From the NCBI GenBank assembly GCA_040388375.1, contig JAZKBU010000004.1, positions 62,001 to 126,000 on the forward strand: DNA of 64,000 bases, read 5' to 3'. Source of the DNA: Bacteroidota bacterium. GTDB lineage: Bacteria; Bacteroidota; Bacteroidia; UKL13-3. Below are positions 1 through 64,000 of this stretch, in pieces (within the stretch, counting starts at the first letter, position 1; every line of letters begins with the position of its first letter). The translations under genes and the position numbers were made by a program. The notes under the pieces were generated by a model that worked only from the letters and a program-made list of their open reading frames with translations, did no database searches and was not told the origin of the DNA.

Positions 1-3000
1 TTGGATTATGTAATGCCCATAGCTATGTTTTTAGCTGTATTTGCTTTGGTTAATTTTGCAAACACACCCAAACTGGTTGCCACACCATTTAGAACCAATA
101 ATACACCTCTTTATTTTTTAATTAACTTAAGCAGTTTAATTGCTATAGGTATTTTAAGTATCAAAAAAATAAGTGTAGCACCTGCTGTCACAGCTGCTGA
201 TAATATTCCAACCCCAATTGAAAGCAAGGAAGAAACAGAAGATATTCAAATAAAAAGTTTAATTGAAAATACTGCTAACGCTATTTGGAGTATTGATAAA
301 AACTTTACCATTATTTACGGCAATCTTTCTTTTTTCAATACCTACGAATTGCTGTACAATCAAAAAATTTCACAAGGGCAAAAATTTTTCCAAGGCGATA
401 ACCACGAGGACATTTCTTATTGGAAAAATTTATATGAAAGAGCATTAAACGGAGAAAAATTTAAGGTAGAAAAGCAGCTTTTTGTCAATAATGCCTATAG
501 ATACGTAGACCTGTATTTAAGCCCTGTATTTAACAACAACGAAATTGTAGGCGTTACCATTAACGGAGCCGACATTACCGAGCAAATTATTAATCAAAAA
601 GAGATTATTGAAAAAGAGAAAAATTTAGAAAATCTCATAGATTCATTAGATGATGTGGTTTTTGAATTTGATGAAAACTTACGTTATAAAAACATTTGGA
701 TTAACGATGCTGATAAGTTAAAAAATGAAAAAGAATATTACATCGGTAAAACCATATCCGAAGCCGTTAACCCACAATTTGCGGCACCTTTAGAACGTGC
801 CCTATTGCATACTTTTAATACCAGCGAAAACACCCAAACAGATTATCAGCAAGAGATAAATGGCGTAAAAAAATGGTTTTCTGCCAGAACCAAAGTAGTT
901 AAAAACCAAGTACCCAAACATGTTTTAATGGTAGTTGAGGATATTAACGAACGTAAAAAACAAGAAATAAGAACCATCAGGCAACGCGATTTTTTAAATA
1001 AACTAATTGAAACCTTACCCGTTGGTATATTTGCTAAAGATGCTAAAAACGACATGGTTTATGTGCTCTGGAATAAAGAGCTTGAAAACATGTTTGGTAT
1101 TTTGCAACAAGATGTATTGGGTAAAACAGATTTTGATATATTTAACACTGATGAAAATATAGACGACTACATAGATACCGATGGTATGGTAGCACAATCA
1201 AAAGAAGCATTGTTGTTAAGCAATTTAAGTATCAATACACCCAATGGAACCATTATTACCAAAACTATTAAAGTTCCTTTATTAGATGAAGACAATGAAC
1301 CCGATTTAATTATTGGCATTATTGAAGACATTACCGATTTTCAGAACACACAAAAAGAACTGGAGATAGCAGAGAAAAGGTGGAATTTTGCTTTAACAGG
1401 TAGTAGAGATGGCGTATGGGATTTTGATTTAATAAAAGATACCATTTATTATTCACCTATTTATAAAGAAATGCTTGGCTACTCAGCAGACGAGTATGAT
1501 AACTCAACATTAACCTGGGAAAACTCCATACATGCAGATGACATTAATAATGTTATACAAAGCTTTACCGACCATATTTACGGGCGTACTCCATACTACC
1601 AAAACGAACACAGAAAAATAAAGAAAAACGGTTCTATTATTTGGGTATTAGATAAAGGTAAAGTAGCTGAATACAACGAACAGGGTAAAGCCATTAGGTT
1701 TATAGGTACCTTAACCGATATTACTTCACGAAAAGAATTAGAAGTAAAAGCAAACGAAACAGAAACCCTGCTCGAATCAATAAGTCAAAACATAAAAGAA
1801 GGTATATATAGGGTAAACAGTAACCACAAAGTAATGTATGCCAACAACCCTTTTATTGAAATGTTTGGCTATGCAAATTTCAACGAAGTATTGAGCATTC
1901 ATGCTTCAGAGTTTTATTATAACAAAGTAGATAGGGAACATTTTGTAGAATTAATCCGGGAAAGCAATTTTATTGAAAACAAAGAGATCGTTTTTAAACG
2001 TAAAGATGGTTCTACTTTTTGGGGCTTACTAAGCAGCAAACGTTTGGTTGATGAAAATGGGGAAGAGTTTTTTGATGGAGCAGTACGTGATATTACTGAA
2101 ATTAAGAAAATAGAAGACCTGCTTATAAAAGCAAAAGATGATGCTGAAGATGCTGCCAAAGCCAAAAGCACCTTCTTATCTACCATGAGTCATGAAATAA
2201 GAACCCCTATGAATGCCGTAATTGGCATTACTAATATATTGCTTGACCAGCAACATTTGCCTGATCAGGTTGATTCTCTTAAAACACTTAAATTTTCAGC
2301 CGAAAACTTAATGCATTTATTAAACGATATATTAGATTTTAGTAAAATAGAAGCAGGTAAAGTAGAGTTGGAAAAAACAGATTTAAACATCAGTCAACTA
2401 TTAAATGAAGTAAAACAATTGGCTGAAATTAATGCCAAGGAAAAAGGAATAAAAATTGCCGTTGAATTAGATAAAAATATTCCCCATTACTTAATTGGCG
2501 ACCCTACCCGACTCACTCAAATTATATTCAACTTAGTAAGCAACGCCATTAAATTTACCGATGAAGGAATGGTAAGTATAAAAGCAAAACTACTAAGTAC
2601 TAATATTGAAAATACCAGCATTTATTTCGAAGTGTCAGATACAGGTATTGGCATTTCAGAAGAACAGTTAAAAACCATTTTTGACCAGTTTACTCAAGCC
2701 AGTAGCGATACCACACGCAAATTTGGAGGAACAGGATTAGGCTTAGCCATTATAAAAAAATTAGTCGACCTGCACCAAAGTAAAATATATGTAGAAAGTC
2801 AACCCGGCATGGGCTCAAAATTTTATTTTACTATAGATTTTAACAATAACAAAAAAGAACTTTCAGAAATAGAAGCCAATGCCGGTAATAAATTTGAACC
2901 TATTACTGATATGAAAATTTTAATAGCCGAAGACAATAAAATAAATGTGTTTGTAGCCACTAAATTTCTAAAATCGTGGGGTATTCAATTTGATGTGGCA

Positions 3001-3297
3001 GAAAATGGAATAGAAGCCATTGAAAAAGCCAATGCCAATGTTTACGATTTAATACTAATGGACCTTCAAATGCCCGAAATGGATGGTTTTGATGCTACTA
3101 TAGCTATTCGTAAATTTAACAAAAAAATTCCCATTTACGCTTTAACAGCTAATGCCTTTAGCGATGTCAAATCAAAAGTGCTGGAAGTAGGTATGAATGA
3201 TTTTATTACCAAACCGTTTAATCCAGCAGAATTATATAAAAAAATTAAATTGGTTAAAGGCTTTGTAAACAAAACACTTAATTTATTTGACTCGTAA
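1..3297 (+). CDS. Multi-PAS hybrid sensor histidine kinase (5' partial)
   Basis: Membrane-bound two-component hybrid kinase. The reading frame is open at the first base, so the N-terminus is probably cut by the window edge and the TTG at base 1 is not a trusted start. Residues about 1-22 and 36-55 look like membrane segments. About five PAS-type sensor modules follow between residues 85 and 710. The HisKA H-box is SHEIRTPMN with the phospho-accepting His near residue 731. The ATPase domain shows N-box NLVSNAIKF, G1 DTGIGI and G2 FGGTGLGLAI. A C-terminal receiver domain carries LMDLQMPEMDG (phospho-Asp near 1021) and the conserved Lys in ITKPF. No DNA-binding output domain is present, so the signal must pass to a partner. 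rpoN lies 50 bases downstream on the same strand, but a functional link is only a guess. Confidence 0.93.
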   Translation: MDYVMPIAMFLAVFALVNFANTPKLVATPFRTNNTPLYFLINLSSLIAIGILSIKKISVAPAVTAADNIPTPIESKEETEDIQIKSLIENTANAIWSIDKNFTIIYGNLSFFNTYELLYNQKISQGQKFFQGDNHEDISYWKNLYERALNGEKFKVEKQLFVNNAYRYVDLYLSPVFNNNEIVGVTINGADITEQIINQKEIIEKEKNLENLIDSLDDVVFEFDENLRYKNIWINDADKLKNEKEYYIGKTISEAVNPQFAAPLERALLHTFNTSENTQTDYQQEINGVKKWFSARTKVVKNQVPKHVLMVVEDINERKKQEIRTIRQRDFLNKLIETLPVGIFAKDAKNDMVYVLWNKELENMFGILQQDVLGKTDFDIFNTDENIDDYIDTDGMVAQSKEALLLSNLSINTPNGTIITKTIKVPLLDEDNEPDLIIGIIEDITDFQNTQKELEIAEKRWNFALTGSRDGVWDFDLIKDTIYYSPIYKEMLGYSADEYDNSTLTWENSIHADDINNVIQSFTDHIYGRTPYYQNEHRKIKKNGSIIWVLDKGKVAEYNEQGKAIRFIGTLTDITSRKELEVKANETETLLESISQNIKEGIYRVNSNHKVMYANNPFIEMFGYANFNEVLSIHASEFYYNKVDREHFVELIRESNFIENKEIVFKRKDGSTFWGLLSSKRLVDENGEEFFDGAVRDITEIKKIEDLLIKAKDDAEDAAKAKSTFLSTMSHEIRTPMNAVIGITNILLDQQHLPDQVDSLKTLKFSAENLMHLLNDILDFSKIEAGKVELEKTDLNISQLLNEVKQLAEINAKEKGIKIAVELDKNIPHYLIGDPTRLTQIIFNLVSNAIKFTDEGMVSIKAKLLSTNIENTSIYFEVSDTGIGISEEQLKTIFDQFTQASSDTTRKFGGTGLGLAIIKKLVDLHQSKIYVESQPGMGSKFYFTIDFNNNKKELSEIEANAGNKFEPITDMKILIAEDNKINVFVATKFLKSWGIQFDVAENGIEAIEKANANVYDLILMDLQMPEMDGFDATIAIRKFNKKIPIYALTANAFSDVKSKVLEVGMNDFITKPFNPAELYKKIKLVKGFVNKTLNLFDS

Positions 3298-3347
3298 GTA
3301 AAAAAAATTAGTAGATAAAGGATGTTTTCCTATTTTCGAAACATAAA

Positions 3348-4817
3348 ATGTTAAAACAAGGTCTACAGCAAAAGTTACAGCAAAAGTTATCGCCTTTGCA
3401 AATTCAGTTTATTAAGTTATTGCAACTTAATACCGTTGATTTTTTGCAACGCATTGATCAGGAAATGATAGAAAATCCTGCGTTGCTTAATAACAAGGAT
3501 GAAGATGCCTTGCCAAGTGAAGACCCTAAGACTGAATCGCAGGAAAATGAAGAGTACGAAAAAGAAGCAAGTGTGGAGGATTACCTGGCCGATGAAAGCT
3601 TTGATGTAAAAGAATATGTAAACGATGAGTATGAACCTGATGGTTTTCACTTAAGCGATGAAGGAGATGAAGAACGTAAGGAAACGCCCATCGTTGAAAC
3701 CTCATCCTTTCACGATGCTTTATTAGAACAATTTAGCGCTGTTGCTGCCAACGAAAAAGAAGAAATTATCGGCAGTCAAATTATTGGTACCATTGATGAC
3801 GATGGTTATTTACGCAGATCATTAGATGCTATACAAAACGATTTAGCATTTGCCCAAAACTTGGATGCCAGTTTGGATGAAATGAAACACGTTTTAATTA
3901 AAATTCAAAAGCTGGATCCACCGGGCATAGGTGCAACAAGTTTACAAGAGTGTTTAATTATCCAGCTAAAACGCAAAGATTATTATAACCGTGCCATTGA
4001 ATTAGCCATAGAAGTATTGGAGAAATATTTCGATGAGTTTATAAAAAAACACTACGAGAAAATAGCAAAAGAACTTCACTTAAATGATGAAAAAATAAAA
4101 TCAGTTATTGGCATTATTACCAAACTAAACCCTAAACCAGGCGATAGTTATGGTGGCGCAGGCGCCCAATACATTACACCTGATTTTACATTGATAGAAG
4201 ATGGTGGAAGACTTAGCATTACTTTAAATGGGCGAAACACACCTGATTTACGTATTAGCCGTACGTATATGGATGCATTAAAAGCATACGATGCGAGTGC
4301 AGCACCCAGTAAAGAACAAAAAGATACCGTATTATTTATTAAGCAAAAGTTAGATGGAGCCAAATGGTTTATTGATAGTATAAAACAACGTCAGAATACC
4401 TTATTAAGCACCATGAATGCTATTTTACAATACCAGATAAAATACTTTGAAGATGGTGATGAAACAAAACTTCGTCCCATGATTTTAAAAAACATAGCCG
4501 ACATGACCGGTTATGATATTTCAACCATAAGCAGGGTAGCCAACAGTAAATACGTACAAACAAGTTGGGGAATTATTCCGTTAAAATTCTTTTTTAGCGA
4601 AGGTATAACCAACGATGAAGGGGAAGAAGTAAGTAGCCATGAAGTAAAGAAAATTTTAAAAAATGCCATTGAAGCAGAGGATAAACATAAACCGCTTGCC
4701 GATGAAAAATTAATGGAAATTCTAAAAGAAAAAGGTTACAACATAGCCCGCAGAACAGTAGCTAAATATAGAGAGCAACTAAATCTACCAGTTGCTCGTC
4801 TTAGAAAAGAGCTTTAA
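3348..4817 (+). CDS. rpoN: RNA polymerase sigma-54 factor RpoN
   Basis: Alternative sigma factor that directs core RNA polymerase to -24/-12 promoters and needs AAA+ activators to open them. The 489-residue length is normal for the family. The N-terminus is the Gln/Leu-rich activator-interacting region (QQKLSPLQIQFIKLLQLNT). An acidic linker spans about residues 45-115. The core-binding and DNA-binding regions follow. The C-terminal RpoN box reads ARRTVAKYRE near residues 467-476. A TAttTTcG element lies 9 bases upstream of the ATG. aat starts 7 bases after the stop, so the two are probably co-transcribed. Confidence 0.97.
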   Translation: MLKQGLQQKLQQKLSPLQIQFIKLLQLNTVDFLQRIDQEMIENPALLNNKDEDALPSEDPKTESQENEEYEKEASVEDYLADESFDVKEYVNDEYEPDGFHLSDEGDEERKETPIVETSSFHDALLEQFSAVAANEKEEIIGSQIIGTIDDDGYLRRSLDAIQNDLAFAQNLDASLDEMKHVLIKIQKLDPPGIGATSLQECLIIQLKRKDYYNRAIELAIEVLEKYFDEFIKKHYEKIAKELHLNDEKIKSVIGIITKLNPKPGDSYGGAGAQYITPDFTLIEDGGRLSITLNGRNTPDLRISRTYMDALKAYDASAAPSKEQKDTVLFIKQKLDGAKWFIDSIKQRQNTLLSTMNAILQYQIKYFEDGDETKLRPMILKNIADMTGYDISTISRVANSKYVQTSWGIIPLKFFFSEGITNDEGEEVSSHEVKKILKNAIEAEDKHKPLADEKLMEILKEKGYNIARRTVAKYREQLNLPVARLRKEL

Positions 4818-4824
4818 TAGAAGT

Positions 4825-5502
4825 ATGCCTTTATATTATATCATTGATGATGTTTTTCCCAGCCCAGAGAAAGCCGATAAAAATGGTATCCTAGCCATTG
4901 GTGGTAACTTCTCGCCCGAACTCATTTTAAAAGCATACAAAAAAGGCATTTTCCATTGGTTTAATGAATCAGAACTACCCGTTTGGTATAGTCCAAACCC
5001 ACGTATGGTTCTTTATCCTAAAGACATCAAAATAAGCAAAAGCATGAAACAGCTTATCAATCAAAATACATTTACATGCACCATTGACCAAGCGTTTAAT
5101 GAAGTAATAAACCAATGCCGCAATACGCGAATAGATGAAGGTACCTGGATAAGTGATGACATTATAGATATTTACAATATTTTACACTTACAGGGGTTTG
5201 CACACAGTATTGAAGTTTGGCAAAACAACAACTTGGTTGGCGGGCTTTATGGAGTGGCTTTAGGCAAATGTTTTATGGGCGAAAGTATGTTTAATACCGT
5301 AAGCAATGCCAGTAAAATGGCTATGATATACCTAAGCCAATACCTCGAAAAATTTCAGTTTAAAATGATTGATTGCCAAGTAGCCAATCCACACCTGCTT
5401 AATTTAGGTGCCGTAAATATTACTCGTAAGCAGTTTTTGAAAGATTTGGCAGAAAATATAGATGAGCCAACAAATGCATTTAATAAAAACGATTGCACTT
5501 AA
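4825..5502 (+). CDS. aat: Leucyl/phenylalanyl-tRNA--protein transferase
   Basis: Cytoplasmic aminoacyl-transferase that adds Leu or Phe to N-terminal Arg/Lys of proteins, marking them for ClpS/ClpAP through the bacterial N-degron pathway. The 225-residue protein has the family signatures FPSPEKAD..GILAIGG near the N-terminus, WYSPNPRMVL around residue 56, and GGLYGVALGKCFMGESMF in the acyltransferase core. A longer in-frame start at 4792 would overlap rpoN. The ATG at 4825 gives the usual MPLYYIIDD beginning and is preferred. The 3' end overlaps the convergent DUF6089 gene by 23 bases. Confidence 0.95.
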   Translation: MPLYYIIDDVFPSPEKADKNGILAIGGNFSPELILKAYKKGIFHWFNESELPVWYSPNPRMVLYPKDIKISKSMKQLINQNTFTCTIDQAFNEVINQCRNTRIDEGTWISDDIIDIYNILHLQGFAHSIEVWQNNNLVGGLYGVALGKCFMGESMFNTVSNASKMAMIYLSQYLEKFQFKMIDCQVANPHLLNLGAVNITRKQFLKDLAENIDEPTNAFNKNDCT

Positions 5503-6256
5503 TTCTACCCGGTATTCTATACACAAGGCTGGCACTTAAAGTCATAAACCAATCGTTATAATCCGGGTTTCCTCTTTTATATCCTGCTCTATTATAGGTA
5601 ACACCTATTACTTCGTAACTTCTGTCCGCTATTTGTTGTGTAGCAATACTTAAAGCGCTTAAATCAGCATATTTGGTACTTACATCATCCAAATAATCCG
5701 TGTATGTTCTTCTAAAATTTAAATTGGCTTCAAGGCTATAATTTCTTCTGAAAATATATTTAACACCTATGCCAAATGGAATAGCAAATGAGTAGGTACC
5801 ATAAGCAACACCTTCCGTTTTTACATCGCGTAAATTAATAGTTTGGCCTGCATAACGGGTTTGAGGATTAAAGCTAAACATGGAAATTCCGCCAAATACA
5901 TAGCCGGTAAATTTGCTATCCAAAACACCGTAACCGTACTTTAAAAAATTAAACTCAAATAAACTTGAAAACTCAGTAATGTTAGAAGTGAAATTTAAAT
6001 TCCTTACTTGGTTATAATCAAAGTTTTTATCGCTGCCACTTACTTGTAAAGCTGATATTTGGCCTGTTACCGCCCAACTTGTATTAAAATTATACCGTGC
6101 AAAAATATTACCTGCGGGTTTTGTTTCTCCCCAAGCAATGCTTGGTGCCAAATCCCCCCAATAATTAGCCAAACCCAATCCAACACCCACATCTATATCT
6201 TGCGCATTGGCTTTACCAATTAAAGCTATAAATACTATAAAATAAATCCGTTTCAA
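5480..6256 (-). CDS. DUF6089-family outer-membrane beta-barrel-like protein
   Basis: Exported protein of 258 residues with a signal peptide ending near KANAQ. The mature N-terminus IDVGVGLGLANYWGDLAP and the alternating hydrophobic strands (SLEANLNFRRTYTDYLDDV) match DUF6089 proteins of Bacteroidota. These are predicted outer-membrane beta-barrels, some tied to gliding or type IX secretion, with no defined reaction. The start codon is TTG. It follows a paralogue by only a few bases, so the two form one minus-strand unit. The family call is confident; the function is unknown. Confidence 0.8.
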   Translation of the reverse strand: MKRIYFIVFIALIGKANAQDIDVGVGLGLANYWGDLAPSIAWGETKPAGNIFARYNFNTSWAVTGQISALQVSGSDKNFDYNQVRNLNFTSNITEFSSLFEFNFLKYGYGVLDSKFTGYVFGGISMFSFNPQTRYAGQTINLRDVKTEGVAYGTYSFAIPFGIGVKYIFRRNYSLEANLNFRRTYTDYLDDVSTKYADLSALSIATQQIADRSYEVIGVTYNRAGYKRGNPDYNDWFMTLSASLVYRIPGRIKCNRFY

Positions 6257-6262
6257 GTAGTA

Positions 6263-7138
6263 TTAATTAAATGTAGGACAGCTTTGTCCTTTCAATCTTA
6301 TTATATAAGTTATAGTTATACCCGACATAAAATAAATATCGTTTTGTATAAAACTTTTATTACTTCTTTTATCACCTTCTTTAAATACACCAACAGATAC
6401 CGTGCCATTGGCTTCCCAGCTTCTGTCTATTTCCCAACTTCTATCAGCTAGTAAAGCAGCTTCAGCTCCTGTGGTAGCTTTAATAACATCACGGCTACCA
6501 TATACACCTCCTACATCGTCCAAATAATTAGTAGTAGTAAACCTAATACCTGTTTCAAATCCTAAATAAAAAGCATCGCTAATTCTTGCCCTGATACCTA
6601 CACCCATTGGAATACATATTTCAGTCAAATTATATTTTTGCAAACTATTATAAGTAGTTGAACCTTGCCCTTCAGTAGCCAATGGTTGTAACTCAACCGT
6701 TCTTCCGCCAAAATCAGTTTTAGGGTTAAAGTTAAATACACCAATGCCACCAAAAACATAAGGAATAACCGGTCTTGCTGAAATATTTCTTAAATTATTT
6801 TTAAGCAAATTGTATTCAAAGTGAACACTAAATTCAAAAAGATCAGTATAAAAATTAAGGTTACGTAATTTCGATGCAGCCTCAGAGCTTTGCTTATCAT
6901 CACCACTTATTCTTCCATATCCGGCATAACCTTTTACAGCCCATTTATTGTTAAAATTATATCTTCCAAACAAAGATGTAGCAAAATAGGAGTTGCCGAA
7001 ATTTATCTTTTCATCGCTTAAATCTCCCATGTACTGTGAAGCTCCAAAAAGCATTCCAACCTCAATCTGTTGAGCTTTTACTTGTACAGATACAATTGTT
7101 GTAAATAAAATAATGGCAACAGCCTTTAACAAGTTCAT
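6263..7138 (-). CDS. DUF6089-family outer-membrane beta-barrel-like protein (paralogue)
   Basis: Second DUF6089-type protein, 291 residues from the ATG at 7138. The longer TTG start at 7147 would sit inside the promoter. The signal peptide ends near QVKAQ, and the mature start IEVGMLFGASQYMGDLSDE aligns with the neighbour. Shared landmarks are RNLNFYTDLFEF, YVFGGIGVFNFNPKT, the TTNYLDDVGG motif and LADRSWE. A short in-frame tandem duplication (DRSWEIDRSWEA) lies in the C-terminal third. A full promoter directly precedes it (TTG at 7171-7173, TAATTTTG at 7145-7152 on the minus strand). Confidence 0.8.
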   Translation of the reverse strand: MNLLKAVAIILFTTIVSVQVKAQQIEVGMLFGASQYMGDLSDEKINFGNSYFATSLFGRYNFNNKWAVKGYAGYGRISGDDKQSSEAASKLRNLNFYTDLFEFSVHFEYNLLKNNLRNISARPVIPYVFGGIGVFNFNPKTDFGGRTVELQPLATEGQGSTTYNSLQKYNLTEICIPMGVGIRARISDAFYLGFETGIRFTTTNYLDDVGGVYGSRDVIKATTGAEAALLADRSWEIDRSWEANGTVSVGVFKEGDKRSNKSFIQNDIYFMSGITITYIIRLKGQSCPTFN

Positions 7139-7144
7139 AATAAA

Positions 7145-7173
7145 CAAAATTAAAATATTTTTTTATAGTTCAA
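7145..7173 (-). promoter_or_regulatory. Bacteroidota promoter TTG-N18-TAATTTTG
   Basis: On the minus strand a TTG is followed after 18 bases by TAATTTTG, a full match to the TAnnTTTG -7 element. Only 6 bases separate the element from the ATG at 7138, which implies a leaderless or nearly leaderless mRNA for the DUF6089 pair. Confidence 0.7.
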
Positions 7174-7247
7174 AGTGCAACTTGCAATGTAACGTTTTTT
7201 CAATCACTTTATTGCACTCTATTGTGATTATTTTCGGGGCAATGTAA

Positions 7248-7937
7248 TTATTTTATTAGATTTACGTCCATATCAGCCGGAATTTTTAAAGTATCAACCT
7301 TAAACTGGCAATACTTTATCGTTCTTCCTTTTGCCGAAAACAACTTTTCATAATGTGTTTTTATGCTTCTCAATTCATCATAACTATGTGCATCTTCATG
7401 CACATTCATAATTACTTCATTGGGTTTTATATTTACCTGCTCTAATGTTTCTAAAGTATATTGGAACAAGGCATCATCATCCGTTTTAAAATTAATAAAA
7501 CTGTTGGGTTTTAAAACCCTTTTATAAACCTCTAAAAAACGTGGGTGGGTAAGCCTGTGTTTGTCGTGTCTGTCTTTTGGAAAAGGATCAGGAAATGTTA
7601 CCCAAATTTCATCTACTTCATGCTCATCAAAAATCAATGCTAATTTTTCTATCACCATTCTAATAAAACCAACATTGGTTTGTTTGTTTTGCAGCGCAAT
7701 GGTTGCCCCTTTCCACATCCTGTTGCTTTTCAAATCAATTCCAATAAAGTTTTTTTGAGGATGTGCTTGTGCTAAATTAACGGTGTACTCTCCTTTTCCA
7801 CAAGCCAGCTCCAATACAATTGGATTGTTATTTTTAAATACTTCGCTGCTCCATTTGCCTTTTAAATCGTAAGGAAAATCAAAGCAATGTTCCATTTGAG
7901 CAAATTCGGCAAATCGTTTAAGTTTATCTTGTCCCAT
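7248..7937 (-). CDS. trmB: tRNA (guanine(46)-N7)-methyltransferase TrmB
   Basis: SAM-dependent enzyme that makes m7G46 in the variable loop of tRNAs. The 229 residues show the class-I SAM-binding motif LELACGKGEYTVNLA around residue 42, GIDLKSNRMWKGA for the ribose contact, and the family signature VTFPDPFPKDRHDKHRL around residue 122. Length is normal. It lies upstream of the DUF6089 pair on the same strand, with about 110 bases between. The DUF6089 pair has its own promoter, so trmB is probably independent. Confidence 0.96.
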   Translation of the reverse strand: MGQDKLKRFAEFAQMEHCFDFPYDLKGKWSSEVFKNNNPIVLELACGKGEYTVNLAQAHPQKNFIGIDLKSNRMWKGATIALQNKQTNVGFIRMVIEKLALIFDEHEVDEIWVTFPDPFPKDRHDKHRLTHPRFLEVYKRVLKPNSFINFKTDDDALFQYTLETLEQVNIKPNEVIMNVHEDAHSYDELRSIKTHYEKLFSAKGRTIKYCQFKVDTLKIPADMDVNLIK

Positions 7938-8040
7938 TTGGGGCGCAAAATATTATTTTCCCAAATACAGACACTCAATTTTTTTTATTCTAGCTGCTAA
8001 CAATTTATCAAATTGTAAAAAATATGTATGCTAAAATAAC

Positions 8041-8048
8041 TACATTCG
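8041..8048 (+). promoter_or_regulatory. -7 promoter element TACATTCG for recJ
   Basis: TACATTCG matches the TAnnTTTG consensus except for one T to C change, and lies 9 bases before the recJ ATG. No TTG at the usual 17-23 base spacing was found. Confidence 0.45.
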
Positions 8049-8057
8049 CCACACTTT

Positions 8058-9764
8058 ATGCAAAAACGTTGGATACCAAAACCAGAACCCGATAAATTAA
8101 AAGTTGAGGCTTTGGCTGGTGCCATTAACGTAAATAAAGTATTATCAGGCATATTGGTACAAAGAGGCATTGATGATTTTGAAAAAGCAAAACGTTTTTT
8201 CAGGCCGCAATACAGTCAAATGCACGACCCTTTTTTAATGAAGGGAATGGATACTGCCATTATCAGAATTGACGAAGCATTATCAAAAAATCAAAAGGTT
8301 TTAATTTACGGTGATTATGATGTGGATGGCACCACTGCAGTAGCAACTGTTTACGATTTTTTTTCAAAGCGTTTTTCTGAAATTGAATATTACATACCCG
8401 ACAGATATACCGAGGGATATGGCATTTCATTTATGGCCATAGACTGGGCCAGCAACAATGGTTTTAGTTTAATAATTGCATTGGATTGTGGCATTAAAGC
8501 CAATGATAAAGTTAAGTACGCCAATAAAAAAGGGGTTGATTTCATTATTTGCGATCATCATTTACCCGGAGAAGAATTACCCGATGCAGTGGCTATTTTA
8601 AATCCAAAACAAGCAGATTGCCCATATCCTTTTAAAGAACTTTCCGGTTGTGGTATAGGTTTAAAATTAGTTCAGGCATATTGCATTAAGCACCAAATAG
8701 ATTTTAAACAGGTAGAAGAATATATGGATTTATCAGCCATTAGTGTTGCCAGCGATTTGGTAAACATTATGGACGAAAATAGAATATTAGCCTACCAAGG
8801 ATTAAAAAAACTAAAAGAAAACCCCAATAGAGGCATTAAAGCGTTGTTAGAAAACTATGCAGCAAGACCCGAATACTCTGTAAACGATATTGTGTTTTTC
8901 ATTGGGCCAAGAATAAACGCAGCCGGTAGAATTGCCGATGCTAAAGATTCTGTTAGATTAATGATTTCGGACAAAGACAAGGACTCACAGCAAATTGCCG
9001 AAATGATTAATCACCATAACAATGAGCGCAGAAACTTTGATAGCAGTATTACCGAAGAAGCCTTTAACATGATTTTGGCTGATGAAAATTTTCACAATAA
9101 GAAATCAACTGTACTGTTTCATAAAGAATGGCATAAAGGTGTAATTGGTATTGTTGCTTCCAGATTAATAGAAAAATATTACCGACCTACTATAGTTTTA
9201 ACCGAAAGTAATGGAATGGCTGCGGGCTCAGCACGCTCTGTTGAAGGATTTGATTTGTACCATGCCATAGAAGAGTGTAGCGATTTGTTAGAGCAATATG
9301 GTGGACACACCCATGCTGCCGGACTAACACTAAGAGTAGAAAATGTTCCTTCTTTTATTGAAAAGTTTGAAAACATTGTAGTTAAAAATATTGAAACCCG
9401 CAGTCTTACACCAGAAATTGAATACGATACGGAAATTGCTTTTAGAGCCATAACACCTAAGTTTTTTAGTGTACTTAAACAGTTTGCACCTTTTGGGCCG
9501 GGTAATGCAAGCCCCATATTTATGACCCGCAACGTATGGGACGTTGGCGATGTAACCATAGTTGGAAACAACCATTTACGATTGAGTTTAACCCACGAAG
9601 AAGGTGGAAGAATTTATAAAGCAATAGGGTTTGGCTTGGGAGAACATTACAATAAAGTAGCACAAGGTATCAGTTTCGATATTTGCTATTATATAGAAGA
9701 AAACCATTTTAATGGACACGTAAATCTTCAACTCAACATCAAAGACATTTTGTTTAAATCATAG
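8058..9764 (+). CDS. recJ: Single-stranded-DNA-specific exonuclease RecJ
   Basis: 5'-3' single-strand DNA exonuclease used in recombination and mismatch/base-excision repair. The 568-residue length is typical. DHH-phosphoesterase motifs are intact: DYDVDGTT (Asp86, Asp88, Asp90), a second Asp in ALDCGIK, and CDHH around residue 163. The DHHA1 motif GGHTHAAG sits near 418, followed by the C-terminal OB-like domain. GPRINAAGRI is a further family signature. It stands alone on the plus strand after divergent trmB. Confidence 0.97.
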   Translation: MQKRWIPKPEPDKLKVEALAGAINVNKVLSGILVQRGIDDFEKAKRFFRPQYSQMHDPFLMKGMDTAIIRIDEALSKNQKVLIYGDYDVDGTTAVATVYDFFSKRFSEIEYYIPDRYTEGYGISFMAIDWASNNGFSLIIALDCGIKANDKVKYANKKGVDFIICDHHLPGEELPDAVAILNPKQADCPYPFKELSGCGIGLKLVQAYCIKHQIDFKQVEEYMDLSAISVASDLVNIMDENRILAYQGLKKLKENPNRGIKALLENYAARPEYSVNDIVFFIGPRINAAGRIADAKDSVRLMISDKDKDSQQIAEMINHHNNERRNFDSSITEEAFNMILADENFHNKKSTVLFHKEWHKGVIGIVASRLIEKYYRPTIVLTESNGMAAGSARSVEGFDLYHAIEECSDLLEQYGGHTHAAGLTLRVENVPSFIEKFENIVVKNIETRSLTPEIEYDTEIAFRAITPKFFSVLKQFAPFGPGNASPIFMTRNVWDVGDVTIVGNNHLRLSLTHEEGGRIYKAIGFGLGEHYNKVAQGISFDICYYIEENHFNGHVNLQLNIKDILFKS

Positions 9765-9948
9765 TCATTTTTGCATTAGAAATATTTTCTAAGTCTTGTT
9801 TCCATTTTCTCACTTTATCCTTATTACTTGTGCTTCTTGGCTCATTAAAAAACAACTTTTGTCATTAAATCAGTTTATGCTTTGTTTTTCAAAAAATCTT
9901 TTTCGGCTAAATGTTAGGTAATTATATAGTAATTTTATTAATTGCTGT

Positions 9949-12900
9949 ATGCAAAATCGGTTTTCATGTGAGAAATTATACCTTCTTTTATGGGTTATAC
10001 TTTTGTATGGTTTTCCCTACTCCGTTTTTGCTCAAAACTTAGTTACCAATGGCGATTTTGAAAGTTATAGCACCTGCCCCAATCAATACGCACAAATACA
10101 CTATGCAGATGGTTGGGCTCAGCCGTCCAACGGAACTCCCGATTATTACCATACCTGTTCAGCTAACTTAAATCCGTTAAGTAATTTAATAGGCTCTGAA
10201 ACACCTTTTTCAGGTAATGCATTTGCAGGCATTGTTTTAGCCAATAATGTTAGTATTTACAGAGAATACATACAAAGAGAGCTCAGTAAAAGATTAGTAG
10301 CTAACCAAGTGTACTATTTTGAAATGTACATTAGTTTAGGTGATTCATGTAACCAAGCTTCCGACCAATTTGGTGTTTATTTCTCCAACGATTCCATCCG
10401 TACAGACAGTGTAATAATTAGCCGTGTTCCACAAATTACCACTAAAGGTCCTTTTTACAATAAATCCGGGTGGACAAAAGTATCAGCGTTATACAAAGCA
10501 GTAGGAGGTGAAAAATACATTACTATTGGTTGTTTTTCTCCAGCCAACACCCCGAATATAACCAATTATATTGGTGGAGGTGGCGCTTCTACTGCATTTG
10601 CTAATATTGCTTATTACTATATTGATGATGTTGCCCTCATTGACCCCTCTTGTGATTCCATTCCCCTTAATAACATAAGCCATGTAAATATTGATGTTTG
10701 CAGTAACCTAAGCAGCTTTACCAGTTTATTAAACCCTACCCATGCCGGAGTCAATTACCTTTGGAGTGATAGTTCAACAAACAACCAGTTTCAAACCAAA
10801 ACAATTGGTCAATATTGGGTTTATGTATATACTGCCAATTGCCCTTATGTTGATACTTTTACCATTCGTTATATAGCACCACCTATATTAGACTTAGGGA
10901 CAGATACAACACTCTGTAGTGATGCCCCTTTAGTAATTAAACCTCGGCATGCGCCAAACGTAAATTTCCTTTGGTCAAACAGCTCAACCGATTCCATACT
11001 ATCAGTTAAAAATAACGGTATTTACTGGACCAAAATAACGGCAGCCAATGGTTGCGCTACAACCGACTCTATTAACGTTAATTTCATTATCGCACCTGAA
11101 GTACTCGGAAAAGACATTGATTTATGCAATGCAACTCAATTTCCGATAAAACTTTCAGCCGGCAAGGCATTAGCCAATAATTATTTATGGAATACCACTG
11201 CCACTGACTCCTTTGTAATGGCAGCCGATACTGGTACTTATTGGGTAAAAATAAACAAAGGCTCTTGTAATGTAACAGATACAATACTCGTTAAAAACAC
11301 AAGCATGCCTGCTGTAATGTTAGGTAATGATACCACCGTTTGTATTGGTAATACTATTAATTTAACAGCTCCTGTATCAAATAGCTACAAATGGTATAAA
11401 AGTATTAATATAGTTAGCCCTTCTTTTGCACTTACCTCTCTAAATAACTCCATCACTGCCGGTACCCAAGGATTGTATTTACTGGAAGTAAAAAGAAATA
11501 CTTGTACTAAAAGAGATACGATAAAACTGGAAACCAGAAACAAACCAGCGGTTAATATTGGCAACGATACATTACTTTGTTATGGCAGCTCCATAACACT
11601 TAACAGCATTATAGCAAGCCCTAATATTAAATACCTCTGGCAGAATGGCGATACTATTCCGCAGCAGTTCATTTCAAAAAAAGGAATGTATTGGATTAAA
11701 GTAAGAAACGATGCTTGTGAAGTAGCCGATTCTATCAATATTGATTTTGAAAACGAGCAAAGAATAAGTTTAGGGAATGACACTGCTGTATGCAGCGATC
11801 AGGTTTTAACTTTAACTGCAAAAGCAAATAATGTAAGCACCTTTAAATGGTATAACGGCTCTACCAAAAATATAACCAGTATTAACCAAGGCGGTACTTA
11901 TTGGGTTGACGGAATAAAAGGCAGTTGTAAGGTTAGAGATAGTATTAAAATAACATACATAGAAAATCCTGTTGTTAACCTTGGTGCTGATACGCTTTTA
12001 TGCTCAGGTCAATCATTTACGTATAAAGTAAGTTATCCCGAAGCTAGTTATTTATGGAGTAATAACAGCACTGATTCATTTATGACAGATACTAGGCAAG
12101 GCACTTATTGGGTAGAAATAAACAACCATGGTTGTAAGGGAAGCGATACAGTAAATGTAAATATATTTGTACTGAATAAAATAGAATTGGGGAACGATAC
12201 CGCATTATGTGAAGATGATATATTAGCACTTAAAATAAATAACGTAAGTGCAGAAGCCTACTTATGGAACACCGGTGAAACGGATAAAACTATCAAACCA
12301 AAAAAATCCGGCATTTATTGGGTCGAGGCAAAAGCCTCTATTTGTAAAGTACGCGATAGCATTATCGTAATATTTAAACCTAAACCTATAGTCAGTTTAG
12401 GGAACGATACTATAATATGTACCAACGCCCCACTAGTACTTAATGCAAAAATTGACTCTGCCACCTACTTATGGGATAACCTAAGTACAGGCAAAACACG
12501 TAAAGTAAATACAATAGGATACTATACCGTAGCTGTAACCAAAAATGGTTGTACTGCAACAGATGATATAGTAGTAACTACCGAAAAAGCCCCTGTGCTT
12601 AGCTTAGGCAACGATACAACGCTTTGCAACGGCTATACTTTAGACTTAAACCCAACAGTGAATGGAGGAGTAAGCGAATACTTATGGCAAGACAATTCAA
12701 CACTTCCTTATTTTAGAGTAAATACATCGGGTACTTATGCATTAACCATTAAAAAAGGAGTATGCTATGTTACCGATTCAATAAAAGTTTCCTATTTAAA
12801 TAAAGCCAATGTAAACTTAGGCAACGATACTGATTATTGTTTTAACGATGCCATTACACTCAAAACAAGTGTCCCTAATGCCAATACTTATTTATGGCAA

Positions 12901-13914
12901 GATGGAAGTACAAAAAACTATTTACAGGTAAACAAAGCTGGATTGTATTGGGTGGAGTTAAACAGCAATACTTGTAGAGTAAGAGACTCTGTATTTTTAA
13001 CCCAAAAACAATTACCCGTTATTAATTTAGGTATTGATAAAAGCATTTGTAAAGAAGAAAGTATAGTGCTTGATGCGCTAAATGCAGGTGCTAGTTTTGT
13101 ATGGGAAGACCTTTCAACAACACAAACACATAAAATAAAAGCACCCGGCTTGTTTTATGTTACTGTAACCAGCAACAATGGATGCCTTACATCAGACACG
13201 ATAAAACTAGATACTTTTCCTACTTATTTTGTAAATATTGGAACCGATACTTTTGTATGTGAAGGTTCATCATTTACTATAAATACAGGAGTAAATTATA
13301 AATCGTACTTATGGCAAGATGGTAGCACTGCACCTGCTTTTGTTACCAATAAATCAGGCGAATATGCTGTTACTGTTACAAACGAAAACAATTGCACTGC
13401 AAGCGATACTATTATACTTGCTCAAAAACCAAAACCTGTTATTAATTTAGAGCGTTCTATAAAAATTTGTGAACCAAACTTTACCTTAAATCCCGATAAA
13501 AACTTTATCAGTTATTTATGGCAGGATGGCTCAACAAAAAATAATTTCCGTGTATTAGATTACGGCACATACAAACTAACAGTTACCGACTCTAACTATT
13601 GTACCAACGATGCCGAAATAGAAGTACTTAATTTTTGTCCTGCTCATTTAGCCATGCCGAATGCATTTACACCTAATGCTGATTTATTAAACGACCAGTA
13701 CAAACCCGTTACTAAAAACGTACAGGCACTTCACTTCAAAATATACAACAGGTGGGGGCAGCTTATATTTGAAACTCAGGAACTGGAAAAGGGATGGGAC
13801 GGGAAATTAAACAACATATTAGCAGAAGCTGATGTGTACTTTTACTCTGTAACGTACGTAGGCACTAACACAATAAGTACAACCCAACATGGCGATTTTA
13901 CTTTATTAAGATAA
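9949..13914 (+). CDS. Giant cell-surface repeat protein with type IX secretion type B sorting domain
   Basis: Secreted 1321-residue protein. A signal peptide ends near SVFAQ. Next comes a beta-sandwich-like N-terminal module (NLVTNGDFESYSTCP, roughly residues 30-235). Then about 13 tandem Ig/PKD-like repeats of roughly 75 residues each carry LGNDTxLC, a central YLW..STxxF stretch and GTYWVxVxxxxC. The C-terminal domain (PNAFTPNADLLNDQY, IYNRWGQLIFET, GWDGK, ADVYFYSVTY) is the CHU_C/gliding-associated type B signal that sends cargo through the type IX system. Two conserved Cys per repeat suggest one disulfide in each. The role is probably adhesion or structure at the surface; the ligand is unknown. 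No enzymatic module is seen. Confidence 0.9.
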   Translation: MQNRFSCEKLYLLLWVILLYGFPYSVFAQNLVTNGDFESYSTCPNQYAQIHYADGWAQPSNGTPDYYHTCSANLNPLSNLIGSETPFSGNAFAGIVLANNVSIYREYIQRELSKRLVANQVYYFEMYISLGDSCNQASDQFGVYFSNDSIRTDSVIISRVPQITTKGPFYNKSGWTKVSALYKAVGGEKYITIGCFSPANTPNITNYIGGGGASTAFANIAYYYIDDVALIDPSCDSIPLNNISHVNIDVCSNLSSFTSLLNPTHAGVNYLWSDSSTNNQFQTKTIGQYWVYVYTANCPYVDTFTIRYIAPPILDLGTDTTLCSDAPLVIKPRHAPNVNFLWSNSSTDSILSVKNNGIYWTKITAANGCATTDSINVNFIIAPEVLGKDIDLCNATQFPIKLSAGKALANNYLWNTTATDSFVMAADTGTYWVKINKGSCNVTDTILVKNTSMPAVMLGNDTTVCIGNTINLTAPVSNSYKWYKSINIVSPSFALTSLNNSITAGTQGLYLLEVKRNTCTKRDTIKLETRNKPAVNIGNDTLLCYGSSITLNSIIASPNIKYLWQNGDTIPQQFISKKGMYWIKVRNDACEVADSINIDFENEQRISLGNDTAVCSDQVLTLTAKANNVSTFKWYNGSTKNITSINQGGTYWVDGIKGSCKVRDSIKITYIENPVVNLGADTLLCSGQSFTYKVSYPEASYLWSNNSTDSFMTDTRQGTYWVEINNHGCKGSDTVNVNIFVLNKIELGNDTALCEDDILALKINNVSAEAYLWNTGETDKTIKPKKSGIYWVEAKASICKVRDSIIVIFKPKPIVSLGNDTIICTNAPLVLNAKIDSATYLWDNLSTGKTRKVNTIGYYTVAVTKNGCTATDDIVVTTEKAPVLSLGNDTTLCNGYTLDLNPTVNGGVSEYLWQDNSTLPYFRVNTSGTYALTIKKGVCYVTDSIKVSYLNKANVNLGNDTDYCFNDAITLKTSVPNANTYLWQDGSTKNYLQVNKAGLYWVELNSNTCRVRDSVFLTQKQLPVINLGIDKSICKEESIVLDALNAGASFVWEDLSTTQTHKIKAPGLFYVTVTSNNGCLTSDTIKLDTFPTYFVNIGTDTFVCEGSSFTINTGVNYKSYLWQDGSTAPAFVTNKSGEYAVTVTNENNCTASDTIILAQKPKPVINLERSIKICEPNFTLNPDKNFISYLWQDGSTKNNFRVLDYGTYKLTVTDSNYCTNDAEIEVLNFCPAHLAMPNAFTPNADLLNDQYKPVTKNVQALHFKIYNRWGQLIFETQELEKGWDGKLNNILAEADVYFYSVTYVGTNTISTTQHGDFTLLR

Positions 13915-13918
13915 ACTA

Positions 13919-14350
13919 TTACAAAATTTCCAGAATTTTCTCTGCCGGACGTGCAATAATTGCTTTTTTACCATTCACCACAATAGGCCTTTCTATTAAA
14001 GTTGGATGAGCCAGCATCACATCAATCCATTCCGCATCACTCAATTGCTTATTAGCGTATGTTGCTTTAAAAATATCCTCATTTTTTCTAATCAAATCAA
14101 ATGGTTTAATACCAATGAGCTTAATTAAATCAGCCAACTCCTTATGCGTAAAAGGTGTTTTTAAATACTCTACAAATTTAAAGTCAATATTTTTTTCTTC
14201 TAATAAAGTAAGCGCATTTCTGCTTTTACTACATCTGCTATTATGGTATACAGTAATCATTGTTTGAGGGTTACACCAATTACAAGGTAACAAGTCGGCT
14301 GTAAAACCAACACCTTCACACTGAGGACATACATAACCGCAACCTGCCAT
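13919..14350 (-). CDS. Zinc-ribbon peptide fused to ArsC-family (arsenate reductase-like) protein
   Basis: From the ATG at 14350 the product is 143 residues. Residues 1-30 (MAGCGYVCPQCEGVGF, then CNWC) hold paired Cys motifs like a small zinc ribbon. From Met31 (ATG at 14260) a full-length ArsC/Spx-type thioredoxin-fold protein of 113 residues begins, MITVYHNSRCSKSRNAL, with the catalytic CSKSR loop, later ERPIVVNGKKAIIARP. ArsC-like proteins reduce arsenate with glutathione/glutaredoxin or act as Spx-like regulators. No ars operon is nearby, so arsenate as substrate is uncertain. If translation starts at 14260 the Cys-rich peptide is lost. An 8-base perfect inverted repeat lies at 14366-14399. 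Confidence 0.75.
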   Translation of the reverse strand: MAGCGYVCPQCEGVGFTADLLPCNWCNPQTMITVYHNSRCSKSRNALTLLEEKNIDFKFVEYLKTPFTHKELADLIKLIGIKPFDLIRKNEDIFKATYANKQLSDAEWIDVMLAHPTLIERPIVVNGKKAIIARPAEKILEIL

Positions 14351-14365
14351 ACTTATTAAATTGGT

Positions 14366-14399
14366 GGTGCAATATAATTGATAAAAATACCATTGCACC
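14366..14399. repeat. Inverted repeat GGTGCAAT / ATTGCACC upstream of the ArsC-like gene
   Basis: GGTGCAAT (14366-14373) and its exact reverse complement ATTGCACC (14392-14399) are separated by 18 bases in the divergent region between the ArsC-like gene and the PPIase gene. It could be an operator, but there is no independent support. Confidence 0.35.
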
Positions 14400-14477
14400 T
14401 AAACAATAAAGCAGCTACTCATTTTTTATTACAAGCTATTTTTATTTATTTGGTGCCCACATTTAATAATTACCTAC

Positions 14478-15077
14478 ATGAAAAAAATAATAATAGCATT
14501 CAGTATTTTAATGCTTAGCACTTTGAGCATTTTTGCCAAACAAAAATTAGCTAAGGGGCTTTATGCCGAAATTACCACCACCAAAGGAACTATTTTAGTA
14601 CAACTGGAATTTGAAAAAACACCGCTTACAGTTGCCAACTTTGTAGGCTTAGCAGAAGGTAAAATTAAAAACAGTGCTAAAAAAGAAGGCGTTCCTTACT
14701 TTGACAGTATTAAGTTTCACAGGGTAATACCTAATTTTATGATTCAAGGTGGTGATCCAACTGGAACAGGACAAGGTGGCCCGGGTTATTCATTTAAAGA
14801 TGAATTTTTACCTGGCTTAACTTTTACTGGGCCTGGTATATTAGCTATGGCCAATGCCGGACCTGCTACCAACGGTAGTCAGTTTTTTATCACTCATGTT
14901 AAAACAGCTTGGTTAGATAACAGGCATACTGTTTTTGGACATGTAATTACAGGACAAGAAGTAGTAAATGCTATTCAACAAAATGATGTTATTTTACATA
15001 TAAAAATTATACGTAAAGGAAAACCGGCCCGTAAATTCAAAGCAGAAAAAGTTTTTGAAGAACTGCGTAATAAGTAG
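14478..15077 (+). CDS. Periplasmic cyclophilin-type peptidyl-prolyl cis-trans isomerase
   Basis: Protein-folding catalyst that isomerises X-Pro bonds, predicted to act in the periplasm because the 199 residues begin with a signal peptide (MKKIIIAFSILML to about SIFA). The cyclophilin core is recognisable: FHRVIPNFMIQGGDPTGTG with the catalytic Arg, FKDEF, ILAMANAGPATNGSQFFITH, and TAWLDNRHTVFGHV containing the Trp/His ligand residues. A perfect 10-bp hairpin plus T-run directly follows, so it is likely a single-gene unit. Confidence 0.95.
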   Translation: MKKIIIAFSILMLSTLSIFAKQKLAKGLYAEITTTKGTILVQLEFEKTPLTVANFVGLAEGKIKNSAKKEGVPYFDSIKFHRVIPNFMIQGGDPTGTGQGGPGYSFKDEFLPGLTFTGPGILAMANAGPATNGSQFFITHVKTAWLDNRHTVFGHVITGQEVVNAIQQNDVILHIKIIRKGKPARKFKAEKVFEELRNK

Positions 15078-15097
15078 TCTTTCATCATCATTTATAA

Positions 15098-15127
15098 AAC
15101 CTATTACTTTTTGTAATAGGTTTTTTT
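15098..15127 (+). terminator. Intrinsic terminator after the PPIase gene
   Basis: Perfect 10-bp stem AACCTATTAC/GTAATAGGTT with a 5-base loop (15108-15112), followed by a run of T to 15127. Confidence 0.88.
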
Positions 15128-15140
15128 ATGGCGAGACTTT

Positions 15141-15635
15141 TCAATTATTAACCATCGTTATGTAATCCATACTTTTATTTCTTAAGTCTAAACCGCCCTC
15201 ATATACCGATTTTAGATTAACCAGGAAAAATGACCAACCCGTAGCGCAACCCAAACGTATATTTTGTTTGGAAAGATCATCCATAGGAATATTTTTTTGA
15301 GTAAGTGCCACTATCACCACATCGTTTTCCTCTGTTAAAGTTACTTCAACTATACATTCGCCCGCAAACGAAAACTGGATAAAATCTTTGCCATTGGCTT
15401 TGATAATATGACCCTTTTCTAAGTGCGCCTGAGCATACCAATTCCATGCATAAGTATATCCGTCTTTAACATTTGTATTGACATCAATAACATTATTATT
15501 AGTATCAAAGTAAACAGCTTGGCTTAAAAACCACGTTTCTATTTTCGATGCTACAGTCCAGGCATCATACATATCAGTCAGCTTGGCTTTTACTGCAATT
15601 TTTTTAGTAAACGAAGTCCAGTTAAAATTTTCCAT
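15141..15635 (-). CDS. SRPBCC/AHSA1-like (START-domain) protein
   Basis: Small cytoplasmic protein of 164 residues with no signal peptide. It opens with FTKKIAVKAKLTDMYDAWTVASKIETWFLSQA, the typical beginning of Aha1-C-terminal-like SRPBCC proteins, and ends with GCATGWSFFLVNLKSVYEGGLDLR, the long C-terminal helix that lines the hydrophobic pocket. Such proteins bind hydrophobic ligands or act as stress accessories; no reaction can be assigned. It is convergent with the PPIase gene and divergent from rocD, as a single gene. Confidence 0.8.
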   Translation of the reverse strand: MENFNWTSFTKKIAVKAKLTDMYDAWTVASKIETWFLSQAVYFDTNNNVIDVNTNVKDGYTYAWNWYAQAHLEKGHIIKANGKDFIQFSFAGECIVEVTLTEENDVVIVALTQKNIPMDDLSKQNIRLGCATGWSFFLVNLKSVYEGGLDLRNKSMDYITMVNN

Positions 15636-15719
15636 TTGTTACGTTATTGATCAATCAATGTTAGCACAATTTCAATTATTTTCTTTTACTGCTGTATTTT
15701 TAAACCAAAAAACTTGCCT

Positions 15720-15727
15720 TACATTTG
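15720..15727 (+). promoter_or_regulatory. -7 promoter element TACATTTG for rocD
   Basis: Exact TAnnTTTG match that ends 6 bases before the rocD ATG at 15734. No clear -33 TTG at consensus spacing. Short spacing suggests a leaderless or near-leaderless transcript. Confidence 0.55.
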
Positions 15728-15733
15728 CAACTT

Positions 15734-16984
15734 ATGATTAAAGAAACGAGCGAATTGGCTAAAAGTGACTATTTTATAGATTTAGAACACCACTACGGGG
15801 CACATAACTACCATCCCATTCCGGTTGTAATAGAACATGCTGCGGGTGTATTTATGTACGATGTAGAAGGTAAACAATACTTTGATTTTCTTTCAGCATA
15901 CAGTGCGGTAAACCAAGGCCATTGCCATCCGCGTATTATAAATGCTTTAACCAAGCAAGCACAAAAACTAACTTTAACCAGTCGTGCGTTTCACAATAAC
16001 CTGTTAGGCGAATATGAAAAATATATAACCAGCTACTTTGGTTTTGATAAAGTATTGCCCATGAACACAGGTGTAGAAGGTGGCGAAACGGCCATTAAAT
16101 TAGCAAGGCGTTGGGGATATGATGTAAAAGGTATAGCCGAAAATCAGGCAGAAGTAATTTTTGCTGAAGGTAATTTTTGGGGTAGAACCATGGCAGCTAT
16201 TTCATCTAGCAACGACCCAAGCAGCTTTAAAGGTTTTGGTCCGTTTATGCCCGGCTTTAAATTAATTCCTTACAACGATTTAGTTATTTTAGAAGATACC
16301 TTTAAAAGCAATCCAAACATTTGTGCTTTTATGTTTGAGCCTATTCAGGGCGAAGCAGGCGTTGTTGTTCCACACGAAGGTTACTTACAAGGTGTAAGAA
16401 ATTTATGTACCAAATACAATGTATTGATGATTGCCGATGAGGTACAAACTGGCCTTTGCCGTACTGGTAAAATGTTGGCTTGCGACCATGAAAATGTAAA
16501 ACCCGATGTATTGATTTTAGGCAAAGCCCTTTCAGGTGGAACTATGCCGGTAGCAGCCGTATTAGCCAACGATGAAGTAATGTTAACCATTAAACCGGGT
16601 GAACATGGCAGTACCTATGGTGGTAATCCTTTGGCTTGTGCAGTAGCTATGGAGGCTTTACAAGTTTTAAAAGACGAGCATTTAGCCGACAATGCAGAAG
16701 CGATGGGTATTATATTCAGAGAGCGTATGACTGCTTTGATGCAAAAAACCAATTTAATTAGTTTAGTACGTGGCAAAGGTTTATTAAACGCTATTGTTAT
16801 TTTGCCTTTTGGCAATGGAAAAACAGCTTACGATGTTTGCTTAACTTTAAAAGAACATGGTTTATTGGCTAAACAAACGCATGGCGATATTATTCGTTTT
16901 GCACCACCATTAACCATTAATGCGGACCAAATGCATCAGGCATGCGATATTATTAATCAGGTGATTCTAGGATTAGAAAAATAA
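15734..16984 (+). CDS. rocD: Ornithine--oxo-acid transaminase
   Basis: PLP enzyme converting ornithine and 2-oxoglutarate to glutamate-5-semialdehyde and glutamate, linking arginine/ornithine breakdown to proline and glutamate. The protein is 416 residues from the ATG at 15734; an upstream TTG (15725) lies inside the -7 element and is rejected. Class-III aminotransferase landmarks are [33 protein letters not shown], the GEAGVVVP loop, [13 protein letters not shown] and ILGKALSGG with the Schiff-base Lys near residue 264. The N-terminal [13 protein letters not shown] is characteristic of ornithine rather than acetylornithine aminotransferases. Confidence 0.94.
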
Positions 16985-17014
16985 GTCCTAATTACATTCA
17001 CTTTAATATTTCTT

Positions 17015-17052
17015 ACAAAAGGATCTAGATACGTTTATCTAAATCCTTTTGT
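17015..17052 (+). terminator. Hairpin terminator between rocD and the convergent glycosyltransferase
   Basis: Left arm 17015-17030 and right arm 17037-17052 match at 15 of 16 positions around a 6-base loop, followed by AGTTTTTA. The right arm covers the stop codon and last codons of the convergent glycosyltransferase gene. Confidence 0.65.
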
Positions 17053-17908
17053 AGTTTTTATACCCTATTTCCCAGCCCAAATATTTGGCAGCAAACTTTT
17101 TAAATTGGTCTTTTAGTTTGGTTTTATTGTAGTTTAAATCAAACTCAAACTGCCAGTTTTTTTCAGCAATACGTTTTTGCATTACCTTAGGGTGTATATC
17201 TTCAAACCGGGCTAATGAATCTATTTTACTGTAATCAAAAGCATCTGCTTTCACTACATTTTTATCTATCCATTCCTGGTTATGCCATAGCTTATGAAAC
17301 TCCTCTTGTTTACGTTGCATAGCCCGCGGGTCTTTTACCCAACCATAATGATAAATATAGGCATCAATGGCTTTAACGTGTAGCTTTTCATCATCGTTTT
17401 TTCTAAAGCCTTGCGCATCTTTATAAGAGTATATTTTCTTGTTGTTTTTTACAACACGTATTTCATTGTTATACCATTTGCTGGAGTTGCCTATATAATC
17501 GTACGAGCCGTAAAAATGAAGGTATTTAAACAACAAACCATCTACTCGTTTATGGCTTTTATAGGTTAGCATAGCCTGTTTAACTATAGGTAAATATTTT
17601 TCGTGTATTACTTCATCGCCTTGTATATAAAAACACCAATCGTAATAAGTAGGAATAGCTTGAAAAGCTTTATTGGTTTCTGCTGCCAACACTTGCCCAC
17701 CCTGCTTCAGAGTTTCATCCCAAAGGGTTTTTATAATCTTTATTTTTGTGGGGTCAATAGATAGAATAAGTGCTTCAGTATCATCGTCAGATTTACCCAA
17801 AGCTACATACACCTCATCGCATATAGGTAAAATAGATTGTATGGCTTCTACAACCGGATAATCGTAAATAATGGCATTTTTAATAAAAGTAAAACCTGCT
17901 ACTTTCAT
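17039..17908 (-). CDS. Family-2-like glycosyltransferase
   Basis: Cytoplasmic 289-residue GT-A type transferase. The N-terminus KVAGFTFIKNAIIYDYPVVE and ICDEVYVALGKSDDDTEALI match glycosyltransferases that read a nucleotide sugar with a short acidic cluster; the later YIQGDEVIHE is the likely metal-binding region. It starts 1 base after the stop of the MsbA-like exporter, so the two are translationally coupled. This fits lipid A/LPS or glycolipid assembly. The acceptor and donor sugars are not predictable here. Confidence 0.82.
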   Translation of the reverse strand: MKVAGFTFIKNAIIYDYPVVEAIQSILPICDEVYVALGKSDDDTEALILSIDPTKIKIIKTLWDETLKQGGQVLAAETNKAFQAIPTYYDWCFYIQGDEVIHEKYLPIVKQAMLTYKSHKRVDGLLFKYLHFYGSYDYIGNSSKWYNNEIRVVKNNKKIYSYKDAQGFRKNDDEKLHVKAIDAYIYHYGWVKDPRAMQRKQEEFHKLWHNQEWIDKNVVKADAFDYSKIDSLARFEDIHPKVMQKRIAEKNWQFEFDLNYNKTKLKDQFKKFAAKYLGWEIGYKNYKRI

Positions 17909-17909
17909 T

Positions 17910-19739
17910 TTATTCAGGTATTTGTTGGTGCGCTATCAGTTGTTTGTATAAACCTTCCTGATGTACTAACTCATTGTGGTTACCTTGCTGTACAATTTTA
18001 CCTCTTTCCAATACAACAATAACATCGGCATTTTTGATAGTACTTAAGCGGTGTGCTACTATAATGGTAGTTCTGTTCAACATTACATTGCTTAATGCTT
18101 CCTGTACCAAACGTTCACTGGCCGTATCTAAAGCAGAAGTGGCTTCATCTAAAATCAATATATCAGGATTGGTATTTACCGCTCTTGCTATACTTAAGCG
18201 TTGTTTTTGTCCACCGCTTAATTTGCTGCCTCTATCACCAATATTGGTTTCATAGCCGCTTTCTGTTTCAACAATAAAGCTATGCGCATTGGCAATTTTA
18301 GCCGCCTGTTCTACTTGATCTTTGGTAACCGATTCTTTGGCAAAGCTGATATTATTGGCTATCGTATCGTTAAACAAAATACTCTCTTGCGTAACTATAC
18401 CCATTAAACCACGTAAATCTAAAATTTTATAATCGCGTATATCTACACCATCAATTAAAATTTGTCCTTTTGTTGGGTCATAAAAACGAGGTATTAAATC
18501 GGTTAAAGTTGACTTCCCTCCGCCCGAAGGGCCCACCAAAGCAACGGTTTGCCCCTTTTGAATAGTCAGGTTTAAATTTTCAAATACCCACTCATCCTGA
18601 TATTTAAAACTTACATTTTTAAACTCAATGGTTTGGTTAAATGCTTTGATAGGAATAGCATTCGGTTTTTCAATAATTATTTCTTCGCTATTAATAATTT
18701 CTTCTACTCTTTCAATAGAAGCCAAACCTTTATTCATAGAATTATAAGCCGTACTAAAAGCTTTGGCAGGTGAAAGCAATTGCGAAAACACCCCTAAGTA
18801 ACCCAAGAAAACAGAGGCACTCAGACTATCATCGTTATGCAAAACCATTTTACCACCAATCCATAAAATAATAGCAAATACTGATACGCTAATGGTTTCG
18901 CTAATGGGCGATGAACCATCGGCTGTTCTATTGGCCTTAATATTCAATTGCGTATACTCCTGGTTTTGCACCAAAAAGCGTTTAAACAAAAAGTCTTGCG
19001 CATTAAATGCTTTGATTACGCGCACGCCTGTTAAAGTTTCTTCCACATGCGAAACCAATGAACCAAATTTAGCTTGTCCGCGCGATGTTTGTTTTTTAAG
19101 CAGCTTACCTATTAAGGCCATAAACAAAGCACTAACAGGCAAAGCACAAAACACAATTAAAGTAAGCTTAGGACTCACCCAAATTAACGAGCTTAAAAAT
19201 ATAAGAATGGTAATAGGTTCTTTGGTAAATGCCTCCAGCGAACTCATAATAGCCACCTCTATCTGGTGCATATCACTCGTCATACGGCTTAACAAATCAC
19301 CCTTTTTTTCTTTACTGAAATAAGATAGAGGTAATATTAATATACGTTGGTATGCAGCCTTTCTAAAATCGCTGATAATATAGTTGCGCATAGGAACCAT
19401 AAAAAACAAAGCCAGATATCTGAACAGGTTTTTTAAAGTAATCATCACTACTACAAAACCACATATATACAACAGCACTACTTCCGCCCCGTACATGGCT
19501 TTATACTCAACTATAAAGTTTTTTAAAACATCAAAATTTTGTTTGAAACTGAAACCTACATCAGCCGTTGGTTTTACCGTGCTTACTTCTTTAGCACTAA
19601 ACAAAACATCTAACATAGGAATAATAGAAGCAATAGAAAACAAACCAAAAATACTTGATAGAACATTACAAAGAATGTTCATTAAAGCATAGTATTTATA
19701 TTTAAAAGTAAAGCGTAAAAATTTTAAGTAGCCGTTCAT
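17910..19739 (-). CDS. MsbA-like ABC exporter (permease-ATPase fusion)
   Basis: Inner-membrane half-transporter of 609 residues. The N-terminal half is an ABC type-1 transmembrane domain with about six helices (for example LLYICGFVVVMITLKNLFRYLALFF split into helices). The C-terminal half is the ATPase: Walker A GPSGGGKST, Q-loop VTQESILF, signature LSGGQKQRLS, Walker B ILILDEATSALD, H-loop AHRLST. Architecture and length fit lipid A flippase MsbA or related lipid/peptide exporters. Coupling to a glycosyltransferase gene favours a glycolipid substrate. The msbA symbol is not assigned because Bacteroidota carry several such paralogues. Confidence 0.9.
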   Translation of the reverse strand: MNGYLKFLRFTFKYKYYALMNILCNVLSSIFGLFSIASIIPMLDVLFSAKEVSTVKPTADVGFSFKQNFDVLKNFIVEYKAMYGAEVVLLYICGFVVVMITLKNLFRYLALFFMVPMRNYIISDFRKAAYQRILILPLSYFSKEKKGDLLSRMTSDMHQIEVAIMSSLEAFTKEPITILIFLSSLIWVSPKLTLIVFCALPVSALFMALIGKLLKKQTSRGQAKFGSLVSHVEETLTGVRVIKAFNAQDFLFKRFLVQNQEYTQLNIKANRTADGSSPISETISVSVFAIILWIGGKMVLHNDDSLSASVFLGYLGVFSQLLSPAKAFSTAYNSMNKGLASIERVEEIINSEEIIIEKPNAIPIKAFNQTIEFKNVSFKYQDEWVFENLNLTIQKGQTVALVGPSGGGKSTLTDLIPRFYDPTKGQILIDGVDIRDYKILDLRGLMGIVTQESILFNDTIANNISFAKESVTKDQVEQAAKIANAHSFIVETESGYETNIGDRGSKLSGGQKQRLSIARAVNTNPDILILDEATSALDTASERLVQEALSNVMLNRTTIIVAHRLSTIKNADVIVVLERGKIVQQGNHNELVHQEGLYKQLIAHQQIPE

Positions 19740-19948
19740 TGCTTAATCTCAGGTGGGCAAATATGCTATTTTTTTTATTGCTTAATGAAAAATAATTTTT
19801 ACCTACTGTAACAAAAGATAAGCGGAAAACAAAAGCAACAATACCCAAAACCTTGAAAAGAGTATTTTTCCTATAAAAAAGAGTATTGATACTACTAAAA
19901 TGGCATTATAATTGCAAACACAAGTCTGCTCAAAGCATACCATTAAAC

Positions 19949-20671
19949 ATGAAATTAGAAAGCCATAATTTAGTTAAACGTTATAAAAAGAGAACCGTAG
20001 TAAACAATGTTTCTATTGAGGTAAATCAGGGCGAATGTGTTGGTTTATTAGGCCCCAACGGAGCAGGAAAAACAACTACCTTTTACATGACAGTTGGCTT
20101 AATAAAACCTGATGAAGGTCGTGTAACGCTTGATGGAGAAGATTTAACCGCTTTACCCATGTACAAAAGAGCCCAAAAAGGCTTGGGTTATTTACCACAG
20201 GAAGCCAGTATTTTCAGAACACTGAGTGTGGAAGACAACTTAAAAGCGGTGATGGAATTAACGGACATGAGCAAAGAAGAACAACGTGACAGACTGGAAT
20301 CGTTAATTGATGAATTTACTTTACACAAAGTACGCAAAAGCCCGGGCAATGTATTGAGTGGTGGCGAAAGACGCAGAACGGAGATAGCCCGCGCGTTAGC
20401 TGTTAATCCAAAATTTATTTTATTAGACGAGCCTTTTGCAGGTATTGACCCCATAGCTGTTGAAGATATTCAGGTAATTGTAGCTAAGCTAAAACACAGA
20501 AACATTGGTATTTTAATTACCGACCACAATGTACACGAAACCCTTTCTATAGTAGATAGGGCTTATCTTTTGTTTGAAGGAAAAATATTGAAATCAGGTA
20601 CAGGACAAGAGTTGGCAGATGATGAAATGGTGCGTAAAGTTTACTTAGGACAAAACTTTGTTTTAAGATAG
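19949..20671 (+). CDS. lptB: LPS export ABC transporter ATP-binding protein LptB
   Basis: ATPase that powers LptFG in extracting LPS from the inner membrane. The preferred ATG at 19949 gives 240 residues beginning [15 protein letters not shown]; an upstream start (19886) adds a non-conserved tail. Motifs are Walker [11 protein letters not shown]-loop [10 protein letters not shown], signature [15 protein letters not shown], Walker [17 protein letters not shown] and switch His in TDHNVHETL. The sequence [18 protein letters not shown] is diagnostic of LptB. The Lpt membrane partners are not in this window. It is divergent from the MsbA-like exporter. Confidence 0.93.
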
Positions 20672-20683
20672 ACCGCTCGATTA

Positions 20684-21730
20684 TTAATATATCATTTTAG
20701 CTATTTTACCTTTACTACCGACAAGAAAAACCGCATTTCCTTTTTTTGCTTTGCGCACTGTATTGAACGATACTTTAGAAATGCTTTTCCAGGTTCTTTC
20801 CTGATAGTTAAAAGCATCTACACCATTGGTACCGCAAGCTAAAAAGTTATTGATACTTAACTTTTCAATACACGACCTATAGCCAAAAGGTTGCTCTCCC
20901 GCATCTTCATAGTAAAGATTAACTCCTATTTCATCAAAGTTTTTATACCTCACACTGTCTTGTAGGTAATTACCACCCACTGCAATTTTAGCTTTATTGG
21001 TAACAGCAAATGAAAACGCTCCTTTCGCACTGGCTCCTTGTTGTATTAATAAATTAGTTTTGTCGCTAGCCTTTTGTAACGATTTAAAATGATAAAAGCT
21101 AGATTTCATACCACCCGTTACAAAACCGAACTCTTTATTTCCCCAACACCGCAAGCTGGTTCCACTGGCTGCAAACACAGCCTCTCCATCATTGGCTATG
21201 GGTGTATATTTTTCATCTATGTTTTGCCAAGTATTGCCGCCATCCAAAGTATATAACATAAAAAAATGTTTTTGAATGGGGTCGCCAACCAGTACTCCTT
21301 TTTTATCATTCCAAAAATCCATGGCATCTAAAAAAACAGCGGTATCTGTATTTTTATAAACTTCTTTCCATGTTTGTCCGCCATCAGTTGTTTTTAAAAT
21401 ATAGGCAGGTGCTCTCGTACTCATTACGATAGCGTTCTTAGCATCAAATGCTTCTATATCTCTAAAATCACAGGTTTCGTAACCTGCCAGTTTATCAAAG
21501 TAAAATGTTTTTCCCCCATCTGTACTTTTTGCAATGGTGCCATTATTTCCACTAGCCCAAATAACACTATCATTCACTACACTTAAACCCCTAAACGAAG
21601 TTTTATGCAATACAACGCCTCCGTTTAAAACAAAACTATTTGTATCGCACAAAGCAATATTCGTTTGTGCCATACCCCATTGCGCAAGCAATAAGCACCC
21701 AATAATAAAACCTTGTTTTAACTTTGACAT
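20684..21730 (-). CDS. Secreted Ycf48/BNR-repeat beta-propeller protein
   Basis: Exported 348-residue protein. The ATG at 21730 yields MSKLKQGFIIGCLLLAQWGM then AQTN, a clean signal peptide; the upstream start (21766) only adds a non-conserved stretch. BNR/sialidase-type Asp-box repeats KSTDGGKTF, LKTTDGGQTW and YTLDGGNTW point to a beta-propeller of the Ycf48-like family. Catalytic residues of true sialidases are not evident. Bacteroidota use such proteins at the cell surface with unknown roles. No type IX C-terminal signal is visible. It is convergent with lptB and divergent from the amidohydrolase-like gene. Confidence 0.8.
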   Translation of the reverse strand: MSKLKQGFIIGCLLLAQWGMAQTNIALCDTNSFVLNGGVVLHKTSFRGLSVVNDSVIWASGNNGTIAKSTDGGKTFYFDKLAGYETCDFRDIEAFDAKNAIVMSTRAPAYILKTTDGGQTWKEVYKNTDTAVFLDAMDFWNDKKGVLVGDPIQKHFFMLYTLDGGNTWQNIDEKYTPIANDGEAVFAASGTSLRCWGNKEFGFVTGGMKSSFYHFKSLQKASDKTNLLIQQGASAKGAFSFAVTNKAKIAVGGNYLQDSVRYKNFDEIGVNLYYEDAGEQPFGYRSCIEKLSINNFLACGTNGVDAFNYQERTWKSISKVSFNTVRKAKKGNAVFLVGSKGKIAKMIY

Positions 21731-21794
21731 AAACCAAAAATACAAATTGTAGCAGCAATTTACCAACGGTATTTCTATTTTTAAGGTAATCTGC

Positions 21795-21802
21795 TACATT
21801 TG
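21795..21802 (+). promoter_or_regulatory. -7 promoter element TACATTTG for the amidohydrolase-like gene
   Basis: Exact TAnnTTTG match ending 6 bases before the ATG at 21809. No TTG at consensus spacing. Confidence 0.5.
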
Positions 21803-21808
21803 TTTTTA

Positions 21809-23062
21809 ATGATACAAAAACCAATTGCTTTACTTTTTGCTCTGGTAATTTTTATACAAGCAAAATCACAAAATACACCTACCGTTATTACCAATGCAAA
21901 AATTCATATTGGTAACGGACAAATTATAGAAAAAGGCACCCTTGTATTCAGCAATGGAATTATTGAATATGTAGGAACTGACAACAACACCTTTTATAAA
22001 ACAGCTACCATTATCAATGCAGAAGGAAAACACGTTTATCCGGGCTTATTTGCTTTAAACAATGTAGTTGGATTAAATGAAATAGATGCTGTAAGGGCTA
22101 CCCACGATTTTAATGAAAATGGAAGTATAAATCCCAATGTACGTGCACAGATTGCCTACAATACCGATTCGAAAATTCTGCCTACTCTAAAATTTAATGG
22201 TATTTTATTTACACAGGTAACTCCACAAGGAGGTTTAATAAGTGGCTCTTCAAGTGTTATGAAAACCGAAGCATGGAACTGGGAAGATGCTACCATAAAA
22301 AAGGATGATGGTATACATATTAACTGGCCGGAACAAAACCCTTGGGGTAATCTGGAAAAACAAAAAGAGCAAATTGAAAAACATACCCAATCGCTCAAAA
22401 CCTTTTTAACCGAAGCAAAACATTATTGCCTTAACACGCCTGTAGTTTCAAACATTCGTTATGAAGCTATGCGCAACATTTTCAATAAATCAAGCAAACT
22501 ATTTGTGCATGTGAATACGGCCAAAGGCATTATTAATTGTATTCAGTTTTTTAAACAGCAATTTCCTGAAATAGATGTGGTACTTTTTGATGCAGCAGAA
22601 GCAAACTACTGCATTGATATCATCAAAGAGAACAATATAAAAGTAGTCATTAGTAATATACACAGCCTGCCAAGCAATGCCAGTAAAGACGTTGACCAAC
22701 CTTATAAAACGGTGGCTCAATTATTCAATGCAGGAATAACAGTTGCCGTAGCACGCAATGGAAGTTGGGAAGCCCGTAACGTAATGTTTAATGCCGGTAC
22801 AATAGCCGCTTATGGTATAAACCCGGAACAAGCATTACAAACCATTACCTTAAACGCAGCAAAAATAGTTGGCTTGGATAGTTTGTATGGAAGCCTAGAA
22901 AAAGGTAAAAAAGCCAGCCTGATTATCAGCGATGGCGATGTATTGGACATGAAATCAAACAATATTGTTCAGGCATTTATTAATGGCGAAGCATTAACCA
23001 TTGACAATGAACAAAAAGCTCTAGCCAAAAAGTTCCAGAATAAATACGGTATAAAAAACTAA
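21809..23062 (+). CDS. Exported amidohydrolase-fold protein lacking metal ligands
   Basis: 417-residue exported protein (signal peptide to about QAKSQN) with the composite domain of imidazolonepropionase-like amidohydrolases: ITNAKIHIGNGQIIEKG at the N-terminus, GKHVYPGL, and the C-terminal LNAAKIVGLDSLYGSLEKGKKASLII. In active members PGL/PGF is followed by a metal-binding HxH; here it reads PGLFALNNVVG with no His. The late catalytic Asp is also replaced (ITVAVARNGSWEAR). It is therefore probably a non-catalytic or altered-chemistry member. Bacteroidota often carry such a form paired with an active copy, but no partner is present here. Confidence 0.8.
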   Translation: MIQKPIALLFALVIFIQAKSQNTPTVITNAKIHIGNGQIIEKGTLVFSNGIIEYVGTDNNTFYKTATIINAEGKHVYPGLFALNNVVGLNEIDAVRATHDFNENGSINPNVRAQIAYNTDSKILPTLKFNGILFTQVTPQGGLISGSSSVMKTEAWNWEDATIKKDDGIHINWPEQNPWGNLEKQKEQIEKHTQSLKTFLTEAKHYCLNTPVVSNIRYEAMRNIFNKSSKLFVHVNTAKGIINCIQFFKQQFPEIDVVLFDAAEANYCIDIIKENNIKVVISNIHSLPSNASKDVDQPYKTVAQLFNAGITVAVARNGSWEARNVMFNAGTIAAYGINPEQALQTITLNAAKIVGLDSLYGSLEKGKKASLIISDGDVLDMKSNNIVQAFINGEALTIDNEQKALAKKFQNKYGIKN

Positions 23063-23832
23063 TTGGTTATACGTTGGCGTACCGTTTCGTACAAAGCAAT
23101 GCCTGCAGCCACACTTACATTTAACGATTGTACTCCAAACTCCAAAGGTATTTTGGCCATTTCAGTACATTTTTTTATAACCTCAGGGCTAATGCCGGTT
23201 TCCTCGTTACCCATAATAATAGCAACAGGGCCGGTTAAATCAAGTTGATGAAAATTTTGGCTTGCCTTTTCAGTACAGGCTATGGTTAAAATGCCACTTT
23301 GGTTAAGCAACTCCATAACCGTTTTATAATTTTTTTCCCTGCAAATAGGAATATGCATCAGCGCACCTGCCGATGTTTTAACTGCATCTTCATTAATAGG
23401 TGCATTGTCATTGGTTGGAATTACTATGGCATTTACTCCTGCACAATAAGCAGAACGGGCTATGGCTCCTAAATTTCTTACATCGGTAATTCTATCCAAC
23501 ACCAAAATAAATGGCGTTTTTCCCGCTTCAAACAATTGCGGTATAATGTCCTCAATTTTTTGAAATGTAATAGGCGATAAATAGGCAATTACGCCCTGAT
23601 GATTTTTTTGCTGTAAAAAAAAGAATTTCTCTTTAGGCGCATATTGGAAAGGAACATCAAACTCTTTACATTTACTGATAATCTCGTTTAATAAATCGCT
23701 TTTTGTTGCTTGCTGAATAATTATTTTATTAATATCCTTGGCTGCAACCAATGCCTCCAATACTGCATGTTGTCCGTATATTAACTGACTATTATCTATA
23801 GGTTTACTTTGATGTTTAGGGTAAAATGCCAT
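23059..23832 (-). CDS. rlmB: 23S rRNA (guanosine(2251)-2'-O)-methyltransferase RlmB-type SpoU enzyme
   Basis: SAM-dependent 2'-O-methyltransferase of the SPOUT/TrmH superfamily. The 257 residues contain an N-terminal RNA-binding substrate domain (IYGQHAVLEAL) and the three knot motifs: NLGAIARSAYCAGV (motif 1, catalytic Arg), AIIMGNEETGI (motif 2) and LNVSVAAGIALYE (motif 3). Length and IYGxHAVLEAL identify the RlmB/TrmH-group-3 subfamily. The 3' end overlaps the convergent amidohydrolase-like gene by 4 bases. Confidence 0.93.
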   Translation of the reverse strand: MAFYPKHQSKPIDNSQLIYGQHAVLEALVAAKDINKIIIQQATKSDLLNEIISKCKEFDVPFQYAPKEKFFFLQQKNHQGVIAYLSPITFQKIEDIIPQLFEAGKTPFILVLDRITDVRNLGAIARSAYCAGVNAIVIPTNDNAPINEDAVKTSAGALMHIPICREKNYKTVMELLNQSGILTIACTEKASQNFHQLDLTGPVAIIMGNEETGISPEVIKKCTEMAKIPLEFGVQSLNVSVAAGIALYETVRQRITN

Positions 23833-24085
23833 GCCCGCAATATTAGTTCAAATGTTTCACAAATAAATTAGCAATTGCCATGGGCGCTAAAAAACGAAGT
23901 CCCTTTGCAATTAATTGAGTAGGCATTCAAACCAAAAATAAACACTATTTACCTGACTATATAATATTTACACAAACATTGGTATTTTTGATTGTTCAAT
24001 TTTATTGGACTATTGGCAATAACACATTAGCATAACCTATTTTGATATTAGTTTTTGATTTGATTATTTGCATAAAAATAAACGA

Positions 24086-24607
24086 ATGACCGTAATGGAT
24101 ATAAAAATTGTAAACTGTACCTTAAAACATAGGGCTGTTTTAGCTGAATTAGGCGCAAGTACATTTTACGAATCATACAAGGATGAGAACACGGAACACG
24201 ATATGCAGTTGTATATTGAAAATACGTACACCATTGATAAAATACAAGAGAACCTAAACAATACCAATGTCATTTATTTTTTAGCTTACACGCAAGACGG
24301 TGAAGCAGGATATGTTAAACTATTACTCAATCAATTCAACCCAAAACTAAATGGTTCTTGTGCCGAGTTAGAAAAAATATATGTAAAGCAGTCGTTTCAA
24401 CGACAAGGTATAGCACACCAATTATTACAGCACACCATTAATTTTTGCAAAGAGCATAATTATAAAAACCTGTTTTTAGGCGTATGGCAGGAAAACGAAA
24501 AAGCTTTGCAGTTTTACGCCAAAGAAGGCTTTGTAACCTTTGATACCCGTAAATTTACATTAGGTGAGCGTATCTGCGATGACTACATGCTCAATTTAGC
24601 ACTATAA
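24086..24607 (+). CDS. GNAT-family N-acetyltransferase
   Basis: Cytoplasmic acetyltransferase of about 173 residues that moves an acetyl group from acetyl-CoA to an unidentified amine. The acetyl-CoA pyrophosphate loop reads RQGIAHQLL after the beta-4 strand LEKIYVKQSF, and NEKALQFYAKEGF is the typical C-terminal motif. Start uncertain: ATG 24086 is used, ATG 24095 (MDIKIVNC) is equally plausible, and a TTG at 24068 is less so. The 250 bases upstream hold no recognisable gene. It overlaps the convergent NUDIX gene by 6 bases. Confidence 0.85.
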   Translation: MTVMDIKIVNCTLKHRAVLAELGASTFYESYKDENTEHDMQLYIENTYTIDKIQENLNNTNVIYFLAYTQDGEAGYVKLLLNQFNPKLNGSCAELEKIYVKQSFQRQGIAHQLLQHTINFCKEHNYKNLFLGVWQENEKALQFYAKEGFVTFDTRKFTLGERICDDYMLNLAL

Positions 24608-25162
24608 CAATTCTTCTTTTTGCAGTAAAGCCAGCTTCATAATAGCTGCCACACTCATACTATCCGTAATAGTGCCATTCATTACCATTTGATACACCTC
24701 TTTAAATGGTAATTTTTTTATTTGCAATTGCTCCGTATCTTCCGGTTCCGCCTCTTTTTGCACCAAACCCTTTGCTACATAAATAATTGCCAATTCATCG
24801 CTCACAGAATTACTTAAATGCATACGCAATAACTCTGTCCAATGCTCAGCCACCAAACCGCATTCTTCCAACAGCTCACGCTTGGCACTTTCAATAGGTT
24901 CTACGCCAATAATGCCGCCACCTTCGGGTATTTCCCAACTGTAAATATTTAAAGGGTATCTATATTGGCCAACTATCCAGGTATTGTTATTTTCATCCAA
25001 AGGAATAACACCAATGGCTAAATTTTTAAAATGTACTTTTCCGTATATACCATCATTGCCACTCGGATTGATCACTTCGTGGTGCTGCACCTCTATCCAG
25101 TTATTTTCATAAGCAGTGGTAATGCTTTTGGTTTGCCAGGGATTGTGTGTTTCCTCAATCAT
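24602..25162 (-). CDS. NUDIX hydrolase, ADP-ribose pyrophosphatase-like
   Basis: 186-residue hydrolase of nucleoside diphosphates linked to another moiety, most like ADP-ribose pyrophosphatases (SWEIPEGGG before the box). The Nudix box spans about residues 76-98 and keeps RELLEECGL, including the metal-binding EExxG. The Glu of the upstream GX5E element appears shifted by one position (Val then Glu). The preceding gene on this strand is a lipoprotein ending 3 bases before this start, so the two are co-transcribed. Confidence 0.9.
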   Translation of the reverse strand: MIEETHNPWQTKSITTAYENNWIEVQHHEVINPSGNDGIYGKVHFKNLAIGVIPLDENNNTWIVGQYRYPLNIYSWEIPEGGGIIGVEPIESAKRELLEECGLVAEHWTELLRMHLSNSVSDELAIIYVAKGLVQKEAEPEDTEQLQIKKLPFKEVYQMVMNGTITDSMSVAAIMKLALLQKEELL

Positions 25163-25165
25163 AGT

Positions 25166-25945
25166 TTACGACTCTACTTTACGTAGAAAAGTTTTCCATT
25201 GTTTTCCTTTTTCGTAAAAAGGCTTACATGTTTTACATTCTGTATTCATGGCTTCATATAATTGAATGGTATCGCCTTTCGCTTCCCAAATCAGTAATTT
25301 CGATTCTTTGGTTGTAATATTACTTATTTCCATCAAATCATTTTCACTCATAGAAGCCTTATCGTTATTGATAAACGTTTGGTAACTTTGATAACCATCA
25401 ATACCATTTATTTCGTTCATGGCAGTAAACTTTACCCCATAATTATTAGCTAAATCGGTAAACTCCCCTTCAAAAAGGTGTTTATTAATAGCATATTTTA
25501 AAGCCGGTAAATCACTATTTACTTTTACTATGGGGTTATTAATGGCCCTTACATAAGTAAAAGTTTTTTTAGCCGCTGAGTCATAGTAAAATAATTTATC
25601 GTCCTTGCTTACAAATAAATTACTGTGAGGCATGTGTGATAAACCTTCAACCGCTACTTCCGTTAAAGAAATACTATCAAATCCTGATTTCCAAAACTCT
25701 ACATCACCATTTACCAGTATAATACTATCCGCATTTTTATCAATAATAATTTCACTACATAAAAACTGATCAAAACCATGAATGTTTTTTGTTTTATATA
25801 CATGGTTTAATACTGACTCTAATAACCAATGTCCGTAAATTTGAGGTGATTCAACTGTTTTTGCTTGTTCTTTGGGTGCTTCATTTCCACACGAAACAAA
25901 AATGGTAACAACAAAAGCAATAATATAATGGGTAATTTTTTTCAT
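25166..25945 (-). CDS. Hypothetical lipoprotein
   Basis: 259 residues starting with a lipoprotein signal (MKKITHYIIAFVVTIFVSC with Cys at about 19), so probably anchored to a periplasmic or outer-membrane face. I do not recognise the family. The mature chain has repeated strand-like hydrophobic segments (HWLLESVLNHVYK, IIIDKNADSIILVNGDVEF) and resembles a lipocalin-like or copper-resistance-like sandwich in pattern only. A CKTC pair is near the C-terminus. It precedes the NUDIX gene with a 3-base gap and lies 58 bases downstream of panC on the same strand. Confidence 0.75.
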   Translation of the reverse strand: MKKITHYIIAFVVTIFVSCGNEAPKEQAKTVESPQIYGHWLLESVLNHVYKTKNIHGFDQFLCSEIIIDKNADSIILVNGDVEFWKSGFDSISLTEVAVEGLSHMPHSNLFVSKDDKLFYYDSAAKKTFTYVRAINNPIVKVNSDLPALKYAINKHLFEGEFTDLANNYGVKFTAMNEINGIDGYQSYQTFINNDKASMSENDLMEISNITTKESKLLIWEAKGDTIQLYEAMNTECKTCKPFYEKGKQWKTFLRKVES

Positions 25946-26003
25946 TTACATTAAAATAATAGGTACGAAAATAAGGAAAGTGACTTCCAGTTTATTCACA
26001 AAA

Positions 26004-26855
26004 TTAAGGCTTAATTACCCAATTATCAATTAACCTTACTTCTCCACAAAACACAGCAGCCAATATAACTGCCTTTAAATGGGCTGAACTATTACCACTT
26101 AATAACTCAAGTGTTTCACTATTATAAATGTTAAAATACTCTACTTGAAGGCTTTTATTGGCACCAATAATAATAAGTGCATTTTGCACCAATTGTTCAA
26201 TGGTATGCAAACCCCAGTTTTCCTGTATATAAAATAGGGCCTTTGAAATAGCCGTTGCTTCTTCCCGTTGTATTTTATTCAAGCGTACATTTCTACTACT
26301 CATAGCTAGGCCGTCTTCATGCCTAACAGTTGGCTCAATACATAACTGAATGGTTGAATAATGCCTTTTAATAAGCTCACCCACAACCATTACCTGCTGG
26401 TAATCCTTTTGTCCGAAAAATGTTTTATCAGGTTTAACAATATCAAACAACTTAGCCACAATGGTTTTTACCCCATCAAAATGGCCGGGTCTTTTCTCCC
26501 CTTCCAAAACGGTAGTAATTAGGCCAAAATCTTCTGTGTTTTTTAGCAAGCCATCAGGATACATTTCATCTACAGGAGGCATAAAAAGAACATGGCAACC
26601 AGCCTCCAGCAATAGTTTAATATCCGCATCTGCCGTTTTCGGATATTTTTCTAAATCAGTAATATTGTTAAATTGAGTAGGGTTTACAAAAATGCTACAA
26701 ATACATATATCTGTTTCTTGTACACTTTTATTAATTAATGATATATGTCCGGCATGCAAAGCACCCATTGTAGGTACAAATCCTATACTTAATCCCTTCG
26801 CTTTTTGCTCATTTACATAGTTTTGTACCGCCTGAACAGTTTTAAATACAATCAC
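26004..26855 (-). CDS. panC: Pantothenate synthetase
   Basis: Condenses pantoate with beta-alanine using ATP, the last step of vitamin B5 synthesis. The HIGH-type motif is PTMGALHAGHISLI, with IFVNPTQF, GxKRPGHFDGVKTIV, FFGQKDYQQ and SSRNVRL all present. A GTG at 26855 gives MIVFKTVQAV and 283 residues, the usual length. An ATG at 26918 would add 21 non-conserved residues and run into the divergent promoter, so GTG is preferred, though not proven. panB and panD are not in this window. It is divergent from the GlgA-like half protein. Confidence 0.93.
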   Translation of the reverse strand: MIVFKTVQAVQNYVNEQKAKGLSIGFVPTMGALHAGHISLINKSVQETDICICSIFVNPTQFNNITDLEKYPKTADADIKLLLEAGCHVLFMPPVDEMYPDGLLKNTEDFGLITTVLEGEKRPGHFDGVKTIVAKLFDIVKPDKTFFGQKDYQQVMVVGELIKRHYSTIQLCIEPTVRHEDGLAMSSRNVRLNKIQREEATAISKALFYIQENWGLHTIEQLVQNALIIIGANKSLQVEYFNIYNSETLELLSGNSSAHLKAVILAAVFCGEVRLIDNWVIKP

Positions 26856-26934
26856 TTTAGTTTGATTTACAGCCGTTTGTTTATTTTTACGAACTTTTTT
26901 GTGGTCAATATTAAACAATATATTAACATTATCG

Positions 26935-26942
26935 TAAATTTG
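26935..26942 (+). promoter_or_regulatory. -7 promoter element TAAATTTG
   Basis: Exact TAnnTTTG match 30 bases upstream of the GlgA-like half gene, in the panC divergent region. No TTG at consensus spacing. Confidence 0.45.
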
Positions 26943-26972
26943 CCTACTTTTTTAAAAAGAAAGTTATTTAGT

Positions 26973-27788
26973 ATGTCTAAGAAAAAAGTTCTTTTTATCT
27001 CGTCAGAAATGACCCCTTACTTGCAAGTAACCAATGTTGGTGAATTAGCAAGAAGATTGCCACAAGCAATTCAAGAAAAAAACAATGAAATCCGCGTGCT
27101 TATGCCTCGTTTTGGCTGCATAAACGAAAGACGCAACAAATTACACGAAGTTGTTCGTTTATCAGGTATCAATATAACTATTGACGATAACGATAATCCA
27201 CTTACCATTAAAGTTGCTTCGTTACAAGAAGCTAAAATGCAAGTTTATTTCTTAGACAACGAAGACTATTTCCACCGTAAATTTGTTTATACCAACGATA
27301 AAAACGTATTTTTTGATGACAATGACGAGCGTACCATTTTTTTCTGTAAAGGTGCACTTGAAACAGTAAAAAAATTAGGCTGGCAGCCCGACATTATTCA
27401 CTGCCAAGGCTGGATGACCAGTTTAATTCCGCTTTACCTAAAAACTATTTACAAAGACGAACCTGTATTTAGAAATGCTAAAGTTGTTTATTCTGTTTTC
27501 GAAAATCAATTTGAAGAAAATTTAGGTAAAGATTTTGCCCGTAAAGCCGGATTAAACGAAATTGATACCAAACAAGTTGCCTCATTAGTTAACTCTGATA
27601 GCACTGCTTTATATATAACAGGTATTACTCATGCTGATGCAGTAGTAACCGCCAGTGACGAAATAAATGCTGAAGTAGCTAAATTTATTAAAAAACAAAA
27701 AGGTAAATTAATGTTAAATCATGTTGAAGGTGCTTATGGCGAAGCTTATGACCAACTATATGAGAATTTACTTGAAAGGCAAAATTAA
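26973..27788 (+). CDS. GlgA-like N-terminal half protein (starch synthase catalytic domain, degenerate)
   Basis: 271-residue protein covering only the N-terminal Rossmann half of GT5 glycogen synthase; the family norm is about 480 residues with two halves. KKVLFISSEMTPYLQ aligns with the GlgA start. The ADP-glucose motif KxGGLxD is degraded to VTNVGELARRLP, and the C-terminal GT-B half is missing. HCQGWMTSLIPLYLK retains the shape of GlgA HxHDW. A self-standing catalyst is therefore unlikely. The start is ATG 26973; longer in-frame starts are not conserved. The same half protein divergent from panC recurs in Bacteroidota as far as I know. It is the first gene of a run with DUF4270, aroF and glmS. 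Confidence 0.85.
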   Translation: MSKKKVLFISSEMTPYLQVTNVGELARRLPQAIQEKNNEIRVLMPRFGCINERRNKLHEVVRLSGINITIDDNDNPLTIKVASLQEAKMQVYFLDNEDYFHRKFVYTNDKNVFFDDNDERTIFFCKGALETVKKLGWQPDIIHCQGWMTSLIPLYLKTIYKDEPVFRNAKVVYSVFENQFEENLGKDFARKAGLNEIDTKQVASLVNSDSTALYITGITHADAVVTASDEINAEVAKFIKKQKGKLMLNHVEGAYGEAYDQLYENLLERQN

Positions 27789-29124
27789 ACTAAACAGCGC
27801 TATCAAAAATCTTATTTTCATTGGGTGCTTTATTATTATAGCCACCTTCTCTGCTTGTAAAAAAGATACTAATACTTTAGGAGTTGATTTTATTAACCCC
27901 GACAGTACTTTTGGTACCTCTTATAAAAGTTTTTTGCTAACTGGGTATACCACTAAAATGGATTCCTTACCAACATATAACCAATCGTTATATATGTTAG
28001 GAAGTATCAACGATCCTGTTTTTGGTATATCAAAAGCCACCATTCTAACATCTTATTCCATTCCAAATAATGCTGCGTCATTTAGTTTTGGAAGCGTAGG
28101 CTTGCAAATTGATTCAGTAGTATTACAATTAAGAATTGGAAATGATACTACCTATGCTGGCGATATCAATAGCCCCCATACTATTAAAGTATACGAGTTA
28201 AGTTCGCGTTTAATAGGTGATTCAATCTACTATTCAAACAGGCCTTATGCTGCTTCAACAATAGTAGTAGGTGAGTTCAATGATAGATTCAGACCAACAG
28301 ACAGTATTTATAGTACATACGTAAATACGACTGCCGTTATTCCGCCTTGTATAAGAATAAAACTGTCTGACGATTTTAAAAATAAATTACAAAATGCAGG
28401 TACTTTAAACTCAAGTACGTTTTACGATAATTTTAAAGGGTTTGCGTTGGTTGATGAAAGTAATTTCGCCACAAATCAGGGAAGTATAGCTTATATAAAC
28501 TTAAACTCTATTTATACCAATATGGTGGTTTATTATAAAAACGATACGACCAATTTAAGAGCTGAGTTCCCTATTTACACAAGTAATCCGAAATACAATC
28601 ATTACCAAACCAACAGCACAGGCTTTAACCAACCTATGTTTAACGGAACACCTAAAGATACCGGCTATCTGCAAGCAATGGCAGGAACAAAAATACGTGT
28701 GTTTATACCACCGAGTATTATAGACTCGTTGGCCTCAACATTGGGTACACAATTAGCTATACAAAAAGCAGAGCTTGTTATAGATGCTTATAACGGTCTT
28801 GACAACAATACTTTTAAGCTGCCTAATCAGCTTACATTACTGGGTACCGACTCTGCAGGAAATAGCATTTTAATACAAGATATGTTTTCAGAAGGCAGTT
28901 TATATCTTGGAGGAAATATTTACAATAACCAATATAGATTCAATATCGCCCGGGAGTTAAATAAAATTATCTCAACACGTAAAAAAGGAGGCAACTCACA
29001 CTTTGGATTCAACATTATAGTTCCCAACAGTACCAGTGGTTCCGTTTTTCAAACATCAGCTAGAAGAGCCGTTTTAAACACTAAAAATTTAAAACTTAAC
29101 GTTAACTATACTGTTGTAAAATAA
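27760..29124 (+). CDS. DUF4270 lipoprotein
   Basis: 454-residue protein with a lipoprotein signal whose lipobox is FSAC (Cys near residue 33 from ATG 27760). The mature protein starts KKDTNTLGVDFINPDS, the DUF4270 hallmark. It then has long beta-rich segments and several sites where TTNYxD-like turns are replaced by YNGLDN. The family is restricted to Bacteroidota and is presumed to sit on the outer membrane; its biochemical role is unknown. The start overlaps the GlgA-like gene by 29 bases, suggesting translational coupling. A TTG at 27772 is an alternative start. Confidence 0.85.
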   Translation: MRIYLKGKIKLNSAIKNLIFIGCFIIIATFSACKKDTNTLGVDFINPDSTFGTSYKSFLLTGYTTKMDSLPTYNQSLYMLGSINDPVFGISKATILTSYSIPNNAASFSFGSVGLQIDSVVLQLRIGNDTTYAGDINSPHTIKVYELSSRLIGDSIYYSNRPYAASTIVVGEFNDRFRPTDSIYSTYVNTTAVIPPCIRIKLSDDFKNKLQNAGTLNSSTFYDNFKGFALVDESNFATNQGSIAYINLNSIYTNMVVYYKNDTTNLRAEFPIYTSNPKYNHYQTNSTGFNQPMFNGTPKDTGYLQAMAGTKIRVFIPPSIIDSLASTLGTQLAIQKAELVIDAYNGLDNNTFKLPNQLTLLGTDSAGNSILIQDMFSEGSLYLGGNIYNNQYRFNIARELNKIISTRKKGGNSHFGFNIIVPNSTSGSVFQTSARRAVLNTKNLKLNVNYTVVK

Positions 29125-29143
29125 GCAAACGTCATTATTAATT

Positions 29144-30181
29144 GTGATTATTCAACTTACTAAACAAAGCAGCACTGCTCAGATTGATAGCCTACAAAAA
29201 CATTTAAACAGGCTGGGATTAGAGTACTTTTTTCAAGCGGCCAAAAACCAGTTTATTGTTCCCCAAGCAAACCAAACCGAATTATTTAACGATTTTTCTT
29301 TTATTGAAAATATAATCAATATTTCTACACCCTACCAGTTATCATCTAATCAATACAAAAAGCAAACACGCTTTTTAGTAAATGGTATTGAAATTGGGGG
29401 CGACAATTTAAATTTGATTGCCGGGCCTTGCTCAGTAGAAAGTGAAGAACAGATTTTTGATGTTGCCCAATTTTTAAACAAAAACAAAATAAAGTTTATA
29501 CGTGGCGGAGCTTTTAAGCCTCGTACCTCGCCTTATAGTTTCAGAGGTTTAGGAAACGAGGGCTTAAAACATATAAGGGCAGCAGCCGACAAATATGATT
29601 TAAGAGTAGTTACTGAATTAATGGATTTGAGTAACTTGGAGCAAGTATATAACCATACAGATATTATTCAGGTAGGGGCAAGAAATATGAGTAACTTTTC
29701 ATTGCTTGCCGAATTGGGGAAAATAAATAAACCCGTAATGCTTAAACGTGGTATGAGTGCCAAAGCTACTGAGTGGCTTTTAGCAGCCGATTACTTACTT
29801 TGTGGAGGTAATGAAAACATTATTTTATGCGAACGAGGTATCAGAAGTTTTGATATACAAAGCAGGAATGTTTTTGACCTTGGCGTTATTCCGTTAATGC
29901 AATCCCTTTCACACCTGCCAGTTTTTGCCGACCCTAGTCATGGTGTAGGTAAAGCAGCATTTGTAAATAAAATGGGCTTAGCAGCCATTGCAGCCGGTGC
30001 CAATGGTTTAATGATAGAAATACACCCCAATCCTGAAAAAGCATTAAGTGATGGAGAACAAGCATTAAACTTTACAGAGTTTGAATCATTTTTAACGGCA
30101 GCTAAACCGCTATTAAATGCTATTGATAAAGCTGCTGACTTTAGTGAAACAAACAATTTTTTGAAATTAGAAAGTTTATAA
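29144..30181 (+). CDS. aroF: 3-deoxy-7-phosphoheptulonate synthase (DAHP synthase type I-beta)
   Basis: First enzyme of the shikimate pathway: phosphoenolpyruvate plus erythrose-4-phosphate to DAHP. The 345 residues start at GTG 29144. Residues 1-70 form the ferredoxin/ACT-like regulatory extension (MIIQLTKQSSTAQIDSLQKH) typical of the I-beta class. The TIM-barrel core shows LIAGPCSVES, RGGAFKPRTSPYSFRG, IQVGARNM, KRGM and FADPSHGVG (metal-binding His), and the C-terminal EIHPNPEKALSDGEQ. It lies 19 bases after DUF4270 and 16 before glmS. The I-beta extension usually confers feedback control by aromatic products. Confidence 0.95.
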   Translation: MIIQLTKQSSTAQIDSLQKHLNRLGLEYFFQAAKNQFIVPQANQTELFNDFSFIENIINISTPYQLSSNQYKKQTRFLVNGIEIGGDNLNLIAGPCSVESEEQIFDVAQFLNKNKIKFIRGGAFKPRTSPYSFRGLGNEGLKHIRAAADKYDLRVVTELMDLSNLEQVYNHTDIIQVGARNMSNFSLLAELGKINKPVMLKRGMSAKATEWLLAADYLLCGGNENIILCERGIRSFDIQSRNVFDLGVIPLMQSLSHLPVFADPSHGVGKAAFVNKMGLAAIAAGANGLMIEIHPNPEKALSDGEQALNFTEFESFLTAAKPLLNAIDKAADFSETNNFLKLESL

Positions 30182-30197
30182 TATATTCGTTATAATT

Positions 30198-32039
30198 ATG
30201 TGTGGAATAGTTGCTTACATTGGCCATAGAGAGGCTTGTCCTATTATATTAAAAGGGCTAAAAAGATTAGAATACCGCGGTTACGATAGTGCTGGTGTTG
30301 CATTACTAGACGATAGCAAAGAATTTAAAGTTTATAAAAAAACAGGTAAGGTTGCCGATTTAGAAAACTCCATTGGCGATCAAAATACCAGTGCACATAC
30401 AGGTATGGGCCACACTCGTTGGGCAACCCATGGTGTTCCTAACGATATAAACGCACATCCACATTTAAGTGGAAATGGCGAGTTTGCCATTATTCACAAT
30501 GGTATTATTGAAAACTATGCTTCGTTAAAAGAAATGCTCGAAAAACGTGGGCATCAATTTAAATCAGAAACGGATACCGAAGTTTTAATTCACCTGATAG
30601 AAGAGGTATATAAAAACAATGAGGTAAGTTTTGAAGAAGCTGTTCGTATGAGTTTAACCCAAGTAATTGGTGCTTATGCAATAGTTATTTTAAGTAAAAA
30701 AGATCCTAACTATTTAATCGGAGCCCGTAAAGGAAGTCCGATGGTTTTAGGAATTGGCGAAGGCGAACATTTTATAGCAAGTGATGCAACTCCTATTGTA
30801 GAATACACCCGCAATGTAGTGTATTTAAACGATGGTGAAATTGCCATAATCAAAGGGACGGACTTAACCATCAAAACCATTGACAACACTATAAAAACAC
30901 CTTATATACACGAGTTAGAAATTAACTTGGAAAGTATTGAAAAAGGCGGCTACGAACATTTTATGATGAAAGAAATTTTTGAGCAACCGCGCTCTATTCT
31001 TGATTCATACCGTGGCCGAATCCACTTGAACGATGGTATTATTACTATGGCCGGAATTGATAAATTTGAAGATAAGTTTAAAAACTTAAAACGCATTATT
31101 ATCATAGGCTGCGGTACTTCATGGCATGCCGGTTTAGTTGGCGAATATTTATTTGAAGATTTTGCCCGTATACCGGTTGAAGTAGAATATGCTTCAGAAT
31201 TCAGGTATAGAAATCCCATTATTGACGAAAATGATTTTGTTATAGCCATTTCACAAAGTGGTGAAACAGCCGATACGTTAGCAGCACTAGAGTTGGCAAA
31301 AAGTAAAGGTGCTACCATATTTGGTGTATGTAATGTAGTAGGCTCATCTATTCCTCGTTTAACAGATGCCGGAGCATATACTCATGCAGGACCTGAAATT
31401 GGTGTAGCTTCAACCAAAGCATTTACAGCACAAGTAACAGCATTAACTTTAATGGCTTTATCTATTGCACAAAAAAGAGGTACTATTACTACCCAGCGTT
31501 TGCGTGAAATGATTGCCGAAATTGAAACTGTTCCTGCAAAAATTGAAAAGGTTTTAAAAACCAACGATTTTATAAAAGAGCTGGCTAAAGAATTTAAAGA
31601 TTCAAGAAACTTCTTATACCTGGGCCGTGGTTATGGATTCCCGGTTGCTTTAGAGGGCGCATTGAAACTAAAAGAAATTTCATACATACATGCTGAAGGA
31701 TACCCTGCTGCAGAAATGAAGCATGGCCCAATTGCATTAATTGATGAGGAAATGCCGGTAGTAGTAATTGCTACCCAAAATACCAATTACGAAAAAGTAA
31801 TAAGCAATATACAGGAAGTAAAAGCCCGTAAAGGTAAAGTAATAGCCATTGCAACGGAAGGCGATAAACATGTAGCTGACATGGCCGACCATGTTATTTA
31901 TATTCCGGCTTGCGAAGAGTCTATGTTGCCTTTAATAGCTACTATTCCATTACAATTACTTAGCTACCATATTGCTGTTTTAAGAGAGTGTAATGTTGAT
32001 CAACCAAGAAACTTAGCAAAATCTGTAACAGTAGAATAA
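30198..32039 (+). CDS. glmS: Glutamine--fructose-6-phosphate aminotransferase (isomerizing)
   Basis: Makes glucosamine-6-phosphate, the entry to peptidoglycan and LPS amino sugars. 613 residues. The N-terminal Ntn glutaminase starts MCGIVAYIGH with Cys2 as nucleophile (Met removed) and has GHTRWATHG. Two SIS sugar-isomerase domains follow, with IGCGTSWHAG, SQSGETADT, ASTKAFTAQV and RGYGFPVALEGALKLKE. The C-terminus NLAKSVTVE is canonical. Last gene before a very strong terminator. No glmS ribozyme was seen in the short upstream gap, as expected outside Firmicutes. Confidence 0.98.
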   Translation: MCGIVAYIGHREACPIILKGLKRLEYRGYDSAGVALLDDSKEFKVYKKTGKVADLENSIGDQNTSAHTGMGHTRWATHGVPNDINAHPHLSGNGEFAIIHNGIIENYASLKEMLEKRGHQFKSETDTEVLIHLIEEVYKNNEVSFEEAVRMSLTQVIGAYAIVILSKKDPNYLIGARKGSPMVLGIGEGEHFIASDATPIVEYTRNVVYLNDGEIAIIKGTDLTIKTIDNTIKTPYIHELEINLESIEKGGYEHFMMKEIFEQPRSILDSYRGRIHLNDGIITMAGIDKFEDKFKNLKRIIIIGCGTSWHAGLVGEYLFEDFARIPVEVEYASEFRYRNPIIDENDFVIAISQSGETADTLAALELAKSKGATIFGVCNVVGSSIPRLTDAGAYTHAGPEIGVASTKAFTAQVTALTLMALSIAQKRGTITTQRLREMIAEIETVPAKIEKVLKTNDFIKELAKEFKDSRNFLYLGRGYGFPVALEGALKLKEISYIHAEGYPAAEMKHGPIALIDEEMPVVVIATQNTNYEKVISNIQEVKARKGKVIAIATEGDKHVADMADHVIYIPACEESMLPLIATIPLQLLSYHIAVLRECNVDQPRNLAKSVTVE

Positions 32040-32059
32040 ATTTACTTTACCCTATTATA

Positions 32060-32096
32060 AAAAGCCTGTCAGAGTTATCTGACAGGCTTTTCTTTT
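32060..32096 (+). terminator. Strong intrinsic terminator after glmS
   Basis: Perfect 14-bp stem (32060-32073 with 32078-32091), 4-base loop GTTA, then TCTTTT. It closes the GlgA-like/DUF4270/aroF/glmS run. Confidence 0.92.
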
Positions 32097-32099
32097 ATA

Positions 32100-32107
32100 T
32101 ACATTTG
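32100..32107 (+). promoter_or_regulatory. -7 promoter element TACATTTG before the cyclase gene
   Basis: Exact TAnnTTTG match directly after the glmS terminator and 32 bases before the ATG at 32140, where a new transcript is needed. Confidence 0.5.
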
Positions 32108-32139
32108 TATTCAAGACCTAACAAGTATATTGCGTTGCT

Positions 32140-32886
32140 ATGATTATTCAATTTGAACACAAACAGAAACAATACCAAGCTGATTTATCAAAACCCTTGG
32201 ATATTTCTATTCCTTTATTTTCCGGGGCAAATAATCCAAATGCATTTCATATCAATCAACCCTTATTTGAACCCGTAAGAGTTGGTAGTTTTATAGGTTC
32301 AGTGCAAGAAGGGGGTGCCTGCAATTGCGAAAACCTTCACTTAAATGCGCATGGCAATGGAACGCATACAGAATGTGTTGGACATATTAGCAAAGAACGG
32401 GTAACTATAAACCAAACTTTAAAACATTTCTTCGCCATAGCACAGGTTATTTCAGTTACTCCACAACAAGTAACAAATGGCGATTATATTGTTACCAGAA
32501 GCAGTATCGAAGCACAATTAAATCCTTTAGCAGAAGCTTTAATTATACGCACCCTGCCTAATCTTGACAATAAGAAACAAACAAATTATTCTGGTAATAA
32601 TCCAACCTACTTAGAAGTAAGCTTAGGTGAATTATTAGCACAACAAAACATTAAACATTTATTGGTTGATTTACCTTCGGTTGATAGAGAAGAAGATGAA
32701 GGTGCTTTGGCCACGCACCATGCATTTTGGCAATATCCGTTTAATACCAGAACAGAGGCTACTATTACCGAATTCATTTATGTAGATGATACCATTGCAG
32801 ACGACATTTATTTACTCAATATTCAAATAGCTTCATTTGAAAGTGATGCAAGTCCGAGTAAACCCATTTTGTATAAACTTATTTAA
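32140..32886 (+). CDS. Cyclase-family metal-dependent hydrolase
   Basis: 248-residue cytoplasmic protein of the cyclase superfamily, which includes kynurenine formamidase and other amide/ester hydrolases. The metal motif reads HGNGTHTECVGHI, a variant of HxGTHxDxPxH in which the Asp is Glu-Cys and the Pro is absent. LSKPLDISIPLF at the N-terminus and LLVDLPSVDREEDEG near residue 180 are also family features. The substrate is unknown. A pterin dehydratase gene begins 10 bases later, so the two are co-transcribed and may act on aromatic or pterin metabolites. Confidence 0.85.
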   Translation: MIIQFEHKQKQYQADLSKPLDISIPLFSGANNPNAFHINQPLFEPVRVGSFIGSVQEGGACNCENLHLNAHGNGTHTECVGHISKERVTINQTLKHFFAIAQVISVTPQQVTNGDYIVTRSSIEAQLNPLAEALIIRTLPNLDNKKQTNYSGNNPTYLEVSLGELLAQQNIKHLLVDLPSVDREEDEGALATHHAFWQYPFNTRTEATITEFIYVDDTIADDIYLLNIQIASFESDASPSKPILYKLI

Positions 32887-32896
32887 TAGAAATTTT

Positions 32897-33130
32897 ATGA
32901 ATAGCTGGATAGAAGAAAACAATAAACTAAGTAAAACTTTTACTTTTAAAACTTTTGGCGATGCTATGGCTTGGATGGTTAAAGCATCTTATCATATTGA
33001 AAAAATGGACCATCATCCGGAATGGATTAATGTTTACAATAAAGTTCATGTTAATTTAAGCACACATGATGCGGGTAATACTGTTACCAATAAAGATAAA
33101 CAATTAGCTGCCTTGCTTGATAGTCTTTAA
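32897..33130 (+). CDS. 4a-hydroxytetrahydrobiopterin dehydratase (pterin-4a-carbinolamine dehydratase)
   Basis: 77-residue enzyme that dehydrates 4a-hydroxytetrahydropterin so it can be re-reduced after aromatic amino acid hydroxylation. The active-site motif is complete: HHPEWINVYNKVHVNLSTHD with the three catalytic His. An in-frame start at 32837 would lie inside the cyclase gene, so the ATG at 32897 is used. Whether an amino acid hydroxylase partner exists cannot be seen here. Confidence 0.93.
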   Translation: MNSWIEENNKLSKTFTFKTFGDAMAWMVKASYHIEKMDHHPEWINVYNKVHVNLSTHDAGNTVTNKDKQLAALLDSL

Positions 33131-33155
33131 AATCATACAGGTTAAATTCAAAAGC

Positions 33156-33182
33156 TAACAACTATCAATTAACAACTATCAA
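33156..33182 (+). repeat. Short tandem direct repeat TAACAACTATCAA x2
   Basis: Two identical 13-base copies (33156-33168 and 33170-33182) separated by one T, in the gap ahead of the TPP riboswitch. The role is unknown and it may be incidental low-complexity sequence. Confidence 0.5.
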
Positions 33183-33203
33183 CTAATCATTTAATATTGC
33201 AAT

Positions 33204-33288
33204 GTCTTTAGGGGTGGCTATTTTAACCGATAGCCTGAGATTACACCCTCTGAACCTGATCGAGGTAATGCTCGCGAAGGGAATAGAC
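33204..33288 (+). promoter_or_regulatory. TPP (thiamin pyrophosphate) riboswitch
   Basis: The THI-box core is unmistakable: GGGGTG near 33211, CTGAGATTACACCC around 33234-33247, TGAACCTGATC around 33251-33261, and GGTAATGC followed by GCGAAGGGAA to 33283. Outer helix GTCT (33204-33207) pairs with AGAC (33285-33288). It lies 132 bases before the TonB-dependent receptor ATG and no gene intervenes, so it should switch the receptor off when TPP is abundant. A near -7 element TAATATTG sits at 33192-33199. Confidence 0.95.
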
Positions 33289-33420
33289 CACCGGTATGTT
33301 TTTATTATTTAGCTAGCCACAAAACATATCTTGGGTTTTTCACTCAGAGTTAGATAAACAATTTTATAACCTTTAGCAGCCCCGTTACTGGTTTTGTTTA
33401 ATCTTATTCAACAACAACAA

Positions 33421-35613
33421 ATGTTAAAACAATTTATTGCCGCAGGTAGTCTGATTTTTTTTAGTCAGCTAACCCACGCACAAACAGACAGCTTAAAAAC
33501 CAAATCTGACTTACAGGAAGTAGTTATTTTAGGAACAAAAGCACAAAACAACAACCCCATCACCTTTTCAAATCTTAACAAAAAAGAAATCGACAAACAA
33601 AATTTCGGTCAAGATTTACCTTTCTTATTAAACCTGACACCGTCAACAGTGGTTAGTTCCGATGCGGGTGCAGGAGTAGGTTACACAGGTATTCGCATCA
33701 GAGGTACAGACCCGAGCAGAACCAATGTTACTGTAAATGGAGTACCTATTAATGATGCAGAATCTCACGGAACCTTTTGGGTAAATATGCCCGATTTAGC
33801 TTCGTCTTCTCAAAACATCCAGGTGCAAAGAGGCGTTGGTACATCAAGTAATGGTGCAGGTGCATTTGGGGCGAGTATCAATATTCAAACAGATGGATTA
33901 AATCAAAAAGCCTATACAGAAATAGCCAATAGTTATGGTTCATTTAACACTTGGAAACATACAATAAAAGCGGGTACCGGTTTATTGGAAAACAAATGGG
34001 CTTTTGATGCCCGATTATCAAAAATAACAAGCGATGGTTTTATTGACAGAGCAAGTTCTGACTTAAAATCTTTTTTTGTTTCTGCTGCCCGTTATGGCGA
34101 AAAAAGTGTTCTAAAAATAAATGTGTTTTCGGGTAAGGAAAAAACATATCAGGCTTGGAATGGTATCTCCGAAGATATTCTTAAAACAGGTAATAGAACC
34201 CACAATGATTTTACATACCCTAATCAAACTGATAATTACCAACAGGATTATTACCAGCTATTTTATACTTATCAATTTACTAAGAATATAAAAGGTAATG
34301 TAGGCGTTCATTATACATACGGACGCGGTTATTATGAAGAGTTTAAAGAAGAGGAAGAATTTAAAACCTACAAGCTAAAAGATACTTTATTCATACTTAA
34401 CAATAACGTAGTTGATACCGTAACCAAAGGCAATTTTATACGCAGACGTTGGCTGGAAAATGATTTTTACGGAACAGTGTTCTCGTTCATATACGAAAAA
34501 AATAAATTAAACCTCACAATTGGTGGTGGCTTAAATCAATATGACGGGCGTCATTATGGTGAATTAATATGGAGTCAATATGCAATGGGCGGAAATATTA
34601 ACGATCATTTTTATGATGGAAAATCAACCAAAACAGATTTTAATATTTATGCAAAAGCCAGTTATAAAATAACTACTCAATTAGAAGGTTTTGTTGATTT
34701 ACAACAACGAAAAATTGACTACAAAACAAAAGGAGAAGATTTAAACAGCGGTGTTTACATACCTTATGATGTTAACCTTAGCTACAACTTTTTTAACCCA
34801 AAAGCCGGTCTTACTTATCAAATAGAAAACAACGCCAACGTTTATGCATATGTTGGAATTGCCAATAAAGAACCTGTTCGCAACGATATTATTCAAGCAA
34901 GCAATAAAAGTATACCCAACCCTGAGCAGCTAATTAATTACGAGTTTGGTTATAGAAAAAATTGGAAGAGATCTGCTTTCAGTATCAATTTATACTATAT
35001 GGATTATAAGGACCAATTAATTAATACAGGCCAGTTAAATGATGTTGGCGCAGCCAATAGGGTAAATGTTCCAAATAGCTACCGCACAGGTATTGAAATT
35101 ACAACAGGTATTCAATTAATAGAAAAGTTGAAATGGCAGGCTACATTTACTTATAGCCAAAATAAAATAAAAGAATTTACTGAATACTTGAGTAATAGCG
35201 ATGATTTCAACGCTCCACAAATTCAAGTTAAACATAGTGATGTAAGTATTGCTTTCTCTCCCAATTATATTGGTTCTTCTATTTTTACTTATAATGTAAT
35301 CAAGAATTTCGATGTTGATTTTATTTCTAAATATGTAGGCAAACAATATTTAGATAATACAGAAAGTGATGATAGAAAATTGAATGCCTTTTTTCTAAAC
35401 GATGTACGTTTTACTTACGGATTCGAATGGAAAAATATTTGCAAATCAATAGGACTTGGCCTTCAGGTAAACAATATTTTTGATGTAAAGTATGAATCAA
35501 ATGGTGCTACGTACCCCGGAGGTATTAGTAATACAGGAGTAAGAACAGATTACAATTATTATTACCCACAAGCGGGTACAAACCTAATGGGAAATTTAGT
35601 ATTAAAATTTTAA
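33421..35613 (+). CDS. TonB-dependent outer-membrane receptor under TPP riboswitch control (probable thiamin or precursor uptake)
   Basis: 730 residues. The signal peptide ends near LTHAQ. The TonB box region is followed by the plug (IRIRGTDPSRTNVTVNGVPINDAE, NIQVQRGVGTSSNGAG) and a 22-strand-type barrel ending in NLMGNLVLKF with terminal Phe. The start is ATG 33421; an upstream TTG (33394) adds a non-signal stretch. Family homology alone would suggest a siderophore or cobalamin receptor. The TPP riboswitch immediately upstream is strong evidence for thiamin or a thiamin precursor as the ligand. No inner-membrane thiamin transporter (PnuT-like) or thiamin kinase follows. Confidence 0.93.
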   Translation: MLKQFIAAGSLIFFSQLTHAQTDSLKTKSDLQEVVILGTKAQNNNPITFSNLNKKEIDKQNFGQDLPFLLNLTPSTVVSSDAGAGVGYTGIRIRGTDPSRTNVTVNGVPINDAESHGTFWVNMPDLASSSQNIQVQRGVGTSSNGAGAFGASINIQTDGLNQKAYTEIANSYGSFNTWKHTIKAGTGLLENKWAFDARLSKITSDGFIDRASSDLKSFFVSAARYGEKSVLKINVFSGKEKTYQAWNGISEDILKTGNRTHNDFTYPNQTDNYQQDYYQLFYTYQFTKNIKGNVGVHYTYGRGYYEEFKEEEEFKTYKLKDTLFILNNNVVDTVTKGNFIRRRWLENDFYGTVFSFIYEKNKLNLTIGGGLNQYDGRHYGELIWSQYAMGGNINDHFYDGKSTKTDFNIYAKASYKITTQLEGFVDLQQRKIDYKTKGEDLNSGVYIPYDVNLSYNFFNPKAGLTYQIENNANVYAYVGIANKEPVRNDIIQASNKSIPNPEQLINYEFGYRKNWKRSAFSINLYYMDYKDQLINTGQLNDVGAANRVNVPNSYRTGIEITTGIQLIEKLKWQATFTYSQNKIKEFTEYLSNSDDFNAPQIQVKHSDVSIAFSPNYIGSSIFTYNVIKNFDVDFISKYVGKQYLDNTESDDRKLNAFFLNDVRFTYGFEWKNICKSIGLGLQVNNIFDVKYESNGATYPGGISNTGVRTDYNYYYPQAGTNLMGNLVLKF

Positions 35614-35618
35614 GCAAT

Positions 35619-35650
35619 AAAAAAACCGCTCTTGGCCAAAGAGCGGTTTA
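35619..35650. terminator. Bidirectional hairpin between the receptor gene and prfB
   Basis: 11-bp stem (35623-35633 with 35639-35649), 5-base loop. A run of A on the left makes a T-run for minus-strand transcripts, so it looks stronger as the prfB terminator than for the receptor gene. The rest of 35651-35857 is AT-rich with no recognisable feature. Confidence 0.75.
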
Positions 35651-35857
35651 ATTGAACAAAATTTAAGCCTATGAAAAACTATTTTATTAGTTAGTAGCCG
35701 ATACAAATGTATAAACTGAAATCAAAAAAACAACCATTCGAATAGGTTTTTTATGCTTTCACCCTGCCATAAAAACACAATTAACTGAAAATCAATTCTA
35801 TTATTTTACAAATAATTTTAATTTTCTTTAAAGCAAATTATTTTCAGAACAAAACAA

Positions 35858-36944
35858 CTAATTACCAGAGTATTCCATTAGATAGGCCTTTACAAAAGCA
35901 TCCAAATCTCCGTCCATTACAGCCTGTACATTGCTTGTCTCCGTGTCGGTACGTAAATCTTTTACTAATTTATAGGGATGCATTACATAATTTCTGATTT
36001 GGCTACCCCACTCTATTTTACGTTTACCCGCTTCTACCTTATCTTTAGCCTCATTACGTTTACGCAATTCTATTTCATAGAGTTGCGATTTTAACATTTT
36101 CATGGCTCTTTCTTTATTAGCGCTTTGCGAACGCTCCACCTGGCAAACAATAACAATACCTGTTGGTTTATGGGTAAGTTGTACTTTTGTCTCTACTTTA
36201 TTTACATTTTGACCACCCGCTCCACCTGAACGAGATGTTTGAATTTCTATATCAGCGTCCTTAATTTCTATTTCAATGGTATCATCTATCATTGGATAAC
36301 AATAAACAGAAGCAAAACTGGTATGCCTGCGGGCATTGCTGTCAAAAGGTGAAATTCTTACCAATCGGTGTACTCCGTTCTCCCCTTTTAAAAAGCCATA
36401 AGCAAAATCGCCTGTTACTTCAATTGAACACGATTTAATACCTGCTCCATCTCCCGCCTGTTCATCAACAACTGCTGCTTTAAACCCTTTTCTATCTGCA
36501 TACATTATATACATACGCATAAGCATTTCTGCCCAATCTTGGCTTTCTGTACCCCCTGCCCCTGAATTTATGTTTATGATACAATTGAATTGATCTTCTT
36601 CGCCACTAAGCATATTTTTAAACTCAAGCTCTTCCACTTGGCTTAAAGTATTCATATAAGCTGATTGCAATTCTTCTTCACTTACATCATCCGCTTGGTA
36701 GAATTCATACAATACTACTAAATCTTCAACGGCTGAATAAGTTGCTGCATAAGCATCAGTCCATATTTTTTTTTGTTTAATAGCCTTTAATATAATTTCG
36801 GCTTTTTTAGGATTATCCCAAAAACCTGGTTCGTGCGTCAGGTTTTCTTCTTCTTTAATTTGTTCTAATTTAATAGCAACGTCAAAGATACCTCCTCAGT
36901 GCAAGCACTCTTTCTTGTAGATTTTTTAATTGGTCCGATGTCAT
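35858..36944 (-). CDS. prfB: Peptide chain release factor 2, made by programmed +1 frameshift
   Basis: Release factor that reads UGA and UAA. The downstream frame alone (from 36712) lacks the N-terminal domain. A 20-codon frame from ATG 36944 ([20 protein letters not shown]) ends at an in-frame TGA at 36884-36882, inside AGGAGG-TAT-CTT-TGA-C. Slipping +1 on CTT and reading GAC joins the frames to give 361 residues, the normal RF2 length. The total span of 1087 bases (3 x 362 + 1) fits one skipped base. The recognition tripeptide SPF ([11 protein letters not shown]) and catalytic GGQ ([10 protein letters not shown]) are present. When RF2 is scarce, frameshifting rises, so synthesis is self-regulated. 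Confidence 0.95.
36881..36896 (-). promoter_or_regulatory. prfB recoding signal: AGGAGG, then CTT TGA C slip site
   Basis: Minus strand reads AGGAGG (36896-36891), TAT, CTT, TGA (36884-36882), C. This is the same layout as the E. coli prfB site. The purine hexamer pairs with the 16S anti-Shine-Dalgarno to push the ribosome forward one base. Confidence 0.93.
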
Positions 36945-37078
36945 AATGGGTGCGAAAATACGTTTATTAAGCAATAAGCAAAGTTGATTAGCTATTTACA
37001 AGAGCCATTATCACTCATATAATCTCTATAGACTAATGACTTATCAACAAATTTTAACCAAAACCACTAAAATTAAAC

Positions 37079-37086
37079 TACCTTTG
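37079..37086 (+). promoter_or_regulatory. -7 promoter element TACCTTTG for der
   Basis: Exact TAnnTTTG match ending 8 bases before the der ATG. No TTG at consensus spacing was found upstream. Confidence 0.5.
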
Positions 37087-37094
37087 CGGCCTTA

Positions 37095-38408
37095 ATGGGA
37101 AATATAGTAGCAATAGTAGGAAGACCAAACGTAGGTAAATCAACACTTTTTAACCGATTAACAGGCAATAGACACGCCATTGTTGACGATTTTAGTGGTG
37201 TAACACGTGATAGACACTACGGAAAAGGAGAATGGTTAGATAAAGAATTTAATGTAATTGATACGGGAGGCTATGTTCCAAATAGTGCTGACGTATTTGA
37301 AGCTGCCATTCGTAACCAGGTAAAAGTAGCCGTTCAGGAAGCGGACGTTATTTTATTTATGGTGGATGTAGCAGTAGGTATAACTGATTTAGATACAGAA
37401 TTATCACTGATTTTACGCAAAAGCAAAAAACCGGTTTTATTGGTGGTAAATAAGGTTGATAACAACAACCGTCAATTAGATGCCGCGGAGTTCTGGTCAT
37501 TAGGCTTTGATGCCATGTATAATATTTCATCTGCCAGTGGATCCGGAACAGGTGATTTACTGGATGAAGCCATGAAGCATTTAACTTTTACTGATGAAGA
37601 TGTTGATGCAGAAGCAGAAGATTTACCTAAAATTGCCATTATTGGCAGGCCAAACGTAGGTAAATCAAGTTTAATCAATGCTTTATTAGGTGTAGAAAGA
37701 AATATTGTAACTGATATAGCCGGGACAACCAGAGATTCTATAAACTCACATTACAAGCTATTTGAAAAAGAGTTTGTGCTAATTGACACCGCTGGTATTA
37801 GACGAAAAAACAGAGTTTCAGAGGATTTAGAATTTTACTCCGTAATGCGTAGTATTAAAGCTTTAGAAGATTGTGATGTAACTGTATTGGTTATTGATGC
37901 AACTGTTGGCTTGGACTCGCAAGACATGAATTTGGTGACCCTAGCCGTAAAAAACAACAAAGGCTTAATCATTTTGGTTAACAAATGGGATTTAATAGAA
38001 AAGGATACCAAAACAGCCATTGAATATGAAAAAGTAATCAGAGAAAAGTTAAAACCTTTTAGCGATGTACCTATTATATTTACTTCGGCAGTTACTAAAC
38101 AACGTATTTTTAAAGCGGTTGAAGTTGCACTACATGTGGCTGAAAATAGAAATAGAAAAATTTCTACTTCAAAACTGAACGAATACATTTTGGATAAAAT
38201 AGAAACTTATCCTCCTCCTCCAATTAAAGGAAAATTTGTTAAAATAAAATACGCTACGCAATTACCGGGACGTAGTCCAAAATTTGCGTTTTTCTGTAAT
38301 CACCCACAATACGTAAGTGACTCATACAAACGTTTTATCGAAAATAAGTTACGCGATGAATACGATTTTGAAGGAGTACCTATAGTTATTTACATGAGAA
38401 AAAAATAA
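37095..38408 (+). CDS. der: Ribosome biogenesis GTPase Der (EngA)
   Basis: Double GTPase that matures the 50S subunit. 437 residues with two complete G domains: G1 GRPNVGKST (residues 8-16) and GRPNVGKSS (about 179), G3 DTGG and DTAG, and G4 NKVD and NKWD. The C-terminal KH-like domain ends in [13 protein letters not shown]. Length and order are canonical. It is a single-gene unit, with a close -7 element and a separate promoter for the next gene. Confidence 0.97.
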
Positions 38409-38420
38409 TTAAAAATAATT

Positions 38421-38449
38421 TTGTTATTAACAAATTAATCATACATTTG
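38421..38449 (+). promoter_or_regulatory. Promoter TTG-N18-TACATTTG for the small lipoprotein
   Basis: TTG at 38421-38423 and TACATTTG at 38442-38449, both consensus. The ATG is 34 bases further on, giving a normal leader length. Confidence 0.75.
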
Positions 38450-38483
38450 CCCCCGAATTAGAAAATTTAATTAATCAAACAAA

Positions 38484-38714
38484 ATGAAAAAAGTATTATC
38501 AATCGTTGCCGCTTCTGCTATGTTAGCTATCGTAGCTTGTGGTCCTTCTGCTGAAGAAAAAGCAAAAATCGAAGCTCAAAGACAAGCTGATTCAATCGCT
38601 GCTGCTACTCGCGCTGCTGATTCATTAGCTGCTTTAGAAAACCAAATGGTTCCTGCTGATTCAACTGCAACTGATTCTTCAGCTGCTGCAACTACAACTG
38701 AAGCTGCTCACTAA
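38484..38714 (+). CDS. Small Ala/Ser/Thr-rich lipoprotein
   Basis: 76 residues. Lipoprotein signal MKKVLSIVAASAMLAIVAC with lipidated Cys19. The mature part is low-complexity and charged first (SAEEKAKIEAQRQADS), then Ala/Ser/Thr-rich (ADSTATDSSAAATTTEAAH). This resembles a small periplasmic coiled-coil or spacer protein. Heavy use of GCT for Ala, a consensus promoter and a tight terminator together suggest abundant expression. No family is recognised; similar tiny lipoproteins occur in Bacteroidota with unknown roles. Confidence 0.85.
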   Translation: MKKVLSIVAASAMLAIVACGPSAEEKAKIEAQRQADSIAAATRAADSLAALENQMVPADSTATDSSAAATTTEAAH

Positions 38715-38756
38715 TTTTTAAATTAGTAAGGCTTTTGTTTTAGAACAGAAACTTAA

Positions 38757-38788
38757 AAAAATGCCATCCCTCATCGGATGGCATTTTT
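38757..38788 (+). terminator. Terminator after the small lipoprotein
   Basis: Stem ATGCCATCC/GGATGGCAT (38761-38769 with 38776-38784) extended by A/T pairs, 6-base loop, T-run after. It isolates the lipoprotein from rpmH. Confidence 0.9.
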
Positions 38789-38847
38789 ATTTTACACCGC
38801 ACTGTAATTCAGTACAATAAAAAGTTAATTATTTGCGAATAACTTTT

Positions 38848-38875
38848 TTGTTTTTGCAAAAAACGAGTACATTCG
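38848..38875 (+). promoter_or_regulatory. Promoter TTG-N17-TACATTCG for rpmH
   Basis: TTG at 38848-38850 and TACATTCG at 38868-38875, one base from the TAnnTTTG consensus. The rpmH ATG is 22 bases downstream. Confidence 0.65.
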
Positions 38876-38897
38876 CAGTCCTAAAAAAGTAAAGCTC

Positions 38898-39059
38898 ATG
38901 GCACAACGTACATATCAACCATCGGTAAGAAAAAGAAGAAACAAACACGGATTCCGTAAAAGAATGGAATCAGTTTCTGGAAGAAAAGTTTTAGCATCAC
39001 GCAGAGCTAAAGGCCGTAAAAAATTAACAGTATCTGACGAAGGTCGTCATAAAAAATAA
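38898..39059 (+). CDS. rpmH: 50S ribosomal protein L34
   Basis: 53-residue, very basic protein. The opening [19 protein letters not shown], then [19 protein letters not shown] and a [12 protein letters not shown] tail match L34. It binds 23S rRNA near the exit tunnel. It is followed by rnpA and yidD, the conserved order. A 15-bp terminator hairpin lies between rpmH and rnpA. Confidence 0.96.
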
Positions 39060-39066
39060 AGAACCT

Positions 39067-39126
39067 AAATCCTGAGTTTTTACTTACGTAGTTTTTTATG
39101 TTTAAAAAACTCAGGATTTGTTTTTT
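39067..39126 (+). terminator. Partial terminator/attenuator between rpmH and rnpA
   Basis: 15-bp stem AAATCCTGAGTTTTT (39067-39081) with its complement at 39105-39119, a 23-base loop, and T-run to 39126, only 2 bases before the rnpA ATG. It should reduce rnpA expression relative to rpmH. Confidence 0.8.
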
Positions 39127-39128
39127 AT

Positions 39129-39518
39129 ATGAATTTTAAATTTCCTAAAAAAGAGAAGGTAACTTCTTTGAAAATAATTAATGCCCTTTACTCAAAGGGC
39201 AATTTTAGTTTATATACCTTTCCATTTAAGCTAGTTTTTGTTTTTACAAATGAGGTAGACGTTCCTTGCCAAGTACTTATAACCGTACCAAAACGTAATT
39301 TCAAAAATGCGGTTAGCCGTAATAATATTAAACGCCAGATACGCGAAGTTTACAGACTAAACAAAAATGATTTAATTGGTGCGCTGGTTAGCAAACAAAA
39401 GAATATAGCCCTTGCAATAACCTTTGTAGCTAAAAAAGAAGTGGCTTTTAACGAAGCACAGGTAAGCTTGCAAAAAATGCTTGAACAATTACGCAATGAA
39501 ATTGAAAAGAATAGTTGA
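39129..39518 (+). CDS. rnpA: Ribonuclease P protein component
   Basis: Protein subunit that helps the RNA enzyme trim 5' leaders from pre-tRNAs. 129 residues. [20 protein letters not shown] at the N-terminus is the family start. The RNA-binding signature is [18 protein letters not shown] (RNR-type motif), preceded by VPKRNF. Its end overlaps yidD by 23 bases. Transcription probably comes through the rpmH terminator. Confidence 0.95.
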
Positions 39519-39723
39519 AGCTCCGTTTATTGTTTTAATTAGAATATATAAACACTTGGTATCGCCTTACCTGCCTAATGCCTGCAGATATACTCCTACT
39601 TGCAGTCAATATGCTGAAGAAGCTATTCGTAAACACGGAATTTTTAAAGGAACTTACTTAGCTATTAAAAGAATTGGCCGATGCCACCCTTGGGGTGGAC
39701 ACGGAATTGATCCTGTACCTTAA
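39496..39723 (+). CDS. yidD: Membrane protein insertion efficiency factor YidD
   Basis: 75-residue membrane-associated protein from ATG 39496. Family landmarks are [37 protein letters not shown] and the terminal [12 protein letters not shown]. It supports YidC-dependent membrane insertion. The start lies within rnpA, giving translational coupling. An in-frame TTG at 39481 is less likely. No yidC is adjacent. Confidence 0.94.
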
Positions 39724-39921
39724 AATGTATAATTAATTTTCTAAATTTACAGCTGATAAAAGCACCTTTCATTTATTCCTTACAGCCAATTATTCAAGCA
39801 ATTAAACAGTATTAGTATTTTTGTTAATGGCAAACTGATAAATTTACATTAGCAATACTGCAACAAAAAATTATTTTTGTTCGATTTTACTAGATTAACA
39901 ACTCAAAAACATTCAAAAAAC

Positions 39922-41259
39922 ATGGCCGAATTTCAACTAATAATGCCTAAAATGGGCGAAAGTATTGCTGAAGCAACTATTATTAAATGGCTTAAAAATG
40001 AGGGTGATGCTATTGCAGCCGATGAGACTGTATTAGAAATTGCTACTGATAAAGTTGACAGCGAAGTACCCAGCCCTAAAGCAGGTATATTGGTAAAAAA
40101 ACTATATAATGATGGTGATGTGGTTGCCGTAAATATGCCTATAGCTATTATGGAAATAGGTGGCACTGCAACTGCTGCACCAAGCACTCCGGCTGCTCCT
40201 GTTGCCGAACCGGTTAAGCAAGCTGTAACACATATTGAACAAACGGTTACACATGCAGTAAATACCACAAATAGTGTTAATGCCAACAGATTTTATAGTC
40301 CATTGGTACTAAATATTGCCCGTGAAGAAAACGTAAGCATGGCTGAACTAGAAACCATACCCGGTAGCGGTAATGAAGGACGTGTAACTAAACGCGATAT
40401 TCTTAATTACGTAGCAGGTAGAAGTAATGGAAATCCGGTACCAGTTACAACCAGTGCTCCTGCAGCTACTCCAACACCGGTAGTAGAAGTGAAAGCTCCT
40501 GTTCAACAACCGATAGCCAGTGCACCAAAACCGGCAGTAAGCACTAGTGGTGGTGATGAAATAATTGAAATGGACCGAATGCGTAAACTAATTGCCGACC
40601 ACATGGTAATGAGTAAGCATACAAGTCCGCATGTAACAAGTTTTGTTGAAGCCGATGTAACCAATATGGTTTTATGGCGCGAAAAAAACAAAAAAGCTTT
40701 TGAAAAACGCGAAGGAGAAAAAATTACTTTTACTCCTTTATTTATAGAGTGTGTAGCTCGTGCTATCAAAGATTACCCTATGATTAATTGCAGCGTAGAT
40801 GGCACTAGTATTATTAAGAAAAAAGCTATTAATATTGGTATGGCTGCTGCTTTACCGAGTGGCAACTTAATAGTTCCGGTTATTAAAAACGCTGATACCA
40901 TGAACCTAATTGGTATAACCAAACAGGTAAATGATTTAGCTAACAGAGCCAGAGCAAACCAATTAAAACCTGACGAAATTCAAGGTGGAACTTTTACTTT
41001 AACTAACGTAGGTGGATTTGGTAATGTAATGGGTACTCCTATTATTAACCAACCTCAGGTAGCAATTATGGCTACCGGTGTAGTAAAGAAAAAACCTGCC
41101 GTTATGGAAACCGAATATGGTGATGTAATTGCTATCCGTCATATGATGTTCCTTTCATTAAGTTATGATCACAGGGTAGTGGATGGCTCATTAGGTGGAA
41201 GCTTTTTACGCAGGGTTGCTGACTATATGGAACAATGGGATATAACGAGAGAATCGTAA
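39922..41259 (+). CDS. 2-oxo acid dehydrogenase E2 (dihydrolipoamide acyltransferase)
   Basis: 445-residue core of a 2-oxoacid dehydrogenase complex. There is a single lipoyl domain (residues 1-75, Lys in EIATDKVDSEVPSP), an Ala/Pro linker, a peripheral-subunit-binding domain around 125-160 (YSPLVLNIAREENV, GRVTKRDIL), a second linker, and the catalytic domain with SYDHRVVDGSLGG (His and Asp of HxxxDG). E1 and E3 genes are not adjacent. The GES motif in PKMGESIAEATI suits branched-chain or 2-oxoglutarate forms. The exact substrate is not fixed. Confidence 0.92.
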   Translation: MAEFQLIMPKMGESIAEATIIKWLKNEGDAIAADETVLEIATDKVDSEVPSPKAGILVKKLYNDGDVVAVNMPIAIMEIGGTATAAPSTPAAPVAEPVKQAVTHIEQTVTHAVNTTNSVNANRFYSPLVLNIAREENVSMAELETIPGSGNEGRVTKRDILNYVAGRSNGNPVPVTTSAPAATPTPVVEVKAPVQQPIASAPKPAVSTSGGDEIIEMDRMRKLIADHMVMSKHTSPHVTSFVEADVTNMVLWREKNKKAFEKREGEKITFTPLFIECVARAIKDYPMINCSVDGTSIIKKKAINIGMAAALPSGNLIVPVIKNADTMNLIGITKQVNDLANRARANQLKPDEIQGGTFTLTNVGGFGNVMGTPIINQPQVAIMATGVVKKKPAVMETEYGDVIAIRHMMFLSLSYDHRVVDGSLGGSFLRRVADYMEQWDITRES

Positions 41260-41283
41260 TCTAAACTTATATTATTATAACGG

Positions 41284-41320
41284 AAAGCCATCAATTATTA
41301 AATTGGTGGCTTTTGTTTTT
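41284..41320 (+). terminator. Intrinsic terminator after the E2 gene
   Basis: 13-bp stem (41284-41296 with 41301-41313, one T-G wobble), loop ATTA, then a T-rich tail to 41320. Confidence 0.85.
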
Positions 41321-41346
41321 ATGCAGTATTATTGAAATCGAAATTT

Positions 41347-42114
41347 ATGAAAATAGTATCTTATAATGTAAATGGCATTCGCTCTGCAATGAGTAAAGGT
41401 TTGATTAATTTCATGCAAAGCTATGATGCCGATGTATATTGTTTGCAGGAAACAAAAGCGTTGAAAGAACAAATAAATGAACCCTTTATATTTGAAGCTG
41501 CCGGATATAAAAACAACTATTGGCTCAGCGCTCAAAAAAAAGGATACAGTGGCGTTGCTTTATTTTGTAAAAATGAACCTGATTATGTAGAATATGGGTT
41601 TAACAATCCTGAATATGATAATGAAGGGCGCATTATCCGTGCTGATTTTGGATCAAAAAGTATCATCAGTGTATATATTCCTTCCGGCTCAAGTGGAGAG
41701 GAGAGACAAGCTTTTAAAATGAAGTGGCTGGATTTTTTTCAAGATTATATCAATGAATTAAAAGCCACCAAAAAAGAACTTGTTATTTGTGGTGATTATA
41801 ACATAGTGCATAAACCTATTGATATACATGACCCCGTAAGCAATAAAAACAGTAGTGGCTTTTTACCTGAAGAACGTGAATGGTTAAGCAAGTTCATTGA
41901 CAGCGGTTTTATTGATACTTTCAGGGAATTCAATAAAGCACCGCATCAATATAGCTGGTGGACTTACAGAGCGGGTGCACGTGCTAACAATAAGGGTTGG
42001 CGCATTGACTATTGTATGGTGGCCGAACAACTAAAAGGTAATTTGTTGGATGCGGGTATTTTACCCCAAATAATACACTCTGACCATTGCCCTGTTTGGG
42101 TTGAGTTAAAATAA
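41347..42114 (+). CDS. xth: Exodeoxyribonuclease III / AP endonuclease
   Basis: Mg-dependent AP endonuclease of base-excision repair with 3' exonuclease activity. 255 residues from ATG 41347, which gives MKIVSYNVNGIRSAMSKG; the upstream TTG start (41332) is not conserved. Catalytic motifs: SYNVNGIR, LQETKA (metal Glu), GDYNIVHKPID, and the C-terminal HSDHCPVWVEL with the active-site His. It is preceded by a terminator, so it is separately transcribed. Confidence 0.95.
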   Translation: MKIVSYNVNGIRSAMSKGLINFMQSYDADVYCLQETKALKEQINEPFIFEAAGYKNNYWLSAQKKGYSGVALFCKNEPDYVEYGFNNPEYDNEGRIIRADFGSKSIISVYIPSGSSGEERQAFKMKWLDFFQDYINELKATKKELVICGDYNIVHKPIDIHDPVSNKNSSGFLPEEREWLSKFIDSGFIDTFREFNKAPHQYSWWTYRAGARANNKGWRIDYCMVAEQLKGNLLDAGILPQIIHSDHCPVWVELK

Positions 42115-42137
42115 CAGACTAAGTCTTGTTGAATAAA

Positions 42138-42740
42138 TTAATGGTGATGTGTTTTTTTTAAAAATGTTCTTTTTAAAAAACGCGTATATCTTTCGTCTGT
42201 CGGGTATTTTCTGTCTTTGGTTAAGTTGTTAAAAATAAAGGCAACCAACAACAAAATAATAACACCAGTTAATACAGGTGAAACAACATATAAAAAGCCC
42301 ATTTGCTTAATTTTATCAGAGCCTATTACTGCAATTAAAGCAGTAGCACCTCCGGGAGGATGAAGGGTTTTTGTTATTTGCATAGCCACAATAGATAAGG
42401 AAACTGCTAAAGGTGCTGTTAACCAAATTACATTAGGTAATAATTGAAAAACACAAACGCCAAGAAATGCTGAAATTAAATGCCCACCGACTAAATTACG
42501 TGGTTGTGCTAATGGGCTTTGTATGGCTCCATAAATTAAAACACTTGATGCCCCAAATGAACCTATTAGAAAAATATTATCGCTGGCTGCTAAACTTTTG
42601 CTTTGTACAAAAGCAATAATGCCTATACCGATAAAGGAACCTATAAAGGACCAAAATTGTTCCTTATAATTAATCAGCGTTTCTTTATAAACAATATATT
42701 TTGTAAGCCTTAAACCCCGCTTTAGTCTTTTCTTCACCAT
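42138..42740 (-). CDS. HPP-family integral membrane protein
   Basis: 200 residues with about four transmembrane helices (FIGSFIGIGIIAFVQS, LIGSFGASSVLIYGAI, LTAPLAVSLSIVAMQ, LTGVIILLLVAFIF). The signature LHPPGGATALIAVIG names the HPP family; some plant/cyanobacterial members are plastid or inner-membrane nitrite transporters. The basic N-terminus (MVKKRLKRGLRLTK) is cytoplasmic by the positive-inside rule. Substrate unknown. It is convergent with exonuclease III and 39 bases downstream of the GT9 gene on the same strand. Confidence 0.88.
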   Translation of the reverse strand: MVKKRLKRGLRLTKYIVYKETLINYKEQFWSFIGSFIGIGIIAFVQSKSLAASDNIFLIGSFGASSVLIYGAIQSPLAQPRNLVGGHLISAFLGVCVFQLLPNVIWLTAPLAVSLSIVAMQITKTLHPPGGATALIAVIGSDKIKQMGFLYVVSPVLTGVIILLLVAFIFNNLTKDRKYPTDERYTRFLKRTFLKKTHHH

Positions 42741-42779
42741 ACTATTTATAATTATTAATGGTTGGGGATAATCTTAACT

Positions 42780-43865
42780 TTAAATAATTTCTGCTAAAGC
42801 ATTCGCTATTTTAGCAGCCGGTAATTGTTCCATACAACTTACTCCGTCTAAACAAGAGCCTCGATAAAAACACTTACATGTTTTATCCGGCATTACTATT
42901 TGTCCTTTGCCAAATAAATCAAACTCATAAGGATTAAATATATTGTTCATTAAAACAATACGTTTGCCCAAAGCCAATGTAATATGCATACCCATTGTTA
43001 CCTGTGTAATTACAGCATGACAATGATCTACTAAATTAATAAACTCGTTTAAGCCAAAATAACCCAAATACAAAGCTCCTGAACGTTGTTGTATTTCTTT
43101 GTTGCGTGCATCTTCGGCTTCGCCACCTAACAAGAGTATTTCGGCTTCAGGGTATTTACTTTTAAGTATTCCAACCAGCTCTACCCATTTATCTATACTC
43201 CACAAACGTGTTGTCCACCTACCTCCGCAGCCTGTATTCATACCTATTATTTGTTTACCTTTGGGTAAATTCCAGATATAACCTTTGTCGGCATGGTTAT
43301 CCATTAAATAGGGCTCACCACTATGGGTAAAACCACATATTTCAAATATTTCCTGTAAGTAACTTTTAGTGTTGGCCTTGCTCACATCATCAAACATACC
43401 GGTACTGAATTTATGATTTGCTAAATCGTTACACGGTTGTATTTCATTGTCTTTTAAAACATATCCGTATTTTTCTTTGGCATCGAGTACTTTTAACAAA
43501 GCTCCTGCTTCTTTTTCTTTATCAAGGTTAATAGCGATGTCCCAAGTACTGTGTTGTGCATACATAATGGAATTTACATCCCATTTCAATATTTCATCTA
43601 CCTGACTTGCCGGTAAAATATCAGGTGTCCAGGTAAGCCAAGTAATTTTACAATTAGGATAAAGTGTTTTGTATTTTACTACCAGTGGTGTAGTACGAAT
43701 AACATCACCAATGGCACCTAATTTTATAATTAATATACGTTTTGAAATAGTAGTAGTTGATGGACAATCAGCGCAATGGTAGCCATACTGTTTGTGCGGC
43801 TTACAGGGTATATGTCCTTTATAGTGCAGGCAATTGGCATTAAAAAAATATTGACTATTACTCAT
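42780..43865 (-). CDS. Family-9 glycosyltransferase with Cys-rich N-terminal extension
   Basis: 361 residues. The GT9 (heptosyltransferase) core starts around residue 44: RILIIKLGAIGDVIRTTPL, then GMNTGCGGRWTTRLWS, LLLGGEAEDARN, and the late QVTMGMHITLALGKRIV. Upstream are four clustered Cys (residues 12, 21, 31 and 34, in HYKGHIPCKPHK and YHCADC) not typical of the family, and a second cluster near the C-terminus (CKCFYRGSCLDGVSC). These may hold a metal or form disulfides. It probably builds LPS core or a glycolipid. ADP-heptose as donor is likely by family only. Confidence 0.85.
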   Translation of the reverse strand: MSNSQYFFNANCLHYKGHIPCKPHKQYGYHCADCPSTTTISKRILIIKLGAIGDVIRTTPLVVKYKTLYPNCKITWLTWTPDILPASQVDEILKWDVNSIMYAQHSTWDIAINLDKEKEAGALLKVLDAKEKYGYVLKDNEIQPCNDLANHKFSTGMFDDVSKANTKSYLQEIFEICGFTHSGEPYLMDNHADKGYIWNLPKGKQIIGMNTGCGGRWTTRLWSIDKWVELVGILKSKYPEAEILLLGGEAEDARNKEIQQRSGALYLGYFGLNEFINLVDHCHAVITQVTMGMHITLALGKRIVLMNNIFNPYEFDLFGKGQIVMPDKTCKCFYRGSCLDGVSCMEQLPAAKIANALAEII

Positions 43866-44346
43866 TTTATATTATTTGTTTTGGCTTTTGCCTTTTACTT
43901 TGGCTTATAGGCAAACGTAAGGTAAAACACTAAAAAGGCAAAACCTAAACTTTACAATTTTGAAATATTACTGATACAAACGCTATATAAAATCTGCTAT
44001 TGTTTAAAGTGGCTTTGGATACCGCATAGTTTTAAAACATTTTACTTCATTTATCGTTTAAAATTTATCAAGAGGGGGTGTTATGGTAGTGCATTATTTT
44101 TTGTCTCTTTATTTGTGCTGTCAATGCTCCCTCTTTTAAATTATCAACACTATTTAGTAGCCTATAAAAGTTTCATAAAATAGCTTTAAACGTATAACCG
44201 ATAAGGATTTAAAAAACCGAATAAATAACTTTTTAAGCAGGAAAAAGTAAAATATAAAAGGTGTGCATTATTTTACTAAAAAAAATAGTGTCTATTTAAT
44301 CAAAAACATTATTGTTGCACGCAATTTTTAAAAATATAAAGATAGA
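43866..44346. other. 480-bp AT-rich intergenic region between divergent genes
   Basis: The gap between the GT9 gene and the enoyl-CoA hydratase holds no gene of known family. The only structure seen is a nested hairpin at 44070-44139. I found no full promoter consensus, no tRNA and no riboswitch consensus. Confidence 0.6.
44070..44139 (+). ncRNA. Candidate structured RNA or tiny leader ORF
   Basis: AAGAGGG (44070-44076) pairs with CCCTCTT (44129-44135) and GCATT (44091-44095) pairs inside with AATGC (44123-44127), followed by a short T-run. An 18-codon ORF (44083-44139) lies within it, preceded by the purine run AGAGGGGGTG. Either could be chance. Confidence 0.25.
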
Positions 44347-45138
44347 ATGACCACTCAAACCATGTATCAAACCATTTTAACTGAGGTAAAAAACAATATT
44401 TTTTACATAACCATTAACCGTGAAGCAAAATTAAATGCTTTAAATATTCAAACACTAACTGATATTAAAAATGCGGTATTAAGCATTTATGATGAAGCAG
44501 AAGTTAGGGGTGTAATTATTACAGGTAGTGGCAAAAAAGCATTTGCAGCCGGAGCTGACATTGCTGAATTTGCTGAATTTAACATTGACGAAGGAACTAA
44601 AATGAGCGCTGAAGGGCATGCTGTTTTACGCGCTATTGAAAACTGTCCTAAACCGGTTATTGCTGCCATTAATGGTTTTGCTTTAGGTGGTGGAAATGAA
44701 TTGGCTATGAGTTGTCATATTCGTATAGCTGCTGAAAATGCTAAATTTGGTCAACCGGAGGTTAACTTAGGTATTACTCCGGGTTATGCCGGAACGCAAC
44801 GTTTAGCTCAATTAATAGGCCGTGGAAGAGCATTGGAATTTTTAATGACTGCTGACATGATTGATGCACAAACAGCATTGCAATTAGGCTTAGTAAACCA
44901 TGTAGTACCTGCTGATTCGTTAATAGCTAAATGTGAAGAAATATTAGAAAAAGTAAAAGGTAAATCGCCTTTGGCTATTGCCAGCGTTATACGTTGTGTA
45001 AATGCTTATTACGAAAAACGTGCAGATGGAAATAATGTAGAGATTAACGAATTTGGTAATTTCTTTGGTAGCGAAGATTTTATTGAAGGAACTAAAGCTT
45101 TCTTAGAAAGACGTCCTGCTAATTTCAAAGGAAAATAA
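44347..45138 (+). CDS. Enoyl-CoA hydratase/isomerase (crotonase family)
   Basis: 263 residues; hydrates or isomerises enoyl-CoA in fatty-acid or 3-hydroxybutyrate metabolism. Crotonase motifs: AFAAGADIAEF (oxyanion hole), NGFALGGGNELAMSC with Gly-Gly, and QPEVNLGITPGYAGT carrying a catalytic Glu. Length fits monofunctional enzymes. The start is ATG 44347; an in-frame ATG at 44362 is also possible. It precedes a tight terminator, so it is a single gene. The true substrate among enoyl-CoA species cannot be read from sequence. Confidence 0.92.
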   Translation: MTTQTMYQTILTEVKNNIFYITINREAKLNALNIQTLTDIKNAVLSIYDEAEVRGVIITGSGKKAFAAGADIAEFAEFNIDEGTKMSAEGHAVLRAIENCPKPVIAAINGFALGGGNELAMSCHIRIAAENAKFGQPEVNLGITPGYAGTQRLAQLIGRGRALEFLMTADMIDAQTALQLGLVNHVVPADSLIAKCEEILEKVKGKSPLAIASVIRCVNAYYEKRADGNNVEINEFGNFFGSEDFIEGTKAFLERRPANFKGK

Positions 45139-45147
45139 TATAAATAG

Positions 45148-45174
45148 AAAGCTGCTTTTTAAGCAGCTTTTTTT
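45148..45174 (+). terminator. Terminator after the enoyl-CoA hydratase gene
   Basis: Perfect 10-bp stem AAAGCTGCTT/AAGCAGCTTT (45148-45157 with 45161-45170), 3-base loop, T-run. Confidence 0.9.
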
Positions 45175-45228
45175 ATGTTTGTTTAATAAAAAAGATACAG
45201 TTAATTGTAGGTTTAAAATAAATAATTT

Positions 45229-45732
45229 ATGAAACAGGTAGGAATTATAATGGGCAGTGATAGCGACTTAGAGGTAATGAAAGAGGCTGCTAATATTTTG
45301 GATGAATTTAATATAGCTTACGAAATAACTGTAGTGTCGGCTCACAGAACCCCTGAACGCATGTTTACTTATGCAAAAGAGGCCAGAGATAGAGGTATTA
45401 AAGTAATTATAGCAGGGGCAGGCGGAGCAGCGCATTTACCAGGTATGGTAGCCAGTATTACCACATTACCTGTTATAGGCGTTCCTGTTAAACTTAAAAC
45501 AATGGATGGCTTAGATTCTTTATTATCTATTGTGCAAATGCCCGGAGGTGTGCCTGTAGCTACTGTAGCCATTAACAATGCAAAAAATGCCGGTATTTTA
45601 GCAGCTCAAATAATTGGCACTTTCAATGATGATATAGCGAAGCAGTTGCAAGACTATAAGGATAAAATGAAAGTGGAAGTGGAGAAAAAAGCGGCTATTG
45701 TAGAAAAGGGTAGAAATAAAATTGGCTACTAA
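45229..45732 (+). CDS. purE: N5-carboxyaminoimidazole ribonucleotide mutase
   Basis: Purine synthesis enzyme that moves the carboxyl of N5-CAIR to C4. 167 residues. The class I signature [21 protein letters not shown] and [12 protein letters not shown] place it as the mutase that needs PurK. No purK is adjacent, although the two often pair. Terminators and the convergent gene isolate it as a single-gene unit. Confidence 0.96.
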
Positions 45733-45739
45733 TTAACTT

Positions 45740-46150
45740 TTAAAAACTTCTGTTTTCAGCCACCCACTTTTTTATATAGTCGGCTATATCGTGAGTGTTA
45801 GTGCCCGGAGTAAATAATTTGCCTACTCCTTGTTTTGTTAGTTCCACAATATCTTCATCGGGAATAATACCACCCCCTGTTAGCAACACATCGTTCATGC
45901 CTTCTTTTTCCATCAGGGTTAAAAGCTTGGGGAAAACGGTATTGTGTGCACCTGAAAGTATACTTACTCCTATTGCATCCACATCTTCCTGTAAAGCTGC
46001 CTGTACTACCATTTCGGGTGTTTGACGCAAGCCTGTATATATTACTTCCATACCAGCATCGCGTAAGGCCGTTGCAATTACTTTTGCGCCTCTGTCATGA
46101 CCATCTAAACCGACCTTTGCTACTAAAACTCTAATGGGGCGTTGTTGCAT
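45740..46150 (-). CDS. Stand-alone cobalamin-binding domain protein (methylmalonyl-CoA mutase C-terminal type)
   Basis: 136 residues made of only the B12-binding domain: [17 protein letters not shown] contains DxHxxG (His as lower axial cobalt ligand), [10 protein letters not shown] matches SxL, and LLTGGGIIP matches GG. It is equivalent to the small subunit or C-terminal domain of acyl-CoA mutases. Without its catalytic TIM-barrel partner nearby it cannot act alone. It is third in a minus-strand unit after gltX and a lipoprotein, with a 2-base gap to the latter. Confidence 0.92.
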
Positions 46151-46152
46151 AT

Positions 46153-46782
46153 CTATTTCTTCTTTTTGGTAATAATTTTATCGAACTTAATAACTATTTG
46201 TGGCTTTTCTTTTTCTATATATGTCAAAAACTTGGTGTCGTTCATTTCATAATATTTTAAGGTATCACCATTAAATGTATAAAAGGTTTCGCGTTCAGCC
46301 GTGGGTAATGTATTGATAGTAGTTTTATGCTGTTTATACTTGGCAATAAAATTTAAGTATTTAGAAAGCTTATCATCGCTGAGTTTGTCAACACCCATAT
46401 AAGGCATATAATGTAACCCAGCTTTTAATATTTTAAAATAGCCTAAAGTCCAATAGCCATTATTCGCTTTCTTTTTTGAGCTTAACACATAGTAATTACC
46501 CAGCTTTGAAAGCACTAAACTATCTGACAAAACATTATCTAATTCAGCTGTTTTATTTACTTCATGTATACTGTTTCCATCTATGGTTAAATATAAAATA
46601 CTATCCATTTTTTTACCACCCAGCAACTCATTAAAAAAACCGGTATTCAGTTTATAATTGCCTTGCATTTCTTTTGGAAATGAATGTAGTTTTAGTCCGG
46701 GCCACTTATCAAACGTATTATTGCTTCCACACGAAACAATAATAAAAAGAGCAGCTATCAATATTGGTTTAATCAGTTTCAT
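46153..46782 (-). CDS. Hypothetical lipoprotein
   Basis: 209 residues with a lipoprotein signal ([15 protein letters not shown]-like: [18 protein letters not shown], Cys18). The mature chain repeats short Asp/Asn-rich beta-like elements ([31 protein letters not shown]) and ends in a Lys run. The family is not recognised. It overlaps the stop of gltX by 4 bases, a tight coupling, and is followed by the B12-binding protein. A role in either pathway is unproven. Confidence 0.75.
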
Positions 46783-48311
46783 AATTTAATATTATTTATA
46801 GCATTTTGTAATCTGTTGGTGGTTGATTGCTTTCCAAATAAGGAAGCCATTTCAAACAAAGGTGGTCCACCCGCCACACCTGTTAAACTTACCCTGAACA
46901 ATTGTAAAAAGTCTTTGCTGGCTACTTCGTTTTTAGCCAGCACTTCATTGTACACTTGTTCTATGGCTGCTGCATTAAAATCGTTTAAAGCATTGAATCC
47001 TGCTAATAAATCATTTAACACAATGCTAGATTTTTCGTTCCAGCGTTTTTTTATAACGGTTTCATCGTATGTTGTTGGCTCTACAAAAAAGTAACTACTG
47101 TAATCCCACAACTCTTTTACAAAGCTTATTTTTTCTTTTACCAAACCACACACACGCTCTATAAATTCATCAGATGCCTTTATATTTCTTTCTGCCAACT
47201 GTTTAGTTAATTCAGCTGCTAATATTTTATTATCAACTTTACGTACATACTGTTGGTTATACCATTTGGCTTTATTCTGATCAAACTTCGCACCATGTTT
47301 ACTAATACGTTCAATGGTAAAAGCATCTATTAACTCTTGCATGGTAAAAAGCTCTTGTGTAGTACCAGGATTCCAACCTAAAAATGCCAATAAATTAACT
47401 ACTGCTTCGGGTAAATAACCACTTTGTTTATATCCGCTTGAAATTTCATTGGTAAATGGATCTTGCCACTCTATTGGAAAAACAGGAAAACCTAATTTAT
47501 CTCCATCGCGCTTGCTTAATTTACCATTACCGTCTGGTTTTAACAATAGCGGTAAGTGGGCAAACTTAGGCATTACACTTTCCCAACCTAAATATTTATA
47601 TAACAATACGTGCAGCGGTGCTGATGGCAACCATTCTTCACCCCTAATTACATGGGTTATCTGCATGGTATAATCATCAACAATATTTGCCATGTGATAA
47701 GTGGGCATTCCATCTGACTTGTATAAAACTTTATCGTCCATGGTAGAGGTATTTACAGTAACCCAACCTCTTATTTCATCATGAAACTTAACTTCTTCTT
47801 TTCTGGGTAATTTAATACGCACCACATAAGCATCACCATTGTCTAATTTACGTTTGGTTTCATCTTCTGATAGCGTTAAACTGTTTTTCATGGTGCTGCG
47901 TGTTATGGTATCGTATTTCGCATCTACATTACTGGCCTTTAAACGCTCGCGCATTCCGTCTAATTCTTCTGCAGTATCAAAAGCATAATAAGCAAAACCA
48001 TCGTTAATTAATTGGTCAACATATTGCTTATACATGGCTTTACGCTCGCTTTGGCGGTAAGGTGCATGTGGACCTTCTCCAAAACCAACACCTTCGTTGG
48101 GCTCAATTCCCACCCATTTTAAGCTTTCTATAATATAGTTTTCAGCACCCGGTACAAAACGGCCTTGGTCCGTATCTTCTATGCGCAGAATAAAATCTCC
48201 GCCATGTTTTTTTGCAAATAAATAATTGTATAAAGCCGTGCGTACACCACCAATGTGTAATGGCCCTGTTGGACTAGGGGCAAATCTTACTCTTACTTTT
48301 CTTTCTGTCAT
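46779..48311 (-). CDS. gltX: Glutamyl-tRNA synthetase
   Basis: Class I aminoacyl-tRNA synthetase charging tRNA-Glu. 510 residues from ATG 48311, giving MTERKVRVRFAPSPTGPLHIGG; a TTG at 48323 would only add four. HIGH motif PLHIGGVRTAL and KLSKRDG (KMSKS) are both present, and TYHMANIVDDYTMQITHVIRGEEW is the tRNA/amino acid region. TAtcTTcG at 48323-48330 on the minus strand may be its -7 element. First gene of the unit with a lipoprotein and a B12-binding protein. Confidence 0.97.
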   Translation of the reverse strand: MTERKVRVRFAPSPTGPLHIGGVRTALYNYLFAKKHGGDFILRIEDTDQGRFVPGAENYIIESLKWVGIEPNEGVGFGEGPHAPYRQSERKAMYKQYVDQLINDGFAYYAFDTAEELDGMRERLKASNVDAKYDTITRSTMKNSLTLSEDETKRKLDNGDAYVVRIKLPRKEEVKFHDEIRGWVTVNTSTMDDKVLYKSDGMPTYHMANIVDDYTMQITHVIRGEEWLPSAPLHVLLYKYLGWESVMPKFAHLPLLLKPDGNGKLSKRDGDKLGFPVFPIEWQDPFTNEISSGYKQSGYLPEAVVNLLAFLGWNPGTTQELFTMQELIDAFTIERISKHGAKFDQNKAKWYNQQYVRKVDNKILAAELTKQLAERNIKASDEFIERVCGLVKEKISFVKELWDYSSYFFVEPTTYDETVIKKRWNEKSSIVLNDLLAGFNALNDFNAAAIEQVYNEVLAKNEVASKDFLQLFRVSLTGVAGGPPLFEMASLFGKQSTTNRLQNAINNIKL

Positions 48312-48451
48312 AATTGATGGCACGAAGATAAGAATGATTTGAAGATTGGAAAATGCTTTTTATTGAGTTAAATACTTTTAGCTGCCTGTTGAAAATAACC
48401 TAATAACAAAATACAATATTGGTTGTTATTTGTACATTATATTTTAAGTAT

Positions 48452-49246
48452 ATGAACCAATACGAAACCTTACTTAAGCATGTGTACACAACAGGTGCTG
48501 ATAAAAGCGACAGAACAGGCACGGGCACACGCAGTATTTTTGGTGCTCAGTTACGCTTTAACTTAAGTGAGGGATTTCCTTTAATCAGTTCGAAAAAAGT
48601 ACATTTAAAATCAATCATTCACGAATTGCTTTGGTTTATAAAAGGCGAAACCAATACTAAATATTTAACGGATAACGGTGTGCGTATTTGGGACGAATGG
48701 GCTGATAAAGATGGTAACTTAGGCCCTGTTTATGGACATCAATGGCGTAACTGGCCTAAACCTGACGGTGGGCACATAGACCAGTTAAGTGAAGTAATTG
48801 AAACACTTAAAAAAAATCCTGATAGCCGAAGAATTATAGTAAGTGCCTGGAATGTAGCAGACTTACCCAAAATGGCTTTAATGCCTTGCCATGCTTTTTT
48901 TCAATTTTACGTTGCCAATGGTAAGTTAAGTTGCCAGCTATACCAACGTAGTGCTGATATGTTTTTAGGTGTTCCTTTTAACATAGCCAGCTATGCTTTG
49001 TTAACTTTAATGATAGCGCAAGTATGTGATTTAGAACCGGGTGATTTTATACACACTTTTGGTGATGCCCATATTTACAATAACCATTTTGAACAAGTAG
49101 CGTTACAATTAACAAGAGACTTAAGACCCTACCCTACCATGAAAATTAATCCGGCAGTAAAATCTATTTTTGATTTTACATACGATGATTTTCAATTAGA
49201 AAATTATAACCCGCACCCAGCTATTAAAGGAGATGTAGCTGTATAA
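48452..49246 (+). CDS. thyA: Thymidylate synthase
   Basis: Converts dUMP to dTMP with methylene-tetrahydrofolate. The 264 residues match E. coli ThyA length, from ATG 48452 ([15 protein letters not shown]); the upstream start at 48419 is rejected. [12 protein letters not shown], the nucleophile Cys in [30 protein letters not shown] and [13 protein letters not shown]-type region ([14 protein letters not shown]) are all present. recR starts 15 bases after the stop. Confidence 0.97.
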
Positions 49247-49261
49247 AAACAGCCTTTACAC

Positions 49262-49867
49262 ATGAATTTTTCGTCAGCATTATTAGAAGAAGCCGTTAAT
49301 CAATTATCGAAGTTTCCGGGTGTAGGAAAAAAATCGGCTTTGCGTATGGTTTTACATATACTGAAACAACAACCTCAGGATGTTATTAAACTGGCACAGG
49401 CTATTGAATTAGTGCGTACGCAAATAAAATACTGCAAACAATGCCACAACGTAAGCGATGGCGATATATGTGCGATATGTGCCAATCATAAAAGAAACAA
49501 GCAAATTATTTGTGTAGTGGAGGATTTACGCGATGTAATGGCTATTGAAAACACATCGCAATTCAATGGTTTATACCATGTTTTAGGTGGTGTTATATCG
49601 CCCATTAATGGTATTGGCCCTGACGATTTGCATATTGACTCATTAATAACCCGCGTGGACAATGATGTACCGACAGAATTGATAATAGCCTTAAGCGCCA
49701 CTCCCGAAGGTGATACCACCACTTTCTATTTATCGAAAAAATTAGCGCATTTACCCGTTCATATTTCAACCATTAGTCGTGGTATTGCTATTGGTGGCGA
49801 ATTAGAATATGCTGATGAAATTACTTTAGGCCGCAGTATTGTGAGTAGAATTCCTTACGGGAAATAA
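49262..49867 (+). CDS. recR: Recombination mediator protein RecR
   Basis: 201-residue ring-forming protein that, with RecO/RecF, loads RecA onto gapped DNA. Helix-hairpin-helix LSKFPGVGKKSALRM, zinc finger CKQCHNVSDGDICAIC, Toprim motif VVEDLRDVMAIE and a C-terminal Walker-like turn are in order. Length is normal. It is co-transcribed with thyA by spacing. Confidence 0.97.
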   Translation: MNFSSALLEEAVNQLSKFPGVGKKSALRMVLHILKQQPQDVIKLAQAIELVRTQIKYCKQCHNVSDGDICAICANHKRNKQIICVVEDLRDVMAIENTSQFNGLYHVLGGVISPINGIGPDDLHIDSLITRVDNDVPTELIIALSATPEGDTTTFYLSKKLAHLPVHISTISRGIAIGGELEYADEITLGRSIVSRIPYGK

Positions 49868-49927
49868 GTTTACATTTGAAATAACCCCCTTCTAATTTAT
49901 TATCGTGATACAAATATTTTTTTACTA

Positions 49928-50839
49928 ATGAGCAAAGCCTTTCTTATTTTTACAATCCTCCTAATATTTAGTTGTTCCGAATCCAAAATTCTAACTGATA
50001 AAGTGAGAAAACACAAAGAATTTAAAATTGCAGCACCAGGAGTAATTTGGATGAAAGATAGTTCATTAATAGATGAAACAGAAGTTACAAACTTACAATA
50101 CCTAGAATATTGCTTTTGGATTTATAGAACAAACGGATATAAAGAATATTTAAAAACCTTACCCGACACAAGCTGCTGGCTAAAAGACAACTACACTACA
50201 GATATTAATTTTTCAGATGTTTACTTCAGATATCCTGCTTATAGGGATTACCCCATAGTTGGAATTAGTTATGAACAAGCTGCTAATTATTGTGCATGGA
50301 GAACAGACATGGTAAATCTTATGTTTTTTATTAGAGACCATAAAAACTTCAAATGGGATTTTGATAGTTTATACAATATTCCTATTTATGTTGAGTACCG
50401 TTTACCTACAAAAGAGGAATGGGAATATGCTGCTAAAGCAGGATTAGACGAAAAAGAGTACCCATTGGGATTTGTCAGTCTATTTACAAAAAATAATATC
50501 CCCGCAGCCAATACTAAAGAGTACTATAATCTAACTAAATTAAACAAAAAACTTAAAGATTCAACCTACTTTAAAATATTAGCTCCAACTGAAAATGTTA
50601 TTTTTGGTAAACGCAATAAATATGGTTATTTCAATATATTAGGCAACGTATCCGAAATGGTCAGTGATAGCTTAATCATGGGCTTAAATTATCAAACGTA
50701 TTTAACAGGACAGCCTCTTTATGAAAATGGTTATTCTATTTCAAAAAATGTAAAATATTTAGGCCCAAAATCTTGGCTGGGCTTTAGATGCATTTGCATC
50801 ATACTACCAGAAATTAAATATAAAAAAACAAGATACTAA
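49928..50839 (+). CDS. FGE-fold (SUMF1-like) lipoprotein, non-catalytic type
   Basis: 303 residues. Short lipoprotein signal (MSKAFLIFTILLIFSC, Cys16), then the sulfatase-modifying-factor fold: DETEVTNLQYLEYC, YPIVGISYEQAANYCAWRT, YRLPTKEEWEYAAKAG, GNVSEMVSD, LGFRC. The Cys pair that makes formylglycine in true FGE lies just before GFRC; here that stretch (KYLGPKSWLGFRC) has no partner Cys. In Bacteroidota the fold is used by GldJ and GldK of the gliding/type IX machinery, but those are longer and this copy stands alone. The likely role is structural or binding. Confidence 0.82.
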   Translation: MSKAFLIFTILLIFSCSESKILTDKVRKHKEFKIAAPGVIWMKDSSLIDETEVTNLQYLEYCFWIYRTNGYKEYLKTLPDTSCWLKDNYTTDINFSDVYFRYPAYRDYPIVGISYEQAANYCAWRTDMVNLMFFIRDHKNFKWDFDSLYNIPIYVEYRLPTKEEWEYAAKAGLDEKEYPLGFVSLFTKNNIPAANTKEYYNLTKLNKKLKDSTYFKILAPTENVIFGKRNKYGYFNILGNVSEMVSDSLIMGLNYQTYLTGQPLYENGYSISKNVKYLGPKSWLGFRCICIILPEIKYKKTRY

Positions 50840-50850
50840 TTTAAGAGTGT

Positions 50851-52206
50851 TTATTTCTTAACTTCAAACAACGCTTCTTTGCTTACTTTTTTAACTGCAT
50901 CGCCATGTTTCAATGTTTTTGAAATAGTGGCATAAGGCCCACTTACCACTTCGTCTATTTTAGTTAGACCGCTTGTAATTTCAATGTATTTATCATCCTG
51001 AATACCGGTAGTAATTTTTCTGATGCTGGCTTTGCCATTTACATTACAAAACACCACTTCTATTTCGTCTTTTTTGCTTTCTGCCACACTAGTATTAAAG
51101 TTTTCCTCTTTTTCTTTATCCTTTGCCGTTGTATCTAAATCATTTATGTTACGTACAGTAACAGCTTCAATAGGTATAGCCAATGCATTGGTGGCTGTTT
51201 CAGTTTGTATTTCTACACTGGCACTCATTCCGGGGCGGAACACTGCTTTACGTTTGCCAAACTTGGCTGTTAAATCGGCATAGCTACTGCGCAAAATTCT
51301 AATTTTTACTACAAAATTTGTTACCTGATCGCTGGTGGTAGCGGTAGTGGTGCTTGCACTATTGGCAATTTCTGATACAATACCTTTAAATTTTCTGGTT
51401 CCATAAGCATCTACCTGAATTAAGGTAGTATCGCCTAAACCAACTTTTATAATATCGTTTTCGTTTACATCCACACTTACTTCCATTTCGTTTAAATTGG
51501 CTATACGCATCATTTCAGTTCCCGCCATTTGCGATGTACCTACTACCCTTTCTCCCTTCTCTACTTTTAACGATGAAACGGTTCCGTTTACTGGTGCAAA
51601 TATTTCTGTACGGGTTAGGTTTTTCTGGCTTTCTTTTAATGAAGCCTCAAAGCTTCTTACATTAAAATCGGCTCCAGTAACTGTTTGTTTTGCTGCTTCT
51701 ACTTCTGCCTTCGAGTTTTTATAGGTTGATGTAGCGGTTTCTAATTCGGCCTCACTGATTAATTTTTGATCGGACATTTTTTTATTGCGTGAAAATTGCT
51801 TTTCTACTTCCGCAAAACGAGCTTCAGCTTGCATTAAACGAGCTTTACTTCCTGCCAAATTAGCCTTGGCGTTACTTAAAGAAGCGTTGGTTCTATCCAA
51901 GGCTGACATATACAATTCAGGGTCAATCCTTGCTAATAATTGTCCGGCACGCACTGAATCACCTTCTTTTACATATAGCTCACGAATCTCTCCACTTACA
52001 TCTGAACTTATTTTTACTTCTGTTTCAGGTTGTATTTTTCCATTGGCACTTACGGTTTCCACTATAGTGCGCAATTCTACTTTGGCCATACTCACTTTTA
52101 TTTCATCTTTAGCACCAAACCAACCTGCGTTTTTACCAGCTACAGCCAATATAATAAGTGCCAAAACAGCAATACCTAATATTTTTAAAGTTCTATTCTT
52201 TTTCAT
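50851..52206 (-). CDS. Periplasmic adaptor of an efflux system (HlyD/MacA-RND type)
   Basis: 451 residues. A signal anchor (ILGIAVLALIILAVAGKNAG) is followed by a barrel/lipoyl half-motif KIQPETEVKISSDVSGEI and REGDSVRAGQLLARIDPELY-like (VKEGDSVRAGQLL), a long helical hairpin of about 100 residues, the second lipoyl half TEIFAPVNGTVSSL, and a beta-barrel domain. It bridges an inner-membrane pump to TolC. The acidic loop in the last third (DTTAKDKEKEENFN) is unusual but common in Bacteroidota. The gene follows TolC by 20 bases; no pump gene follows. Confidence 0.92.
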   Translation of the reverse strand: MKKNRTLKILGIAVLALIILAVAGKNAGWFGAKDEIKVSMAKVELRTIVETVSANGKIQPETEVKISSDVSGEIRELYVKEGDSVRAGQLLARIDPELYMSALDRTNASLSNAKANLAGSKARLMQAEARFAEVEKQFSRNKKMSDQKLISEAELETATSTYKNSKAEVEAAKQTVTGADFNVRSFEASLKESQKNLTRTEIFAPVNGTVSSLKVEKGERVVGTSQMAGTEMMRIANLNEMEVSVDVNENDIIKVGLGDTTLIQVDAYGTRKFKGIVSEIANSASTTTATTSDQVTNFVVKIRILRSSYADLTAKFGKRKAVFRPGMSASVEIQTETATNALAIPIEAVTVRNINDLDTTAKDKEKEENFNTSVAESKKDEIEVVFCNVNGKASIRKITTGIQDDKYIEITSGLTKIDEVVSGPYATISKTLKHGDAVKKVSKEALFEVKK

Positions 52207-52226
52207 TTCGATTCCTTTTACAATTA

Positions 52227-53654
52227 TTAATTCAACGGCTTGCCACTATAAAAATCTAATACTTTTTTACGAAAAACCAATTCGTATTTAGCTTGTAAAT
52301 AGTCGCTTTCTGCTTTTACAAAAGCATTTTTAGAAGCCAGGTAATCAGCAGTATTTAAACCTCCTAACTCAAACTGTTTCTCACTTATATCCAACGCTTC
52401 TTTATTTGATTCGAATGTTTTTTGAGCTGCAACATAACGTTGTTGTGCGTTTTTAAAGTTCAAATAAGCGGTATTGATATTTTTAAATAAATTCTGTTGG
52501 GTTTGCCTTTCTGTTAACTTAGCCGTTTCCATTTGTATATTGGCTTTTTGCACGTTGGTATTAACAGACCAATTATTAAAAATAGGTAGTGATAAGGTAA
52601 AGCCAATACTAGTACCAAAGTTTTTGCTAAACTGACTACCAAAAGATACGGTTTCTGTACTTCCATAAACTGGTCTAATGGTATTTACCACCTGATTGGT
52701 TCCGTCTACAAAACCAACCGGAACATTTATAAAGGTTGGGGAGCCTATTCCCTGTGTATTTAAGGTGGTATAAAATGAACTTAAGCTTGCATTTAATGAA
52801 ATACGCGGGCTCCTGCCGCCAAGGGCAACAAAATGCTGTAAATTAGCACTACGCAAACGTTGCTTAGCGGCTAAAACATCGGGGCTTTTTTTCTCAAAAT
52901 CAGTATAAATAGCTGCAGGTGTGCGTATTTCATCCTCAACCAAAACTTTATCTATATTTAAACTCGCTACTTTGTTGGCGGTGTCCGGTGCAATATCAAT
53001 TAATTGCCATAAATCTAAATACGCAGACTCTAGTAGATTTTGTTGGGTAATTAACGATAATTCTTCTGACGATAATTGTGCTTTTATTTGTAATAACCTG
53101 CTTCTATTGAGACCACCTAAATCATATAGTCTTTGCTGACGCTCTAATTGTTTGGCTGTTGACTGAACTTGTTCTTTTGCTGCTGCTACTGTTTCATTTT
53201 GCTGCATTACACGCAAATAGTTATTAGCTACATTTAATTTTAAATTGTTACGTGCATTCTCTAAATCATGCTTGCTTGCCGTATAGTCGCTTTGGCGTAA
53301 CCGACTTGTATTGGTTGTTTGAAGGCCATTAAATATTGGCATACTAGCCGATGCTCCAAGACTATTTGTTCTAAAAGCCACATTTTCTTCTGGCGTATTA
53401 GTACTTGGATTAATGTTAAAACCTGTTTGCCAATTATTAGTAGCTTGTGCATTTAAACTGGGCAATGCTGCCATTTTACTTTGCAAAACATCGGCCTTTG
53501 CAGTTTCAGTTTGCATACCTTGTTGTTTTGTTTGCAAATTATTTTGAATAGCTAAATCAATACACTCTTGCAAAGTAAATGTTCTTTGTGCCTGTGTTGT
53601 TAAGCTTATAAAGCCTGTCAAAAAAACAATCAATATAAATTTTATACTTTTCAA
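52227..53654 (-). CDS. TolC-family outer-membrane efflux protein
   Basis: 475 residues forming the trimeric outer-membrane exit duct. Signal peptide ends near LTTQAQ. TFTLQECIDLAIQNNLQ is the OEP domain start, LSLPIFNNWSVNTN the mid repeat, and the second OEP repeat with KQFELGGLNTADYLASK near the C-terminus. The start is a TTG at 53654; an in-frame stop just upstream rules out a longer start. First gene of a two-gene unit with the adaptor. Confidence 0.93.
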   Translation of the reverse strand: MKSIKFILIVFLTGFISLTTQAQRTFTLQECIDLAIQNNLQTKQQGMQTETAKADVLQSKMAALPSLNAQATNNWQTGFNINPSTNTPEENVAFRTNSLGASASMPIFNGLQTTNTSRLRQSDYTASKHDLENARNNLKLNVANNYLRVMQQNETVAAAKEQVQSTAKQLERQQRLYDLGGLNRSRLLQIKAQLSSEELSLITQQNLLESAYLDLWQLIDIAPDTANKVASLNIDKVLVEDEIRTPAAIYTDFEKKSPDVLAAKQRLRSANLQHFVALGGRSPRISLNASLSSFYTTLNTQGIGSPTFINVPVGFVDGTNQVVNTIRPVYGSTETVSFGSQFSKNFGTSIGFTLSLPIFNNWSVNTNVQKANIQMETAKLTERQTQQNLFKNINTAYLNFKNAQQRYVAAQKTFESNKEALDISEKQFELGGLNTADYLASKNAFVKAESDYLQAKYELVFRKKVLDFYSGKPLN

Positions 53655-53693
53655 TTTATTTTAAATTTTAATGGTTATGGATAATTAAATTGC

Positions 53694-54317
53694 ATGCGCA
53701 AAATAATGTTTAAATACAGAATACCTCAAATAGTTAGGTGGATATACCCAAATTATACATGGAAGGTAAAAACCCAAAGCAAAGTGGTTTATTTTACTTT
53801 TGATGATGGACCGCACCCTACTATTACCCCGTGGGTATTGGACTTATTAAAACAATACCAAGCTAAAGCTACTTTTTTTGTAGTGGGAGAAAACGTAACT
53901 AAATTCCCCGAAACCTTTCAACAAGTAATTAAAGAAGGGCATGCTGTGGGTAACCATACTTATAATCATTTGAAAGGTTGGGAAACAGAAAAGGACGATT
54001 ACATCCAAAACTTTTTGCTTTGCCAAAAACTAACCCAAACCAGTTTGTTCAGACCTCCTTATGGTAGAATTAAAAAACAACAGGCAAAAGAAATCCTGAA
54101 AACACATCAAATAATTATGTGGGATAGACTTAGCCGTGATTATGAAACGCATTTAAATATAGAAGAATCTATTCAGTCCATGAAAGCATTGCCTGCCATG
54201 GGTGCCATTTTTGTTTTCCACGACAGCGATAAAGCCTTTAACAATTTAAAAGTTCTTTTACCTGAACTTTTATCTTACTTTACCAGTAATGGTTACCGTT
54301 TTGAATTGCTTAAATAG
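53694..54317 (+). CDS. Polysaccharide deacetylase (NodB domain)
   Basis: 207-residue carbohydrate esterase family 4 protein that removes N-acetyl groups from chitin-like or peptidoglycan-type sugars. Motif 1 TFDDGPH (two metal/catalytic Asp), motif 2 HTYNH (metal His), motif 3 RPPYGR (Arg) and VFHDS (late His) are present. There is no obvious signal peptide (MRKIMFKYRIPQIVRWIYPN), though the initial stretch is hydrophobic-basic and could be membrane-associated. An in-frame ATG at 53706 is an alternative start. Substrate unknown. Confidence 0.9.
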   Translation: MRKIMFKYRIPQIVRWIYPNYTWKVKTQSKVVYFTFDDGPHPTITPWVLDLLKQYQAKATFFVVGENVTKFPETFQQVIKEGHAVGNHTYNHLKGWETEKDDYIQNFLLCQKLTQTSLFRPPYGRIKKQQAKEILKTHQIIMWDRLSRDYETHLNIEESIQSMKALPAMGAIFVFHDSDKAFNNLKVLLPELLSYFTSNGYRFELLK

Positions 54318-54346
54318 TATAAATCAATAAAAAATAAAAAATGCTG

Positions 54347-54376
54347 TTGCTTTTTTAACCACAAGTTATACATTTG
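54347..54376 (+). promoter_or_regulatory. Promoter TTG-N19-TACATTTG for tRNA-Leu
   Basis: TTG at 54347-54349, 19-base spacer, TACATTTG at 54369-54376. The tRNA begins 12 bases later. Among the best consensus matches in the window. Confidence 0.85.
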
Positions 54377-54388
54377 CAGTCCTTTTTT

Positions 54389-54470
54389 GCGGGTGTGGCG
54401 TAATTGGTAGCCGCGCTAGACTTAGGATCTAGTGCTGAAAGGCGTGGGGGTTCGAGTCCCTCCACCCGCA
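54389..54470 (+). tRNA. tRNA-Leu (anticodon UAG)
   Basis: 82-base gene. Acceptor stem GCGGGTG (54389-54395) pairs with CACCCGC (54463-54469), discriminator A. Anticodon stem CTAGA/TCTAG encloses loop CTTAGGA, so the anticodon is UAG, reading CUA/CUN Leu. T-loop TTCGAGT is standard. A long variable arm fits Leu. CCA is not encoded. Confidence 0.96.
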
Positions 54471-54487
54471 CATAAAAGTAACGAATG

Positions 54488-54526
54488 AAATAAGACTGGA
54501 AATAATATTTCAGTCTTATTTTTTTT
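54488..54526 (+). terminator. Terminator after tRNA-Leu
   Basis: 11-bp stem (54488-54498 with 54511-54521) with one bulged G and a small AAAT/ATTT inner extension, followed by a run of T. Confidence 0.88.
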
Positions 54527-54560
54527 AAAATTAAGTTTTAATAAAAAACAAATAGCAACA

Positions 54561-55943
54561 ATGAACGTAACATTTGATAAAAAAGATGCTTTAAACGGCA
54601 CTATTTCAGTTAAAATTTCGAGCGAAGATTATTTACCCGGAGTTGAAAAAAAGCTAAAAGACTATCGTAAAAAAGCAAATATACCAGGTTTTAGACCGGG
54701 AACTGCCCCAATGGGTATGATTGAAAAACAAATCGGACCAAGTCTTTTGTTGGAAGAAATCAACACAGCTGCTTCAAAAGGTCTTTATGATTATATTAAA
54801 GATAATAATTTAAGCATTTTAGGTGAGCCTGTTCTTAACGCTGATACTATGATTGACAAAATCGAAAAAGGCTTAGACTACAGTTTCTCCTTTGACTTAG
54901 GCTTTGCTCCTGAATTTGACTTAAACATAGGAAAAGGCGATAAATTTACACGTTACGTTGTAGCTGTTCCTGATGCTGAGGTTGAAGAAGAAATTGGCCG
55001 TATGCGCAAACGTTTTGGAAAATTAGAGCCTGTTACCAATGCTGAACAAGATAACGATATGGTTTATCTTAATTTGGTAGAATTAGCTGATGATGAAAAA
55101 GCATTAGATGGCGGAGTTAAAGCGGATAATGTACCTATGTTACTTTCGGCTGTTAAAAACCCAGAAGCTAAAGCAATATTACAAGGCATTAGCATTGGCG
55201 CTAAATCAACCGTAAATATATTTACCTTATTTGATAATGACGAACAAGAAATGAGCCATGCATTAGGTATAGCTAAAGCTGGTGTTTCTGATTTAAACAA
55301 ATTGTTCAGTTTTGAAGTAGTTGATATTAAACGCAATATTGAAGGTGATATTAACCAAGAATTATTTGATGCAAGCTACGGCCCTGGTGTTATTAATTCT
55401 GAGGAAGAATTCAGAGCCCGTATCAAAGAAGATATTAAAGGATTTTACACTGCTCAGGCAGATCATTTAATTGAACATGAAATGATGGATACTTTGGTTG
55501 CTAAACACAATGTTACTTTACCTGATACTTTTTTGAAACGTTGGTTAAAAGACAGATATGCTGATAAATTCAATGATGAAAACATGGAAGAAGCATACAA
55601 ACCTGAAGCTAATTACTTACGTAACCATTTAGTAGAAGAAAAAATATTAGCTGCTAACAATATTAAAATTGAAGAAGAAGATATCAGAGCTGCTGCTATT
55701 GAATATACTAAACAAATGTTTGGTGGTTATTCAATGACCGGGTTAAACGAAGATTTAATTAACCAGTTAATTGAACCAAGTTTAAAGAAAGAAGAATACA
55801 GAAGCCGTATGATTAATTCAGCTGTTAAAATGAAAGTTAACGAGGCTGTAAAATCAATGATTACTATTGAAGACAAAGAAATAAGCAAAGAAGAGTTTAT
55901 GACTATTGTGGAAAATCACAATCAAGCTCACCATGCTCATTAA
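54561..55943 (+). CDS. tig: Trigger factor
   Basis: Ribosome-bound chaperone that meets nascent chains. 460 residues. N-terminal ribosome-binding domain with KKANIPGFRPGTAPM (the GFRPGxxP-type motif is the L23 contact in the family), a middle PPIase-like domain with weak FKBP similarity (NDMVYLNLVELADDE), and a helical C-terminal chaperone domain ending MTIVENHNQAHHAH. The His-rich tail is unusual. A bidirectional terminator follows. Confidence 0.95.
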   Translation: MNVTFDKKDALNGTISVKISSEDYLPGVEKKLKDYRKKANIPGFRPGTAPMGMIEKQIGPSLLLEEINTAASKGLYDYIKDNNLSILGEPVLNADTMIDKIEKGLDYSFSFDLGFAPEFDLNIGKGDKFTRYVVAVPDAEVEEEIGRMRKRFGKLEPVTNAEQDNDMVYLNLVELADDEKALDGGVKADNVPMLLSAVKNPEAKAILQGISIGAKSTVNIFTLFDNDEQEMSHALGIAKAGVSDLNKLFSFEVVDIKRNIEGDINQELFDASYGPGVINSEEEFRARIKEDIKGFYTAQADHLIEHEMMDTLVAKHNVTLPDTFLKRWLKDRYADKFNDENMEEAYKPEANYLRNHLVEEKILAANNIKIEEEDIRAAAIEYTKQMFGGYSMTGLNEDLINQLIEPSLKKEEYRSRMINSAVKMKVNEAVKSMITIEDKEISKEEFMTIVENHNQAHHAH

Positions 55944-55961
55944 TTATTAAATAATTTCAAT

Positions 55962-55998
55962 AAAAAAGCCCTTGATAAAATTTATCAAGGGCTTTTTT
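55962..55998. terminator. Bidirectional terminator between tig and the DUF4293 gene
   Basis: Perfect inverted repeat with stem AAAAAAGCCCTTGATA (55962-55977) and its complement at 55983-55998, 5-base loop; A/T runs on both sides serve both strands. Confidence 0.92.
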
Positions 55999-56022
55999 AT
56001 TGCTAGTACAAATACTAGGAAA

Positions 56023-56544
56023 TTACCTAATCCTGTCAGCGCTTTTCACTAATTCGTCATCCTTTTTAATTAGACGCAATACACGCCAGTTAAGGTATAA
56101 ATTAAAAATCATCAATATAACACCTATGCTTGAATAAGGCATTAGTTTACTAAACTCGAAACCCGGCATATAATTAATGGCTTTTGCAAATAGGGCTGCA
56201 TAAAGCATACTCATTACTAAAAAATTTAACCTTGTCAGCTTAATTTGTTTTTCCCTGTTTTTAAAAGAAAGTATAATGGTTAAAGTTAAGCCTATTAGTA
56301 TTGCTGCAATGGCAATTAGTCCATATTGAACAGATACTACTTTTAGAGTGCTGGTTTGTGTTTCTTTTCCACCAATAACAGCGTTTTGTACTTCGGTATG
56401 TTTAAAATGAAAAATATTTAAATCATATTCATCTATACCATTGGTAGCATTTTGCTGCTTCATGGATAAGAGACTACCTGTGCACATAATTGAAACTAAA
56501 ATTATAATGGCTATTAAATAAACGGTTTGAATACGCTGTATCAT
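56023..56544 (-). CDS. DUF4293 family membrane protein
   Basis: 173 residues with four predicted transmembrane helices (TVYLIAIIILVSIMCTGSLL, YGLIAIAAILIGLTLTIIL, LNFLVMSMLYAALFAKAI, SIGVILMIFNLYLNW), a periplasmic loop between helices 1 and 2, and a basic-acidic tail. The opening MIQRIQTVYLIA and the length match DUF4293, a family limited to Bacteroidota. No function is known. It is convergent with tig and divergent from the thiolase gene. Confidence 0.85.
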   Translation of the reverse strand: MIQRIQTVYLIAIIILVSIMCTGSLLSMKQQNATNGIDEYDLNIFHFKHTEVQNAVIGGKETQTSTLKVVSVQYGLIAIAAILIGLTLTIILSFKNREKQIKLTRLNFLVMSMLYAALFAKAINYMPGFEFSKLMPYSSIGVILMIFNLYLNWRVLRLIKKDDELVKSADRIR

Positions 56545-56586
56545 ATTGATTCTTTTTGTGGGGCAATTTATAAATCTTTATTGTAA

Positions 56587-56616
56587 TTGATATAATCAAA
56601 AGTACTATTAGATTTG
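56587..56616 (+). promoter_or_regulatory. Promoter TTG-N19-TAGATTTG for the thiolase gene
   Basis: TTG at 56587-56589, 19-base spacer, TAGATTTG at 56609-56616, both consensus. ATG is 20 bases downstream. Confidence 0.8.
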
Positions 56617-56636
56617 CACACCATAAAATTGATAAC

Positions 56637-57833
56637 ATGAAAGACGTTTTTATTATAGATGCTGTTCGTACTCCGGTAGGGAAATTTGGAGGAGCTTTAA
56701 GTACCATCAGACCTGATGATTTAGGGGCTATTGTAATTAAAGCTTTAATTGAACGCAATCCAACTATTGATATAAACGAGATTGAGGATGTTATTTTTGG
56801 TGCAGCCAACCAAGCAGGAGAAGACAATAGAAACGTAGCCAGAATGAGTGCTTTATTAGCCGGCTTACCCATTACAGTTGGTGGTAATACGGTAAATCGT
56901 TTATGTGCTTCGGGTTTGCAAAGTATTGCTGACGCCAGCAGGGCAATTGCTTGTGGAGATGGTGATATATATATTGCCGGTGGAACTGAAAGTATGACCC
57001 GCGCGCCATTTGTAATGGCAAAAGCCGAAACAGCGTTTAGCCGGGTTCCTGAAATTTACGATACTACTATTGGCTGGCGCTTTACCAATAAAGCACTATC
57101 AAACTTATACTACCCTTTTTCTATGGGTGAAACTGCTGAAAACGTTGCTGAACAATGGAAAATTTCCCGTGAAGAACAGGATGAGTTTGCAAGAGCTTCT
57201 CAACAAAAATACCAGACAGCGCATGATGCAAACATATTTGCCAATGAAATAGTGCCGGTATTGGTTCCACAAAAAAAAGGTGATAGCATTCGTTTTGAAA
57301 AAGACGAACACCCTCGTTTAAGTTCGATGGATGAATTAGCCAAACTAAAACCTGCTTTCAAAAAGGACGGATCAGTAACTGCAGGTAATTCATCAGGTAT
57401 AAATGATGGGGCTGCTGCATTAATATTAGCGAGTGAAGATGCTGTAAAAAAATATAATTTAAAACCTTTGGCCAGGTTGGTAAGCAGAGGAATTGCAGGT
57501 GTACATCCATCTATTATGGGAGTTGGGCCCATTCCGGCTACTCAAAAAGCGCTTAAACGTGCTGGCTTAACTATAAATGATATTGGATTGGTGGAATTAA
57601 ATGAAGCGTTTGCATCGCAAGGGCTGGCTTGTATGAGGGATTTAAATATAAATCCGGATATTGTTAATGTAAATGGTGGGGCTATTGCTATAGGACATCC
57701 GCTTGGTGCCAGTGGTGCACGTATTTCAACTACTCTTATTCATCAAATGCAAAAACAAAATGTAAAATATGGGGTAGCTACTATGTGTATTGGGGTAGGA
57801 CAAGGTGTTGCACTTATATTTGAAAAGGTTTAG
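56637..57833 (+). CDS. Acetyl-CoA C-acyltransferase (thiolase)
   Basis: 398 residues. Catalyses thiolytic cleavage or condensation of acyl-CoA. Catalytic residues are intact: Cys in VNRLCASGLQSI (near residue 91), His in GHPLGASGARIS, and Cys in MCIGVGQGVALIF. NEAFASQG and SGINDGAAALILAS are standard. Sequence resembles 3-oxoadipyl-CoA or acetyl-CoA acyltransferase types; the exact chain length is not determined. It overlaps the convergent flippase by 4 bases. Confidence 0.93.
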   Translation: MKDVFIIDAVRTPVGKFGGALSTIRPDDLGAIVIKALIERNPTIDINEIEDVIFGAANQAGEDNRNVARMSALLAGLPITVGGNTVNRLCASGLQSIADASRAIACGDGDIYIAGGTESMTRAPFVMAKAETAFSRVPEIYDTTIGWRFTNKALSNLYYPFSMGETAENVAEQWKISREEQDEFARASQQKYQTAHDANIFANEIVPVLVPQKKGDSIRFEKDEHPRLSSMDELAKLKPAFKKDGSVTAGNSSGINDGAAALILASEDAVKKYNLKPLARLVSRGIAGVHPSIMGVGPIPATQKALKRAGLTINDIGLVELNEAFASQGLACMRDLNINPDIVNVNGGAIAIGHPLGASGARISTTLIHQMQKQNVKYGVATMCIGVGQGVALIFEKV

Positions 57834-59128
57834 CTTTTAACGTATTTAATTATTTCTAAAAGGTTCTTAGGGTTAAACGCTTTAAGAAATAAACCCCATG
57901 ATGTTTTAGGCTTATAAAAGGTAAGCGTGAAAAGCATACCAATAAAGTTTGTTGTAATCAGTGCTGCTGCTGCTCCTTTTGCACCATATATTGGTATTAG
58001 GTTTAAATTTAATATTAAGGCAACGCCCATTGAGAAAAACTGTACCATAATAATGTACCGTTGTTTATTCTCTGCAAGCATCCACATAGACCATGCTGTA
58101 CCGTAAAAAACAGGTATTGAATTCCAGATATGTATTTTAAATATACCGGCAGCCAGGTAATATTTTTCTTTGTATAGAAAATTAATTACCAAATCGCCAA
58201 ACAATAAGCCTCCAACACAAAATATTAAAGCAGTCCAAAGCATTAATGAATACAGCTGTGTTAACCTTTTTAACTGTAACTCCTTATTTTCTCTATTTTT
58301 TACGATACCCGGTAAAATAGCTGCACAAACAGCAACAGGAATAAAGGAAGAAGCCTCGCTAATTCTTACTGCTGCTGCATAATTTCCCAATATATTTAAA
58401 TCTAAAAATCGCTTAACCAATATTTGATCCATTTTCTGGTATACGGTCATAACCAAACCTGAAACTATATTTGGCCAAGAGTGCCCCAATAATTCTTTCA
58501 CTTCATCCCATGAAAATTTCCATAAAAGTATGTTTTGCTTATTTTTACTATAAAACCATAGCTGATTTGCAACTGTTAATATTGCCTCTAATAAAACCAT
58601 TGCTGCAAAATATTCAACTCTTGCACCTACATAAATCAGAACTATTTTAACAATGGACGATGTTACTAAAGTAATTACTTGTGTAATGGCACTGAATTTT
58701 CCTAAAACTGCAGATTGAAAATAAAAATCAATAACGGTAAAAGCCTGAAAAATAACTGATGTACTTACTAAAAAAACAATATATGTATTTTGGGCATTAT
58801 CTCTTATGGAGGAATAATACGTGGCTGCAATTACCACTGCAATAGCACCAACAAACCGAAGCCAGAAGCTTGTTCCTAAAATAGTATTTTGCTTTTCTTT
58901 CCGTGTAATTAATTCCCTGACAATAATACTATCCATACCTAATGAAGAAAACATGGTAAAAATAGCTACTACGTTTAAGGCATAACTAATCATACCAAAT
59001 TGCTCAGGTCCTAAATATCTTGCTACTAATATGCCAACTAATATGCCGGATACAATTCTTGATAGCTTTTCAATTAAAATCCACGTTGTATTTAATACGT
59101 ATTTTTTAGCTGCGTTTTCGGTTGACAT
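57830..59128 (-). CDS. Oligosaccharide flippase (Wzx-like, MOP superfamily)
   Basis: 432-residue inner-membrane protein with about 12 to 14 predicted transmembrane helices. The N-terminus NTTWILIEKLSRIVSGILVG and ARYLGPEQFGMISYALNVVAIF are typical of polysaccharide biosynthesis flippases (RfbX/Wzx), which move lipid-linked repeat units across the inner membrane. The last segments (NLNLIPIYGAKGAAAALIT) are family-like. It sits next to a stretch with glycosyltransferase and methyltransferase genes, fitting surface polysaccharide export. A wzy polymerase is not visible in the window. Confidence 0.9.
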   Translation of the reverse strand: MSTENAAKKYVLNTTWILIEKLSRIVSGILVGILVARYLGPEQFGMISYALNVVAIFTMFSSLGMDSIIVRELITRKEKQNTILGTSFWLRFVGAIAVVIAATYYSSIRDNAQNTYIVFLVSTSVIFQAFTVIDFYFQSAVLGKFSAITQVITLVTSSIVKIVLIYVGARVEYFAAMVLLEAILTVANQLWFYSKNKQNILLWKFSWDEVKELLGHSWPNIVSGLVMTVYQKMDQILVKRFLDLNILGNYAAAVRISEASSFIPVAVCAAILPGIVKNRENKELQLKRLTQLYSLMLWTALIFCVGGLLFGDLVINFLYKEKYYLAAGIFKIHIWNSIPVFYGTAWSMWMLAENKQRYIIMVQFFSMGVALILNLNLIPIYGAKGAAAALITTNFIGMLFTLTFYKPKTSWGLFLKAFNPKNLLEIIKYVKS

Positions 59129-59242
59129 GTTTTTAATAGGGAGTACAAAGAAACGTATTTTAGCTAAACGGAAAAGAAATCTTGTTGTATCATTGAAAAA
59201 ACCTTTAAACCCAAGAGAACAAGCAAAATTTTAAACCAAAAC

Positions 59243-59272
59243 TTGATAAAGACATTTTCTCTAGTAATTTTG
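59243..59272 (+). promoter_or_regulatory. Promoter TTG-N19-TAATTTTG for the FG-GAP gene
   Basis: TTG at 59243-59245, 19-base spacer, TAATTTTG at 59265-59272. ATG is 16 bases downstream. Full consensus match. Confidence 0.8.
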
Positions 59273-59288
59273 GTGAAATTTATAGTAC

Positions 59289-62200
59289 ATGAAAAAATTA
59301 TTTTTAATTAACTTAATCTTAACAAGTTTAACTCTCTCTGCTCAAATAGGCTCAACTTCATTCAACACCAAAGTAGATTTTGCCACTGGAGGCAACGATG
59401 TTATTTGGAATACTACAGCTGATTTTGACAATGACGGAAAATCAGATATTGCAACAACAAGATCCGCTTCATCAGTTGGAGTTTATAGAAATACCAGCAC
59501 AAATGGATTCATTAACAGTTCTTCTCTTTCTAGTATTCAAAGTTATACAACAGCTAGTGGAACTAATTATATTACATCCGGAGACATTGATGGAGATAGT
59601 AAAATAGATATTATAACAAGCAATTTTACGTCAAATACAATTTCTATTTTACGTAACACAAGTTCTGGTCCGGGCTCCATTAGCTTTGCAGCTAAGTCTG
59701 ATACGTCTACCAGTCTTAATCCAAGTTATTTAACTATGGCCGATATAGATGGAGATGGAAAACCAGAAATTATAATCAGTAACTTTGGTTCTAATACCTT
59801 TTCCGTTTACAAAAACAATAGTACACCAGGCACAATATCTTTAGGAGCAAGAAGTGATTTTGCTGTTAGTATCTCCGGCTCTTCACCTCAAATGCTTAGT
59901 ATTGGTGATATGAATGGCGATTCTAAACTGGATGTTGCTGTAATATATTATAATGGTTATATCGGGTTATTTAAAAATACATCAACATTGGGCTCAATTA
60001 GTTTTGCTGCCTCACAAGTATATTTAGGTTCTAATTTAAATGCCGGCATTGCATTGGCAGATCTTGATGCTGATAATAAATTAGATGTGGTTATTTCAAG
60101 CTATAATACTGCGCAGGTTCATATTTATAAAAACACTAGTACGCTTTCAACAATTAGTGTAGCTACACCAATTTCGCTTACTTGTGGCAATCAGCCTCAC
60201 GGAATAGTCGTATTAGATATTGACTCGGATAACAAACCAGAAATTATGGTTGCTAATAGAGGCAGCAATTCTATTTCTATATTCAAAAATCAAGCAACAT
60301 CGGGAATTATTAATTTGGCATCTTTTGCAAGTAAAGTTGATTTTACAACTAATACTACCCCCATTTGTTTATCAGTAGTGGATATTGATGGGGACTTAAA
60401 AAAGGAACTAATAACAAGTAATAACGGAACAAGTAATATTTCTGTTTTAAGAAATGTTATATTAAATAATGAGCCCACTTTGGCCGCAAGTGCTATCAAT
60501 TTAACTACCATCTCTAATGGGTGGTCATTAAATATATCATTTACTAAAGGAAATGGAGCACGAAGAATAATATTGGCACGCAGTGGAAGTCCGGTAAACT
60601 CTAATCCTATAGATTCACATAGCTATACGGCCAACTCTATTTTTGGTAGTGGCTCGCAAATAGGAACAGGGAATTATGTGGTTTATAACGATACTGGAAA
60701 CACAGTATCTGTTTCAGGATTAACGGTGGGTACTAATTATTATTTTACAGTTTTTGAATCAAATGGAATAGGTGGATTTACCAATTATTTAACCTCGTCA
60801 ATCACAAGCGGAAATAAACTAATAGGCTTAGCTTATTACTCAAAAATTTCAGGTAATTTAAATACACTTTCAACATGGGGGGCGAATACAGATGGAACAG
60901 GCACATCTCCATTGAATTTTACAGACAGTAATGTTGCTTATTATGTTGTTAATAATAGCTCACCTTCCATAAACGCTAATTGGTCAATTGGTGGAACTAA
61001 CAGTTTTATTGTATTTGGAGATGGAACAAATACTTTTAATTTAAGCATACCCTCATCAAACACAATTACTGCAGATAGTATAGTAGTAAAAAACAATATA
61101 ACTTTTTCTATCCAGGGAACTCTTGCTGTCAATAAATCAAATTGGGAAAATGGAAGCACTGCTCTTTACTTTGGGGCTTCAGGGCAAGGAGTTGCACCCG
61201 GGAATTACAGTGCCCTACAGATTATTAATGGAAGTAAAAACATGTCCAATCATGTTACTGTGAAAAACACCTTAACAATGACTACAAGTATTAACACGAA
61301 TAGCTATATACTTAGTCTGGGTACTGATGTTGTTAATACAGGGACTTTAAGCAGAACAGCCGGAACAATTATTGGTAAATTCAGAAGATGGTTTGCTGCA
61401 AGTATTAACAGTGGTGCAAGTGGTTTACTTCCAATAGGTACAAGTGCTTATTATAGGCCTGTAAGTATAGAATACACCTCTGCACCAAGTGTAGGAGGAA
61501 ATTTATTAGCAGAATTTATACCTAACAATCCCGGTATATCAGGATTACCTTTATTTGAACTACCTGTATTTATTTCTACAGCTAGTACAGACGGTTACTG
61601 GAGGATAACTAATACCGGTATTACTGGAGGACTATTAACAAGTACTGTTACCGCCAGTGGTTTTAATGGTATAAACGATTATACCCAATTGAAATTAATT
61701 GCAAGAACCGGAACAAACTGGACTAATCCGGGTACATCACAAACAAATTCTGGTAGTAATTCAGCTCCTATTCTTTCCAGAACAGGTTTAAGTAATAACA
61801 CTTGGGAGTTTGGGGTTGGTGGAGATTTATCTACGAATCCACTACCAGTAAAATTAATAAATTTCGCTGCTAATAACACAGGTACATCTGTACAATTAAA
61901 CTGGGAAACCTCAGCTGAAATCAATAACTCTCATTTTGAGATTGAAAGAAAAACAAACAACGGATGGAAAACAATTGGAGAAATCAAAGGTAATGGAACA
62001 TCAACTACTGTTAATAAATACCTTTTTATTGATAACCAATTGAATTTCTTAGACAATCAAATAATTTTTTACCGACTTAAGCAAATTGATTACAATGGCT
62101 CTTTTGAGTATTCTAACATATTATCAATAAGTTTAAACACCGAAAAAACTTTTATTACTGTTTATCCCGTTCCATTGCAAAATAAACTCTCTGTTAATAT

Positions 62201-62366
62201 TAATAGTGAGGAAACCGTTTTATCCCTATCGTTGATAGATATAAATGGAAAAGAGGTAGCATATTCAAACAGTAATAATATTGACTTATACTCCATAAAT
62301 AACGGTATTTATTTTATTAAAGTAATAAGCGATAAAAAAACATATTTACAAAAAGTAGTCAAATAA
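59289..62366 (+). CDS. Secreted FG-GAP/VCBS repeat protein with type IX secretion type A sorting domain
   Basis: 1025 residues. Signal peptide MKKLFLINLILTSLTLSAQ. Seven FG-GAP/VCBS repeats with calcium-type DxDxDG loops (DFDNDGKSDI, DIDGDSKIDI, DIDGDGKPEI, DMNGDSKLDV, DLDADNKLDV, DIDSDNKPEI, DIDGDLKKEL) over about residues 45-400 make a beta-propeller. A fibronectin/Ig-like middle region follows. Residues about 850-950 start LPVKLINFAANNTGTSVQLN, the usual linker before a type A C-terminal domain ending YPVPLQNKLSVN...YLQKVVK. It is exported across the outer membrane by the type IX system and probably bound to surface glycan. Ligand unknown. Confidence 0.9.
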   Translation: MKKLFLINLILTSLTLSAQIGSTSFNTKVDFATGGNDVIWNTTADFDNDGKSDIATTRSASSVGVYRNTSTNGFINSSSLSSIQSYTTASGTNYITSGDIDGDSKIDIITSNFTSNTISILRNTSSGPGSISFAAKSDTSTSLNPSYLTMADIDGDGKPEIIISNFGSNTFSVYKNNSTPGTISLGARSDFAVSISGSSPQMLSIGDMNGDSKLDVAVIYYNGYIGLFKNTSTLGSISFAASQVYLGSNLNAGIALADLDADNKLDVVISSYNTAQVHIYKNTSTLSTISVATPISLTCGNQPHGIVVLDIDSDNKPEIMVANRGSNSISIFKNQATSGIINLASFASKVDFTTNTTPICLSVVDIDGDLKKELITSNNGTSNISVLRNVILNNEPTLAASAINLTTISNGWSLNISFTKGNGARRIILARSGSPVNSNPIDSHSYTANSIFGSGSQIGTGNYVVYNDTGNTVSVSGLTVGTNYYFTVFESNGIGGFTNYLTSSITSGNKLIGLAYYSKISGNLNTLSTWGANTDGTGTSPLNFTDSNVAYYVVNNSSPSINANWSIGGTNSFIVFGDGTNTFNLSIPSSNTITADSIVVKNNITFSIQGTLAVNKSNWENGSTALYFGASGQGVAPGNYSALQIINGSKNMSNHVTVKNTLTMTTSINTNSYILSLGTDVVNTGTLSRTAGTIIGKFRRWFAASINSGASGLLPIGTSAYYRPVSIEYTSAPSVGGNLLAEFIPNNPGISGLPLFELPVFISTASTDGYWRITNTGITGGLLTSTVTASGFNGINDYTQLKLIARTGTNWTNPGTSQTNSGSNSAPILSRTGLSNNTWEFGVGGDLSTNPLPVKLINFAANNTGTSVQLNWETSAEINNSHFEIERKTNNGWKTIGEIKGNGTSTTVNKYLFIDNQLNFLDNQIIFYRLKQIDYNGSFEYSNILSISLNTEKTFITVYPVPLQNKLSVNINSEETVLSLSLIDINGKEVAYSNSNNIDLYSINNGIYFIKVISDKKTYLQKVVK

Positions 62367-62377
62367 TTACCACAATT

Positions 62378-63307
62378 GTGTTTAACACCCCGATACTCTT
62401 TTTAATATTTAATAGACCCGATACTACAAAGCAAGTTTTTGAAAGTATAAAAAGCATAAAACCAAAAAGGCTATATATAGCCGCTGATGGCCCAAGACCT
62501 AATAAAATAAATGAAACTGAACTATGTAAACAAACAAGAAATATTATTAGTAATATTGATTGGGACTGTGATGTAAAAACTCTTTACAGAGAAACCAATC
62601 TTGGATGTAAAATAGCTGTTAGTTCTGCGATTGATTGGTTCTTTGAAAATGAAGAACAAGGAATAATTTTAGAAGACGATTGTTTGCCAAATATAACTTT
62701 CTATAATTTTTGTGAGGTTCTGCTTGAAAAATACAAACACCATCCTGAAATAATGCATATTGGTGGAATTAATCTCCAAAAAGGTATACAAAGAGGTAGT
62801 GGAAGTTTTTATTTTTCAAATTACAATCACATATGGGGCTGGGCAACTTGGAAAAGAGCTTGGATTAATTATGATGTTGATATTAAAACATGCAATGAAA
62901 ATGAATGTAAAGAAATGTTACAGGGTCTATTTAGTTCTAAAAAGGAAAGAGTCTTTTGGGAAAATCTTTTTTCTGGCTTTATAAACAAAAAAATAGATAC
63001 CTGGGATTATCAATGGACCTATAGCATCTGGCAAAACAATGGAATTAGCATTATTCCAAATAAAAATCTTGTTTCAAACATTGGTTTTAATACAGATGGT
63101 ACACATACAACAGGACCAGACATTTTAGGATTTAGTGAAAATAAGGTAGAAAGCATTTCTACTATTCATTTCCCAGACCAAATATCCATTGATAAAAACG
63201 CAGATACGTTTACCTATAAAAATTTTATAAATCCAACTTTATTTATTTATTTATGCAAAAAAGTGATTTATAAATTTAGAAATTATAAGCAAAAATGGAC
63301 AAAATAA
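62378..63307 (+). CDS. Family-2 glycosyltransferase-like protein
   Basis: 309 residues; starts at GTG 62378. Rossmann-like GT-A opening FNTPILFLIFNRPDTTKQVF, LYIAADGPRPNK and the acidic cluster GIILEDDCLPN (metal/nucleotide-binding) are as in nucleotide-sugar transferases. WGWATWKRAW and DTWDYQWTYSIW are conserved late motifs of this subgroup. It adds an unknown sugar. It starts 12 bases after the T9SS gene and overlaps the next gene by 13 bases. Confidence 0.88.
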   Translation: MFNTPILFLIFNRPDTTKQVFESIKSIKPKRLYIAADGPRPNKINETELCKQTRNIISNIDWDCDVKTLYRETNLGCKIAVSSAIDWFFENEEQGIILEDDCLPNITFYNFCEVLLEKYKHHPEIMHIGGINLQKGIQRGSGSFYFSNYNHIWGWATWKRAWINYDVDIKTCNENECKEMLQGLFSSKKERVFWENLFSGFINKKIDTWDYQWTYSIWQNNGISIIPNKNLVSNIGFNTDGTHTTGPDILGFSENKVESISTIHFPDQISIDKNADTFTYKNFINPTLFIYLCKKVIYKFRNYKQKWTK

Positions 63308-64000
63308 CTATTTGCAAAATTTGCAATAACAATTCAGAAAATATATTTACGAGTAAAATATTAAAAAAATATGATGTTTCTTTTTTTCAATGCACCCAAT
63401 GTAAATTTATACAAACTGAAAATCCATATTGGATTGAAGAGTCTTATCAAAACGCTTTAAATTTATCAGATACGGGACTTATTTTAAGAAATCAAATATT
63501 TAGTAAAGGCTTAACTCCATTTCTTTTCTTCAATTTTAAACCGGAAGATACTTTTTTAGACTATGCTGGTGGCTATGGTATTTTTACACGTATGATGCGG
63601 GATATTGGATTTAACTTTTATTGGATAGATAAGTATGCGGGAAATTTAGCCAGCCGTGGATTCGAACATACTCCAAGTAATAATTACAAAGCATTAACAG
63701 CATTTGAGGTATTTGAACATCTTGTTGATCCACTTAAAGAGATTGAGGAAATGTTGCAATACGCTGATACGATAATCTTTTCGACACAATTAATACCCGA
63801 TGTTTTACCCAATTTAGATTGGTGGTATTATGGTTTTAATCACGGTCAACATATTGCTTTTTATCACAAGAATAGTCTTCAATTTATTGCTAAAAAATAT
63901 AACTTAAACTTAGTTAGTAATAATTCTAATCTGCATATATTAACCAAACGAAATATTTCATCTTTTAGCTTTCAGGTTATCCTAAAACTCTCGAAGTTTG
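63295..64000 (+). CDS. Zinc-ribbon class I SAM-dependent methyltransferase (3' partial)
   Basis: Open from ATG 63295 to the window edge, 235 codons seen. The N-terminus has paired CxxC motifs (CKICNN and CTQCKF), a zinc-ribbon found in sugar C- or O-methyltransferases of polysaccharide clusters. The SAM-binding loop reads FLDYAGGYGIFTRMM, followed by ALTAFEVFEHLVDPL (motif post I). The start overlaps the glycosyltransferase end by 13 bases, so the two are translationally coupled. C-terminus is beyond the window. Confidence 0.85.
   Translation, partial: MDKITICKICNNNSENIFTSKILKKYDVSFFQCTQCKFIQTENPYWIEESYQNALNLSDTGLILRNQIFSKGLTPFLFFNFKPEDTFLDYAGGYGIFTRMMRDIGFNFYWIDKYAGNLASRGFEHTPSNNYKALTAFEVFEHLVDPLKEIEEMLQYADTIIFSTQLIPDVLPNLDWWYYGFNHGQHIAFYHKNSLQFIAKKYNLNLVSNNSNLHILTKRNISSFSFQVILKLSKF

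Follow-up and report, generated by a model that had tools for sequence, protein, structure and literature searches.

Gene content of the locus

In the window, that is, the whole stretch of 64,000 nucleotides from a Bacteroidota bacterium that was analysed, panC lies on the reverse strand (26004..26918; Pantoate_ligase, E 2e-91 in Pfam), and comparison with the PanC proteins of relatives indicates that its true start is probably the GTG at 26855 and not the TTG at 26918. Divergent from it, on the forward strand, is a gene with an ATG start (26973..27788) that encodes a GT5-derived, single-domain protein of 271 amino acids, referred to here as the half glycogen synthase or simply the half. Upstream of this gene, a weak pattern match gives a candidate Bacteroidota -7 promoter box, TAAATTTG (26935..26942, forward strand), which follows the TAnnTTTG consensus.

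The half gene overlaps by 29 bases (27760-27788) with a forward-strand gene for a DUF4270 lipoprotein of 454 amino acids (27760..29124; PF14092, E 6e-36), which starts at an ATG and has a second in-frame ATG upstream, at 27721. Its 3′ neighbor is an aroF-like gene for DAHP synthase (29144..30181, forward strand; DAHP_synth_1, E 2e-73), followed on the same strand by glmS (30198..32039), an open reading frame named from its sequence. This arrangement, including the overlap, is the one given in the initial annotation of the locus. The half protein is present as a single copy in the source genome. The other PF08323 match in this genome is a distinct GT-B protein of 426 residues, which adjoins a gene that is presumably GH57-like.

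The lipoprotein can be assigned to a recently described complex. BamH and BamG were reported in 2025 as extracellular canopy parts of the Bacteroidota BAM complex; according to the accessible parts of these reports, both are essential in F. johnsoniae, and bamH is deletable in B. thetaiotaomicron (PMC12611786, PMC12578637). When the window lipoprotein alone was searched against PDB sequences, no match was obtained. Instead, a profile built from 25 of its relatives matches the solved chains 9n2d_C (named Bam H, E 2.5e-74), 9his_G, and 9hjm_G. In addition, its predicted structure (pLDDT 83.5) aligns with 9n2d_C, the BamH of F. johnsoniae, at a Z of 28.4 over 389 residues, with 9hjm_G at 25.3 and with 9his_G at 22.1, and the next chain reaches 10.4. 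On this modeled fold, the DUF4270 lipoprotein of the window is BamH. It shares family and fold with the solved proteins (PDB 9n2d, 9his, 9hjm), although its identity to them is only about 18-20% and its score with the NCBI model specific to F. johnsoniae BamH is 65 bits, below the cut-off of 420.

The N-terminus of the window BamH is signal-like, and its lipobox cysteine, Cys33 (27856-27858, forward strand), is invariant in 36 relatives. The six residues that follow are KKDTNT, of which one is acidic, and the surface-export rule of at least two acidic residues, as given in the accessible part of PMC12578637, was derived from Bacteroides proteins. No other DUF4270 protein was found in the source genome, whose BamG homologue is on another contig. 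In the accessible literature, mention of DUF4270 was limited to the BT1785-86 pair. This pair, bamH2-bamG2 of B. thetaiotaomicron (BT1786-BT1785), consists of adjacent bamH and bamG homologues, as do some of the loci described below; nevertheless, these are paralogues, and the accessible part of PMC12578637 mentions no GT5 gene there, unlike the loci studied here.

Fold and conserved residues of the half protein

In Pfam, PF08323 covers residues 5-238 of the half protein (E 7e-60), and a C-terminal GT domain is not matched. Its best NCBIfam match is NF010698 (E 5e-57), at 193.6 bits against a curated cut-off of 754. AlphaFold2 predicts one confident domain (pLDDT 90.9, pTM 0.92), which aligns with Arabidopsis starch synthase IV at a Z of 28.5 over 253 residues and with E. 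coli GlgA (PDB 2qzs) at a Z of 24.5 over 243 residues. The latter alignment spans GlgA from residue 1 to its last residue, 477; the final helix of the half (residues 257-268; 27741..27776, forward strand) corresponds in the model to the C-terminal helix of GT-B enzymes. Within this helix, Tyr263 aligns with Tyr473 of E. coli and is conserved in 155/160 halves as well as in 17/17 full-length relatives. Since the fold matches domain 1 of a GT-B enzyme plus the closing helix, the second domain was cut from inside the protein and the end helix kept. The half is thus a complete excised single domain and not a torn gene. In this respect, the structure prediction proposed in the initial annotation refines what had been claimed there: a C-terminal domain is indeed absent, by both Pfam and fold, but the last GT-B helix is retained.

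With respect to GT5 GlgA (2qzs; NF010698, TIGR02095), the homology thus covers the whole length of the N-terminal domain plus the C-terminal helix, while the second GT-B domain, the donor motif, and His161 have been lost. A similar architecture is found in the sucrose-phosphate synthase fragment 6ldq (residues 27-220 plus 406-426), where, according to its title, the N-domain was solved with the C-domain removed and the last helix retained. However, that fragment is engineered, as its title states, whereas the half is a natural gene.

The donor motif K-x-G-G-L and the catalytic-site residues have established roles in the enzymes of this family. In the window half, residues 18-24 (27024..27044, forward strand) are QVTNVGE where E. 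coli GlgA has KTGGLAD, and a Phe occupies the position of E. coli His161. The annotation of a 271-residue GT5 N-terminal half with a degraded motif therefore stands. The same loss was observed when 160 halves were compared with 17 full-length relatives, a set that omits identical sequences, the separately derived half L080, and the degenerate full-length protein L094. All 17 full-length relatives have K15, G17, G18, L19, D21, and H161 (E. coli numbers), and K-x-G-G occurs in 0/160 halves; the His161 position is still His in 10/160 halves, mainly in one lineage outside the window's class. In terms of enzyme membership, the half thus has the N-terminal PF08323 domain and lacks the C-terminal donor domain, the motif, and the catalytic residues.

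In addition to these losses, the halves have acquired residues of their own. In the segments RLSG (residues 62-65; 27156..27167, forward strand) and KVAS (residues 80-83; 27210..27221, forward strand), S64 and G65 are conserved in 157/160 halves, A82 in 159/160, and S83 in 160/160, and each of them is found in 0/17 full-length relatives. Moreover, 44 residues are invariant among 16 diverse halves. Because the halves form one clade, common descent accounts for part of this; nevertheless, the invariance of the new residues at an overall identity of about 40-60% speaks for constraint.

Constraint is also evident when the half is compared with the products of its neighbors. Among eight genomes of the genus, halves are 90-93% identical to the window protein, compared with 59-61% for BamH and 62-67% for PanC; dN is 0.05-0.07 for the half and about 0.3 for both neighbors, although, as dS exceeds 1, the dN/dS ratios are rough. 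Median identities for the half, BamH, and PanC are 81%, 40%, and 48% in the family (6 loci) and 49%, 29%, and 43% in the class (18 loci). The half is, then, more constrained than both PanC and BamH.

Gene order and origin across Bacteroidota

Here, class and family refer to kinship codes assigned to the genomes. A homologue was found in 294 of 296 Bacteroidota genomes, both absences falling in one family (f30), and a search among near relatives found it in 29/30 genomes, the missing one being a genome that is 65% complete. Gene order was surveyed mainly in 59 long loci, hand-picked among the matches listed, mostly one to few per family. In the 22 that belong to the window's class, bamH is the next gene in all 22, a divergent panC is present in 20, and glmS lies downstream in 18. 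By contrast, panC was found in 0/37 loci of other classes and was rejected as a functional partner. The link with bamH extends to these classes. In 19 of the 37 loci the gene is a half, followed by bamH and then bamG in 19/19, although in L080 a gmhB-like gene precedes these two. A full-length GT5 is found in the remaining 18, with a gmhB-like phosphatase gene next in 17; bamH follows in 16 (17 by a more sensitive search), and then bamG in 9. One clade has glgB upstream in 7/7 loci and malQ in 6/7.

Similar results were obtained with the remaining samples. For instance, bamH is next in 44/48 class loci with short flanks. In a set of 80 loci from named records, the gene is followed by bamH in 67 of the 77 with room for it (68 by a more sensitive search), a divergent panC is present in 62/78, and glmS in 39/62; loci without bamH have glmS, metK, ispF, or an unrelated gene in its place. 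In nine genomes of the class bamH is gone from the locus and the half is still beside panC or glmS. The half gene is co-directional with bamH and often overlaps it, but many loci have no overlap. Overall, the panC link is a feature of the window's class only, and the bamH link is phylum-wide: it spans some 60 family codes and survives loss of the C-domain. Conservation of the neighbors, which the initial annotation proposed to survey, is therefore confirmed for bamH; conservation beside panC holds within the class and fails elsewhere, which does not support panC as the meaningful neighbor.

Regarding the gene calls on which these counts rest, the HMM for BamH was iterated three times and checked for drift with hhalign, which aligned class BamH with the candidates from deep branches at a probability of 99.7% (E 1e-25), against 1.6% for a BamG control. 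For bamG, a curated NCBI model was used, with 3/4 tested proteins over its cut-off; more over-cut-off matches adjoin a GT5 gene. The gene after bamG had been labelled TPR, a label without database support, as Pfam matched 0 families on it.

The N-terminal domains (60 rows) were placed in a maximum-likelihood tree by a quick method; 41 halves form one clade with a support of 100, and the L080 half is separate from them, among full-length sequences. The well-supported branches force two changes between full-length and half proteins, and by this tree the C-domain has been excised at least twice. The full-length proteins beside bamH, which belong to the deepest lineages, keep the entire catalytic motif set, except for degenerate ones in f30. 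In particular, the nearest full-length relatives of the half, which occupy the same site upstream of bamH in other classes, differ from it in having two domains and intact catalytic motifs (17/17 compared). The simplest history is that the phylum ancestor had a working glycogen synthase gene upstream of (gmhB-)bamH(-bamG), and that excisions occurred later with the bamH link unchanged. As shown here, the half arose in the ancestor common to the window's class and its sister lineages: the protein lost its nucleotide-sugar-binding C-domain by excision and also lost the catalytic signature, but retained the last helix. This represents a clear case of repeated domain excision that turned an enzyme into a non-enzyme while gene order remained fixed.

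Possible role of the half protein

This gene, which nearly every sampled Bacteroidota genome has, is annotated as a glycogen synthase, even though most of them carry it without the catalytic domain and active site, and the copies of the window's class lack the domain and the residues for the reaction. For instance, BT_4307, probably the B. thetaiotaomicron copy and annotated as a putative glycogen synthase, is cited as a sign of glycogen storage in the accessible part of PMC10797578. The catalytic residues and the C-domain are gone, no partner domain is encoded separately, and of 80 genomes with a half, 38 have no branching enzyme that passes the curated cut-off (some have weaker matches, possibly divergent enzymes); the role of the half would thus not be glycogen synthesis. 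The non-enzymatic role suggested in the initial annotation is thus favored by these sequences. The half would be a pseudoenzyme of enzyme origin, found phylum-wide, that may be tied to the assembly of outer-membrane proteins. The link to the envelope suggested earlier has gained a neighbor, BamH, and a phylum-wide association, while a role of the half itself in the envelope is still an inference.

The reading preferred here, with a probability of roughly 45%, is that the half has been recruited away from catalysis to serve as a binding or regulatory protein connected with BAM supply. It would be made together with BamH and would act in the cytoplasm by binding or regulation, not as an enzyme. 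Its conserved residues (R-L-S-G, K-V-A-S, and Y-F-x-D-N) would engage a ligand, either a small molecule or a protein partner, and the half would tune the supply of the BAM canopy (BamH and BamG) to sugar or envelope-precursor metabolism. This reading is favored because the domain was excised with its fold intact, the motif was lost while new residues became fixed, constraint exceeds that on PanC and BamH, and the gene is nearly universal. Further reasons are the position of bamH in all 22 long class loci and beside all 19 halves of other classes, the latter with bamG; the two origins of halves; the persistence of the half in the 38 genomes without an over-cut-off branching enzyme; and the lack of a partner domain. 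Also counted in its favor is that, in published work, F. johnsoniae depletion constructs are driven by the native fjoh_0824 promoter; as fjoh_0824 is numbered next to bamH (fjoh_0823), it is presumably the half gene.

Other observations count against a BAM-linked role. bamH has been lost from some class loci, the clade with glgB and malQ suits an alpha-glucan role, and bamH is deletable in B. thetaiotaomicron. Furthermore, the half is unreported among the proteins that co-purify with BAM in the accessible parts of PMC12611786 and PMC12578637, which would be expected of a cytoplasmic protein. The main text of PMC12611786 does not contain the words "operon" or "glycogen". Searches of the accessible literature found nothing on the function of the half gene or its link to bamH, and no report on essentiality. 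The lasting link with bamH, and with bamG in other classes, suggests that the BAM system newly described in Bacteroidota has a cytoplasmic side, and the conserved siting of the half upstream of bamH hints at an unrecognised cytoplasmic partner of the outer-membrane assembly machinery. A more specific version, in which a pseudoenzyme that binds a sugar nucleotide or a cobamide acts as a phylum-wide cytoplasmic regulator setting the amount of the BamH/BamG canopy, is speculative and rather unlikely; a control layer of this kind was not found described for BAM in the accessible literature.

The main rival, which is a serious though tentative candidate, is that the half performs some conserved task in the cytoplasm that has nothing to do with the outer membrane, for instance binding a nucleotide-like cofactor, and that its place next to bamH reflects inherited, ancient gene order. 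In several lineages bamH has moved off and the half has stayed, and conservation of the half greatly exceeds that of BamH, so that the half need not co-evolve with it. Additionally, BT_4307 is one of the 16 proteins that both screens with a vitamin B12 photo-probe recovered, according to the accessible part of the source; its numbering next to B. thetaiotaomicron bamH and its annotation suggest that it is the half gene. However, neither this capture nor the use of the fjoh_0824 promoter is proof of a role, that screen also caught abundant proteins, for example, trigger factor, and a bystander would not readily explain why the bamH link persists over so many families and through loss of the C-domain, or why bamG joins it in other classes.

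Less probable, and on balance doubtful, is that the half lacks catalysis but binds alpha-glucan as a subunit, assisting another synthase in glycogen metabolism. Its descent from GlgA fits this, the source genome has another GT-B protein beside a GH57-like gene, and the glgB and malQ genes upstream in one clade would suit an alpha-glucan ligand. As a general explanation, a glycogen-linked role was rejected: 14 of the 80 genomes with a half give no match of any strength to a branching enzyme, the window's genome is one of the 38 with none over the cut-off, and the strongest constraint was found in a genus without a branching enzyme.

Transfer of ADP-glucose by the half, alone or with a separately encoded C-domain, is very improbable. 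It would agree with the complete N-domain fold and with the glycogen synthase annotation in public records (quoted in the accessible parts of PMC10797578 and PMC8941943), but the donor domain is absent and K-x-G-G is missing from every half compared. A split enzyme was rejected after searches of the source genome with PF00534 and with the C-domain of a full-length relative: each of the 20 GT1-domain matches belongs to a frame of 333 residues or more, which leaves no orphan C-domain, and the relative's C-domain finds only weak matches to full-size, two-domain GTs. Finally, the idea that the half frame is only a translated leader that couples translation to bamH, to which the 29-base overlap and the loss of domain and motif would lend themselves, is largely refuted by constraint at the protein level, as dN is several-fold below that of both neighbors, 44 residues are invariant among diverse halves, new residues are near-invariant, and many loci have no overlap.

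Genes around the half gene

In seven of the compared loci (L074-L077 and L104-L106), the gene for the GT5-derived half protein is preceded on the same strand by glgB (7/7) and, in most cases, by malQ (6/7), while a comA-like gene is also found upstream, in the same orientation, in three of them. These loci offer glycogen-operon-like surroundings to a gene whose product, judging from its sequence, should no longer be able to make glycogen.

On the other side, bamG is immediately followed at L074 by a gene (9332-10669) for a secreted-looking protein of about 440 residues that has no name. Similar genes follow bamG in 18 of the 37 loci outside the window's class, and the single member scanned gave no match to Pfam. 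Possibly, this is a further BAM-linked gene.

Other altered GT5 proteins

At eight loci of family f30 (L094, L201, L202, L205, L208, L211, L212, and L213), a full-length GT5 protein of 488-491 residues has both the K-x-G-G-L and the R/K donor motifs degraded, and its gene is the sole PF08323 gene of the genome. Among the 15 f30 genomes, two have no PF08323 match and none has BamG over the cut-off. The f30 protein represents a second pseudoenzyme-like decay, one in which domain loss is not involved.

Family f51 (L080 and a second genome; G284 and G201) carries another half GT5, which originated independently of the main clade. It lies in a gmhB-bamH-bamG setting and lacks the S-G and A-S residues of that clade; a separate full-length GT5 is additionally present in both genomes.

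BT_4307 of B. thetaiotaomicron, and genes of the window's genome

A vitamin B12 photo-affinity probe caught BT_4307 in both screens of one study (PMC8941943), a capture left without follow-up in the section consulted. We infer that BT_4307 is the half protein.

In the window, a lipoprotein-like protein of 259 residues (25166-25945, minus strand), encoded between a NUDIX gene and panC, had no Pfam match. Elsewhere in the genome, at L022 (G000:C1:98160-101786), a GT-B protein of 426 residues that has an EPFGLSAVEA motif is encoded next to a GH57-like gene. The enzyme that actually forms glucan in this organism is probably this one.
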